Shown: positions 1 to 64,000 of the stretch, in pieces | How positions within the stretch are numbered: the first letter of the stretch is position 1 | Layout: every line of letters starts with the position of its first letter | From: Cavenderia fasciculata | Taxonomy: Eukaryota; Evosea; Eumycetozoa; Acytosteliales; Cavenderiaceae | Length of the DNA stretch: 64,000 nucleotides | Assembly: GCF_000203815.1 (NCBI RefSeq) | Contig: NW_004457639.1 | Coordinates: 372,001 to 436,000, forward strand | Reading direction: 5' to 3' | The notes under the pieces: model-generated | Told to the model about the DNA's origin: nothing | Seen by the model: only the letters and a program-made list of their open reading frames with translations | Databases searched by the model: none | Program-made: the position numbers and the translations under genes

Positions 1-2
1 CT

Positions 3-1080
3 TTTACAACTACTTCTCCCAACTATTTGGCACAATTCAAGGAGAACCTAGACTCACTCTACACACTCGAACAAAAGTTGGTCAAATCTGATGATGAAGA
101 AGAGAAATCACGTCTCTTTGAAGAGGATCAAATAGAGGCACAAGAGACATTGGCAGTAATGGCATCACAACCATTCAAAGAGATCTATCTAAAGAGTAAA
201 GATGATAACTCGTCATTTTGTATCTTTGACATTGAAACCAAGACACTACTAGAACACATCAACTTGGTCTTTAAACAGAAGCGTGAACGTGGACAACTCG
301 TATCATTCCAACGTCGTTACATTTACATGTTTGGTGGTAGAGGTAAAGGTTCAGAGTCTACTTGGGAACGTTTCAACGTTGAAAAACAGATAATCGATCA
401 GGATGGTGAATTGGGTCACGTTCAAGGTGAATGGATTGTCACTTGTACAGATAACCTAAGATATATCTACCTCTTATCAACTGTCAATAGAGATGGGATG
501 ATTGAAAGGTTCGATACACAGACAGAGAAATTTGAAACACTCGGAAAGGTATTATACCTTCCATCGGGTGGTACTACCCAAGGTTTCTCATTTCTCTATT
601 ATTTTAATGGCTCGATTCTAATTAAACATGAAGATGTCAAATACATGGAATCATTTGATTTAAAAACAAAGAAATCTTCAATCTATCATAAATCAACTGA
701 TAAACCTTTTAGATGTTCAAGTCAAGTACGAAAGAAAATAGAATCAAAATAGAATCAAAATAGATTTAATTGATATTAATATTAATTTTACAAATTTGTA
801 GGGAGTATTTGATGAAAAACAATATATTTATACGTATGGATATACAAACAAGGTATTACAAAGATTTGATATTAATACTAGAATGGTAGAGACTGTGTAT
901 TCAGATCCAACAAATGTTCATTGTTTCAATACACATCCATTTATTTATTGTCAAGCTACCAATACCATTTATTTTGCAACTAGAAAATCAATTAGAAGTT
1001 ATAACCTAACGACCAACCAATTTTCAATGCTCTATTCAACAACTGAAGATAAATTAAGTATCTATTGTTGTGGAATTTAA
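3..1080 (+). CDS. 3' part of a coiled-coil / beta-propeller protein (B-box-like family?)
   Basis: The frame is already open at the window edge, so the N-terminus lies upstream. Two exons are visible: 3-725 and 802-1080. The intron has a GTACGA donor at 726 and a TTTGTAG acceptor ending at 801, phase 0, and the protein ends at TAA 1078-1080. The start of the visible part is charged and helical (acidic EEEK/EED stretches), which suggests a coiled coil. The rest shows repeated short blocks of the type 'xxYIYxFGG', 'RYIYLLS', 'FLYYFNGS' and 'YIYTYGY', each followed by a phrase like 'ERFDTQT' or 'QRFDINT'. That is the pattern of a kelch-like beta-propeller. Dictyostelids have many B-box/coiled-coil proteins with such a C-terminal propeller, and that assignment is an inference because no B-box is visible here. 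The function is unknown. Confidence 0.6.
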
Positions 1081-1203
1081 AAACAAAATAACAAACAACA
1101 AATAACTTAACTTGTCATTGGTCATTGTTGTTGTTGTTTGTTGCTGTACATTTACATAAATAAACCATTTACACACAAAAAAATGTGTTGTATTATATAA
1201 CTT

Positions 1204-2372
1204 TTACTTTTCATCTACTCTTGATTTAATTATTTGAATACAGGGTTGTTGTGTTGGTGCTTGTATCCAAGTTCCACAACTACAAGCACTTCCAGTTATA
1301 TTCCATGATCCAAGTTTCTCTTTACAAACTTTGCAAACAACCTTTCCATTTGAAATTTGGTCACCATCATCTGTTAAAATGGTTATATTGATTGATGGAA
1401 TTGATACTTCTTTAATAAAATATGATGTACATGATGTTGTAGTAGATTGTTGTTGTTCTGATGATTGATGATATTGTATCTTTCTATTATTTTGATTTGA
1501 TTGATTTCTTTTAGTTGGTTTGTTGTTAGAATTATAACCTTGACCAACTATATGATAATCCAAATCCATATCAAAGAATATAAGAGTTGAACATTTCTTA
1601 CAACAATATTTTGTATCTCTCAGAGGTTCTTCCTCTTTGCTATCTTCCAACAATAATTGATCTTCTTTTAGTTTGGTTTCAAGTTGTTGTTCATAATATT
1701 TATCCTTTTCAATTCTTTTTTGGTTTCCAGTTAATGTTGTAGGTGTCGTTGTAGATGTAGTAGTTATAGTTGTATTCATTAATCTTGGATGTTGTTTCTT
1801 TTTCAATCTATTTGATTGTTGCCTTGAAAGTTGTAATTCATATTCCAATAGTTGTTTGATGAACCCATTGTTTGGATAAATGACACGTCTCTGATTGAGT
1901 ACAAATGCATAGGCTTCTTCAAAACCGATTGATTGTTTTCTCATTAGATAGGCAATTGATATGGTAGCAGATCTAGATACACCAGCAAAACAATGAACAA
2001 ATACAGTTGAATCAGTCTCTTCATTTCTTCCTTGTTCAATAAACTCAAATGTATCTTCAAAGTGTTGTTTAATATTTGCATTCTCCATATCCATAATATC
2101 AATTATTTTAAATTTAAAGTCCTATATATATCAATCCAAATGTTAGTCACTGATAATCATAGTACTATTAGTTGTATATTTGTATTTATATATATATTTA
2201 CATTGATAACATCATATTTTGGTCTAAAATCATTGATAGCTGATAGTATATGGGTTACCTTTAACTGCTTTAATAGGTTCTTCTTTCCCAACAACATATC
2301 AACAGATCCCAAATAGAATCTTGGTAATATTTGATGTATATCTTCATCATTATCTATAATGTTATTATTCAT
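1204..2372 (-). CDS. yvh1: Yvh1/DUSP12-type dual-specificity phosphatase
   Basis: Two exons: 2372-2202 and 2121-1204, phase 0, with a GTAAAT donor and a TATATAG acceptor. The product is 362 aa. The N-terminal half is a dual-specificity phosphatase fold: 'ILPRFYLGSVD' near residue 15 and the P-loop HCFAGVSRS, which fits HCx5R with catalytic Cys and Arg present. The C-terminal half has the cysteine pattern of the Yvh1/DUSP12 zinc domain: a CKKC pair, CTSYF, CKVCKEKLGSW, then CSCGTW and a closing 'KSRVD'. In other eukaryotes this family helps release Mrt4 during 60S ribosome maturation. A low-complexity Asn/Gln/Thr linker separates the two cysteine clusters, as is common in dictyostelids. The gene is divergent from cyclin L and shares a short promoter region with it. 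Confidence 0.9.
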
Positions 2373-2520
2373 TGTAAAAAAAAAATGATTAAAAAAAAGA
2401 GAGTGTTCAGCTGTTGGTTCTACATTTCAGGTACTCTACAATTTATATTTATAGTTTTTAGTTTGAGAAAGCAGATAGAAAGAAGAATTTATTCGTATAT
2501 CTATCTATCTGTATGAATGA
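2373..2520. promoter_or_regulatory. Short divergent intergenic region (yvh1 / cyclin L)
   Basis: 148 bp separates the yvh1 start codon from the cyclin L start. It contains oligo-A and oligo-T runs of the kind found just upstream of dictyostelid genes. An out-of-frame ATG at 2514 opens a 16-codon frame that overlaps the cyclin L start. No specific factor site is recognised. Confidence 0.4.
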
Positions 2521-3431
2521 ATGGTTGAAAGCAGTAATCTATACTTTACCAATGAAGAAATAATAGACTCACCTTCTAAAAGAGATGGTATAGACCCTTT
2601 GGTAGAAGATAATCTAAGACGATACGGTGCTGACATTATTCAAGAGGCTGGTGTATTATTGAAACTGTATGTAGGCAAATAAAGATAGATAGAGAGTAGA
2701 TATATTTATATGAACAATGCAGATATACTAACAAAGATGATTATTTAGTCCACAGATATCAATAGTTACATCACAAGCTATCTTTCATAGATTCTATTGT
2801 AGAAAGTCATTTAAAGAACATGATGTACATGTATGTTAATAAGAAGAAACGGAATAGATAGATTAGATAGATTGATTGACACCTTTTTTTTTTTAATTAG
2901 CTAATATGTATGGGAGTAATATTTGTATCATGTAAATATACAGAATCACTTAGAGGATTGAGAGCAGTGGTGAATGTATTCAACTATATACAACAGAAAC
3001 GAGAAAAGAAGACTATAGAGTTTTTGGATACCAATCAACAAAGGTATTGGGATTTGAAACATGAAGTGATCGAGGCAGAGTTGACACTACTCAAAGAGTT
3101 TGGATTCATGATGTCGGTTGAACCTCCTCACAAGTACATACTCAGCTACATGAAGTTGTTGGACCGATCCAACGAGCTAGCACAAAAGGCATGGAATTTC
3201 TTAAACGATAGTATGCGTACGACACTGTGCGTCCAGTACAAACCAGAATCGATATCGGCTGCTGCCATCTTTATGGCTGCTCGTATGCTAAAGGTTAAAC
3301 TTCCCGAACATCCCTATGCATGGTGGGAAATATTCGATACAACACATGATGAAATAGAATCAATCTCTTTTGATATTTATAATCTCTACACTAAACCAAA
3401 ACCATATTATATTCCAATTGATAAATTATAG
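2521..3431 (+). CDS. Cyclin L (transcription/splicing CDK cyclin)
   Basis: Three exons: 2521-2666, 2749-2830 and 2901-3431. The introns have GTATGT donors, and the frame is continuous across both junctions. The product is 252 aa. The opening 'SPSKRDGIDP' followed by 'AGVLLKLPQ' matches the cyclin L signature (human: 'TPSLLDGLDP...GILLRLPQ'). The cyclin box follows, with 'FHRFYCRKSFKEHD' and 'CKYTESLRGLRAVVNVF' replacing the usual 'ASKIEEAPRRIRDVINVF'. The second cyclin fold includes 'AAAIFMAARMLKVKLPE'. Cyclin L partners CDK10/11-type kinases in mRNA processing. The long C-terminal Arg/Ser tail of animal cyclin L is absent. Start choice: the ATG at 2521 gives the conserved N-terminus, and the ATG at 2514 is out of frame. 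Confidence 0.88.
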
Positions 3432-3733
3432 ATAGAAATAATATAATTTTAAACACTCCCTTTTCCAATCAACCAATCAACCAACCAACCAACCAACCAA
3501 CAATATTACTATAATAGAATAAACTAATTATTAAATAATTAATTGTAAATAAACCAATAATAATAATAATAATAATATTAATACCAAGTACTATACCAAC
3601 TAATATTTCAAGTCTCAAAAAAGGGGGTTCTTCCACCCCAACCTTTAATATATAAATATTAATATTAATATGCAAAGAATCCAAACTTAATTTATACATT
3701 TATATTTCTCTCTCTCTCTCTCTCTTTCTCTCT
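3432..3733. other. Gene-free gap with simple repeats
   Basis: This 302-bp stretch lies between cyclin L and the next plus-strand gene. It holds a (CAAC)-rich tract near 3470-3500, an AAT-trinucleotide tract near 3557-3575 and a (TC)n tract at about 3707-3732 running up to the next start codon. No gene is supported. A minus-strand open frame here is low complexity and looks spurious. Confidence 0.5.
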
Positions 3734-4426
3734 ATGAATTTTACAGATCAACAACTTTTTGAAGTATCGAAAGATTTCAAGATAACATGTTATACACCAA
3801 GATCAGTGTCGATGGTTGATGTTTCCAAGGTTTGTTTTTCAAATAAATCATCAACCTCTACTACTCAATGGGCTATCTTATCACAGTCATTTATCTTTCC
3901 AAATATGTTTACTACTCAAAATCCACTCCAAGTAACCTGTCAAAGTCAATCAATGTATGGAATAGATTTTTCAAACAAATATAAATTTGATATTGGTCAA
4001 ACTCTATTCAATCCAATTGATATTTCCAAAATTGCAAACAACTTGATTCAATTATTTGGTATGTAGATAGAATAGTTAAAAGTAAAAAAATAGTTCCAAA
4101 GAATAATTAAATTAACTAATTTTTTTTTTTGAAAAGGTACACATCAAAAAGTATTTTTAAATTGTCATTATTTTATCAATTGTCTTTTAAAAGCAATATG
4201 TGAACCTGGATACAAACAAATTGAAATATCCCAAGATACTCTTCAAAAAGTTATGTTTGGTAAATTGTTTTGTCCACCAACATCTAAAAACTCTGCTCAA
4301 CTAGATGAATCAGATCAAACCATCTTGAAAATCATTGGTTCATACAATGCTAAATCAAAAAAGTGTATTGTAGATCAAAAAGAAAAGGAAAGAGATAAAA
4401 AAGAAATACTATGTCAAATATTGTAA
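3734..4426 (+). CDS. Unknown 204-aa protein with an 'NC-x-x-F' motif
   Basis: Two exons: 3734-4058 and 4137-4426. The intron runs from a GTATGT donor at 4059 to a GAAAAG acceptor ending at 4136, phase 1. The predicted protein is 204 aa. It has no signal peptide and no membrane segment. I do not recognise the family. Just after the junction it reads 'KVFLNCHYFINCLLKAI', which recalls the 'NNCQxFxxxLL' motif of LRAT/NlpC-P60-like papain-fold proteins common in dictyostelids. The preceding 'YKFDIGQTLFNP' could be the strand before the motif. This resemblance is only a hint. The C-terminus is Lys/Glu-rich and probably disordered. The ATG at 3734 follows a (TC)n tract, and RCL1 lies downstream on the same strand. 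Confidence 0.6.
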
Positions 4427-4609
4427 ATAATTAAATGGGTTGATTGATAGTCAATAGTAAAATTAATGAGAGTTTGTCGGCTCGTTCGTTTTTTTTTTTT
4501 TTTAATTATTATTTTTATATCACCATTTTATCATATTAGTATTATTGTCGTCTTCTCTCTCTCTATCTATCGTATCTATCGTATCAATCTATTTATATAT
4601 ATAATAATA

Positions 4610-5769
4610 ATGTTAAAAGTACAAGGATCAAAACAATTTAGACAAAGAATAGTATGCTCATTGTTGAGTGGTAGAGCAGTCAAGATTACAAATATTAGAG
4701 ATGAAGATGAAAGACCAGGTCTTGCAGACTATGAAGCATCGTTTCTCAGATTGATAGACAAGATGACAAATGGAACACGTATAGAGATTAACAATACAGG
4801 TACAATGGTCACCTTTCACCCGGGTGTCTTGACGGGAGGCAAGTTGCAACACGACTGTCCGACCAGCAGAGCCATCGGTTACTTTGTAGAGGCAGTTGTC
4901 TGCATCGCCCCCTTTTCCAAAGCACCTGTCGACATTGCATTTACAGGTCTCACCAACAATGACATTGATCTGACCATCGACACTATCCGTACCACTACAC
5001 TACCCATCATACGTAAATTCCTCGGTGGTGAGGAAGGCGACACCTCATCACTCTCTATTAAAATAGTCAAGCGTGGTGCACCTCCATCGGGTGGTGGTTT
5101 GGTCTATTTCAAGTGTCCGATTGTACAACAACTCAAACCACTTCAAATGGTGGACGAAGGAAAAATCAGACGTATTCGTGGTATCTCTTATGCTACACGT
5201 GTCTCTCCCGCCATCCCAAATAGAGTACTCGATAGTGCAAAGGGTATCCTTCTCCAATTTACTCCAGATGTTTATATTTCAAGTGATATTTATAAAGGTG
5301 CTGAAGCTGGTTCGTAAGTACAAACAAAAAAACAATGTAATATATAATATTGGTTGATTTGTTTATTGATTGATTTCTTTATTTTTTTAGATCACCAGGA
5401 TATGGATTAACATTGGTAGCAGAAACAACAACTGGATGTTGTTTATCGGCGGAATGTATGGCAAGTGAAGGAGAGATCCCAGAGGATTTGGGACAACGTA
5501 CAGCCAATTTATTGTTGGAAGAGATTTTGAATGGTGGATGTATAGATAGCAACAATCAAAGTTTGGCATTATTATTTATGATCCTTTGTCCAGAGGATGT
5601 CTCAAAGGTCCGTTTGGGAAGACTCACACCATACACTATCGAATATATCAGACATCTCAAGGAATTCTTTGGCGTTACTTTCAAGATTGAAGCAGATGAC
5701 GAAACTAAAACTATCATTTTCACTTGTCTTGGTATTGGTTATAAGAATTTGGCAAGACGTACTTTCTAA
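4610..5769 (+). CDS. rcl1: RNA 3'-terminal phosphate cyclase-like protein RCL1
   Basis: Two exons: 4610-5313 and 5391-5769, phase 2, with a GTAAGT donor and a TTTTTTTAG acceptor. The product is 360 aa, the usual length for RCL1. It starts 'MLKVQGSKQFRQRIVCSLLS', as in eukaryotic RCL1. Family blocks include 'HDCPTSRAIGYFVE', 'TGLTNNDIDLTIDTIR', 'RGAPPSGGGLVYFKCP', 'IRRIRGISYATRVSP' and 'SPGYGLTLVAETTTG'. RCL1 is a catalytically inactive cyclase relative that works with Bms1 in the small-subunit processome, in the nucleolus, during 18S rRNA processing. The frame is open further upstream (from 4466), but that sequence is a T-rich leader, and the ATG at 4610 gives the conserved N-terminus. Confidence 0.95.
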
Positions 5770-6207
5770 AAGAAAGAAAGAAAGAAAATCTTATCTTATC
5801 ATATTGTACAATACAATATCATATCATATTCTCTATTAAAAAATAAATCAAAAAAAAAAGAAATAGGAAAACAAAAACAAAAAAGAGATTGGGGAAAAGA
5901 TTATTTATTGTTATAAATGTTATAAAATTATATATATGTATATGTTGTATGTATGATGGTATATTTTGCGCATTTTTGAATTCCACTATGAGAAAAGTTA
6001 TAAATATAAATATATATGGTTTGATAGTGATTGGATGGGATGGGATGGGATGGTTTGATTAATTCAATTATTGGATGAATAGTCTAGGGTGATTTAAATT
6101 ATTATTAATTATTATTATTATTATTTGATTTGGTGTTAGTAGTAGTATTATATTATTATTATATGGTTTGTGGTAATAAGAGGTAATAATAGTAGTTGAT
6201 GTGAAAA
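5770..6207. other. Convergent intergenic region
   Basis: About 440 bp lies between the convergent rcl1 and cdc34-like genes. It is AT-rich with ATTATT/TAGTAG simple tracts and a (GGGAT)n-like tract near 6035-6052 (repeats of 'gggatgggat'). It presumably holds both 3' UTRs and poly(A) signals (AATAAA-like 'aaaaataaat' near 5838). No gene is seen. Confidence 0.4.
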
Positions 6208-7141
6208 TTAATCATCATCATTATCAACATTATCATCATAATCTTCATCATCTTCATAATCATGATTATCTTCATCATCGTAGTCATAATCATCGTTGTG
6301 GTCATCGTCGTCGTATGCAGCATCATCGTAATCGTCATAAAAGTCCATTGGCTTATTCAACAACTTCATCTTTTCCACTTGTTTGGCTCTTTCTACTGGA
6401 TCAGAGTCTGGATGTGGAATGACAACATGTTGGGGTACCTTGAGATTGGCTTTTGCAATTAGCGTCTTTATACGTTTCTTGTATGCATCTTTTTCGTTTC
6501 GCCATTCAACCGATGCATCTACATTGGCCGGTGACGAAGTATTTGGTGCACTCAATAATGATATTACACTTAGTAGAATAGTTGTTACTGTCTGAGTAGG
6601 CAACCATCTTTCCTCTGGTAACTCCCCACTTGTCTCATCTTCCAATACTGGTGGATGTAAAATCGATATACAAACTCTTCCATCCAAATAAACTTAAATT
6701 ATTTAATAACAATAATAATAAAACTTTAGTAAAAGTCATTAAATCAATATTTATAGATTCACTTAATCTTACCATTAGGATGCCAAAACTCTGATGTAAA
6801 TGTTAATGTAGGAGGTGACATTGGATAATCCTGAGGGAATTTCATTAATATTTGAAATATTCCTCCATCACTATTAAAATGAAAAAGTTAATATCAATTC
6901 TACACAAGCTGGGAGTTTAATTTTACATACTAATCTGTTTCTTTTGGACCTTCAACATATGCTTTCCATTCAAATAGATTTTGATCAACCAATTCAAAAA
7001 ATACACCTTCTATTGGTTCTGATTGTATTTCTAAATTGAATCTTAAGAATTAATTCTCTACTATTCTATTATTCCATTGCATTGTTATACAATAAGTATT
7101 TACTTACTTTTGAATTGATTTTGTAATAATTTTGAAGCCAT
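6208..7141 (-). CDS. cdc34: Cdc34/UBE2R-type E2 ubiquitin-conjugating enzyme with acidic tail
   Basis: Four exons: 7141-7108, 7030-6931, 6870-6773 and 6692-6208. All junctions keep frame, and the product is 238 aa. The UBC core shows 'FEWKAYVEGP', 'PMSPPTLTF', 'HPN' and the catalytic cysteine in 'RVCISILHPP' (Cys about 85). The acidic insertion after the active site ('LEDETSGELPEERW') and 'ILLSVISLLSAPNT..SPANVDAS' are typical of Cdc34. After 'LKVP' and 'FYDDYDD' (human CDC34 has 'FYDDYYED') comes a very acidic Asp/Tyr/Asn tail of about 45 residues. In Cdc34 this tail binds the basic canyon of the SCF cullin. Role: E2 for SCF ubiquitin ligases in the cell cycle. UBE2G is the closest alternative but lacks this tail. 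Confidence 0.92.
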
Positions 7142-7581
7142 CAATTATCTCTTTTTTTTTTTTCTTTTTTAAAAAAAATGTTGTACAACTGATAATAATT
7201 AATAATAATTCTAAAGTTGGTTCTAATAAAAATAATAAGATCAAAAAAGATTGAATTACAAGTAAGAGAAGGAGGAAAAAGAAGAATAAAAAATTAATAC
7301 AAAATGAAATTAATTAATTTTAAAAGGAACACCGCTTTTTAAATTAAAATAATTCTAATTGGGTAGGGTAGTCCAAGAAGAGGAAGAGGAGTGATAATTA
7401 TATTTGGGATTGGATATCCCAACTTGGGACAAAGTGTGTTGCTTGAAAATAATAACCTTAAACAAACTTTCGTACTCTTCTCTCTCTCTATTCTACAACT
7501 TATTATAATATGGTTGATTGATTTGATGATTGATTTGATGATTGATGTTTGATGATTGATCAAATACCTACATTCTTTATT

Positions 7582-7612
<31 letters not shown>

Positions 7613-7669
7613 CTTTTCTTTTTAAATGACTATTCAATGTAGTTTATTTGGTTTCTTTGTTTGTCTGTT

Positions 7670-7700
<31 letters not shown>

Positions 7701-10684
7701 TTTTTTATTTATTTATAGTTGGGTTTTAGATTGGATTATAAACAATTGTGTAAAGAATGGATGGCTGGCTTATTGTTGTTGTTGTTTTGCTGCAGCAAAT
7801 ATTCATTAATTATGTGTTGTTGTGTAAATAAAATTAATACAAACAATCGTACGATTCACTAAATTTTTGTTGTGTTTTGGTTGGTGGTGAATGGACTACC
7901 ACACACACCTCACCGTAGAGTGACACCGTTAGAACGAATAGAGTCGACACCAACACACACTCTACAAATGGAAATGAATGTTGTTGTTCCTTTTTTCTCT
8001 CTCTCTTTCTATTTCCATCCAGGTGCACACTATACGACACTCCAAACCAACATACCAATCATGTCGTCTTGATTGAACTACCTCCAACATACAGTCAGTA
8101 AGTCAGTGAGTGATCTTCTATTTTAATCTATTCTTGACTGATTTGTTTGTTTTTATTTTTAATTTAAATCGATTGACCTTTTGATGCAACTAGATTGGTA
8201 TCTCTCTTATGTTCGACATCATCACGGACAATAAGAGAAGCCCTCAACAATCCCAAGTCCTCATTGATGTCAACCAGACCCCAGCTGGATAGATAATGTG
8301 AGCTCCTCCTTCCATGATAAAATTTTCTGACTTGACCATCTTCCAGATAAAACGGCCACCTTGTTGTAAAGGAGACGACTCATTACAGGATTGATGGAAA
8401 TGGACTGAAGGAAACTATCACAAGAGTTGACACCTTGGTAGGGAAAAGGTATATACATAGACCTTTCTTGAAATATACATATTTTCTATTTCTTTTTTTT
8501 TTTGTAATAGAATATAACGTGAAAGAAAGAAAGAAATAATTAAAGAGGAATTATTCTTTTTAACCCCCACCCTCCTTGTTTAATTTATGTGTCATTGAGT
8601 GATCTTTTATTCTCTACTGACCAATCAACAAACATTTACCATTCGTTCGTTTTCTTTTTTATTTTGATTGACCTTCTGATTACGAGATTGGGACGAATCG
8701 AAAGATAACGTAAAAATAGGGCTTGTTGGTCTACATGTCCTCCCTCTCCACATTATCGCAAAGAGACAATCGGATCTTTGTGGCGATCGACCAAATGCAA
8801 CCGCGAAGAGAAGGACCTTTTTTCGTTGTTTTTTTGAAGAGCAAAAAAAAAATTCAATTTTTTTTGCAAGGGAGATTCCAAGTTGGCTCGTCCTCTTGTG
8901 CTTGAACAGATTGTTGCACTCCCAAGTGAAAGAATAAGCTTATTCTCCCACCGTATTATTATTTATTATATTATTATTATTATTTCCCAACCATCATACA
9001 GAGTAGATTACTAGTAAATATCAATCAATCAATATCAATCAATCAATCATTCAACCAGATCTGGTTGTTGTACAAATAGAGATAGATAGGAATTTTTCTT
9101 TTGGTTTGTACTTTTTTTTTTTATTATCTTGTCGTCTTTGTTGTTGTTGTTGTTGTAGTTGTTGTTGTTGTATGTAGATAGTTCTCATCATTCAAGCAAC
9201 AGGTCCAACCAAACCATAAACTCTCAAAAACTATAGATTTTAGGGGTTTGGAAAAATATTACTAGATCAAAAGTCGAGAGTTATTTATAGAGAGAGAGAG
9301 AAAAGAAAAGAAGAGAAGAAGAATATATATATATATAGGTTAGTGATCAACATATATAGGCAAGTCCCAACCGATTAACTGTCCTCTAGTCAGTTGATCA
9401 ACTCGGACGGATATGGCGCAAACTAAACTACTCGTCCTAGTCAGAGTGTGAGTGATGTTCATCATTGTACGCAAACCATCTCCATAGCAAAATACTATTT
9501 CAAGAGGGTTAGCCAATCAATCAATCAATCAATCCCAAAAGAAGAGTCGACTTGGTAGTGTAGTCAGTTCACCTCTTGTTTTGTTGTTCTGCTAGCAGTG
9601 TATCACACCCACCGCAGTAGTTTTCAATCGCCTAACCCCAACCCCCGCCATCCATGCAATTCAATTTCGAGTGGTTTGGGTAACACAAACACCACTATCA
9701 TTTTTTCCAAACAAACAAGCATACAACCCTCGCCAACAGGAGGAGAGGATTTTGATCTTTCTCTCATCCTTGCCTACATCTCTCTCTGTTCTCCCCTCGT
9801 TTCCATCCCTTTTTTTTTTTTAATTATTTTCCTCTCTCTCTCTCTCTACTTTTGTCATTATATTATTATTATTATTGGTAGTAGTAATAGTAGTAGTCTT
9901 CTCTTCTCCTCTTTTTCCATTCTTTAAATTATTATTATTATGCATTACAGAGTAGATTAGTATATCATCGCGAGTAGAGATAATCCACAACAAACTAAAT
10001 TGATCAATCAACCAACCAACCAACCTATATCCAACCTGCAAACCTAATTTAAATCCATCCCCTCCTCAAGTGATAATAATACAAAAAAGAAGGAAGTTCA
10101 TCACTTTTTTTTTTTTTTTTATAATTTTTTTTTTCAAAAAGGAATCGTTATCTTTTTTTTGGTTGTTTACCTGCTCTTTGTTCTCTTTCCCTCCCGCTCT
10201 TTTAAAAGATTAATATACTCGACTCTATTGATTGGTTCATTTGATCAAATGAAATAGTAGTAGTAGTAGTAGTAGTATTCTTCGTCCATTCATTCATTCA
10301 TTCATCCACCCACACCACAATCTCTCAACAAGATCAAAATCTATACGATAACAAAACAGAATCATCATCATCAAATTTATTTATTTATTTATTAAATCAC
10401 AAGTGTTGTTTTTTTTTTTTTTTTTTATCTCTACAACCTTTTTTTCTTCTTGTTCACACAATCAATCAAATAGAAATAGAATTAGGTTTAATAATAATAA
10501 TAAATAATTGTTATTAATTATTTATTTTTTTCAACATTTTGTAAATAGCAGCCAAACAGAATAATAATTATACAACTAGCCACAAACCCTTTTCTCCCCT
10601 TTTTTAGAACAAACTAAAATCAACAACAATAAAAGCAACAAAAACAACAACAACCAAACAGATAGAAGGATAGATAATCAAGAA
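7142..10684. other. 3.5-kb gene-poor region upstream of the PP2A B55 gene
   Basis: This is the longest gap in the window. It consists of AT-rich filler with many simple tracts (TTTC, TTC, GTT, ATT, CAAT, TAG and oligo-T runs). Between them are islands of higher GC at roughly 7870-8060, 8180-8460, 8690-8920, 9370-9480 and 9590-9790. No island gives a convincing protein, tRNA or known structural RNA. Two islands begin with a related phrase: 'gtgagtgatcttctatttt...gattgaccttttgatg' near 8105-8190, and 'ttgagtgatcttttattct...gattgaccttctgatt' near 8595-8682. They may be a degenerate duplication. The region could be a large regulatory region or 5' leader of the B55 gene, or may hold unrecognised non-coding RNAs. 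Confidence 0.5.
7582..7699. repeat. TTTC and TTC microsatellites
   Basis: A (TTTC)n tract at about 7587-7613 is followed by a (TTC)n tract at about 7668-7699. They are pyrimidine-strand simple repeats within the gene-poor region. Confidence 0.8.
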
Positions 10685-12501
10685 ATGTCATCAGAACCAT
10701 TAGACTGGAAATTTAGTCAAGTTTTTGGCAACAAGGGCCCAAACGATGACGTTATCGATGGTATGATGATAGATAGATAGATAAGATTAGATATAGTCAT
10801 ATGACCTATATGATCAAATATTAATCATCCTTCCTATGTACATAACCACCCTACCCTACCTACATTACCTTTCTATATATTTGTATTTATAGTTGATTTA
10901 GTATCAGCAATTGAATTTGATCACACTGGTGACTATATTGCAGCTGGTGATAGAGGAGGCAGAGTTGTACTCTTTGAGCGAACCTATGAAAAGAGCCAAA
11001 GCAGCAGCAGCAGCAAAAAGAAAGATAAATTACCCGAATATAAATTTTATTCAGAGTTTCAAAGCCACGAACCAGAGTTTGACTACTTGAAGAGTTTGGA
11101 GATTGAAGAAAAAATTAACAAAATTAAATGGTGCCCAAAACAAAACGATGCACAATTTTTATTAACAACTAATGGTAGTGTATACATTATAATCAACCAA
11201 AGAACCAAACAAAGACAAAAAAAAAAAGAGAAAAAAAAAAGAGTGAACATCCAACTGACCACTCTTTTTTTTTTTCTATTTCTATTTCTATTTTCAATTT
11301 TTAGATAAAACAATTAAATTATGGAAGGTATATGAAAAAAAGATTAAACAAGTATCTGCTTCAGCACCAACAAATGGATTAACAAGTTATAACAAACCAG
11401 CAACCATTACAAATAACAATAACAATAATAATAACAACAATAACAACAACTATATAAATTCAACAACTTCAAATAATGGTCTTTTAAAAGTAAATGTATG
11501 TATATAGTTATAGTTATATAGAGTTGAAGATGATTAGTTGATGAACCTATTCTCAAATTCTTTTCTTCTTCTTCTTCTTTTTTCTTCTTCTTTATTTTTT
11601 TTTTCTATAGATTCCACGTCTTAGTACAAAGGAAACTGTTATAACAGCACAACCAAGAAAAGTATACGCAAATGCTCATGCCTATCACATTAATTCGATA
11701 TCATTAAACAGTGACGGAGAGACATATATTTCATCGGACGATCTTCGAATTCACTTGTGGAATTTGAACATTAATTCAGAATGTTTCAACGTAGTCGATA
11801 TCAAGCCCACCAACATGGAGGATCTAACAGAGGTGATTACGTCGGCCGAATTTCATCCCACCTCTTGTAATATATTTATGTACAGTTCAAGCAAAGGAAC
11901 CATCAAGTTGGGCGATCTCAGATCGAGCGCACTCTGCGACCAACACTCCAAGGTCTTTGAGGAGGCTGACGATCCATCAACCAAGTCCTTCTTCTCAGAG
12001 ATCATTTCCTCAATATCAGACATCAAATTCAGTCGTGACGGTCGTTACATCTTGTCACGTGACTTTTTGACGCTCAAGCTTTGGGATATCAACATGGACA
12101 CCCGTCCCATCAAGTCTATCCCCATCCACGACTATCTCCGTCCTAAACTCTGCGATCTCTACGAGAATGATTGCATTTTCGATAAGTTTGAATGCTCTAT
12201 CAACCACGATGGCACACAAATGCTTACCGGCTCTTACAACAACTACTTCCACATTTACGATCGTAACTCTAAACAAGATGTTTGTCTCGAAGCATCTAAA
12301 CAAGCCATCAAACCAAAATCAAAGACCCTCACCGGTAAGATGAAACTACGCTCCTCTAAAAAAGATAAGAAACCTGATGAAATTAATCCTGATAATATAG
12401 ATTTTACAAAGAAGGCCCTTCATGTCAGTTGGCATCCAAAAGAAAATCTCGTCGCAATTGGTGCTAATAATACTATGTATCTATTTTCTGCTAATAACTA
12501 A
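10685..12501 (+). CDS. phr2aB: PP2A regulatory subunit B55 (WD-repeat)
   Basis: Four exons: 10685-10760, 10893-11174, 11305-11495 and 11611-12501. The product is about 479 aa. Exon 3 could instead end at 11489, because both GTAAAT and GTATGT donors are in frame. The B55 family is unmistakable: 'WKFSQVFG', '[12 protein letters not shown]', '[19 protein letters not shown]', '[15 protein letters not shown]', '[17 protein letters not shown]', '[15 protein letters not shown]' and '[13 protein letters not shown]'. It forms a seven-bladed WD40 propeller that selects substrates for the PP2A holoenzyme in mitosis and signalling. It is longer than the usual ~450 aa because of an Asn-rich insertion (about residues 140-165) and a Lys-rich loop near the C-terminus. 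Its upstream gap is the longest in the window, so regulation may be complex. Confidence 0.95.
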
Positions 12502-12797
12502 TAATGAAATAATAATAATAATAATATTGATAAATAACACACACAACTTGATAACAACATAATAATAATAATATAATAACAACAATAATAATAATAATAA
12601 TACTGATGTTAGCAGTAGTAAACACAACAACAACCCCACAATCCCCTAAAATAAATTAATATTTAAAAACATAAACAAATAATATATATAATATTATATA
12701 TTCTTTTCTTTTTAAAAAGTTCAAACTTTGCTTGATTTCCCTCTTTTTTTCATTAAGTTTTTTTAAATTTGAAACATATAATTTGTTTGTATTTCAA
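12502..12797. other. Intergenic AAT/AAC-rich gap
   Basis: Just under 300 bp separates the B55 stop from the ORC5 start. It is dominated by AAT/AAC trinucleotide tracts, which probably belong to the B55 3' UTR, followed by an oligo-T promoter-like stretch. No gene is seen. Confidence 0.4.
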
Positions 12798-14512
12798 ATG
12801 ATAAGTACAATTGAATCAACAAGACATGAACAATATGATGAAATTAGAAGAATAATAGAATCTGTATGGATAGAGAGAACTTTAGTCTACATTGATCAGT
12901 TATAACTAACTCTTTTTCTTTTCTTTTCTTTTCTTTTCTTTGAAGAAATATAGTGGAGTATTATCAGTTTATGGACCACCTCATTGTGGAAAGTTAACAA
13001 CTGTATTGGCAGCACTTGACAAGGATTCTACTACCTATGCATTTGCAGATTGTTCATCTACACCCAAATCTTCTCGTTCATTGTTTTATCATCTCTATCA
13101 TACTCAAACCATCATTGCAGAAGAGGATGAAATGGATGTTGCAGCTGGTGGCAGTGATGATGAGGATGATGATGGTACACCACCTCAAGACATTTACGAT
13201 TTTAAAAAACTATATGAACAAAATCGACCTCCCATACCAATGAAAGGGTTTCCTAGGAATCTTATAGAGTTGATTACAATGTTGGGTGATAAAGCTGATC
13301 AATCTTCAACTCACAATCCATCAAAACCTATTTATATTGTAAGATTTGAAACAAATAGGAGAGATCGATCTCTCAATGTTGACAACAAATTAAATCTTTT
13401 CTTTTTTTTAGGTATTGGATAAAATACATCACATTTTGGAATATGATCCAAGTTTATTATACTCGATGTTTAAGATTAATGATTTTATGGTGAATAGAAG
13501 AGTATGTCTTTTCTTGATATCAGATGACCCAGTGGATAGATTGTTGCCATTAAACTATCTAGCCGTCTATGCTCGACCTATATTCTTTCCTCGGTATGCC
13601 ACCGACACCTATCTAGAGATATTAAAACTTCATCAACCCAAAATAACAATACCAGGTGTCACTCAAGAGAAAATACATCGACACTATTTAAATCATTGCA
13701 AGATTATGGTTACAATGTTTGGAAAACTAGTTACAGATATCGTTCACCTTATCCTTATCACAAACAATCTTTTTGAATCTTATATTCTTCCTGTCAAAAA
13801 TAATGAAGGTAAATTAGAAAGCAGAATAATAATATTATTATTTTAACATTTTTTTTTTTAGTTCAAATAGATTCAAAAGATTCAGAATTGGTATTGTATT
13901 CTAAAATTAAACCATTGGTTGATTTTTATTTGCAACAATTGTTTTCAAAAGGAAAATTGGGGATTGACTTTACAAAACAATTACAAGAGGAAGAGGAATC
14001 ACAAACAAGCAAGAAAAAAATTAATGACGATGAATTTACAATGTATAATTCATCTCTTTCACACAATGCCAAATGTCTATTAATTTCAGGTTATTTGGCA
14101 TCTGCCTACTCTCCTACAAATGATGTTTTATTATATACTTCAACTAAAATTGCAAGAAAAAAGAATAGATCAAAGGTAAAAAAAGAAAAAAACAAAAAAA
14201 AAGAATTTATTAATAATAATATTTTATTTCTTCTCATTTTAGATAAATGCACCAAAATGGTTTGAAAAGGCAAGACTTCGAGGTATTGCCTATAAATTAT
14301 TTCCAGAGATTGTACAAACAGGTGATTCCACTGCCATGATAAATCAACTCTCTGGATTGGTGTCACTGCGATATTTTGATCAAGCTGGATCTTTTGACAC
14401 TTGTAGATATAGATGCAATGCCACACTTTCTGATATCAAACTAGTAGCACAATCAATACATTTTGATATTGATTCTTATGTTTCAGTTGCAGAATTATCA
14501 AATGTTAAATAA
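12798..14512 (+). CDS. orc5: Origin recognition complex subunit 5
   Basis: Five exons: 12798-12863, 12946-13338, 13412-13808, 13862-14175 and 14243-14512. Frame is kept at every junction. The product is 479 aa, close to the usual ~435-480. The N-terminus is an AAA+ domain with a P-loop-like 'YGPPHCGKLTT'; the position after GK is Leu, not Thr/Ser. The Walker B region reads 'YIVLDKIHHILEYD'. The diagnostic ORC5 block is 'SLSHNAKCLLISGYLASAYSP' (human: 'LPYFSKFLLIAAYLASYN'). The C-terminal part ('LSGLVSLRYFDQAG...YRCNATLSDIKLVAQSI') is the winged-helix region. ORC5 is part of the six-subunit complex that marks replication origins. An acidic low-complexity insertion (GGSDDEDDDG) interrupts the AAA+ domain. 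Confidence 0.88.
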
Positions 14513-14625
14513 AACAAAAATAGATGTAAATATAAATATCGGGGTTTATAAAAATTTATTAATTCAATCAATCTCGTCATCACAAGTTGAGAGACTGTGG
14601 ATTTATTTATTTATTATTATTATTA

Positions 14626-17600
14626 TTAAAGTTTAAAAGATTTCCAAATTTCGGTAATGGTATTTAAATCCTTGTTGGCTGCTGCTTCCTTTAGTTTTCT
14701 AATTGCTTCTTTTCTATGAATGGTACCATGAACATAGGAGGAAATGGTAGATTCCTTTTCGAATTGTCTTGCTTTTTGTTCGGCAACTTGAATGACTTGA
14801 AGAGGGATACCAGCCATGGCACCAACATGAAGACCATAAGAGTCTGGACAAATACCATCACAGAGTTTGTAGAGAAAGATAACCTTTTTAGCAGTGTCAT
14901 CTACGTGGCAAGACATGTGGGAAGTGGCGATCGTATCACGAATACCAGGCTCGTTGGCCAATGATTGATAGTGAGTTGCAAAGATGCAAGTGCTTTTGAT
15001 GGTTTCTGCAATGTATTTGAGTACCGAGTAGGCAATGGAATAGCCATCAAAGGTAGAGGTACCTCTACCAAGTTCGTCCATGATGACGAGTGATCTTTTG
15101 GTGGCATATCTCAATACAGAAGATGTTTCACGAAGTTCTGTCATAAAAGTAGAATTGCCTGCCATAATATCGTCGTTGGCTCCCAGTCTGGTAAAGATTC
15201 TATCAAAGACGGTCATTCTACAAGATGTTGCGGGTACGTGGCAACCCATTTGTGCCATGATGACCAAGATACATGCTTGTCTGAGGAGGGTACTCTTACC
15301 ACCCATGTTTGGACCAGTCAACACCATGACCGATGGTTTACCAGGGTGTGAGTTGTTCTTGACGCCGGTAGAGCTGATTTCAGTGCCGAGACCACCGAGT
15401 TGAAGGTCATTGGGGATGAAATCGGCACCACCCTTGATAGAGATTGCTGGATGACGCATTTCCAAAACACTTAGACATGGTTCGTCGTCTTGGGTCTCTA
15501 TGAAATGGGGTCTGCACATTGGGTAGGTCGATTGGTGAGACACACGGGTCAATGACATTAGACAATCGATATGAGCCAGACATTGTACTGCTTGTTGCCA
15601 ATCGAGATGGAATTGATTAAACAACTCTTGAATTTGAACAAATACCGTTTTACGTGTCACCTCGAGATAGTCACGAGCTGCCAAAAGATCCTTGCTCTTT
15701 TGTTCGATATAGGGTGTGTGGAAACGTTTGAATGTCTTGGAATCACTCTTTAGTGAGTATTCTTGGGTGATCTTGACACGGTTAAGAACCGATACTGGGA
15801 TCTCGAGCTGATAGATTTCTTTGCCCATGTGTTTGTAGACTATACCACTAGTCTTGAAAAATTTTCTTTGTTCTTCCAGATACTCATCCAACTTTTTTTC
15901 GATGCTATCAACCTCTATTTGACCAGCATCATAGTCTTTAAAGCGACCTGGTTTTGGTGTAAGTGACTGTGTAGCAGAATCAAAACTAAAACTATCTCTA
16001 ATAAATTTAATCTTTTTCTTTAGATTTGGGAATCCAACATTATTTCTAACAAGATCGCTTTGGTTTTTGTTGTCGTCATCATCATCATAACCATCATTGT
16101 CCTTTTTCATTTCAATGTCTTCATCTTGATCTTCGGCAACCATTAGATAATTGGCAAGTAGTTTTGATTTGGATAGTTCTGTATTTGATTTATAGTCAAT
16201 GTCTGAAATGATTTGTTGACAAGTTTCCAGAGTGTTGAGAACCGATGTGAGACTTGCCACGTTTGATGAACGAGCGTGGATACGAGAGATGGTTCTTTCA
16301 ATGTCGGGCATTTTGTTAAACATGCCTGCGAGTGAGGCAAAGATATCAGAGTTGTTGCCAAGTGCGTCAACTGCGTCCAAACGGTCATTGATACGATGAA
16401 TATCGGCGAGTGGACGACACACCCATTGACGGAGCAAACGTTTTCCAAAACCGGTTTGGCAACGATCCAACACCTTGTAGAGGCTTCCCTCTTTACCTCC
16501 ATCGGTCGTATTGTTGAATATCTCGAGATTGATGAGACATTGACCGTCGAGCACAAGAGCACCTCCACTACCACCACTTGCCTGTGAATTGTATTGTTCG
16601 TATCTAGCCTGTTTGACCATATCCTCACCAATCTTGATGTCAAAGAGATAAGAGAGACAGGCACCAACGGCAGACATCATCATCTCGTCGTTGACAATCT
16701 CTGCTGGGATTGGTAGACCTTGGTTGGCTTTGATGGCACCTTGGATTTGATCGGGTGCCCAATACTCGAGTGGTGTACGTTGGTTGATGATATGACGTTG
16801 TCGCGACAATATACGTTTGATCAATTGCATGGTAGTGTTGGAGTAGCCCGTCTTTTCGACAATGATCTCTTTGGGCATGGTTTGGAGGAGGATCGTTTCG
16901 AGTTGTGTTCGATTCTCGTCATCCTTGAACGAGGTGGTGTAAAAGAGACCGACAGAAGTGTCGACAAAGCAGACGGCCAGTATTTTGTTGTAATCGTCTT
17001 CTTTGATGGCCATCAAATAGGATGCAGTCTGTTCGGTGAGTAGATTCTCATCGACAAGTGTGCCAAGTGTCAACACGGACACGAGTTGACGCTGGATGAT
17101 ACTCTTTGTCTTGTCGGCCGAGCCACCATCCTGCTTTTGTCGCTTTGCCATGCCATAACTAGACTCCATCTGATCGACCTTGGCAACCTTGTAACCTTGA
17201 TCGATAAACTTTGCAGCCCATGTAGTAAACGATGCCTCGGGGACACCCACCATACGCATATTGACACGATCGGTCATCTTTAGACCAAACTTTTCATTTC
17301 CAATATCGGCATCGTTTTCATAGAGTTCATAAAACTTGCCCTTTTTAAAAAAGACTACAGTGTCATAGTTTTTCATCTTGATCTCCCAGAATTGTCTCTC
17401 AAATGGAGTGAATGTGCTGAGTTTAACTGGTGGGATGTAAAGAGTTCTTGGGTCATACCCCTCGTGTCCAAATGGTATTTGATTTTCATCTTTTAAATTG
17501 ACCAAGAATTCGAATCTCTCTTCTTTGTTTATATTGTTGGATGATCCAACTTTTTTCTTTGGTGTTGATTGTGATGAAACAGAAGAAGTAGATGATCCAG

Positions 17601-18308
17601 CTTTTTTCTTTGGTGTTGATGGTGTTTTCTTTGATTTACTATTATATTCTTCTTCTTCTTCCTCTTCATCATCTGGTATATAATCTTGGTCGTCGTCGTC
17701 ATTATTATTATAGTCGTCATCATCATCTTCATCCATTGTCTTTCTTTTAGTTGAACTAGTTGCTCTTTTCTTTGTTGGTGTCAATGTTGGTTTAACGGTT
17801 GCTGGTTCCTTTTTTTTAGTTGGTGTCAATGTCAATTTTGTTGTTGATGGTTGTGATAGTGATGTTGGTTTTGGTTGTTGTGATAGAGATAGAGAGGGTG
17901 TTTGTTGTTTTGGTTGTTGTGATAGTGATAGAGAGGGTGTTTGTTGTTGTTGTTTTGCATTACTATTTACATTTAAAGATACTCTTGTTGTTGTTGTTGT
18001 TATTTATATTTGTTGTTGTTGGACGAGAAGGAGCAGCAGGGGAATCATCGAAATCAAACTCAAAATCATCATCGTCGCCTACAGATTGTTGACTATTGTC
18101 ATTGTTTTGAGAATTCTGTGTTGTCTATGGAGAGAAAGAGAGAGAGAGAGAGAATATCAATAAAATTGAACAACACAACAATGATAATAGATCGCGTGCC
18201 TACATTATTATTATTATTGAATTTGCTTTGAAACAGTTGTTGTTGTTGATTAAAGACATCAGTCTTTGCAATGGGTTGAAAGAACTGTGAAATACCTGAT
18301 TGTTTCAT
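14626..18308 (-). CDS. msh6: DNA mismatch repair protein MSH6
   Basis: The main exon starts near 17981 and ends at 14626. Exon 1 (18308-18204) encodes the PCNA-interacting motif 'QSGISQFFQP'. Exon 2 starts at 18124 (or 18115) and encodes an acidic 'DDDDFEFDFDDSP' patch. The join between exon 2 and the main exon is uncertain (see findings). The body has the MutS mismatch-binding motif 'GKFYELYE', the lever and core domains, Walker A 'GPNMGGKST' and Walker B 'DELGRGTSTFDG'. The product is about 1180 aa, normal for MSH6. MSH6 pairs with MSH2 as MutS-alpha and recognises base mismatches and small loops; the PCNA motif and N-terminal linker distinguish it from MSH3. A TTGGCGC element lies about 75 bp upstream of the start. 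Lys/Asp-rich and QQxTPSLSLS repeats make up the disordered linker. Confidence 0.93.
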
Positions 18309-18961
18309 TCTTTGTAATCTTTGTATCTCTATCTATCTATCTAAAGTAAAGGTGCTGAAAATTTCACATCGAAGGTGTTGGCGCTCTTTTTTCGAAAATG
18401 AACTTTTAGTCGAATTTAAAGTTATTCTAGCTTTACTTTAATTTAATTGATTTACAAGTTCATATTTTATCTATAAATAATACATGTATGTTATTTATAT
18501 TCCTTCTCTCTTATAATGGATCAAATTTAACTAAGTTCTACCCTATATGTATTATACAAAAGGTCACAATCAAGTTGAACCTACAAGTTCTTGTTCTCTT
18601 GCAGATTTGGTTGAGTTATGGTTGTATTGTTGCTATACAGTTTGACCTGACAGTCTATATGAGGCAATGTAATTACAATCATTATTAGTAGGTATAGTAT
18701 AGCTATTGGGCAACTAAGAAGAAGGTGGTTAATCGATTGACAGCTATAGTCACCTCCAAAGAATGGTAATTAATTAATTGGGGATTGTCTTTTCTTGGAT
18801 CATAAGACACATGGTGGTTAGGGTAAAAAAAATGGTTGTGTTATCATCGATGGTCGTTTGATCTCTCTTTAATCAGTTTTATTCTCTATTATTATATTAT
18901 CTATCATAAAAATAGTAATATATATATATATAGCTAGATATAATAACTATTAATAATTAAA
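18309..18961. promoter_or_regulatory. Divergent promoter region between msh6 and actin-like gene 1
   Basis: This 650-bp region has no gene. On the msh6 side, TTGGCGC (18378-18384) resembles the E2F core TTTSSCGC. On the actin side there is a TATA-like (TA)n stretch at about 18916-18933, some 30 bp before the start codon at 18962. The rest is AT-rich, with no recognised RNA. Confidence 0.45.
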
Positions 18962-20146
18962 ATGTCTGACCTTAAAGTATGTTTTAAAATCAATCTAGAG
19001 ATTATTTATATCAAATATTAATCTATTTTTTTTTTTTTTTTTTAGCCAACTGTAGTGATTGATTGTGGTTCTGGATTGTGCAAGGCTGGTTTTACAGGTG
19101 ATGATGCACCAAGTGCTGTGTTTTCATCGGTGGTTGGTTGTCCCAAACATGGTGGCTTCATGGTCGATAAGGGTCTAAAGGCTTACTATGTTGGCGATGA
19201 AGCTCTAGGGGCCTATGGCGACAAGCTTATCGTCAATTACCCAATTCAACGTGGTCTCATCACCAACTGGGATGATGTGGAGAAGATATGGGATTACGCA
19301 TTCAATCAACTCAATGCCAACCCAGAGGAACACGCCATTTTGCTCAGTGAAGCACCACTCAATCCAATGGGCGACCGTGAAAATATGACTCAAATCATGT
19401 TTGAAACGTTCAGCACTCCAGCCTTTTACCTTGGCGTCCAAGCTGCCCTCTCACTCTACGCCACTGGCACCACGACTGGCATTGTCTTGGACTGTGGTGA
19501 TGGTGTCACGCACGCTGTTCCCATCAACCAAGGGTATGCCATCCAGGGGGCTGTGGTCAGTCGCAATATAGGTGGTCGCGATATCACAGACTACATGCTC
19601 AAGAATCTCGTCAAGCGTGGCAACACAACAGCCACAATGGAAATCTCCCGTGACACCAAGGAGAAACTCTGCCATATTGCTCTCGACTATCATTCGGAAA
19701 TGCAAGCAGATGCCTCTTCAACACAATTTGAAAAGCAATATGAATTACCAGACGGTCAAGTCATTGCCATTGGCAATGAACGGTTCCGTTGTCCAGAGGC
19801 TCTCTTCCGACCATCTCTTGTCGGTATGCAATTTGATGGTATCCACCAAGCCACCAACCAGGCCATCACAAACTGTGAATTTGTTGATGTTCGTCAGAAG
19901 CTCTATGCAAACGTGGTCCTTGCTGGCGGTTCCACAATGTTTTCGGGAATGGCCGAACGAATGGAAAAGGAACTCTGTGCTCTTGCTCCATCCAGGGTCA
20001 ACATTATTGCACCGCCAGAGCGTCAATATTCTGCCTGGACGGGTGGTTCCTCGCTTGCTTCCCTCTCCACCTTTCAAGACATGTGGATCTCCAAGGAGGA
20101 GTATCAAGAAACAGGACCTTTTATTGTCCATTCAAAGTGTATCTAA
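18962..20146 (+). CDS. Divergent actin-like protein 1
   Basis: Two exons: 18962-18976 (5 codons) and 19046-20146, phase 0, with GTATGT donor. The product is 371 aa (conventional actin 375-376). It is clearly actin family: '[19 protein letters not shown]', '[19 protein letters not shown]', '[10 protein letters not shown]', 'LDCGDGVTH', '[19 protein letters not shown]', '[15 protein letters not shown]' and '[10 protein letters not shown]'. It keeps the residues equivalent to Gln137 and Asp154. It differs at many normally invariant places: Asp-Asn-Gly-Ser becomes DCGS, the His73-containing 'YPIEHG' becomes 'YPIQRG', and the end 'HRKCF' becomes 'HSKCI'. The DNase-I loop region is rewritten. It may still bind nucleotide, but it is not a conventional actin. 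It is in tandem with a second divergent actin that has an intron at the same place. Confidence 0.9.
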
Positions 20147-20615
20147 ACTTATATATACCGAAATGACAAAAAATAAACATCTGGTCATATTGTACGAGTC
20201 AACCAACTATAAACGGATCTGATCTTACATGTCTATTTAAACCAGAGAGTCATGGAAATTAAACTGGTTGGAGGTTACCTAATTTAAAAATGATCATCAT
20301 TTCCCAACCGTTATTCCACACACACACACAACTACGGTGGGTACTGGAAACACATAGATTTTAGAAAATTAGCATTCAAACCCAATTAAAGGAGAGGGGT
20401 GGTTGATCAGCCAAAAAAAAAAGAGGGTAGGGTTTAATTAATTTGAAAGACAATTTACAAATTGATTGGATTGGTCAGTTCAATTAATTTAAAAAAAAAA
20501 GAGGGTAGGGTTTAATTAATTTGAAAGACAATTTAAACTTCTCTAGAGAGAGAGAATGATTAAAAGTCAACAAATTTGTTAAACCAAAAATAAATAATAA
20601 ATATTATCCATCAAG
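20147..20615. other. Intergenic region between the two actin-like genes
   Basis: About 470 bp with a (CA)n tract near 20320-20332 and an exact 45-bp direct repeat (20413-20457 and 20491-20535). The rest is AT-rich 3' UTR and promoter sequence. No gene is seen. Confidence 0.5.
20413..20535 (+). repeat. Exact 45-bp direct repeat, two copies
   Basis: Copies at 20413-20457 and 20491-20535 are identical by eye. Each begins with ten A's, followed by 'gagggtagggtttaatta' and ending 'gaaagacaattta'. The copies start 78 bp apart. They lie 80-200 bp upstream of actin-like gene 2. Confidence 0.85.
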
Positions 20616-21782
20616 ATGACAAGTAAATCAAAGGTATGTATCTTTTGAAAACAAAGACGATTCTTAAAAAGTTAATCATCTTTATATTTTTATTTTTCTA
20701 AAAAGTCAATAGTGATTGATAGTGGTAGTTGGACAACTAAAATTGGATTCGTAGGAGCAGAACAACCCAAAGAAATATTTCCTTCAATAGTTGGATGGCC
20801 AGAGGATACTGATGAATTTCAAGTTGGTGATGAAGTTAAAGAACCAAACATTGAACTTGAGTATCCAATCGATGGAAGAGTGATCAAGGATTGGGATGGT
20901 ATGCAAAAGATATGGGAATATGCATTTGACAAGCTCCAAGTAGACTCTGAAGAACATGCAGTATTATTGACAGAGCCACCACTCAATCCAATGGCAACCC
21001 GTGAAAAGATGGTACAAGTCATGTTTGAAACTTTTAAAACCACTGATGTCTACCTTTCATGTCAACCGGTACTAGCTCTCCATGCCACTGGTAATAAAGA
21101 CCAAACTGGTATTATCATCGACTCTGGATATAGTGTAACGCATATTGTGCCAATTGCCGATGGATACTGTGTATCAGATGCCATTACCCGACTAGATATC
21201 GGTGGACTTGATATCACAAACTATCTTGACAAAATGATATCTGATCGTGGGTATGAAATAGCCAACCAAAACCAAGTGGCCAATGAAATCAAGGAAAAGT
21301 GGGCTTATGTTGTCATGGATGCTCGTATTCAAAAGACTACTAATGCCAGCAGCTCTTCTGGACGACACTTAAAGAGTTATACATTACCAGATGGTCAATC
21401 TGTCGTTTTAGGAGATGAACTATTCAGTTGTTCAGAAGCCCTATTCTCACCATCACTGATTGGGAAAGATATGGTCGCTGGTATCCACAAAGCCACCAAT
21501 CAAAGCATTTCCAAATGTCAAGATCCAAAGGATTTGTATGCCAAAATTATTCTGGCCGGTGGCAACACCATGTTCCAAGGAATAGGTAATCGTTTGGCAC
21601 AGGAGATGAAATCTCTTGCTCCACTGATTGAAAATATCAATGTTGTTGAATCTCCCATCCGAAAGAATGCAGCTTGGATTGGTGGATCTCTTCTTGCATC
21701 CCAAGCAGCTTTCGATACAGAATGGTTATCTAAAGCAGATTATGATGAATCAGGTCCTTCCATTGTTAAAAAATGTTTTTAA
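20616..21782 (+). CDS. Highly divergent actin-related protein 2
   Basis: Two exons: 20616-20633 (6 codons) and 20706-21782, phase 0, GTATGT donor. The product is 364 aa. Actin blocks are recognisable: 'DSGSWTTKIGF', 'FPSIVGWPE', 'EPPLNPMATREKMVQVMFE', 'QPVLALHATG', 'SYTLPDGQSVVLGDELF', 'LAGGNTMFQGIGNRL' and 'DESGPSIVKKCF'. The DNase-I binding loop is largely missing: after 'GWPEDTDEF' the chain goes straight to 'QVGDEV'. The second phosphate loop, usually D-S-G-D-G, reads D-S-G-Y-S, and the 'YPIEHG' block reads 'YPIDGR'. Normal ATP hydrolysis and polymerisation are therefore doubtful. The early intron, shared in position with its neighbour, supports tandem duplication followed by fast divergence. 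A conserved ARP class is not evident. Confidence 0.88.
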
Positions 21783-22058
21783 AATTAAAACACAATAAAT
21801 TTTAAAAGGTTTCAAAAATAAAGAATTAGTTTTTGTATATTTGCTCCCTGTTCTGTCAGAAAGATATTTTTTTTTTATCTTTTCTTGAATTCCCTCTGAT
21901 TTTGTGACGTTATCAGAGCTAATGGGTGTCGTCGACTTAGGTAGTGAAACTCAAGATCCGTCAATTATAGATGAGCCCAACCTTGGTTCTGAAAAAAAAA
22001 GGGAAATAAATATTATATATCCACATATATATATTTATTTGTTATTTGTTGTCATTTG
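21783..22058. other. Convergent intergenic region with a short hairpin
   Basis: This 276-bp gap has a perfect 7-bp inverted repeat CTCTGAT/ATCAGAG (21894-21900 and 21912-21918) with an 11-nt loop, followed by about 70 bp of unusually GC-rich sequence. No known RNA family is recognised. It may be a 3' UTR element. Confidence 0.35.
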
Positions 22059-25000
22059 CTATTGTTTGTTATTATTATTATTATTATTTAAAGGTTTAAA
22101 TTTAAATTTTGAAGGACTTGCTTTTGTAAAAGAAGGTTTAAACATTAGGACCATAGAGTTTCTCTTTTCCAATTCGTTTTGTTGTATCAAGTCTTCATCG
22201 ATCCTTGTCTTTTTGCCAAGGAATGATGAGTTTTGTGGTGATGATGGAGGTGAAAATTTAAATGGAAGATTTGAATCCACTTTGGTTGATGGTTGTTGAA
22301 TCGATATATTACTATAATTATTATTATTATTATAATCATCGATTCGTTTGAAATTACTAATATTACTATTATTGTTGTTGTTGTTGGCATTGTGTAGAAA
22401 TGATGATGATGATCCCAATGTTGAGCTCTTTGGTCTATTATGTTTAAAGTATAATTTTGATTTACTATTTGATACTTTTAATCTACTTGCATTTTCTTTT
22501 GTTGTCGATTTCTTTACCAACATTTCATCATTTAATATATTATTTAATAAATTGTCTGCTGCCGAGGGTGGTGATAGAGTCGTAGTAGGAGGAGTTGAGA
22601 GAATTTCAATATTATCACCACCAACAACCATGACAGGTGAAGAGTTTGTTAGACTTGCAGGTTGAATGAAAATACTACTGCCACTGTGTACACGACGTAA
22701 CCCTCTAAATGAAGATTTAGCCTTTTGTTCTTGGATCTCGTGTTGTTGTAACATGAGCGTGAGTGTATGGATGATTTGGTCAAACATGGGTCGAGCGGTT
22801 GGGTCGTCTGACCAACAATGCTCGAGTAATTGGCGATAGTCGGGCGGACAAATATCGGGGATGGGTGGTCTTTCTCCACGAAGTACCATCTCTTCGACCA
22901 CCGAGTTGAACCGCACCTGTGCATAGGGTAGCTCTCTGGTAATCATTTCCCAGAGAATGACGCCAAACGAATAGACATCGACCTTTTCCGTATAGATCCC
23001 ACTTCGTCGGATGATTTCTGGTGCCATCCACGCCGTCGTTCCCTTGAGTGGCTCTGAATATCGCTTGGGTGCAAATAGTCCCGTGAGACGACCGCGGTTG
23101 ATACACGTGTTGAAATCGGCCACCTTGATGTGCACACGGGCATTGGGTGATAGTGATGCAATCAGTAGATTGGGAGACTTTAGGTCGAGATGGAGCATAC
23201 CGAGTGTGTGTAGGTAATGAATACCCTTTGCAATATCAATTGCCATGCGGAGAATGAGTCGGTATGGCAACTCGATGATACGGTCGTGTAAAACATCATA
23301 GAGACTACCACCTGGCATATACTCCATGATAATCGCCCATTTACCAATAACAGTACACCCACCTACATATTTGACGACGTTGGGATGGTTGAGAATACTA
23401 AGTGTCTGAACTTCGTTGAAAAAGTCTTGTACAATCTCTGTCGATGGCTCTTGGAATTGATGGAGCAGTTTGACGGCAACCATAATATTGAGGTCTGATG
23501 GTGACCGACGTAACCATTTACACTGTTCAAACGATACTCTAGAGACATGTTGTTTGAGGTTGTTGGCTGATATGAGACCCATGTAGACATCGCCTGCAGC
23601 ACCTGTTCCCAGTCGGTGTTGGAGTGTAATTTCTTGATCAACATCAATCTCTTTGTTTCCAGGGTGGATAGCGTTTGCCTTTACTCTAATCAAAATATAA
23701 TAAACTTGTTTAGAGTTTATCACCAATTGTACCACCTCGTTTACTTCCATCTCTTGAAATACAGTCAATGAACATCGAATGGTAAACCACTCACCTTTGG
23801 CCAACACACCATTCATTGGTACAAATGATAACTTGTATGGTGGTCTACTTGAATCGAGTGGTTTACTATTATTATTAATGTAAAATTGAAATGATGCATC
23901 CTTGTCGGTAGAGTTTGACAATAGAAACTTATCATTTAGCAATTGATAGATTGATATTGGTTTTGTCATATTTGATCTTTGTTGGAAATATAATACATGT
24001 TTGGTTAATCTAATACCTGTCTTTCTAGAAGATTTGTTTGTTTGTGAACTAGTAGTAGAACCATCATTTGAATCAATTGTACTAATACTATTATTACTAT
24101 TATCAACATTATTATTATTATTATTATTATTGTTATTATTATTTTGATTATATACATCTTTTCTACCAGTTAATATTTGATTAGCTTGTTTTAAATGAAG
24201 AGGAGGTGGACTTTGAGTTTTTGGATTAATGTTTCTACCAGAGAGGATCATTTGGTGAGCTAGTTCTTGTACTGGTTTGATGAGGTCTGGCTTGTCACGC
24301 ATAAATTGTAACATTGTCTCTTGTTCAATTCCATTGAGTACGGTGCCACTACAGGCCAACAAAAATAGTGGGAGGATAGGGTCAGAGTCAATGTGAGAAA
24401 AGAGAGTAAACTCTATACCTCCTCTAATATGTATGGTACTATAGATATCGATTGAAATGGCATTGTATACAACCAACTCCACCTCGATGGTGATCGACGA
24501 ACCCACTGGAATCGTTCCACTGGCAGGTTCAAAGCTAATTGTATAGTTTATATCAAAAGGTGATAGGATTTCATATTGTATAGGTGATGTTCCAAGATTA
24601 TGAATTTGAAAGTATTCCTTTGCAAGATGAAATACTAATATCTTTGGTTGACTTGCTGTAACAACAGCTTTAGTAACTGATTGTTGTTGTTGTTGTTGTT
24701 GTTGTTGTTCAACATTTGGAGGTGGATGAAATATGGTTGGTGATCGATTATTCCTATTCAATAATGTATAAGGTTTGTAAAATGGTGAATTATTATTTTG
24801 ATTATTATTATTATTATTTTGATTATTGTTATTTTGATTATTATTGATCGCTAAATTTAAATGAGGTGGAGGTGAAGGGGTTGTGGTTGGAGTGGTATTG
24901 GTTGGAGAGGATGGTGAAGATGATGAAGTGGATGGAGTTGATGGACCAGATGTTGGTGTATTGGTACCACCACTACTACTGCCACTGCTTCCACTACTTC

Positions 25001-25984
25001 CACTACTATTGTTGGCAGAATAGGGGTTATCATTTTTGTTGACAATGATTGGGATGGGTCGTGGACGATGTTGTTTTTGTTTCTTTTCGAGGTTGTCGCC
25101 GAGATTGTTGTAGGTTTGTTCGAGTATTTCATCGGGTGGTTGTTCATCACCAAATGCAAGGTAGGGAACATCCAAGTTTTCTTGTCGGAACCTCAACTTT
25201 CTCTTGGACAGTGATACCTTCATGGTTGAACTCACCGACTCTTGTGATCGTTGATGAGTAAGCAATGAAGGTGCTTGTGCAAACGACTCTTTTCTCTTCC
25301 ATCCAATTGCCAAATCTTTGAGTGACGAAGATAGCTGATCGGCCAATGAATTTGATGTAGCCAACGATGTAGTCAATGATCTACTTGCCATAACATCACT
25401 AATTACACCAACACTTGGATTAATAAATGACATTGGTGTTGAATTACTACTAGTCATAGTTGTAGTTGTATCCAATTGACCAGTAGTAGCCTTTTTAATC
25501 ATATCAACCCATTTCTTTTGATCTATTACAGTTTGACATGAAATTAAATAAACTCTAGATGATGAACTATTATTATTATTATTATTTGATGTTGTTGTAC
25601 TAGAAGAGGTAGAAGATGTAGTTGCAGCAGTTGCTGAATTATCAGAGTTTGTAATAGTAAAGCAATTATTTCTATTTTTACATAATGTATAGTTTACTTC
25701 TGTTGTTCTTGTTATTGGTATAATTCCTTTTGGTTTACTTGTTTGCTGTGTAGTGGTATAAATGTTGATCGTGTTAATATCTATCTATCTATCTAGTTTT
25801 CTCTCTTTTCTCTATTTCTTACCCAATTTAAATTAGTTGTATAATAAGATAAAGAATCATTCTTTAAGATGAACCATCTAACCTTCCAATTCTTTACTCT
25901 TTCACCTTGTTTGGTTAGAAAGCCTGAATGTACAACAGACCTTGATAACTGCTGTTGTTGTTGCTGCTGCTGCTGTTGCTCCAT
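22059..25984 (-). CDS. PH-domain TKL-group protein kinase with MSP/ASH-like domains
   Basis: Two exons: 25984-25823 and 25745-22059, phase 0, GTAAGA donor. The product is 1282 aa. A poly-Gln start is followed by a PH domain split by the intron ('SGFLTKQGERVKNWKVRWFI' ... 'VYLISCQTVIDQKKWVDMI'). Two beta-sandwich regions follow, resembling MSP/ASH folds (about residues 417-523 and 630-746). The kinase domain is at about 760-1050: Gly loop 'GTGAAGDVYMG', 'VAVKLLHQ', catalytic loop 'HLDLKSPN' with Leu in place of the Arg of HRD, 'ADFN' in place of DFG, and 'GTTAWMAPE'. The catalytic Lys and both Asp are kept, so activity is possible. Low-complexity Asn/Ser/Pro linkers separate the domains. Family: dictyostelid TKL kinases, likely membrane-recruited by the PH domain. 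Substrates are unknown. Confidence 0.88.
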
Positions 25985-26471
25985 TTGTAGTTAAAAAGAA
26001 AGGAGAGAGAGGAAGGATGTTACTTCTACCTCTATACTACTCCTTATTCTATGTATGTAGTACAAAATAAATAATAAATGATGACAAAAGAAGGGTGGTG
26101 CAAAAATTGAACAAGACGAATAACAATGGGTAGTGTGTGAGTTGACGAGAGAGAGGGGGGTCCAAGCTTAAACAACCAAAAAGCCTATTCGCTTGTAGTT
26201 TTATAGCTAAATATCTAGATCGGATCTTTTTTATCACAATCTGGCTTCCCTTTCGAACCCACCAATTCAATTCAATTAATTAATCGTTTGTTTTTTTTAC
26301 TTGTAATTGTTTGGTATACATATACTTATAACATCTCAAGTATTAATTTTATTTGTTATTTTATTAATTGTTTACCTTCTTTTTTTTTTTTTTTTTTAAA
26401 AAAAAAGGTAGGTGAAGTGATTTGATTTGAAATAATATAGATTATCTACATGATTGAAAAGAATTTTAATT
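25985..26471. other. Intergenic region upstream of the PH-kinase gene
   Basis: This 487-bp stretch has short (GA)n tracts near 25999-26011 and 26147-26157, oligo-T and oligo-A runs at about 26380-26405, and no convincing gene. It presumably contains the kinase promoter and the 3' UTR of the HMG-box gene. Confidence 0.4.
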
Positions 26472-27304
26472 TTAATTCTTTTTTGGCTTTTGGGTCTTGT
26501 TGTTGGTGGCATTCAATAATTGTTGGACAGCGGCATTGAATTTGGATTGGTAGTGTGATAATTCATTTTCATATCTGGTATTATCTTTTTGGGACAATTG
26601 TTCATATGGTTGTTTTTGTTCGGGAGTAAGAGCATTCCATTGTGTGGCAACATTTTTGGTAATGTCAGCGAAATTGGTTCTATCGGTACCTTGTTTAAAT
26701 TGTGACTTTTGTGTGATAAAGAATTGGATGTATGGAGTCAATGGTTTCTTTGGTTTGACCAATTTAGTTTGGTTCTCTTCTGCAATCTTTTTGTTGTGTT
26801 GTGCTGCCGCATCAACATATTTCTAAAATAAATATAGATAGATAAATATAGATAGATAAATAGATAATCATTGTATTAGGTATTGATTTTAAAAGGTTGA
26901 ATAGTAATAGGCTTTCTTACATTTTTAGAGGATTGGTCCAAAAGTTTAAATGATTCGGAAAGTGGTTTCATCTTTTCTTTAGTGACAACTCCATGAGAGT
27001 TGGCAAAGTTGGTTTTGACATAGATTGACCATGCATTGACAAAACTCTTTGGCTTGTTTGCTCTCTCTACCTTGGCAACAGCTCTTTCTAGTTGTTTGTC
27101 GGCCTTTAATTGCTTCTTTTCCTCTTTAGCTTGAGCTTTTACTTTGGCTTCTTCAACTGTCAATTTTGGCTTGGCTTGACTCTTCTTGGTGGTGGCAGTT
27201 GTAGCAGTAGCAGTAGCAGTAGAATAGAACCATGTTGATGATCCAGCACCTAGAGACTTGGTTGACAGTTTTTGAATTGACACAAAAGTCTTTAAATAAT
27301 TCAT
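26472..27304 (-). CDS. Mitochondrial HMG-box protein (TFAM-like)
   Basis: Two exons: 27304-26921 and 26822-26472, phase 0, GTAAGA donor and TATTTTAG acceptor. The product is 244 aa. The N-terminus ('MNYLKTFVSIQKLSTKSLG' then 'STWFYSTATATAT') is rich in Lys, Ser and hydrophobic residues with no acids, like a mitochondrial presequence. A basic Lys/Ala/Glu helix follows. Two HMG-box-like units follow: 'KPKSFVNAWSIYVKTNFA...' and the clearer 'KPKKPLTPYIQFFITQKSQ' ... 'ATQWNALTPEQKQPYEQLS'. Two boxes plus a presequence match the TFAM/Abf2 type, which packages and transcribes mitochondrial DNA. The exact role is inferred. Confidence 0.82.
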
Positions 27305-27671
27305 TTTATATATATATAATATGATTGTGGTTGGTTGATAGATAAGGTTAAAAAATTATATATATACAGATACAAATACAAATACAAAAGTTTTAAATTA
27401 AATGAAATGAAATAAGTGTACTCTCCCCCTTTAACCATCAAACCAAAAGATCTTTGTTTAATTTATTTTTATTTTTCATGAGTTTGCAGATTATTAGAAA
27501 TAATTCAACAACAAGCTCACCATCATTAATCACTAACACATTAATTTTTGAACTTCAACAAAGCATCACAAACATACATGTATGTAAGCGTCAAATTTAA
27601 TAAATAGACAACTAAACCTAATCTAACTAACAATCACATTACTCTTTAGTAATAGATTACTTTTTTTTTGA
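27305..27671. promoter_or_regulatory. Divergent promoter region with a possible upstream exon
   Basis: A short open frame of 34 codons runs from ATG 27478 to a GTATGT donor at 27580. No downstream acceptor lets it join the following large frame, because a TGA sits directly before that gene's ATG at 27672. It may be a uORF, a non-coding leader exon, or a spurious frame. Confidence 0.35.
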
Positions 27672-30600
27672 ATGCTATACCAATTGATTCGACAAACTGT
27701 ATTATCAAAAGAATTAAACCTATTTAAACATGTTAGAGATATTCATGTACAAATGATTCGTAGTGGTGGTGTGACTACTGGTGTCGTGGTCGTCAAAGAT
27801 AATACTAAAATAGTATCCTATAGTAGATCATTGATTAAATCATACAATCAAATTAAATGTATATCTTGGATGTGTCAACATGGCTACTTTAATCTTTTAA
27901 AGGATAAATTAGAAATGTCACAAAAAGATCAATTATTCTCTTTGACGGTTAAACAAGAGAATATAAGGATGTTGGTGTATTATTCAACACATGTCTACAA
28001 TGTACCATTTGAAACCTTTCAATCGATTTACAAGTACCTCCAAGAATACTTTTACGATGACTCTGTATTGGCCTATTGTGGTAGAATAGATATTCTTTCT
28101 TTTCTACTCTTACAAACTAGTCCACGTAGATTAGATCCATTCACACCATTCTTTAATTATAATCATATTTATTTGAATCGGTATACATCTACTCGTAGTG
28201 ACAACAAACAAAAAAAGAATACCAACCTTGACACTCCATTCAAACCGACCATTGAATACATGATTACCAATTCATTATGTTCAATTGGTAATATTGATTT
28301 GGTTCAATTTATAATCAATAATATTATATTAAATAATAATAATAATAATTCAGACAATGAATTAATATTAAATCAAATTGGATTGGAATCAATAACAAGT
28401 TTTGGGTCATTGTTAAAGATATCAACAAATAGTGGATTGGATATAGATAGAAAATATAAATGTATTAGATATTATTATGATACATTTCTTTGTAAAAGAC
28501 AAAGATTGGATTGGAATAATAAGGATTTATTGTATCAAGAGTATGAACAACCTTTAGACTTTGGGTTCAAAGATATTGGTCAATTTTATCAAAAATGTAA
28601 ACTCAAAGATGTTGCAAGCCATCTTTTACTATGTTGTGATCAAGAAATTGCAAATCGTATCATTTCCTCGTTTCTTCTTGACTCTACTAGTCGAGATAAA
28701 ATGAAAAGGAAATTGGCCAAGGCTCTCATCAACATATCACCACAACAATTTCAACAAACACCAATACAATGTAGACAATCTTACATTTCAACCTTTTTGG
28801 CTTTAAACAACAACAACAACAACAACAAACTAAAAATCAACACAAACTCTACCAAACCAATACCATTTTCAACAAACATAGACAATGAATTTATTTCATT
28901 TCAATTAGAGTTTTTAGAACATTTTATTGATAATCATTGTTTGGTATCTATATCACCAATAGTACAATCATTGTGTAATTATTTTTCATCTTTCTCCTCC
29001 TCCTCCTCTGCTTCACCCTCCTCTTCATCCAAAAAGTTGGTAGAATATTTATTACAACTTCATCAGAGATGTTTAAATATTGGTTACAAAAATAATAATA
29101 TGTTTGATTTAATTTGTTTGTTTGGTACAATGGAACAAATTCAATATGCTTCCAATTATATCAACAACATTAGTGGTACTGTAAAGGAAGAAGATAATTT
29201 TATTTTTGCAAGTTCTGATGCAATTGATAATGCAGCATCCCGTTCAACGTTTGGATTGGATATTGTAAAGTACTTGCATACAAATAGAACAGAGGGATGT
29301 TCAGAAAAAGCCTTTGTTAATTGTCAAGACCCGTCGGTCATGTTGTACCTCTTCACCAACTATGAATCAATGCTCTATCAACCAGAGGACGATAGTCTTG
29401 ATAATCATATATTTGGACTGGGCCGATTTATTGGTACTTGCAATCAAGAGGTGATTCAATTGGGGTTAAAGATATCACAACAAAGAAATGACCAACAACA
29501 ACAAGATCAATTAGTAGAGGTGGCCAGTATTGCCAAACCAATACTGAAAATGAAAGACATTGGTCAAAGAAATTCAATATTGGAATTAATCAAAGACCCA
29601 TTATTCAGTACAATGCAAGACAAGGAGAAGAGTGAAAATTATTATCATATGTTTTCAGAGGCTTGCTCACAAGGTAACTTGGAACTATTCCAATCACTTG
29701 AAAGAATCCTTGGATGTACTGAACCATTACAACTCGTACCACCTATAACCAAACAAAAGACAAGTCTTTTGGATGATGCCTATTTAAATGGAATGAATAT
29801 AGATTTATTCATTTATTTAATAAAAGGTAACAAAGAAGGTGGTGGAAAATATATGGATAAATCATTTATTCAAATCATAAAATATGGAACATTAAAAGAA
29901 TTCAAGTGGCTTGAATCACATAAACAAATAACTTGGTCTTCATTGGATAAAATATTTGTATCAAGTGCTGAACATGGAAATTTAGAAATATTTAATTATC
30001 TATTACAAACTAAACAACCAAATACAGTCATAGGATTACAACAACCAATATCTCCAAATTGTAACCAAGTCATGTTGGAATTATTATTATTAAATTTAGA
30101 TTATTTAAAACAACAACAACAACAACAACAAGATGATTATATCAATCAATTGGTTTATTTTGAGTTATTGGAAAATGAAAATGTTCAATTGGTTAAAACA
30201 CTCGAAGCTTCAAAGATCAACTTTAAACTTTCAACCAAACAAACGATACATCTTTTAAAAAGAGCTAATTTATATGTAGTTGAATACATACAATCTATAG
30301 GATTGATTGATTCAATAGATTATCATGTATATCATATTCTCAATTGTTTTACTCCAATTTATATTCAACAACTATTACAACGACATCAACAACATCAATT
30401 TAAATTTGATAAATATCAACCAAATAGATTTAAAAATATTCAATCATCACTTCAACAACAAAAACAAAAGAAAACCAACTCTTCTACTTCCTCTTCTTCT
30501 TCATCCTCTTCTTTTATTCAAATGGTATTTTCGAATCATTATTTATTGAAAAAGATAATATCATATACATGGAATCCAAAAGTATCAAAAAGAGAAAAGT

Positions 30601-32399
30601 ATCTGGATAGTCATCATTCATCATACAGTAGAAAAGAATTATTGGCCTATAAAATAGCAAGAGGTGATGAAAAGAATGTACCATTTGATAGACCACAACT
30701 TTTATTGGATTACAACTTTTTAAAAGTTGTTTTGGATAAAGAAATTGCAACCGTTGATAAATTGGTATCCTATTCACCATTAAATATTCATATAATCGAA
30801 TATTTACTATTTGATCCAAATCTAAAACAAAAAGTTGGCTCTAATGAATTGGATTACATGTTTAGACGTTTCTTTAGTAAATGTCAACTACAAGACGCTC
30901 ATAATAGTTGGTTATTCAAGCACAGACATTATCTTTGCCAACAATATGGATATTTGGAAAAGAGTGCAATGCCAGGTTTACAATATTCAGCTCGTAAGAG
31001 TTGGTCAACTAGTAAACCAAAAAAAACAAGAAGAAAATACAACCACAAAGTACCAGAATACAATCAACCAGACGTTGATCTAGATAAATTATTCCAAATG
31101 GCGGCTGAAAGCAAGAAACAGAAACAATCGGTGAACCATTTATTCAATCACAGTTTTTGTAGAAATTTTAATCCTCTTTTAATTGAAAATGGAGATCATA
31201 AGAAGAAGAAGAATAGATCAATGAAAAAGATAAGCTTGGCAAATATACATTGTATTGCACATCATCTTTCGGCAGACTCTAGTTGTTGTGACAAGAATGC
31301 AAAGGAAATAAGTCAATCCGAATTATTATTAAAGAAATACATGTCATCTTCATCATTGCAAGAAATATTGTACGACGGTAGTAGTTGGAGATTTCACGAG
31401 CAACCTCTAAGCATTGAACAATGTGCAGGTTATATTTACAGTTATTTTTACAATGCAACTCTTGACCACGAGGAATATTTGATCCGAGTGGTTTCGGGTC
31501 AAGAAGAATTTTCTGTGCAAGAAAATACAATTTCCTTGGGCTTTACAAATACAGTAAACAAATTATGTAATCGATTGATAACTAAAATGGTCTATCAACA
31601 ATTGATCCATTTATCAAATACTTGTCAACAGCCACTTTTTCGCTCCCTACTACAATTAATTTTCCCAAATAATTATTATGGTTTGAAATTCAATCAAAAG
31701 TTACTACAAGAAAGAGAGGGCGAATTTGAAATGGTAGACTTTCAAATTGGAATTTCACCCAACAACGATGAATACCATGAACAACTTTGTATAGTCATTG
31801 AAAATCTATTGGATTTCAAGGTATTGGAACTTTGTAAAAAGAGATATATCAATTCTCACTTTCTTTTACATGACAAACCAAAGACACATTCAACCATTTT
31901 ACAATGGATATTGGATCGAGATGGTCAGTCTCTTGATATCTACCTACCATACTACTATTATATAGTAGAGAATTGGCAAGACTATCCTATCCCTTTGGAC
32001 ACACTTGGCAAGAGACCAGATTTGATTCAAGTCTATCAACAGACATTGGAAATGATCACAAAAACGCAACCCACATTAATCATTTCCTATCAACTTGCAG
32101 TGGTTGCTTGTGCACTTTTCTATGGAAACATTGGATTACTAGAGACTATTGGTTGGGAATATATAAATATTCATCTATTAACAGTATTTGGGTTGAAAAT
32201 GCCTAAACACAAACAAACTCACAATGAATGGTCATCGTCAAGACAATTGTCTATCACTCCATTAAAATCAATTGACTATTTACAATACTATTGTATTATT
32301 CTCATCAACAGTTGTTCAAAACATTTACCAGAAAATACCATTCAACTTTATCATTTCAATTTACCATTATTGTTGGAAATTAATAAAATTTTAAAATAA
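27672..32399 (+). CDS. Giant ankyrin-like repeat protein (1575 aa), single exon
   Basis: One uninterrupted frame encodes 1575 aa. It resembles dictyostelid ankyrin-type proteins whose units read 'GNLELFQSLE', 'GTLKEFKWLESHK', 'AEHGNLEIFNYLLQTKQP' and 'NLDYLKQ'. These fit a degenerate ankyrin pattern in which 'G-[ND]-[LI]-x-[LI]-[FV]-x-[YFW]-[LI]' recurs. Two related openings, one at the N-terminus ('LIRQTVLSKELNLFKHVRDIH') and one near residue 955 ('VFSNHYLLKKIISYTW'), suggest the chain is two similar arrays joined. Gln/Asn/Ser runs are scattered through it. No signal peptide, membrane segment or catalytic domain is seen. The function is unknown, probably protein-protein interaction. The start is fixed by an in-frame TGA immediately upstream of the ATG. 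Confidence 0.8.
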   Translation: MLYQLIRQTVLSKELNLFKHVRDIHVQMIRSGGVTTGVVVVKDNTKIVSYSRSLIKSYNQIKCISWMCQHGYFNLLKDKLEMSQKDQLFSLTVKQENIRMLVYYSTHVYNVPFETFQSIYKYLQEYFYDDSVLAYCGRIDILSFLLLQTSPRRLDPFTPFFNYNHIYLNRYTSTRSDNKQKKNTNLDTPFKPTIEYMITNSLCSIGNIDLVQFIINNIILNNNNNNSDNELILNQIGLESITSFGSLLKISTNSGLDIDRKYKCIRYYYDTFLCKRQRLDWNNKDLLYQEYEQPLDFGFKDIGQFYQKCKLKDVASHLLLCCDQEIANRIISSFLLDSTSRDKMKRKLAKALINISPQQFQQTPIQCRQSYISTFLALNNNNNNNKLKINTNSTKPIPFSTNIDNEFISFQLEFLEHFIDNHCLVSISPIVQSLCNYFSSFSSSSSASPSSSSKKLVEYLLQLHQRCLNIGYKNNNMFDLICLFGTMEQIQYASNYINNISGTVKEEDNFIFASSDAIDNAASRSTFGLDIVKYLHTNRTEGCSEKAFVNCQDPSVMLYLFTNYESMLYQPEDDSLDNHIFGLGRFIGTCNQEVIQLGLKISQQRNDQQQQDQLVEVASIAKPILKMKDIGQRNSILELIKDPLFSTMQDKEKSENYYHMFSEACSQGNLELFQSLERILGCTEPLQLVPPITKQKTSLLDDAYLNGMNIDLFIYLIKGNKEGGGKYMDKSFIQIIKYGTLKEFKWLESHKQITWSSLDKIFVSSAEHGNLEIFNYLLQTKQPNTVIGLQQPISPNCNQVMLELLLLNLDYLKQQQQQQQDDYINQLVYFELLENENVQLVKTLEASKINFKLSTKQTIHLLKRANLYVVEYIQSIGLIDSIDYHVYHILNCFTPIYIQQLLQRHQQHQFKFDKYQPNRFKNIQSSLQQQKQKKTNSSTSSSSSSSSFIQMVFSNHYLLKKIISYTWNPKVSKREKYLDSHHSSYSRKELLAYKIARGDEKNVPFDRPQLLLDYNFLKVVLDKEIATVDKLVSYSPLNIHIIEYLLFDPNLKQKVGSNELDYMFRRFFSKCQLQDAHNSWLFKHRHYLCQQYGYLEKSAMPGLQYSARKSWSTSKPKKTRRKYNHKVPEYNQPDVDLDKLFQMAAESKKQKQSVNHLFNHSFCRNFNPLLIENGDHKKKKNRSMKKISLANIHCIAHHLSADSSCCDKNAKEISQSELLLKKYMSSSSLQEILYDGSSWRFHEQPLSIEQCAGYIYSYFYNATLDHEEYLIRVVSGQEEFSVQENTISLGFTNTVNKLCNRLITKMVYQQLIHLSNTCQQPLFRSLLQLIFPNNYYGLKFNQKLLQEREGEFEMVDFQIGISPNNDEYHEQLCIVIENLLDFKVLELCKKRYINSHFLLHDKPKTHSTILQWILDRDGQSLDIYLPYYYYIVENWQDYPIPLDTLGKRPDLIQVYQQTLEMITKTQPTLIISYQLAVVACALFYGNIGLLETIGWEYINIHLLTVFGLKMPKHKQTHNEWSSSRQLSITPLKSIDYLQYYCIILINSCSKHLPENTIQLYHFNLPLLLEINKILK

Positions 32400-32467
32400 A
32401 ACTTTATTTATTTAAAAAAAAGAGGGAGGGATATTTACACTAGGAAGGAAGGAAGGGACCAATTGAT

Positions 32468-33355
32468 TTACAGTACAGTTGCTGGGGAAGTTGGAGCGTT
32501 GGGCGATTCGATTGTGGAACCGTCTACATTTTGGTCTGATGATTGAACTGGTGATAATTGGTCGGCTGATGACTCTGATGATTCATTTACTTTTGGTGGT
32601 TCTTGTGATGATGATGATGGTGATTGGTCAGTTGATGATTCTTCCAATTTCGATGATGGATTCACTTTTGGTGGTTCTTGTGATGATGATGGCGATTGTT
32701 CTGATGATTCAGATGCTTGGCCAGCCGATGATTCTTCCAATTTCGATGATGGTTTCACTTTTGGTGGTTCTTGTGACGACGATGATGATGATGATTGGTC
32801 AGCTGATGATTCTTCCAATTTAGATGATGGATTTACTTTTGGTGGTTCTTGTGACGACGATGATGATTGTTCTGGCTCTTCTTGAGATGACGAGGTCTCC
32901 TCGGTCATAGGCTCCTCTGATGATTCTGGTGCTTCCAATTTCGAGGATGGATTTACTTTTGGTGGTTCTTGTGATGATGATGATGATTGGTCAGCTGATG
33001 ACTCTTCCAATTTCGAGGATGGATTTACCTTTGGTGGTTCTTGTGACGATGATGATGATTGTTCTGGCTCTTCTTGAGATGACGAGGTCTCCTCGGTCAT
33101 AGGTTCCTCTGATGATTCTGATGCTTCCAATTTCGATGATGGTTTTACTTTTGGTGGGGCTGCAGATGGAGTTGGAGTTGGAGCTGCAGATGAAACTGGA
33201 GCTTGCTCCTCTTCCACTGATGATGATGAGATTTCCTCAGATGAAGATCCTGTAGGAGCAGCCATGACCATAAAATGATTGGATTCAAAGCTTGTCATCA
33301 CCAAACAACTGGCCAATAATACCAATATTAAAAAGGTGGAATTTAAGAATTTCAT
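32468..33355 (-). CDS. Secreted Ser/Pro/Glu-rich repeat protein
   Basis: A single exon encodes 295 aa. Residues 1-32 form a clear signal peptide ('MKFLNSTFLILVLLASCLVM...'). The rest is low complexity: Ser runs plus a repeated phrase 'EPPKVNPSSKLEES', present in six good copies and one decayed copy. A longer block of about 57 residues containing 'EEPMTEETSSSQEEPEQ' is present twice, and the corresponding DNA near 32870-32925 and 33055-33110 is almost identical. No transmembrane or GPI tail is obvious; the C-terminus is 'PTSPATVL'. It is likely an extracellular, heavily O-glycosylated matrix, spore-coat or slime protein, although that role is inference. Repeat number may vary between strains. 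Upstream lies a long TTTG microsatellite. Confidence 0.82.
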   Translation of the reverse strand: MKFLNSTFLILVLLASCLVMTSFESNHFMVMAAPTGSSSEEISSSSVEEEQAPVSSAAPTPTPSAAPPKVKPSSKLEASESSEEPMTEETSSSQEEPEQSSSSSQEPPKVNPSSKLEESSADQSSSSSQEPPKVNPSSKLEAPESSEEPMTEETSSSQEEPEQSSSSSQEPPKVNPSSKLEESSADQSSSSSSSQEPPKVKPSSKLEESSAGQASESSEQSPSSSQEPPKVNPSSKLEESSTDQSPSSSSQEPPKVNESSESSADQLSPVQSSDQNVDGSTIESPNAPTSPATVL

Positions 33356-33392
33356 ATTGTCGTGTGTTGTAGGATTTTAGAAACTAAACTAT

Positions 33393-33472
33393 TTTGTTTG
33401 TTTGTTTGTTTGTTTGTTTGTTTGTTTGTTTGTTTGTTTGTTTGTTTGTTTGTTTGTTTGTTTGTTTGTTTG
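33393..33472. repeat. (TTTG)n microsatellite, about 20 copies
   Basis: An uninterrupted run of TTTG (CAAA on the other strand) of about 80 bp lies roughly 40-120 bp upstream of the start codon of the secreted repeat protein. It is therefore in its promoter or 5' UTR. Confidence 0.95.
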
Positions 33473-34212
33473 GATGATTATGTTTTGCTTGTTTGTTGTT
33501 GTTGTTTGTTGTTTGTTGTTTGTTGATTTGAATGATGAATCCAGAGGATCCTTTGTATTTATACTATCTTGGTAAAGCAAGAGAGTTGACGACGTTGGCT
33601 CACTGCAATAAGACAACAATAAACACGTGGGTAGGGAAAGAAGGGAGAGATATGATGAATACATCACATCCACCAATACCACCAATCACTACCTACAGTT
33701 TGCGTGAAAAAGGGAGAATGCGTTGATCGAACAGATTTATACTACACTTTAAAATAATAAATCATTCTCTCTAAAAGTACTAATAGTTGATTCAATGATC
33801 AATCGTTGATACGATCACTGCGATTGTCATTTAATTCAAATAAACTAAGACGGTTGAACCGTCTTTCCTTCTCGCATCTATCTATCTATCAATCTAAAAA
33901 TCCATCATCTCTATTGTTTGTTTGAATGATGACATGCTCTTTATAGCAAGTACTTGTACGTGCTATTATAATCTTCCTCTTTTAGCACTTCTACCTTTTA
34001 TAACACCATTTCTGCAGACATTACATTCATTATATTGGTTGTTTTGTTTTGTAAATCATTCCATTAATGATAATATTGAATAATAATAATATTGAATATA
34101 ATACAAATATATTTGTATATATATGGGAGTGAGGGTTTGAAAGAATGAAAATAATTTGTAAAGGTCAAAACACCACAATCTTGTTTAAATCATTTTAATT
34201 TATTCAAGAGAA
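33473..34212. promoter_or_regulatory. Divergent promoter region, secreted protein / atg12
   Basis: About 740 bp with no supported gene. It includes GTT/TTTG tracts at the left, a 19-bp perfect palindrome at 33847-33865, and an AT-rich stretch with ATTTGTATATATATG just upstream of atg12. A short plus-strand frame near 33532-33726 has no family resemblance. Confidence 0.4.
33847..33865. promoter_or_regulatory. 19-bp perfect palindrome
   Basis: The sequence AAGACGGTT-G-AACCGTCTT has two 9-bp arms around a single central base. It stands out as GC-rich against its surroundings. It may be a dimeric transcription-factor site or a hairpin in a transcript; no known site is matched. Confidence 0.5.
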
Positions 34213-34901
34213 ATGGAAGATAGTAATAATAATAATAATAACAATAGTAGTAATACTACTACTACAACCACGAATACTAATATAGAGCAACCATCTTCAC
34301 CACCAACAAACACGAGTTCTGATACAAACATTAATACACCATCATCATCATCATCAACCACCGAACCTACAAAAAGAGATTCAAGTAAGTAGTCAACCAA
34401 CAATCAACACAAAGATAGATCATATGTGCTAACAATTCATACTATTGTTACTTGATATTATTACTTGTTGTTTAGTTATTATATATTTTAAGAATGCAGG
34501 TAGTGCACCAGCTTTAAAACAAAAGAAATTTAAATTACAAGCAACGTTATCTTTTCAACATGTAATCGATAATCTTAGGAAACAACTTAAAATGAAACCA
34601 AATGAACCATTGGTAATGTCATCCAACCAAATTGAAATTAAATAATATACTACTTTCTTACTTTCTTACTTACTTGTATACTCACTTCTCTCTCTCTCTC
34701 TCTATTTAGTTTTGTTTTGTAAATCAAGTCTTTCAACCTTCTCCTGATGAATGTTTAAGTGAATTATTTAAAGTATGAAATAATCTAGGTTTCAGACTAG
34801 CAACAAACCAACTAATCTATTCTCTCTCTTTCTATATTTAGTGTTTTAGTCATAACGATCAATTAGTTGTAAATTATTCAAACGCTCCTGCTTGGGGATA
34901 A
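34213..34901 (+). CDS. atg12: Autophagy ubiquitin-like protein ATG12
   Basis: Four exons: 34213-34384, 34476-34612, 34710-34772 and 34842-34901. All junctions keep frame. The product is 143 aa. The first ~57 residues are an Asn/Thr/Ser-rich disordered arm. The ubiquitin-like fold follows: 'IIIYFKNAGSAPALKQKKFK', 'FQHVIDNLRKQLKM', 'FCFVNQVFQPSPDE' and 'CFSHNDQLVVNYSNAPAWG'. The chain ends on the terminal Gly that ATG7/ATG10 activate for conjugation to ATG5. No processing is needed because Gly is the last residue. Role: the ATG12-ATG5 conjugate promotes ATG8 lipidation in autophagosome formation. Confidence 0.95.
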
Positions 34902-35049
34902 ACTATTCCCCAATATATTATATTATATTCAATCACAAACAAATATAATTCTTTTTCTTGCACATATGTAATGTTATCAAAATATTATTATTATTGGAAA
35001 CAACCAAACAACAATTATAATTGTTGTTTCAGTAATTGAATGGAATGGA

Positions 35050-35792
35050 TCAATCATCTTTTTTATTTTCCTCTTCTTCTTCATCTGATGAATCATATGC
35101 AAACAATGATGATGCCACTGCAGTATCTGTAGTTGAAGATGATGAAGAATCTTCTTGCAACTTTTGTTTCTTTATATCATTTTCTTTGGCATTTATCGTA
35201 CTGGTATTATTCTTACTATTATCCTTGGTATTATTATTTTCACTGTCCTCTTCATCAACAATACTTTTTCGTTTAACTTTGATAAATGAATTTCCAATTT
35301 GTGATTTCTTTGTTGTTGTTGTATTGGTGGTATCGACAAGTTGATCGATAATGAGAATGCTAGGATCAGTGGATATATCTTTAGGAGGAGTTACTTTTTT
35401 GGTAGCCAATCTTTCTTTTTTAATTTGTTCCATCTCTCTTGCAACCTCTTGTTCTTCTTTTTTTTTCTTTTCCTCTTTTTCCATCTCTTGCTCTTGGAAA
35501 TATTTTATATCATCATCGTTTAATCCTTCAGATGCCTCTATAGAGAATGAATGAATATGCCAATAATTTGTCAATTTGTGATTGATAGATACATGTATTT
35601 ATCTTAGTTGTTGTCATTCATACTATCTTTATGTTTCTCACTCCAAGCACTATCCTTTAAATTCTTTTGTTCTTGTAGTCTTTCAAATAGTGTTCTACCA
35701 TCATTCTCTGCGGCCGATGTTCTTGCTTTACCACCATACAAGTCTTTTTGTTCTTCTATTTCCTTTTCACTTATGAATCTATTAAATGACAT
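35050..35792 (-). CDS. NIP30/FAM192A (PSME3IP1)-like nuclear protein
   Basis: Two exons: 35792-35624 and 35537-35050, phase 1, GTATGA donor and CTATAG acceptor. The product is 218 aa. The N-terminus matches the NIP30 domain: 'NRFISEKEIEEQK', 'GRTLFERLQEQKNLKD' and 'EGLNDDDIKYFQEQE' (compare 'RFVSE', 'RSLYERLQEQKDRKQ', 'RGLDEDExxFL'). A charged helix, a Ser/Thr/Asn-rich region and an acidic C-terminus ('YDSSDEEEEENKKDD') follow. The human relative binds the PA28-gamma proteasome activator in the nucleus. Function here is inferred from that domain only. It is convergent with atg12. Confidence 0.8.
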
Positions 35793-36088
35793 GATTAATC
35801 AATCTAGTTTGGAATTGTGTATTCTTTTAAAAAAAAAGATTTAATAAATGATAGCAGATATGATGTATGCAGAGAAATAGAGACTTTTCATCAATGAACC
35901 CATATTGCTCTTTTTTTAAATATTAATATTTTTGCCTTTTTTGTTCAAACAAGCACTATGAAGTGTGGGTTTGTTACATTTTTATTTAAATACCATCTTC
36001 TATCTCTATAGTTTGTTAGTTAGTTTATTTATTTATTTATTTATAGTTGTATCATAAGAAGAAGAAGAAGAAGAAATAGAAAGTAAAG

Positions 36089-38238
36089 ATGGATGTTACA
36101 CTTTCAACTACAACTACAGCAATGGCAGCTGATCCTGTAACTTCATTGTATGAAATTGCTTATAAATTAGATTCAAGTCAACAATTTGCAGGTGTATGTG
36201 TCAACAATCAACAAAGAGAAGAGATTGCTCTTGAATATATATATATATTTATATTTATATTTAATTTCTATATATAGGATGAAGAATTATTTAAAACGAT
36301 TATTGATTTATCAAAGAGTAATAAGCAGACAAAACAATTGTCATCACAATTCTTTTCAAAGTACTTTAAGAGATTTCCTTCCACTCAAGAAAAGGTTATT
36401 GACAGTTTGATCGATTTGATCGAAGAGGATGATATCCCTGTTCGTGTCAGTGCTCTCAAAGCCATACCTTCTATTTGCACTGATAATCCAGAGTACATTG
36501 CAAAGTTGGTTGATATCCTTGGTCAATTATTAAATACTGGTAAGTTAGAATGTGAAAAACAACTATATATAATTAATATTGTTGGTAATAATAATGATGG
36601 TTAACACAAAATAATAACAATAATAATAATGAATAGATTCACCAATCGAGTATGAAAGTACCAAAAACTCAATCATTGAATTGTATAAACTCAATTCTGC
36701 CAATACTTTAAACTCGATTCTCTTGTCACTCGAAACTGACAATCAAAGAGAATTCATGTTAAAGTTTATCAAGGAACGTCTCATGTCTCTTATTAGATTA
36801 GAGTATAAACAAAGTACAATGGAAGCTCAATCATTCTTTAGAGAAAGAATTTTAAAGGTAAAAAATAGAAAAAAAAAAGAAGATCATATGATTGTTTATT
36901 AACAAATCAAATTTCTCTTTCTATCCTTCTAGTTGATTGGATCATCAAAAGATGGTGAAATTGAAATATTGGTAGAATTATTTAATTGTTTCCCAAAATA
37001 CATGTTAAAGGATGCAATTGTATTTTGTGATACTCTTTTATCATTGATTCATAAATTACCAGTTGTTGAAACAAAGAAAAAAGTTTATTTCATTTTAGAT
37101 ATGTTGGTTAAAAAATCTACTGTATTGTATCAAAAAAAAACAAAACAAAAGAAATATATATATATATTTATTGTTATATTAATTATTCTTTTTTTCTTTT
37201 TTAAGCAAAATAATAATGAACCAGTTGGTAGTGGAATTTTTGAATTTTATAAAACAAAGATATTCCCATCATTAAATGATATGTTGGAAGCTGATCAAAC
37301 TGATTTTATCACTAAATTTGCTCTCATCACTCAATCTGCCAATACCAATGACGCCCCAGAATTATTTGAAATTGTATTTAAACTTTTAAAAGTAAGAAAA
37401 GAAAATATATGTAAAGATTTAATCGAATCATTGTGGTCTAATTTATTATCCTTATTATTTTCTTTTATAGGACAAAATACCAGTACCAGCACCAATTGAT
37501 TATGATTTTAAATTGACAATACTTGAAGCACTTTTATTGTCATTTAGTAATTTGGGAGCAAAATCACCAGCACAAATGAGACGTCTTTGTGCTTACAAGA
37601 CCAACACTGGACAACCAAGCGACATGGCAACTGATTTGGACCCAAGCAAGTTTGATGACTTTGTTGCAAGATTGCGTGTATTGAATGATCGTATCGGAAC
37701 GACCGATGCCAAGTTGAAAAAGGCAATTGAAGTCTTGCCAAAATCAGACACTGAACAACTTGCCCAACTCATCAAATCACAAAAGACAACCTCCAACCTC
37801 ATCCAATTTATCCGTAATCTCTCTAAAAATCCACCCATCCTCAACAACTCGGCCATCAGACCATCATTTGCCAAAGAACAAAACCCAATGAAACAATTTA
37901 AAAAACAATATCAACCAAATTATCAACATCAACAAGTAGGTGGAGGACAAAAACAACAAAAACAAAAGAATCAAGTAGGACAAAAACAACAACAACAAAG
38001 TCAACAAGGTCAACAAGAAACACAAGGACAATCAAAAAATAGATATCAACCATATGTACCACCAAATCTTAGACGTTCCAATGATAATAATAAGCAACAA
38101 CGTGGTGGAGGACAAGGCCAACAACAAAAGAGCGGTGGAGATGAACCAAGAGTACAATTAGAGTTTTTTACAGAAAAATCAAAAACAAAACAACCTTCTC
38201 CTTCTTCATTCAAAGGTAGAGGAAGTAAGAGCTTTTAA
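36089..38238 (+). CDS. api5: Apoptosis inhibitor 5 homologue (API5/AAC-11)
   Basis: Six exons: 36089-36193, 36278-36539, 36637-36857, 36933-37121, 37206-37391 and 37471-38238. The product is 576 aa (human about 510-524). It is an all-helical HEAT/ARM-like protein: 'QLSSQFFSKYFKRFP', 'LIEEDDIPVRVSALKAIPSI', 'LVDILGQLLNTDS', 'ILEALLLSFSNLGAKSP' and 'DFVARLRVLNDRIG'. The C-terminus is Gln-rich and ends 'FKGRGSKSF', recalling the RG-rich nuclear tail of API5. API5 is a nuclear scaffold linked to survival and mRNA export in animals. The fourth intron (37122-37205, 84 nt) is unusual: it is a multiple of three with no in-frame stop. Confidence 0.88.
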
Positions 38239-38798
38239 AAATAAAAATAAATAAATAAATAAATAATAAACTATTTTTGGATAATTGGGACAATGTTTTT
38301 TGGATTAGTCCGAAAACAAAAAAATCAGGTTTTTACGCTTTTTGATGATGTGGTGGGCAAAGGAGAGTAAAAACATAAACATTGCAACTCTCTACTATTG
38401 TCTTGTTGTGAACAGATAGATTAGACAGATAGATATTACTACAGGTAGTAGTAATAGTTATAAAAAGTAGAAACGAGTAGATCTATATAGACTATATAAT
38501 TATCATTATCTGTATAAAAAGGAAATGAATGATCGATCATCATATTATTAAATAGAATCATATATCTAGTAGCTACTAAAGTATAATCAATCAATCATAT
38601 AAGGAATCTATAAAAAAGAGGTTATTACAAATCTCATAAAAAAGATATCAAGTTGTATATTTTCAATCATTCAATCAATCAATCCTACATTTAATCTATC
38701 AATCATAGATTCAATAGGGATATAGTTATATATAGTAAATTTTATTTTTGTTGTAAATTATCTTATCTGTGTCTATAAATATATATATTGTGTATAAA
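38239..38798. other. Intergenic region between api5 and the PH-domain gene
   Basis: This 560-bp AT-rich stretch contains AATC-type tracts (near 38660-38685) and several ATAG runs. 'tgatcgatca' near 38530 is a short palindrome. No gene or RNA is recognised. Confidence 0.4.
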
Positions 38799-39979
38799 AT
38801 GAATGTATGTATAAAGAAGAAGAAAGAGAGAAAGATATATATAAGAACAAAGAAGAATGATGATTTAGATTAGATTAGATTAGATTGACTAAAACTTTCT
38901 ATTTATTTAGGTAAAAGAAACAAAAACAGGACATTTATATAAGAAAGGAGTTATTAATAAGAGATGGCAAAAACGATGGTTTACATTGTCAGTTGACAGC
39001 AAACTACATTATCACAAAAGTCCTCATGAGAAATCAACTAGGCATATTCCATTGGAACAATCAACTGTTAGGGTATGAATGAATAGGAATAGAAATAGGA
39101 ACGAATTGGAATGGCTTTTGTTTGTTTTAACCAATTACAAACCAGTTGTTTTAACCAAACACCCTTTTTTCCTTTTTCTATTTCTTTTAAAATATATATA
39201 TTTGTTTTTTTTAGATTCATGATGATAGGGAAAGAGAATGGACATTTGAAATTGTTACACCAGATCGGGTGTTTTACCTATCTGCCGATACAAGAATAGA
39301 AATGGACGATTGGATGAGAAAGTTGGTGTGTCACAGTAAGATACATCACGAAAATCAATTGATGGAACAAGCTGAATTCAATATCAGAGAATGTTCAATG
39401 CAAAAGAGTAATTTGGATGATGATTTCCTACGGCGACAGGAATCCATCTACGATCATTTACGAAAATCTTATTATCATCCTCTTGATCCTTTTACTCCTC
39501 AACAATTACAACAATTAAATGGTCCAACAATTAAATCAAATAATCAAAATAATAATAATAATACGACAACAACGACGACGATAAAGACTACTACCAATAC
39601 TAGTAGTAGTAGTACATTACAATTTTCACCTGGATCATCATCTTCTTCTTCATCTTCATCATCTTCACATTCTCCATCATTTACAGCAGCCACTTATACT
39701 ACGGGATCATCCGTTTCATCTCGATCAACTCCATCTTCATTGATGAATAATCATCGATTATCGACGACCGTTGCAAATCAATCCATTAAACCTTTTTCAT
39801 TTTCATCTTTTAGCGATCAACAATTGGATCAAAAAAAAGAACCAATTAACAACTCCAACTCCAACTCCAACTCTTCCAATACCACAACTGCAAATACAAC
39901 AACCACCACTACAACAACAACAACAACAACAGTAAAGGCAAAGAGAAGTTTTTCTTTAACTAAAAATAAAAAATCCTAA
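38799..39979 (+). CDS. PH-domain protein with Ser/Asn/Thr-rich tail
   Basis: Proposed exons: 38799-38804 (ATG plus one codon), 38911-39072 and 39215-39979, all phase 0, with GTATGT and GTATGA donors. The product is 310 aa. The PH domain covers about residues 7-105: 'GHLYKKGVINKRWQKRWFTL', 'KLHYHKSPHEKS' and 'WTFEIVTPDRVFYLSADTRI', closing with 'EMDDWMRKLV' containing the conserved Trp. The C-terminal 150 residues are low complexity (poly-Ser, Thr, Asn) and end 'KAKRSFSLTKNKKS', which is basic. It probably binds phosphoinositides at membranes. The two-codon first exon is the weakest part of the model. Confidence 0.75.
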
Positions 39980-40107
39980 CCTCTACGTAAAACAAATATT
40001 TATATACTAGTATATGTTTAAATTTAGTTTTCTTTTCTGTTTTCTTTTTATTTTAATTTTTTTTTATGATTTATATATAAAATTACATTAAAGTCTATTT
40101 AATCTAT

Positions 40108-42012
40108 TTAACCTATAATTTCATAATTATCAGTTGAAAGTGTAACTTCACTTGAAAATGGTGTTGGTATATCTGTTTCTTCAATAACTGAATCAATAAT
40201 CTAAAAAGAAAATAAATAGTAGGTAGAAATAGTAGGTTTTGTTAATAAACTATCTATTTTTTCTATTTCTATTTTCATTTTTTTTTTTACATACATCAAT
40301 TTGACAAATAGTTTTAGTTGAAGTAAAATGAATTTTAACTGGGAAGAAAGAAGGAACATTACCCTTGACGGTAAATTCCATTGAACCTTGACTATTTGAA
40401 TCATCGATAAGTGGGATTTTCCAGAGGACTTGTTTGTCCTTGTGAGAATAGTCGTATTGACCGTCGACTTGATTGATGATTGGTTGAATGGTAGAGGGGA
40501 TGGTGATTAAAACATTTTTGAGTGGGAAGCAAGAAGAGGCTTCGTATTCGAGATTGACGGTAGTTACGCCTCCACTTGCATTTGGCCAGCAGTTGACCTT
40601 GATGGGGAGGAGTGCATCGTCGGTTGGACGACATCTCCACTTGAGGATACCACCCGATGGGAATGTCTTACCATCCTTGGTACGAAGAGTATTGGCAGAG
40701 GCAAATGTCTGCTTGTCAATGTTGGGATGAGTGATGAATTGGAATTGGTTGGCAGTTGGTCCCTTTTTGAATGCAATCTTGACGGCACCCAAGCTAGAGT
40801 TGCCAATGTTGACAGAGAGAGCACCCTTGATATCCATAGAGTTGACAGTTCCGTCGTTTTCAACTTCTGCCAAAATCTGTTCATCAATCACAATGTGAAC
40901 GGCCTCTGTTGGCACTGCTTTTTCAAATGATCCACCAGCAGCACCTGATCCAGTTCCAGTCTCGAGTAATGCTTCCAATTCATCTTCCTTTTCTACTACC
41001 TTTTCTTCTTTTAATACTTGAGCAATTGCACTCTTTTTATTTGATTTCATTCCCAATTTCATACCTTCTTTCATTGGTTGTGCTGAACTTGGTTTTGGTC
41101 TAAAAAAAATAAATAGTTTATAAATAATTAAATAAATAAATACTTTTATATTGATTTACATACGTAGTATCACGTCTTTCTCTATCAATTAATGGTGAGG
41201 AATGGTTACTATCACGATCACTGCTATGATTATCGTTACGATAGTTGTTTCCACTGCCGCCTCCATAGGATGGTGACATACCACCACTTCCCATGCTGCC
41301 GCTTCCCATTCCTCCTCCTCCCATTCCTCCTCCCATACCACCTCCCATCATTCTCAACTTTTCCAATTCCTTCATCTTTTTATTTCCTTCCAACTTGGCT
41401 TGTTTTTGTTTCATCTAATGAAAGAATAAACAATTAATAAATGAAATCAAATGAATCTCTCTACTATTCTTGTTTTCTTACCGATTCTTCAAGTCTAACT
41501 CTTTCTTCTTCATGACTTTCCATTGAAATGAAATGTTTAATTTGTTGAACAGTGACACGTTCTTTGTAACCCATGGCAATGATTTCATCAAAAGTAAAGA
41601 TGATATCAAATGCCTTTTTAGATACGTCTTGTTCATCGAAACTGCTATACTCTGGTACGATCTTGGCCAAGAGATGAAGCGTTTCAATGTCTTCGAGTAT
41701 ATTTGAATTCTTGTTGGTGATCAAAACGAGATAGAGTGATTCCAATGGTTGATAGACATAACGAATGTTTTCAGTCTCTATAAAAGTATGTTGTTTGCCA
41801 TTACCAATCAACTTTGGAAAGGCTGACAATAATCCTTCAACTCTACTCTTTGTCATCTCTGAAAATTGACGTGATAACAATGGTTTCCCATTCTTTGTAC
41901 AAATTGCTGCTGCTAATACAACCTAAAATAGATAGAAAGAATAAATATTATATAATATCACTCCTCTCTCTCTCTCTCTCTCTCTCTCTACTATTCTATC
42001 TATTCTTACCAT
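40108..42012 (-). CDS. copD: Coatomer subunit delta (delta-COP)
   Basis: Five exons: 42012-42010 (just the ATG), 41922-41482, 41414-41164, 41099-40295 and 40200-40108. The product is 530 aa (human 511). The longin N-terminus reads '[20 protein letters not shown]', '[20 protein letters not shown]' and '[20 protein letters not shown]'. A Lys/Glu helix follows, then a Gly/Met-rich insertion ([11 protein letters not shown]) that is longer than usual. The C-terminal mu-homology domain has '[20 protein letters not shown]', 'VNLEYE' and '[20 protein letters not shown]'. It is part of the COPI coat for Golgi-to-ER transport. The three-nucleotide first exon is odd but joins in frame to the family N-terminus. 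Confidence 0.93.
41963..41991. repeat. (CT)n tract inside the first delta-COP intron
   Basis: About 14 CT units lie in the intron that separates the start codon from exon 2 of delta-COP. Confidence 0.8.
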
Positions 42013-42185
42013 TTATATTACTTCTCTCTCTAGCTCTCTAGCTCTCTTTTAGATTAAAACAAAATGATCTTCATTCAAGAGGAAACTTTTTAAAAAAATA
42101 TGACAAGTTGGGTGATGATTCACCTTTTTTTTTTAATTTAATTTTATTTCTTCTTTACTCTACACCATTTCTATTTATACAAATA

Positions 42186-43270
42186 ATGATGAATCATCAA
42201 GAAGAAAAGGAAGAATTGATAATTTTGAAATTTGGAGGTGCCTATCTTACAGATAAATCAAAACATCAAACGTTTAATCAAAGTAATTTAGACTCTTTTG
42301 TTGAAATTGTCAAATACCTAAAGTTACAACAACACTTTAAAATCATCATTATCTCTGGTGCTGGTAGTTTTGGTCATTTTGAAGCAAAGTAATATACAAT
42401 AACAAATACGGGAAGAAGAAGGAGTATATAAATACAAAAAGGTTATTTATAATATAATATATAAATGTTATTTAGACAATATAAAATTACAAGTGGATTT
42501 AATCAAAAGGAAAATGAGTCTGATGTTGGAATGTGTAAAACAAGAGCAAGTGTACTACAATTACTAATGACCCTGACAAGTAGATTAAATGATGTATCTA
42601 TCAATGCCATTCCAGTATCTCCCTTTGATAGTTGGCTCACTGAAAATGACACCGTCATTCAAGATAATAGTGAACATATTAAACGTCTACTCGCCATGAA
42701 TTTGGTTCCTGTTTTACATGGTGATGTTTGTCTTGATACTATTAAAGGTTGTACTATTTTAAGTGGTGATTCGTATGTTAAAACAAACAAAACAAACAAA
42801 TAAGATATTTAACTTAATTATTTATTTACTTTTTTTTTGTTTATTTTTTTTAGAATTATACAAATACTTTGTAAAAATTAAAACCAAAAAGAGCAATATT
42901 TATAACAGATGTTGAAGGTGTTTATAGTTTACCTCCATCTGATCCATCAGCCAAACTATTAAACTTTATTCATTTAAATGATAATGGTGATATTTTAAAT
43001 GGAGGAGGAGACAAAAAAGATGAACTACAACAACAATCCTCCTCCTCCTCCTCATCCTCTACACAATTTGCAGTAAAAAAGGGTACATGTGATGTAACCG
43101 GAGGAATGAAAGCAAAGATTGATTCCGCCAAAAATATTGCATCTCTCTATTCAGTGGATACATTGATCATTGGTGGCACGTCTACTGAAATCACAGAATC
43201 CCCCAATTTAATTAATAATGTAATCTATCCAAAAAGAGGTACTATATTATCAAAACAATCAATAAATTAA
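42186..43270 (+). CDS. Isopentenyl phosphate kinase (frame break in exon 3)
   Basis: Exons: 42186-42388, 42476-42772, and exon 3 beginning at 42854 (TTTTTTTAG acceptor) and ending at TAA 43268-43270. The amino-acid-kinase fold is clear: 'ILKFGGAYLTDKSKH', 'ISGAGSFGHFEAK' with the IPK-type catalytic His, 'ITSGFNQ', 'VPVLHGDVCLDTIKGCTILSGD', 'AIFITDVEGVYSLPP', 'DVTGGMKAKI' and 'DTLIIGGT'. IPK phosphorylates isopentenyl phosphate to IPP. As given, exon 3 in the phase set by exon 2 hits TAA at 42879-42881, after 'IIQILCKN'. The expected continuation 'LKPKR' is one base out of frame across the A-run 42873-42877. Either an A is missing (error or lesion) or splicing uses an AG at 42890-42891, losing about 13 conserved residues. 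A Ser/Gln low-complexity insertion precedes the 'GTCDVTGG' block. Confidence 0.82.
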
Positions 43271-43559
43271 ATGATGAAATTATGAATGGTGAATTAAACC
43301 TAAACCAACCCCCTCTAAACTTAAACTACTAACTATATAGATAGTTGGTTTTTTGGTGTTCCATGTCGTTTGGATTTACCTTTTTTAGAAGTTCCAAGTG
43401 TCCAAATAATTTAATTTAATTTAAAAACTCATGATAATGGGTGGTTGGGGGTGCGAAGAACGAAAAGAATGATATCTGCCTCTCATCTTAATCATTGATA
43501 TTTAGTATTATTAATTAATATATATATATACATATAATATTATACATAGATAAAGAAAG
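43271..43559. other. Intergenic region before the 5'-nucleotidase gene
   Basis: This 289-bp AT-rich region has a TATA-like run (tatatatatacatataat, about 43520-43537) shortly upstream of the next start codon. No gene is seen. Confidence 0.4.
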
Positions 43560-45240
43560 ATGGATAGTAGTAACGTAGAAAAAGTAGTAGCCAAAGAGAT
43601 AGAGTTACATCAACAACTAAAGAATCTAGATTGTATAGGATTCGATATGGATATGACTATTGTCAGATACCACAATGTAGAATTACAACTATTAGTGAAT
43701 CAATGCATGTCTAAAACTCTTGCTCCTAAATTTCCTCATCTTGCAAATGTAAATAGAAAACAACAAATGATAGACAATATATCTCTCTCTCTCTCTCTCT
43801 CTAATACATTCTTCATTTCTATTTCTTTTTTTCTATTAGGATAAATTAGAACTTGAAATATGTCATAGAGGTATTATATTGGATCTTGATACAGGATATA
43901 TTTTAAAGTTGGGATCAAACAAAAGAGTATTAAAGGCATTTTTTGGTAGTCAAGCAGTAGATAAAAAGACGATCCTTGAAACCTATGAAAGTCAACCGAT
44001 TCCAGAGAATCGTCCATTGCACAGTTTCAATGGTTCAAGTACCAGTCGTTTCTTTGCATTGATCTCTTATTTTGATATCCCAGCTGCTTCATTGTGGGTT
44101 CATCATATTGATCATCTCGTCAAACAAGGTGTCACTGTAACTAGACCACTCATGTTAGAGTTTCTTCAAGCTTTAATCGATACTTTTAATATTCATTTTA
44201 CTGATTTCTATAAAGGTGAATATTATGAAGAATTTAGAGTATGTAAAGAAAAAAAAAAAAGAAACAAATAGAAAGAAGATTGATCAATATTAATGTTAAC
44301 ATTAATTTGGTTTAAAGAAAAATCCAGGTAAATTTGTAATTAAAGCAACAGAAAAGTGTAAAAATTGGTTAAGAGAATTGAAAAACAATGGAACCAAGGT
44401 TTTATTAATTACCAATTCAAAATCAGAATATACTGATCTTTTAATGAAATATTGTTATGGTGAAGATTTCCAAGATTTATTTGATTTGGTTGTTGCCGAT
44501 GCTAAAAAACCAGACTTTTTTAAAAAAGATAGACCTTTTTATGGTAAGTATAGAGAATAGAATAGAATAGAATAGGATAGGTATGTGTCTGTCTCTACAA
44601 CTCTATGATTGACCTTTTTTTCTATTTTTTTATTTTATATTTTTTTTATAGATTTAGAAAGTTATTTCCCAAAGGTTGTAAATCAAATTCAAGTTGATGA
44701 AGTTGTATTTAACAAAAAGACAGTTTATAATCATGGAAATGTTAAAACTTTAATGGATCAAGTTAGAAAATCAAAAGGAAAATCAGAAACTGATTTAATC
44801 TCTTTTTGTTATGTTGGTGATCATTTAATTGGTGATGTTAGTGTTCCAAAACAGTATGTATATAAAAAAAAAAAAAATAGAGCTATCAAAATAATATTAA
44901 TATTAATATTTCTTTTTTTTTTTTTTTTTTTAGATTTTCAAAATGGATGACAATTGCAATTGTTGAAGAGATTGAAGATCCAAATGAAATTGTAGTATTA
45001 AAAAAGAAAACCAACTACAAGGATGGTAATAGATATGAATGGGGTAGTTTCTTCCATTTCCATGAACACGACAGTCAACAAGTACCCATTGAAACCTATT
45101 GGAGTTCGATTGTTCGTGAAAACGCCGATATTATGTTGGGCAGCGTCGAAACACTTGCAGAATATTTCCATCAAGACAAGTTTGATAAACAATCACTTCA
45201 ACCATGTGCTGTCATTTATCAAAATGATTCTGATTTCTAA
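43560..45240 (+). CDS. NT5DC1-like cytosolic 5'-nucleotidase (HAD superfamily)
   Basis: Five exons: 43560-43748, 43840-44238, 44318-44543, 44652-44853 and 44934-45240. All junctions are in frame. The product is 440 aa. HAD motif I is 'IGFDMDMTIVRYHN' (DxDxT with the nucleophile Asp). Motif II is 'KVLLITNSKSEYTDLLMKY', and the later 'DLISFCYVGDHLIGDV' carries the motif IV Asp residues. 'YILKLGSNKRVLKAFFG', 'DLFDLVVADAKKPDFF' and 'YNHGNVKTLMD' are typical of the IMP-GMP-specific nucleotidase/NT5DC family. The human NT5DC1 substrate is not established, so activity is inferred. Introns 1 and 4 contain long CT and T tracts. Confidence 0.87.
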
Positions 45241-45501
45241 GAAAAAATAAAAAAGATAGAGAAAAACAAGCTATCTATGATACAACAACAACAAAAATCA
45301 ATACAAGGTGATCAGAGCTATAGTCTTTTTGTCGCGGGCAAAATTTTTTGTTTCGTAAAAACAATTTTTGTTCAAAAATTAATTTTTTGAATATCGTGTG
45401 AGAGTGTCGTGTCTGAGCTCTCCCTCGACTCTCTGTGCACAAGAGATTGATGTGAGACTCTATAACTTCCTTTTTCCCAGCAGCAGAGTATAGCAGTTGA
45501 A

Positions 45502-46122
45502 ATGATTATTCCAAAAGATCATCGTCTCAAAATCTTCAACGACCTTTTCAAGGGTAAAGATATATAGCAAACACACAACAAAGAATCATACAATTAGAGA
45601 GAAATCATCATACTTACTCTCTATCTTTCCACATATCCTCTATCTACTCCTATCTCTACCTATTATCATCTTTTATATTCGATTTACTATTATTTAGAGG
45701 GAGTCATCGTAGCCAAGAAGGATTTCGGTGCCAAGAAGCACTTGACCATCGAAGGTGTATCCAACCTCGAAGTTCTTGCTCTCATGAGATCATTAAAGTC
45801 TCAAAAGCACGTCACTGAGATCTTCAACTGGCAACACTACTATTGGACCTTGACTGACCAAGGTATCCAATACCTCAGACAATACCTCATGCTCCCAGAC
45901 TCTGTTGTCCCATCTACCCTCAGAAAGCAAGCTGTTCGTACCCACCGTGGTGGTGACCGTGAACACCGTGGCGACAGACACGAAGATGGCAAGAGAACCG
46001 GTGCCAGCGGTGAATTCCGTCCAAACTTTGACGGTGAACGTCGTCCACGTATGGGTCCAGGTGCTTACAGAAAGGATGGTCCACCACGTCAACCACGTCA
46101 ACCACAAGAAAACTCCAACTAA
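45502..46122 (+). CDS. rps10: Small ribosomal subunit protein S10 (eS10)
   Basis: Two exons: 45502-45553 and 45698-46122, phase 1. The product is 158 aa. It starts 'MIIPKDHRLKIFNDLFKEGV' and contains 'NLEVLALMRSLKSQ', 'FNWQHYYWTLTDQGIQYLR' and 'LPDSVVPSTLRKQ', the eS10 hallmarks. The C-terminal tail is Arg/Gly/Pro-rich. Codon use is visibly more GC-rich and C-ending than in its neighbours (for example ATC, AAG, CGT, ACC), as expected for a highly expressed ribosomal gene. eS10 sits at the mRNA-entry side and beak of the 40S subunit. Confidence 0.96.
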
Positions 46123-46328
46123 AATGGTTTGATCAATAAAAGACTGTTTAAAAATTTAAAGTATAAACAACCAAAAAAAGATGGATAAAAAGACAAAGAT
46201 CCAAGACAAGACAATAGACAGATTAGTTTAGAGAAATTAGTACACTTGGAATTAATAATAATCAAAAGAGAGAATATATATATATATTAAATTTATGGAA
46301 ATACTTTTACTTTTACTTTTTATTTTAA

Positions 46329-49026
46329 TTAGATTGATAATTTTAATTGTTGAGTATGTTGATTTTGTAATTGTTGTTGATTATGTTTGAATGATTTTGC
46401 AATATTTCTAGAAAGTGCCAATCTAAGAGATTGTAGGTTTTGAACACTAATACCTTGAAGATATTGATCTGCCAAATGACTGGATTGAATGTCTTCGAGA
46501 TAATTGGTCAACATCATAGTGTCATCCAAATTAAAATAAACTTTGTTTAAACTTTCCAACAATGGTATAATATCCAACATTAATCTAATTGAAAATGATC
46601 TTGGTACAATTTGATTTCTAAACATTTCACAAAAATATTCACTATAATTTTCAAATTCTCTTTTCTATAAAATTATAAATAAATAGAAGAATATTAATAT
46701 ACTTTCTTTTTTCTTTTCTTTTTGTTTTTCTAGCTTACTTTAAAAAAATGAATTAAATGTTTATATTTAATTAAGAAATCCAATTCTTTATAATTTGAAA
46801 ATGATTGATCATTTTTAATGATTGAATCCAAGTCTGTAAACAAGAGACTATTTAGTTTGTGATTCAAAAGATGATTTGAAAGTTGAGCGATACGAGCAGT
46901 ATCTTTGGACATTAATAACCAATTGATTGATGAACCATATCTTTCCAAGGTATAGTCTCGAGCAGAGAGTACCTTGAAAATATGGTTGATTGATTTTTGA
47001 GAGGAATAAGAGAGAAGCTTGTATGCTTGTCTTTCAGAGATTGATTCGGGGGTTGATTGTCGTTGAATGATAGATTCAATGAGGGTGGATGATTTTTTAG
47101 TTTGGTTAATGTAACCAAAGGCAATGTCGAGGAGAGATGGATCTTGAGCCAATTCCAAAACCATAGCTAGTCAGCAGTTGGTCACGTGTAGAGAGGAGAG
47201 GTGATGGTTGATGTGGTTGACGTTTGAGAACGTATGGATGGTGTACCAATAGATCGGTGACATGGACAACCAACCACGATGGCAAATGTTTGGCCATTTC
47301 CTCGAGTGCCACTTGAAGTTGATCAGGTGCAGCCAATGATTTGATGATTCGATCAATGAGTGACGCTGACTTGAATTTGGTGTAATAGTGGAGGAAGAGT
47401 TGACGGATTTGTTGTGGTGAAGATACATGTTCAACATAGAGTAGATGAGTTACTACCGACTGCAAGTAAGCAGTTTGACCACTATTATTATTGTACTTGC
47501 TTAATATCTTTTCATCACCATTGAGTAGATCAATCATTTCTTTTAATCCATTACCACCACTAGATTCCATCAAACCACTCGATGCAATTTGACCAACCTC
47601 TTGATGCCACTGTTGCCAAAGTTGAATGTATTCATTGGTGAAGTTTGTCTTTCTACGTATTGGTATACGTTGTAAAAGATCAATCATCACTCCAATTGGT
47701 GAACGTCTAAGATTTGCATTGTTGGACATGGTCGATTTGAGATGAATTGAAGAACTTGATTTGGGTAGTCGAGAAAGTAGATTCAGCAGATGAATCGATT
47801 CATCAATCAAACCATGACACAACATTTGAGATACAAATGATAGTACTTGATCCTGTTCAACCGATCCAATATCCTGCAACAATTCTTCAAATTGTTCAAT
47901 CACTCCTTGATCTTGTTGTTGTTTCAAACAATCCAATAATTGATGTGGTGATATAGTTGGTGAGAAATAAAATAAATGTGTAATCTTTAATATCATTGAT
48001 ATTATATTTAAATTTTCAATTTCTTGTTTATACTAAAATGGATGGAAAAATGGAAAGGGAAAATTAATATTTAATAGTTAATAGTTATTATTTTGTTTTG
48101 TTATTATTTACTTTTGAAAAGATTAAATCACAATCAATAAAAATTGGATTTTCCAAATCATTTATATTATTTTCAATATATTCAATTCTCTTTGAATATT
48201 CTTTTCTATTTAATATTATTAAATTATTTTTCATTTTGTCTAAATAGAAAGAAAAAAAAGAAAAGTAAATAATATAGTTGTTAGGTTTGTTTCATTTTCT
48301 TTTTTTTTTTCTATATTTACTTTGATCATTATTAAATTTATCAATTTGAGATTGATTTTGTGATTGATGTTTAAAGATGTTTGAATTTCTAGTAATTAAT
48401 TTACATTGAATACCAATTTGTTTGGATAGATCAAAACAAAGAGAAGGATAGATTGAATCGACGTGACCACAAAAGATAATTAATGAAAAGTTCTTTTGAT
48501 AGGCATCTTCCATGATTTGAGAGATTCTTGATCTTTCCTTGGTCTTTAGATCATTGTCGTAGGGATTGTGATGAGTGTCGGCATCATCATAATCCAAATA
48601 ATGACCTGTTGCCAATGCTTTTTGAATTTGATCTCTTGTCGATAATATAACAGATTGATAACGATTAGAGATTGATACAATCTCTCTTACTCTTTCCTCT
48701 GATATAAATTCTTCTCCTCCTTGAATCACTAATCCTTGAATATTTATAAAATGTGAATACATTTCATTATATAACTAAGTAAAGACAACAAAAAAGAATA
48801 AGTAACCTTATATATTCATGTTTCTATCATTCTTTTATACCTTTCTAATTTGTGATAAAGTTTCATTATTACTGTTATTACTATTATTGATTATATTGAT
48901 ATCATCTACTTTATCTTGAGTATTGGGTGTTGTTGTTGGTGGGAATAATAATAGATCATCATTTGAATGTAATGACCAATTTATATCTAGAAATGATGTA
49001 TTACCAGAATCTGATTCTTGATTCAT
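46329..49026 (-). CDS. nup85: Nucleoporin NUP85 (sequence carries frame breaks)
   Basis: Exons: 49026-48841, 48774-48321, 48239-48112, then about 48034 or 47984 to 46739, and 46664-46329. The corrected length would be about 780 aa. It aligns by eye along human NUP85: 'SQIRKLYNEMYSHFINIQG', 'SISNRYQSVI', 'IQLWQQWHQE', 'LLNGDEKILS', 'THLLYVEHVSSPQQI', 'LPSWLVVHVTDLL', 'GSSINWLLMSKDTARIA', 'LLFTDLDSI' and 'RNQIVPRSFSIRLMLDIIPL'. It is a scaffold of the Nup107-160 Y-complex. Two breaks are seen. First, one extra T in the run at 47157-47160 puts '...LLTSYG' and 'LELAQDPSLL' in different frames. Second, an apparent 2-nt offset lies near 47997-48005 unless an unusual AAAG acceptor (exon start 47984) is used. 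Confidence 0.85.
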
Positions 49027-49269
49027 TGTTGATTCAAAAGATAGATAGGAAGTAGATATAAATGAATATTGTTCAAAAAGACGATGATCATCACACCCAA
49101 GTCTCGATGAATCAGCATGAGATGTTTTTATTTTTAATTTTTTTTTTCATTCACCTTAATTCTTCACAAAGAAAGAACAAGACCTCACTCTGCTCTATAA
49201 TATCATTATTATTATTATTAGTATCTATTCTATTCTTAGTTTCTTTATTCTTCTTTTCTATTTGTTTGA
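49027..49269. promoter_or_regulatory. Divergent promoter region, nup85 / scyl1-like
   Basis: About 240 bp with T-rich runs and an ATT tract (49205-49222). A short open frame on the plus strand (49062-) lacks any resemblance to a protein. No defined site is recognised. Confidence 0.35.
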
Positions 49270-51496
49270 ATGAATTTTTTAAATTTATTAATAGGACAAG
49301 GAACAGCACAATTTCCTTTTAATATAGGACAAGCAGTAACTAGTTATACTGGTAAATCGATATGGACCTTACATCAAGGAACTAAAAAGGATGATGGTTC
49401 AGTAGTATCAATCTTTAGCTTTGACGTTAAAAAGAATCCTTCAAAGTTAGAGGTTGCACGTAATGGTTTTAAACGTGCCAAAACTATCAGACATCCCAAC
49501 TTTATCACCTATATCGATGGTCTAGAAACTGATAGTAACATTTACATTGTCACTGAAACTATCACTCCTCTAGATGAAGCTATTCAAGATATTAAAAAGT
49601 TTGATGATGCTATTTCATGGGGTATCTATCAAATTACTGTAAGTAGAAAAAGAAAGAAACAAAGAAAAAGAAAAAGAAAAAGTTTGGTTCTAATATTTCA
49701 CTTTACCTTTCTTTTTCTATAGAATGGATTATCATTTTTAAGTGGAAAGAATTTAACACATGGTAATCTTTGTATGACGACGATATTTGTAAATAAGAGT
49801 GGAGATTGGAAATTGGGAGGATTGGATTTGGTGTGTGATGTTAGAGATGCCAATCCATTGTTAAAGACACATGTTGATTTGGTGCCTGCCAAATATAGAG
49901 CTCCAGAGGTGAGCAAGGCTCAATGGAGTCAAATCAATACTGCTCCTAGTTTTGCAATCGATGCTTGGATGTTGGGATGTCTCATGTATGAATGTTACAG
50001 TGGCGTCATGTCCAAATCAGAGGATGTTCGCGAGTTGGCTTCTATCCCCAAATCACTTCAACCATCCTATCAAAAATGTTTCTCTTCCAAACCAGAACAA
50101 CGTCTCAATCCTCAAAAATTCCTCGAATCCTCCTACTTTTCAAATATCTTTGTTGAAACTTGTACATTTTTAGAAAATATTACTTTAAAAGATCAATTTG
50201 AAAAGGAAACTTTTTTCAAGTATGAAAAAAACAAAAAAAAACAAAAAAAACAAAAAGAAGTATATATTAATTTTTATTTTAATTTTTTAAAGAAAATTAG
50301 ATCAACATTTAGATAAATTACCAACAAATATATGTAAATTTAAGATTTTACCACATTTGATTACGGCATTTGAAATTGGACCAATTAATACAAAGATTTT
50401 GGGAACATTGTTAAAGATTAGTTCTAATCTGTCGACAGAGGAATATACAACAAAGGTGGTACCAAGTGTAGTGAAATGGTTTGCAATGGATGATAGAGGG
50501 TTACGAGTCAATCTTTTGGAAAATCTCGAACACTATATCCAACACTTGTCATCAACTGTCATTAATGACCAAATCTTTCCCAATGTGGTCAATGGATTCA
50601 ATGATAAGCCAGCACTCAAGGAGCTGACTATAAAGTCGATGCTATTGTTTGCACCAAAGCTCTCTGAAAAGACTATGCTTCAGCTGCTCAAATACTTTGC
50701 TGCCCTCCAAAAGGACATGGAACCAGGTATCAGAACCAATACTACTGTTTGTTTGGGTAGAATCTCTGAACATATTTCACCCGACACTAGAAAGCGTGTT
50801 CTTGTACCAGCCTTTTCAACCTCGCTCCGTGATCCTTTTGTACCATCTCAAAATGCTGGTCTCTCTGCATTTATGTTTACCCAACAATATTATACCCCCG
50901 ATGAAATTGCTACCAAGGTCATCCCAGAAATCTCTCGTATGCTCATCTCTCCAGAAAAACAAATTCGTACCACTGCTTTCCAAGCAATGTCTTTGTTTAT
51001 TGGTAAATTGGAAACTTTTTCTTCTCAATTACCTGATACTCAACAACAACAACAAGGAGGAAGTCAACAAGGTGGACAACAAGGATCGGGATCAGGATCA
51101 AATCAAGGTGGACACCAGACTATGGGACCAGATGGTCAAGAAACAATGTTGGGATGGGCATATGGACTTACAAAGAAATATATTGCAACTGCTACCAATG
51201 AATCACCACTTGCTTCTCCTCCTCCTCTAAATTCTAGTAATAATAGTTATTCTAGTAGTAATAGTTCATCTTCAAATACTCCATCAAGTAATTTTACATC
51301 TCCTCAACAATCAAAACAAAGTGAAAAGGAAAAAGAAAAACAAAAAACAACAAGTTATTCAACATCGTCATCATCATCAACAACAACTAAAAAGAATAAT
51401 ATAAATGCAGATGGATGGGATGAAAATGATGATGATTTATTTGATGATGATGAACCAGTAGTAGAAACTAAAAAATCAATTCCTTCTAAAGTTATA

Positions 51497-51528
<32 letters not shown>

Positions 51529-51784
51529 TAATAGTAGTGGTAACAAGACAGGAGGAGGAGGAATGAAACTTTCATCAAAACCTAAAAACACGTTTTCATA
51601 TCAAGATGATGATTCAGACAATAACAATAACAAATCATCAGGAGATTGGAATGATTGGGATGATAGTAATAATAATACAGTATCATCTAGAAATTCTTCT
51701 TCATCATCAACTAAAAAGAAAACTACAACCATTGTAAAATCAAAACCAACAAGTACTGATGGTTGGGATGATTGGAATGATTAA
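49270..51784 (+). CDS. scyl1: SCYL1-like pseudokinase with HEAT repeats
   Basis: Three exons: 49270-49638, 49723-50219 and 50293-51784. The product is 785 aa. The opening 'FPFNIGQAVTSYTGKSIWTLHQGT' matches SCYL1. The kinase fold is inactive: the beta-3 Lys motif is replaced by 'VVSIFSFD', HRD by 'LTHGNL' and DFG by 'LGGLDLV'. 'LVPAKYRAPEV' and 'DAWMLGCLMYECYSG' remain. HEAT repeats follow ('KILPHLITAFEIGP', 'GTLLKISSNLSTEEY', 'VVPSVVKWFAMDDRG', 'VCLGRISEHISPDTR'). The tail is low complexity and ends with Trp-Asp motifs ('DGWDDWND'). SCYL1 is a Golgi/COPI trafficking factor. The animal C-terminal RKxx coatomer-binding signal is absent. Confidence 0.9.
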
Positions 51785-51848
51785 AAATCCTTAAATCCTT
51801 AAATCTAGAAAAAACAATTGTTTTATTTTTAATTTAATTTTTAATTTT

Positions 51849-54800
51849 TTAAATTCCTTTTGTATGACTATAATTTATATTATCTTGTGGTCGATAATGA
51901 CAAAACATTCCACCTATATGCATTTTCTTTCTTTTTGATTCATCATCTCCCAACAACAATATACTTGCAATTGGATCCAATACTCTTGTAGCACCATCAA
52001 ACTCGTTGAGTGGTGATTGTGGTCCATCTTTGCGTTGTGATGTCATCTTTGTACACCATCCAGTATCGACACCACAAACATAGATACCTTTCTTGAGATA
52101 ACTCTCAGCGATTGAATAGGTCATCATATTGAGTGATGATTTGGCCATATTAGTGTGGGTGTGATGACCATGATTGTATCCTTTGTTGAATGAGCCTTCT
52201 TGTGCTGATACATTGACAATAAATTTCCAATCGTTGTCATCTCCATCAGTCTTGATATAGTTTGACATAAAGGGTGATAGTTGAGAGATCAACATGAATG
52301 GAACTGTAACATTGACCAATTGAACTTCCATCATTTCAATTGGTGATGTTTCTTCAATTGTTTCTCTCCATGTTGTCTGTTCTCTGTTGTCTAATGGTTC
52401 ACCATGTAAATCTGTTTGACCAGGTGGGAATAATTCATCATTTCGTTCTTCTCTGTCATGATCCAATAATTGTATTTGTGTCATTAATGAACATTCCATA
52501 ATACTTTTTGGTAATTCATTATTATATAGTTGTACTGCTGTTCTTTTTGGTGTTGGAATTTCATCACTATCATTATTATCTTGATTATAGTCATCGTCGT
52601 CGTCATCATCATCATTATCATCATTCTTTTTTATAAATTTAATAGATTGAGTAATATGACCAATTAAACCATAAGCAAGAGATAGGTATTCTTCCTTTTC
52701 TATCAATTCTCTAAAATAGGCACGTGGTCTACGAATAGTTTGAGCAGCATTGTTGATTAAAATATCCAAACGAGGGAATAATTGTTTGATGTGATTGATC
52801 ATTGATTGAACCGATGGTAAATGTCTAAAATCACATCCATAAACAAATAGTCTATCTTTCCATTCAGAGTAATCATCTTCCCTTGAATAACGATCTATTG
52901 CAATCCAAGGGAATCTTGTTGTCACCATGACAGTAAATCCACTTTTTAATAATCTCTTTGCAATATAATATCCAATTTTCATTCTTGCTCCAGTTACCAA
53001 AGCATATTTTGGACGACTCTGGTCTACTTGAATATTATCCCATTGTTGCCATTTCGAGTCTGTTAAATTTTGACAATCGTTGCAAATTGGAATTTCACCA
53101 ATACTTGTATGCCAATGAAATATTAATTCGCCGCATTGATAACATGAAAAACCAACAGTACAAATTGATTTTGGTTCAACGATAATATGTTGATCGATAA
53201 ATTGATCCAATATTTTCCAACCATGATAAACAAAATTTGGGCCAATCATTTTTGGTTTGTCTATCACATTTAGTGCTTCCAAATCAAATGAATTGTTTGG
53301 TCCTACTCGTTCCATAATATCTTGAATCGTTGTGAATAGTTGTTGTTCGGAAGAATCAGAGTCATCTCCATATCTTAGTCTGTACATTTGTCTTTGTCTT
53401 TGTCGTTGCATTGATATTACTTTTAGTTCTGGAACATTTAAAGATCCAAATCTATCAAGAGGAAACATTCCACCTTTCTTTTTATAATCATCCAACCAAT
53501 CGAGTGAATTTGATTGGTCCCATATTTCAGTTGCACCAAATGAATAACCTCTTTTGAAATACTTTTCTATTCGTGATCTTTCTCGATGCAAAAGATGAGG
53601 TGATATATAGTTGAAAGAGTTTGCAATTGACCTAACACCACGCAAAAGAGTGTAAATTTCATTGCCATCATATAAAAAGCACGTGCAATCTATATCTGCC
53701 TTTAAAAGATACTCATAGTAACTTTTAAGAGTGGCAGTGACAATTTGTACGGGACGGTAGGGGTAGGCAGTTGGAAGGATGGTCAACGAATGCATTGTCT
53801 TGATGATATGATAGTCACATGGAAGAGATGATGTGATTTCCTTTACCAATAATTTAATTCTTTTAATTGCACTCTGCTCTGACTCTGTAATGAGAAATAG
53901 ATCGATATCTGATTTGAAATAGGGTGATTTTTCATTATTGTATAATCTATGTGTTTCTGTATACCATGATGGTTCATCGAGCAATTCATCCAATCCCTTT
54001 AATCCATCATGAGTAAAAAGTCTTTTACTTGGAGCACTTGAAAGATATTCTTGGATGATCTTTTTGGCATTGGTGGCAAGTGGTGCAATAGCCTTTTCAA
54101 CAGTTAAAAAGGTTTCATAATTATCTATCATAAATTCTGATCCAAGTGTAAGAGATGCCAATACCGAACTACCACCACATACAACTTTACATCCATCTAT
54201 TTCACCCCATGTAATACCAGAAAGTACAGACGAAGTAAAAGATTTAAAACATTCTTTAAAAAGTGTAAGATTGTTTACCATTTTTTTACCAATATGTGCA
54301 GATATAAAGTTATTACCAATATTTGAACCAAACAATTTAAATAGTGGATTTTCCAAATCATTTTCCATTAATCTATCAGTTTCAAAAGATGAATTTTGAA
54401 CTAGTTTATAATTTCTACTCCTTTTTTCAATGAGGTGTAATAATTTGTTGTTAAATACACCTTCTAGATGTCTATATGCATTTCGGTAATAATTATTGGT
54501 TGCAATATGTTGACAATAGGTTTGAATGATAGGTATCATACTTGACTTTATATGAGAAAAGATGAATCCAATATTGTCTCGATTTGGATGTTCTGTAATG
54601 ACACTAACAATCCCTTCAAATAATATTTGACGTTTGTCAAGATATTCTTGTACATTATATACACCAATTAAATCATTTGCCATGTCTTGCAGTTTAGTTG
54701 CAATAGTCTGAGCATATTGACTGTCCATATGTGGTGATGATTGGCCATAGTCATACAAATACGGATTGTACAATCCACCTTTTGGGTTGATTGGATCTTT

Positions 54801-55430
54801 GTCCCAATTGATATTATAGTATTCTAGAGCCAATGTCCTAGCATCAATAATGGGTAAAGTTATATTCTTTGGCATTGGAACCAACGACGACTCGTAATGA
54901 TTTGGTGAGAGTGGATCCAATATACTAGCATGAGTACATCCAACTTGAACAGTCCATTTTGATAGAAACGGGTCTTGTTGATATTGACGTCCAACTATAG
55001 GTGTTACTTTTGAACTACTATGAAGAGGCCACCAACAACGTGGCTTATAACACCAGTAATATTTCCTTGATAGATAGACCCATCTTGGACGACACTGAAA
55101 CATTCTCATCTTTATACATTGTCCACTTGTTTGTTCTTTATTACATATTCTAAAAATAAAATAAATAAAAATAAAATAAAAAGAAAGAAAGAAAGAGATT
55201 AATATAACTTTTAATTTATATTTGATATAAACTTGTTTTGTTTGTTAGACATACATTTGTTTTTGTTTTTCTTTCTTTTTATCTTTGTAGAGTACTATTT
55301 TTTTAAACTTTGGTCTTTTTGTTTGTATTGATCTGTCATGATTGTAATGATATAAATCATGATAATCATTTATCCAATCATCTTGAACCACATAATCATA
55401 ATCTTTATCATCATCATTATCGTCTGTCAT
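51849..55430 (-). CDS. Multidomain fusion: nucleotidyltransferase-like + zinc ribbon + SDR-like
   Basis: Two exons: 55430-55255 and 55149-51849, phase 2, GTATGT donor. The product is 1158 aa. An acidic N-terminus is followed by a Cys/Trp/Arg-rich stretch. Around residue 380 'VVCGGSSVLASL' and around 468 'KSDIDLFLI', followed by 'HSLTILPTAYPYRPVQIV' and 'DIDCTCFLYDGNEIYTLLRG', look like a nucleotidyltransferase-type domain (GS... DxD). Residues 728-752 form a zinc ribbon (CYQC ... CNDC). From about 770 there is a Rossmann short-chain-dehydrogenase fold: 'ALVTGARMKIGYYIAKRLL', 'VYGCDFRHLPSV', 'LDILINNAAQT' and 'VDTGWCT'. The catalytic YxxxK is altered: 'HTNMAKSSLNMM' keeps Lys but has Thr where Tyr should be. 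Similar proteins, often with ankyrin repeats, occur in fungi and amoebae (recalled, not checked). The function is unknown. Confidence 0.78.
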
Positions 55431-55944
55431 GATAATTTAATAATAATAATAATAATAGTCGTTTGTTTGATGAATGAATTGAAATGAAATGAAAATGACA
55501 TGACGGATATTGGGATGAAGGAATGATCTAAACATCATTGTGAGAATCTAATAGGATCTCGACCAGCAGCGCAAATCGAAAACTAGTTGATAAGCCATCG
55601 ACCGATTTGAGCTATAGTGCATTCGATAATGAAAAATCATTGAAAAATCATTTTTTTTTATTGTATTGTTTGTTTATTCTCTTTTGTTGTAATTTATAGT
55701 TACAATTTAAATAAATACAATATAAACACATTGAAGAAATAATGGTAAAACATACAGTGATTGAAAAGAGTTTCATTTCAAGGTTGGATTAGTTTGAAAT
55801 AATAATAATATCCTTGTGTTGGATTAAATTTTCTTGTGCGATAAACCAGGTGGTCAGTTCGGAGAATCATCTAATGAAGAAAAAAAGCATAAGAAACTTT
55901 GCAAGGCATCTTATGATTCTCTTTTTGGATTATACTTTTTTACA
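55431..55944. other. Intergenic region upstream of the M6PR/ATG27-like gene
   Basis: This 514-bp gap has a GC-richer patch at about 55550-55625 with no recognised gene. Just before the next start codon, 55834-55944 is open in the same frame and reads like coding sequence ('CDKPGGQFGESSNEEKKHKK'). It has no ATG, however, and is absent upstream of the second gene copy, so it is probably a remnant or chance. Confidence 0.35.
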
Positions 55945-57135
55945 ATGATGTATTATTACTACTTCATTCTAGCTTTCATCTCTAGTCATTTCATCTCTGG
56001 TGCCTTTGGTACTGCTCCAAACTGTGAGTATAATGGTATTGATTACTCTGGATTCAAGTATGTATCTCTCAACAACATGTATCTGTAGATAGATAGATAG
56101 AGTAAACCGTTATTAACGCTATTGGATTTAATGTTTCTCCTCAATTGTAGTTCTTCATACTCTTTCAAGTTTGTTATATCCAATTTAATTAAAGAATAAT
56201 ATTATAGTTACTAATAACGATCATCATTTATTTATTTTTTTGGTCCCACCTTTACCCACAATACTTTAAAATAATAATACTATTAGTGTTCAAGGTATTG
56301 TAACAATATATATAACAATGTTGATTATGCATGATATCTTTGCAATTTCCAAAACTTACACATTATTTTTGTTTTTGATGATTTAGGTACCAATTACATA
56401 TGGTCAGTTTGTCAACCAAATTTGCAATGCAACTCACTTCTTGGAGCCACGAATATTGTTTCATGTCAAAAGCCAACAACAGGAACACCACAAAACACTG
56501 GTTTGCTAAGCAGTGGAGTATGGGCAGACTCTCCTGGTGGTGGAGGAGCTGTCGTCAACTACAAGTCAGGCACAGCTCCATGCAAATCTTCTGGTAAAGT
56601 TAGACAAACCAATGTCTTTTTTACTTGTGCTCCTGGCCAACTTGATAAGGTTGTGGCAGCTGACGAATCGGCCACAAAATGTGTTTATGAAGTATTTATG
56701 TCTGGAAAATCTGCATGTGCCTCATCATCTTCGTCATCATCGTCAGGGTCAGATGTCACATGTACATTGAGTCGTTCAGGTAAACTCAAGGTCCAGTATC
56801 CAGGTGACACTCCAATCAATTGTACCTCTCAAGGTGTCAGTGAGTGTAATGCACCAGGCGGATTCCAATGTCTAGGTCTCTTGAGCTCCTCATCTACCAG
56901 ATGTTCAGCTCCAAACGAAATTGTTTGTCAAGCTTCATCTATTGTCTGTCGTGCTGGTGGAATGTCCTGCTCCATTGAGGGTGGTCAATTGAGTATCAGA
57001 CCCGATACAGTAGTAGTTCCAGGTGGTGACAATTCACAATCTGATTCCAAAACTAGTAATTCTTCCTCTACCTCGACATCATTCTCTCTTTTCACCATCC
57101 TCCTCTCATTATCCATTATTGCCATTTTAATTTAG
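55945..57135 (+). CDS. M6PR/ATG27-like secreted or GPI-anchored protein, copy 1
   Basis: Four exons: 55945-56057, 56151-56168 (18 nt), 56287-56294 (8 nt) and 56387-57135. The product is 295 aa. A signal peptide ('MMYYYYFILAFISSHFISGAFG') is followed by a cysteine-rich beta domain: 'NCEYNGIDYSGFK', 'GTNYIWSVCQPNLQCNS', 'SGVWADSPGGGGAVVNYKSG' and 'TNVFFTCAPGQ'. This is the pattern of mannose-6-phosphate-receptor/ATG27-like (MRH-type) domains. A second cysteine-rich module follows, then a Ser/Thr stalk and a hydrophobic C-terminus ('SLFTILLSLSIIAILI') with no cytoplasmic tail, which suggests a GPI signal. The ligand is unknown. The third intron (56295-56386) is absent from the almost identical copy at 63310. 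Splicing is required because an in-frame TAG ends the retained reading. Confidence 0.82.
56295..56386 (+). other. 92-bp intron present only in copy 1
   Basis: It begins GTATTG and ends GATTTAG. It interrupts the sequence 'gttcaag|gtaccaatt', which is continuous in copy 2 (63647-63662). AGGTA is found at both edges of the intron but only once in copy 2. Confidence 0.85.
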
Positions 57136-57313
57136 TCTATATGTAGATAAGGCAAGTCGTCAAAATAAATAATATATTCCAATTAATTAATTTATTAATT
57201 GTATATCGTTATCAAAGTAATATTGGACAACTATTTTTATTTAAAATAATATGATACATTGGATTTGGTCGGTCTATTTATTAAATAAATGAGTGATCTG
57301 TGTTTGTAAATTT

Positions 57314-60300
57314 CTACAAGATATTAAAGATAACAATTGTTGTTGAGAATATAATAAATGAAAAGTAGAATACAAAGGAGATGGAAGGAGTTGATGAAGA
57401 GGATGCAGATACTATGCATTCTTTGGTTGGTGGAGCAGTCTTGAGGGTGGCAGAGAATACAGGATCGATTTCAATAAAGTGATCAAAAGCTGGCACTTGG
57501 ATGCCAATATATTGAACGCCTGCCGATGATTTAGTAGATGAATCAATCGAGGCAACAGCTTGGATCGAGGTAACAATGGTATTGGTATTATCGAGTATGG
57601 CACGATTACTGAACGATGCCATCATTGTTCCCAATGGCGAATCGATACTATACGATTTGATTAATGTTGAAGATCCGGATGAACTGTCAAATTGGTAGGT
57701 CGTATCTTTAGTATCGCAATCATATTCGAGTTGACTTGGCGATGTGAATCGATAAATCACCACAAGTGATGAATTCGACGATTCAAAAGAATATTGGTTG
57801 ATAATAATATTATGTTTGATCGAATCACTGGATGGAATGACGATCTCTTCGCCTGCAAAAAATACTACACTACTACTATTTGATGATGAAACAACAAGTT
57901 CAATATTGTATTCTTCACTTGTAGTATTGTAAGTGATGACAGTTCCATTTTCATTCAATTTATCCCATTTGGCACCAACCAGTGAAATGGTCTTGACGAC
58001 TGTTCCATTGTCTCTGATTTCTTGGATATGAGATAACAGGAATTCAACGGTACTGTTGTATGCTACAAATGAACCACCAGATACTGTTGTGGTTGGGGTA
58101 TTGGTGATTGATGCCGTGAAAGGGATTGAACAATCTGATCCAGTGTATCCTTGGTCACATTTGCATTGGCCCGACGATACCAAACATTGTCCCTTTGATG
58201 AACAATCGTTGTGGCAGTCCAATATACGGTATTTGTAGATTCCGTACAGTGTGACTTCTAGATCTCCAGATCCCACATATACATTCAAGGCTTGACTACT
58301 ATTGCTCCCAATCAAACTATCATAGTAACAAGTAACAGTGTATCGATCGACTATTTCTTGATTGAAACAAGTGTCACCTCCAATTTCAATAGAAACGGGG
58401 TCAAAGAAATGGTCACCATGCAAGGTGACTTGGCCTGGAACACGGAAATAGGTGGAATCAATTGATGTGACAACTGGTTCTTTGGAAGTATATTCTACCG
58501 ACCCAATATCACAAACAACAGAATCTATTGATATTGTTGGAGCCTGTTGATATAAACTTGCAGCTCCAATAGTACATTGAATACTTGTTCCATCTTCATC
58601 ATTATTGGGCGTACGAGATATGTTTGTACATGGATAACCTCCAATCTTGATGACAATATCTGTAAATGTACCATTTGATCTGACGGTCCAAAGCCTATTA
58701 CCTGTAATCTCAACAACACCCCCGTATGGTGATGCCGATGAAATCAATGTAACCAATGATTTAATATTGAATAAGTAGTCGTTACTTGTTTGTCCATCCA
58801 CTACAATTCTAACATTTCCATTTTTGGACAAACTCGATAGTGTTGCAATGAGCATGGTTGGGTTGGTAATTGATACGATTTGGATATCATTGTTGATTGA
58901 TATCTTTGATAGATCCCCGCCAAAATTTGCGCCATAGATTGTTAATTGGTTACTACTTGCCAATTGAGTGATACCACTGATTGAAGGTGCAATATAAGAG
59001 AATGGAATGGATGATGGCGATGATTGAACACCATCAATATAAACGCTTACAATGTGATTGGTACCAGAGCCTTGAGGTGCAGTACAAACGATCGATGAAT
59101 AATCATCGGCATCTGCAACTGGGTTGGTACATGGTTGATTTTGGTCAATGACTATTGCTATATTGGTTGGTGCTCCATTGAATCTTGTTTCACTCAAAAA
59201 CGAGCCGACAATGGTCAATTGGTCACCACTGGTTTTAATGGGTTTCAAAACTGATGTAATGATTGGTGTCAAATGTAATTCGACTGGATTAGAGTATCTA
59301 CCATCACTGACTTGAACAGAGATTGGTCCGTTTTTGGTAGCTCCATCTGAAACAAATGTGAGCAGTGTGCTGTTGACATGTGTGAATTGTAGAGATACGT
59401 CTGTAAGAAAGACTGTCACTCCCGATTGCTGGGAACCAAAATTCTTTCCAACTATCGAAACTCTATTGGTATTGCTGACAATAAGAGAGGAGATGACAGG
59501 TGCACCATATGCAAAGTTGATATTATCGGCACGGTTAGATCCAACCGTCACTACAACATTATTGGCCATTCCAGTACCCGCCGGTGCATTACAAGTAATA
59601 TAGGACATGTCTTGATCATCTGCAATCTTTTGCACATTGGTACATGGATTATTACCAGGAAACATGACTGTAATGGTCAATGGTGCACCAGTAGCGTTTT
59701 GATTATTTAAATAAAGTCCACCAATTGTAATTTCCCCTCCAACAGAGTCGGCCGATGTAATAGATTTCAATATTGGGTACAGTTCAAAATCAAACTCATT
59801 TGACAGTTGACCAGACACGTTGACAAGGATCTTGTCATTCTTTGCAAAGTTTGGTAGAGATACTTGGATGATACCATCCATGAGGAAGGTAATCAGTCCA
59901 AATACAGCTGCCGGTTGATTCTTGAACAATAATTGAACATTGTCAATGTTGGTACCAAACGATGAACCAAAGATAGTTAGTCTTGTTGAATAGTGTGTTG
60001 ATGATTGTAGTTGAACTTGGTTCACATTGTATAGAGCCGGGGCTGGGTAATTGAATGTAATGCTCGATGTTTGACCATCGATTGACAATATGAGTGTCTG
60101 ACCTTTACCAGTGCCAGCTGGTAAAACATACTCGATTAACTCGGTACTTTGGACAACTATACCAGTGGATAAAGGTGTATTAGAGTTGAGTTGTATGGTG
60201 ATGGTTGATTGTGTACCGTTGACTCGCAGCTTATTAAAATGTTGACCAAGAATAGAGATGGTTCCACCTGCAGTAGTGACCTTGTCAAGAGAGGTAATAT

Positions 60301-62776
60301 TGGGTGAAATGACCACTTGCAGGGGGTTAGAGTCTTGACCAAATACAATTATTTTAGCAGGCCCTGATCTACTAGTGGGGGAGATTTTAAAGACAAGCGA
60401 GTCGGTTGCTAATCCAGTGATGGTACCTTGTTCCTGTCCAATTAAAACGACAATCTTGTCTGTACGTGTTCCAAAATTAGAACCTTGCATCGTTATGCTG
60501 TCATCTGATATATCCTGGGTAGGTGAGATCCAAGTTAGTGTTGGTGCTGGGAAAGAAACCAACTTGTTGGTTTGTTGGGTTCCAACCATGAGAACAATAC
60601 TCGCATCTGCACCTCCAAGACCTGATGGGTATTGGCAATTTAGTTGGCCAGCAATTAAAGAGACTGGATTGGTGCATGGGGTATCTGACAGCTTGACAGA
60701 TAGCGGTATAGTGTTACCAAGGTAGTCTTGGTTATTGAGGTATCTTCCAAAGATGACAAGACTACCACCATACAATGATATAGAGCCAATGGATGAGATG
60801 AGTGGGATGAGTTCAAGTGTGAGATTGGTGGTGGCCAATTGCCCACCTACAACAACGCTGACGTAACCATTCTTTTCGCCGGCACCCAAGGTGACGGTGA
60901 TGGCTGTTTGGGTGACTGCCAAGGTGGCTTGGGTATAGTCCTTGTTGTTGACAATGGGTGTGGTGGTGCTAGAGGACACACCAAAATTGGCACCATTCAT
61001 AATGATGCCAGTGCTCGTCTGGGTGACAGAGGTGATGGTGGGAGGGCTGTAGCTAAAGTTGCCTTGGTTGGATTGCTTACCGTCGACTGTGACAAAGACT
61101 GGAAGGTCCTTACCAACTCCCGCGGCGACATTGACGACAAGGTAGGCACCCGTATCATTTGCCCAGCTTGTTACAGCGGTCGGCACAGTGCTACCAAGAG
61201 CAATAGAGACGGGTGCAGTGGTACCATCTTGACGAAGACTATGGAGGAAACTACCGGTAATTGTGACCTGACCACCAGCCGTGTTGGCCGATGTGACAGA
61301 CGTGATAATAGGTCTCAAAGTAAATGAATACTCGTTGGATACAAGATCGGAAACAACGATCTTGACAGCTCCATTCTTTGATGCTGGGGATGGGACAATG
61401 GTCAAATTAGTCTGCTGGGCATTTTTAGAGACCAACGACAAATAGAGTACACCGCCAACCATGACACTTAGCGGTGTGCCAAAGTATTGACCTAGAATAA
61501 CCAATTGACCACTGTCTTGTTGAGTAACCGAATCGATGATGGGGGTATAGTAGGATGTGTAAAAAGGTTGACTTGAGAAAACAGTCACTTCAATAGTCGA
61601 TCCACCTCCCGCAGGAGCGACAGCCACGATCATACTTCCATTTCCAAAGAGGACTGGACATGAGATACCTTGGAACTTGACCAACTGTGGCAGTGTGGGA
61701 TGGCTCAACACTGTACCAGTGATGGTAACAGCACCGCCGACGGTGGGGATCTTGTCGGCGCCACTGATGAATGGAGTGAATCCAATGAGACGTGGTGCAT
61801 TGGACATCACTTGTCCATTCACCTTGACATAGTAGTAGTCTGTCCAGGCCCAATCGGGTATAGTGGCATAAAAAGTAAGGCTGTCTTGACCAATCGACGT
61901 TGCGGGGAACGTAATGTTTGGATAGTTGACAGAATGCATCGATATGAGTTGTGGTACATTACCAAAATTTGTACCCATTACTGCCATCACCTATGAAAAA
62001 AAAAAGTAGTTTAGTTGGTAAAATATATTATAATATAATAAGTCATCACTCTACTCATTCTCTCTCTTACATTAATAGAGGTTGCTACATTTGTCATGGT
62101 CGGTGCAGCATAGGTCATGTTAAAAGATGTAACTACACCGTCAATTGAAAGTGTTGATGCGATCAAACCACTACCCTTTCCCACCCCAGTCATATTAAAA
62201 TAGGTGCCATCGGTACTATAGGTTAAAACACTGTTACTAATCACATTACCACCAATAGTAAGTATAAAGTTGGTAAGTTGTCCATTTGCTCTAAATTTAT
62301 TTAAACATGACTAAAAATAAATAAAATAATGAATGAATGAATGAATGAATATTTAATATCTGTTAATCATTTATAAATTTTATTTTATTACTTACACCTT
62401 GAAAACTAGCAATACCACCAAGCGTGTTTGGACGAATACCCATTGAAATGACAGGCTTTAGAGTGAATGGATAATAGTTGGATTCCCATCCAGCGACAGC
62501 TACCATCACTTGACCATTCAAAATGGGGACAGCCGGTGTAATGATTACCAATCCATTAGAGACAAGGCTAGTAGGAGGTAATTCAAGCAATGATTGGGTG
62601 TTAAAGGTGATTGTCACCTCGTTGATGGCATTTCCAAAGTCTGCACCATAAATTGAAATGGTTTGACCTGTATTTTCGACACTGTTAATGGTCGGTAATG
62701 CATCACATGATTGAAAAATGAATATCACTAATAAAGAATAGAATATCAACAAGTACCGATTACTTGTTGATTTCAT
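57314..62776 (-). CDS. Giant IPT/TIG-repeat + EGF surface protein (Tgr/ComC-like)
   Basis: Three exons: 62776-62396, 62310-62071 and 61990-57314, all phase 0 (GTAAGT and GTAAGA donors). The product is 1765 aa. A signal peptide ('YLLIFYSLLVIFIFQSCDA') is followed by a long array of IPT/TIG immunoglobulin-like repeats. Each has phrases such as 'PxIxSVxxxxxxGGxxTIxGxxL', 'VLxGxxFGxxxxxVTVxxG' and 'APAGxGxxNxVxVxVxGxxS'. Near residue 1466-1495 there is one EGF module ('CHNDCSSKGQCLVSSGQCKC'). After it comes the Ser/Thr/Asn-rich C-terminal domain seen in dictyostelid EGF/TIG proteins, then a hydrophobic end ('FVFYFSFIIFSTTIVIFNIL'). That end has no cytoplasmic tail, so a GPI or short membrane anchor is likely. 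The relatives TgrB1/TgrC1 act in kin recognition and cell adhesion. A similar adhesion role here is inference. Confidence 0.88.
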
Positions 62777-63309
62777 TTTCCGTTTGTTATTGAAAAAGAA
62801 TAGAATCGAAAAGATCTAAAAGCTACAAATAACTAATATAGTAAAAAAATTAATTAATAAAGAGTAAAGAAAAGTAACATTAAATCATTGAAAATAAGGT
62901 TGCTTCTCTCTTTTGCTGATAGGTACTAAGACGATTTGTTGTGATGCGTGGAGGTTGGGGGTTTGATGCCTCCTCAGATTGAAATTACATCCTTGAAAGG
63001 CAATAGATTCGATGAAATTACAAAAAAAATTGGAGTGGCACGCGATGAATTAGGCATCGTCGTTGTTACCTCATACATAACATAACAATGTGTACTTAAA
63101 AATATAAATAGAGATAAATAGAGATTTAAGTATCTGTCTGTAAATGATGGAATCAATATAGACATAGTTGGTGTTTGGGAATCTTTCCAAAAGATTGATT
63201 GGAAGAGATTAAAGTTGATGATTGTTGATAACCGAATTGTTTGCAATTGCGATCATCGAAACAATTTTTTTTTTTTGGTCATTCTCTTTTTGAATTATAC
63301 TTTTTTACA
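62777..63309. other. Divergent intergenic region, IPT/TIG gene / copy 2
   Basis: About 530 bp. It includes a short open frame with cyanase-like character (62966-63085) and AT-rich promoter-like sequence. Homology with the upstream region of copy 1 begins only about 30 bp before the start codon ('ttctctttttg' then 'attatactttttt'). Confidence 0.4.
62966..63085 (+). other. 39-codon frame resembling a cyanase N-terminal helix
   Basis: The frame encodes 39 residues, including 'LKGNRFDEITKKIGVARDEL'. This resembles the helix-turn-helix start of cyanate hydratase ('...GxTFxEIAKxIGxxxxxV...'). The frame then stops, and no downstream cyanase catalytic domain is visible. It may be a decayed fragment, a first exon, or chance. 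The resemblance is from memory only. Confidence 0.25.
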
Positions 63310-64000
63310 ATGATGTATTATTATTACTTCGTTCTAGCTTTCATCTCTAGTCATTTCATCTCTGGTGCCTTTGGTACTGCTCCAAACTGTGAGTATAATG
63401 GTATTGATTACTCTGGATTCAAGTATGTATCCTCAGCAACATGTATCTGTAGATAGATAGAGTATCCCGTTATTAACGCTATTTTTAATCTTTCTCCTCA
63501 ATTGTAGTTCTTCATACACTTACAAGTTTGTTATATCCAATATTTAATTAAAGAATAATATAACTTGTATAGTGAGAACTACTAATAATAATAATGATAA
63601 TCATTTATTTTTTTTGATCCCTACCTTTTAAAATAATATCATTAGTGTTCAAGGTACCAATTACATATGGTCAGTTTGTCAACCAAATTTGCAATGCAAC
63701 TCACTTCTTGGAGCCACGAATATTGTTTCATGTCAAAAGCCAACAACAGGAACACCACAAAACACTGGTTTGCTAAGCAGTGGAGTATGGGCAGACTCTC
63801 CTGGTGGTGGAGGAGCTGTCGTCAACTACAAGTCAGGCACAGCTCCATGCAAATCTTCTGGTAAAGTTAGACAAACCAATGTCTTTTTTACTTGTGCTCC
63901 TGGCCAACCTGATAAGGTTGTGGCAGCTGACGAATCGGCCACAAAATGTGTTTATGAAGTATTTATGTCTGGACAATCTGCATGTGCCTCATCCTCGTCG
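63310..64000 (+). CDS. M6PR/ATG27-like protein, copy 2 (3' truncated by window)
   Basis: Exons: 63310-63422, 63508-63525 (18 nt) and 63646 to beyond the window end. The protein is near-identical to copy 1. The signal peptide is the same length. The second exon differs slightly (TCATACACTTAC versus TCATACTCTTTC). The last exon has only about two substitutions in its first ~330 nt (Leu to Pro in 'GQLDKVV', Lys to Gln in 'SGKSAC'). Introns 1 and 2 are homologous but more diverged, with small indels. The third intron of copy 1 is missing: 'tgttcaaggtaccaatt' is uninterrupted. The pair brackets the minus-strand IPT/TIG gene. Confidence 0.85.

Follow-up and report, generated by a model that had tools for sequence, protein, structure and literature searches.

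The two genes studied here, referred to as copy 1 and copy 2, differ by the presence or absence of one whole intron, intron 3, and the likeliest cause of the difference is that copy 2 lost the intron exactly, an event of a known kind that is unusual mainly for the nearby intron-bearing sister. Our preferred reading, which we regard as probable while leaving considerable room for doubt, is that intron 3 was already established in the gene family and was lost exactly from copy 2 after the two copies had split, the likeliest route being recombination with a spliced cDNA. The initial annotation had recognized the presence and absence of the intron and described it well, but its headline reading, an intron gain, is not the one that we arrive at.

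Both genes lie in the window, that is, the whole stretch of 64,000 bp that was analysed (C18:372001-436000 of a 31.0-Mb genome in 21 contigs). Searches with the N-terminal domain led to six comparable genes, namely copy 1, copy 2 and the paralogues C8 (C8:366.4k), C4 (C4:1410.8k), C3a (C3:570.2k) and C3b (C3:571.2k), together with weak matches on contigs C5 and C17. The gene models of all six paralogues were made by hand, and the features of copies 1 and 2 are collected in Table 1. In the models copy 1 has four exons (113, 18, 8 and 749 nt, with the stop codon) and encodes 295 aa, and copy 2 has three (113, 18 and 628 nt) and encodes 252 aa. Introns 1 and 2 had been taken to be shared by both copies, and they do agree in position and phase in the gene models. 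The description of the copies as near-identical holds from about 55915 to about 56725, a block that begins 30 bp ahead of the start codon and extends through exons 1-3 and the first half of exon 4, but fails beyond it: in the alignment the likeness is gone upstream of ~55915 and downstream of ~56740, and the 3′ halves are very different. Between copies 1 and 2 lies an open frame of 1558 codons on the minus strand (window 57314-61990), and 40 bp of the sequence preceding copy 1 (55734-55773) recur with 98% identity at C18:331039-331078, ~97 kb away.

Table 1. Features of copies 1 and 2 in the window (positions are those of the window)
Feature	Position	Strand	Basis
Copy 1, block near-identical to copy 2 (63280 onward)	55915..56725	+	alignment
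Copy 1 exon 1, start resembling a signal peptide by eye	55945..56057	+	gene model
Copy 1 intron 1, phase 2	56058..56150	+	gene model
Copy 1 exon 2, 18 nt	56151..56168	+	gene model
Copy 1 intron 2, phase 2	56169..56286	+	gene model
Copy 1 exon 3, 8-nt microexon	56287..56294	+	gene model
Copy 1 intron 3, 92 bp, phase 1	56295..56386	+	alignment and gene model
Copy 1 exon 4; 56387 to ~56725 matches copy 2, remainder matches 3′ end of C2:1047400	56387..57135	+	alignment and gene model
Copy 1 3′ half, aligned to C2:1047400, 94% (404/429 aligned bases)	56722..57183	+	alignment
Copy 2 exon 1	63310..63422	+	gene model
Copy 2 intron 1	63423..63507	+	gene model
Copy 2 exon 2	63508..63525	+	gene model
Copy 2 intron 2	63526..63645	+	gene model
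Copy 2 fused exon 3/4, runs past window end	63646..64000	+	alignment and gene model

Copy 1 is a chimera, in which a copy 2-like 5′ part has been joined to the C-terminal module of another gene family: its 3′ half shows 94% identity to the final part of another gene, located on contig C2. The match, at C2:1047400-1047777, starts in a serine-codon repeat and runs beyond the stop codon. The matching part comprises the module, which has a hydrophobic tail, GPI-anchor-like by eye, and some 3′ flank, and its junction with the rest of copy 1 lies in the serine-codon repeat. A search with this module returned 13 matches in the genome. Apart from copy 1, ten of them have E < 1e-15, and those in C4 and copy 2 are weak.

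In copy 1, intron 3 (56295-56386) lies between the 8-nt exon and exon 4, starts with GTATTG and ends with TTTAG, and has GT-AG ends. In copy 2, exon 3 (TGTTCAAG, 63646-63653) joins GTACC (63654) directly, which puts the empty intron site between 63653 and 63654; copy 2 is continuous there in the alignment, its flanking exons are identical to those of copy 1, and the intron is missing exactly. Copy 1 has an open frame, of 295 aa, only once the 92 bp are taken out, and if they were kept in the message the frame would shift and translation would end at the insert's own TAG, which is why the 92 bp are predicted to behave as an intron. With an A+T content of 0.77 and a length of 92 bp, intron 3 of copy 1 falls inside the ranges of all 14 modelled introns, itself included (0.66-0.84 and 69-120 bp). 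The alignment thus confirms the initial finding of a 92-bp GT-AG intron in copy 1 at a point where copy 2 is continuous, with splicing as predicted from the frame.

The wider family gives the intron a history. According to the hand-made gene models, intron 1 is present in all six paralogues and intron 2 in five, being absent in C4, while intron 3 is found in three, copy 1 (92 bp), C3a (85 bp) and C3b (96 bp), and is absent from copy 2, C8 and C4. Its position is identical in the three genes that carry it: after an 8-nt exon, in phase 1 and 14 bases before a conserved TGG. The 8-nt microexon between introns 2 and 3 has the same length in three divergent paralogues, beside an exon 2 of 18 or 21 nt. 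If absence is taken as loss, the absent introns of this small sample are nested with the 3′-most missing first (6/6, 5/6 and 3/6 for introns 1, 2 and 3), and C4 is without two adjacent introns, 2 and 3. Such a 3′-first ladder would arise by chance about once in 27 times, by a hand estimate in which each gene's missing set is random and the genes, which may not be independent, are treated as if they were. C3a is probably a pseudogene, because upstream of the domain there is an in-frame stop and no start codon, and because the frame of exon 4 is broken; C3b, in tandem with it, gives an open frame. The C8 paralogue (C8:365150-368494) is ATG27 / mannose-6-phosphate-receptor-like, with both Pfam ATG27 (97.5 bits) and Man-6-P_recep (34.5 bits) over the cut-off, and in the Pfam search no family reached the cut-off for copies 1 and 2. 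In a distant relative on C17 (C17:758392-761691), two domains have an intron that ends 12 bases before the conserved TGG, 2 bases from the position of intron 3, and this could be a slid or a separate intron.

The kinship of copies 1 and 2 is evident from their introns. When all 25 same-position pairs of introns 1 and 2 among the paralogues were compared, with 300 shuffles each, both copy 1/copy 2 pairs aligned strongly (0/300 shuffles as good for either pair). The next-best pairs were intron 2 of C3a and C3b (9/300) and intron 2 of C3b and C8 (21/300), and for the remaining 21 of the 25 pairs 77 to 291 of 300 shuffles were as good. As only their introns 1 and 2 align strongly in this set, copies 1 and 2 are sisters. 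The intron 3 sequences of copy 1, C3a and C3b showed no mutual alignment, their scores being reached by 113 to 143 of 300 shuffles, and since the three share nothing detectable their homology has to be argued from position and phase alone. Unlike sequences are, however, to be expected at such a distance, since the paralogues' introns 1 and 2 are mostly unlike too. Protein trees were tried as a means of polarizing the change in intron 3 and were dropped, since the order of the paralogues was not resolved either with nine rows (6 inner branches, 0 starred, 4 open) or with the six paralogues (3 inner branches, 0 starred, 3 open). The trees rejected neither a clade of copy 1 with C3a and C3b (p-AU 0.138 and 0.147) nor a grouping of copy 2 with C8 that leaves out copy 1 (p-AU 0.167 and 0.169), and the minimum number of intron 3 changes on them is 2, which is compatible with gain and loss alike.

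Because C3a and C3b share the nucleotide and the phase of intron 3 with copy 1, the intron would predate the split between copies 1 and 2, barring two gains at one and the same nucleotide. If intron 3 had a single origin, then, as the two copies are sisters, it follows that their ancestor had the intron and that copy 2 lost it, and under one origin this holds wherever C8 and C4 belong. An intron 3 ancestral to all six paralogues would need further losses in C8 and C4. Exact loss from copy 2, through a spliced intermediate, had been offered initially as the alternative to gain, and with intron 3 placed identically in C3a and C3b such a loss is the better supported of the two. The exactness of the change and the AG|GT that remains at the site in copy 2 and C8 speak for a loss as well. 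Published counts for two Dictyostelium species also favour loss, the precise losses reported there (441 and 202) outnumbering the putative gains (40 and 58; PMC4683709).

Under the preferred reading, intron 3 would have been present in the common ancestor of copies 1 and 2. A transcript, either that of copy 2 itself or that of copy 1, would then have been spliced and reverse-transcribed, and the cDNA would have recombined with the copy 2 locus, a process expected to remove the intron exactly and to act preferentially from the 3′ side. A cDNA model is argued for intron loss in Dictyostelium by Ma et al. 2015 (PMC4683709). In the present family this route is favoured by the 3′-first ladder, by the adjacent double absence in C4 and by a step in divergence at the intron 3 site, each of them weak alone. 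The step consists of 13 substitutions between copies 1 and 2 in 344 positions to the left of intron 3 against 2 in 345 to the right (Fisher p = 0.004), where the left-hand count depends on the alignment of gappy introns, and coding sequence to the right is compared with mostly non-coding sequence to the left. Introns 1 and 2 contain 12 indel events and exon 3/4 up to 56723 none. At synonymous sites the comparison is 0/82 against 9/213 at non-coding sites (p = 0.067), and 82 sites without a substitution would have a probability of 0.04 at the left-hand rate; at the fourfold sites of exon 4 the comparison is 0/64 against 7/183 in introns (p = 0.20). The step would fit a tract left when spliced cDNA of copy 1 converted copy 2, if weakly so at synonymous sites, and such a tract is also expected from an ordinary conversion of exon 4 that ended at the intron.

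The main rival to the cDNA route concerns the sequence AGGTA, which, as had been noted initially, flanks intron 3 of copy 1 on both sides and has a single occurrence in copy 2. Its interpretation as the footprint of an insertion has to be abandoned: intron 3 of C3a has the identical 5-nt repeat, so that the repeat is not diagnostic of insertion, whereas intron 3 of C3b has a 2-nt repeat and the other 11 modelled introns have none. Part of AGGTA is splice signal (the GT and AG of the intron) and the rest exon sequence around a glycine codon, and the repeat belongs to the site instead of recording a recent insertion. It supports a deletion at least as much as a gain, because an exact deletion between the repeats is possible. 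Copy 2 may thus have lost intron 3 when the genomic DNA from one AGGTA to the next was deleted, through microhomology end joining or slippage and with no cDNA involved; the perfect 5-nt repeat flanks the copy 1 intron, and a deletion between its two copies yields the exact copy 2 sequence. Yet the Dictyostelium study reports that direct repeats are no commoner at lost introns than at conserved ones and counts 2 imprecise losses against 643 precise ones (PMC4683709), and a deletion leaves the 3′-first pattern and the divergence step, both themselves weak, without explanation. On balance, a deletion between repeats deserves serious attention but seems rather unlikely.

It could also be that the loss from copy 2 is older and that exon 4 was homogenized later by ordinary DNA conversion stopping at the intron, in which case the event would not be young. 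This would account for the substitution step and for the restriction of the indels to introns 1 and 2, and C8 also is without intron 3. Nevertheless, introns 1 and 2 still place copies 1 and 2 close to each other and at fourfold sites the step loses its significance, and we consider an older loss followed by conversion to be improbable.

The young gain at a proto-splice site that the initial annotation had proposed would have to be an insertion into copy 1 independent of the introns in its relatives. Outside the pair, the site is occupied, with nucleotide and phase unchanged, in C3a and C3b and empty in C8 and C4, and a gain therefore requires a second insertion at that nucleotide. In its favour are the AG|GT that copy 2 and C8 keep at the intron 3 site, the absence of the intron from copy 2, C8 and C4, the lack of detectable sequence in common among the three intron 3s, and the parallel gains reported in Daphnia, where 43 of 90 new introns were attributed to parallel gains, scored by absent sequence similarity at one site (PMC4202315). 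Besides the repeat in C3a, the failure to detect in the genome either a source for the 92 bp or another copy of them argues against a gain, as do the figures given for grasses, in which recurrent gains number 0 in 883 cases, though 118 single gains are reported (PMC4256211). That intron 3 arose separately in copy 1 is, in our view, very improbable, and the same small credence goes to its corollary of two independent gains, in copy 1 and in the C3a/C3b lineage; if they did occur, the site would be a real insertion hotspot and the copy 1 intron very young.

Several sources for an inserted intron were considered and rejected. Other copies of the 92 bp, as expected of an introner-like element, had been suggested as a check, but a genome search with E up to 10 returned one match, the intron itself, which argues against insertion of a repeated element, although very common words were skipped in the search and the result is not proof. 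A tandem duplication of the flanks is not indicated either, as the likeness of the 92 bp to the 600 bp on either side is no better than that of shuffled sequences on both strands (73 and 49 of 100 shuffles as good on the plus strand, 78 and 42 on the minus strand); against the copy 2 region, 12 and 45 of 100 shuffles were as good. The longest repeat inside intron 3, of 7 nt, was reached by 308 of 500 shuffles and is no footprint of a DNA break. Transfer of intron 3 from C3a or C3b was dismissed, since it has no likeness to theirs and is flanked on each side by exons that resemble copy 2.

An exact loss from copy 2 by way of a spliced cDNA would resemble the precise, 3′-biased intron loss reported in Dictyostelium (Ma et al. 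2015, PMC4683709), in that the removal is exact, the exons are unchanged and the 3′-most intron is missing, and C4, without two adjacent introns, is again like the losses of that study. The comparison there is between orthologues of different species, whereas here it is between paralogues ~7 kb apart in one genome, and a recent exact loss with an intron-bearing sister at this distance would allow the mechanism to be read from the flanking divergence. As in the grasses (2014, PMC4256211), the same intron position is empty in some members, here copy 2, C8 and C4, and filled in others, although the paralogues of our single species are too few for a test of recurrence. The recent gains of Daphnia (PMC4202315) are similar in combining presence and absence with a short edge repeat, and introns at the same site without sequence similarity were scored there as parallel gains. 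In our case, however, the paralogues are divergent and their introns 1 and 2 fail to align as well, and the edge repeat follows from splice signals and exon sequence. Divergent paralogues should thus be examined first wherever presence and absence with a short edge repeat suggests a gain.
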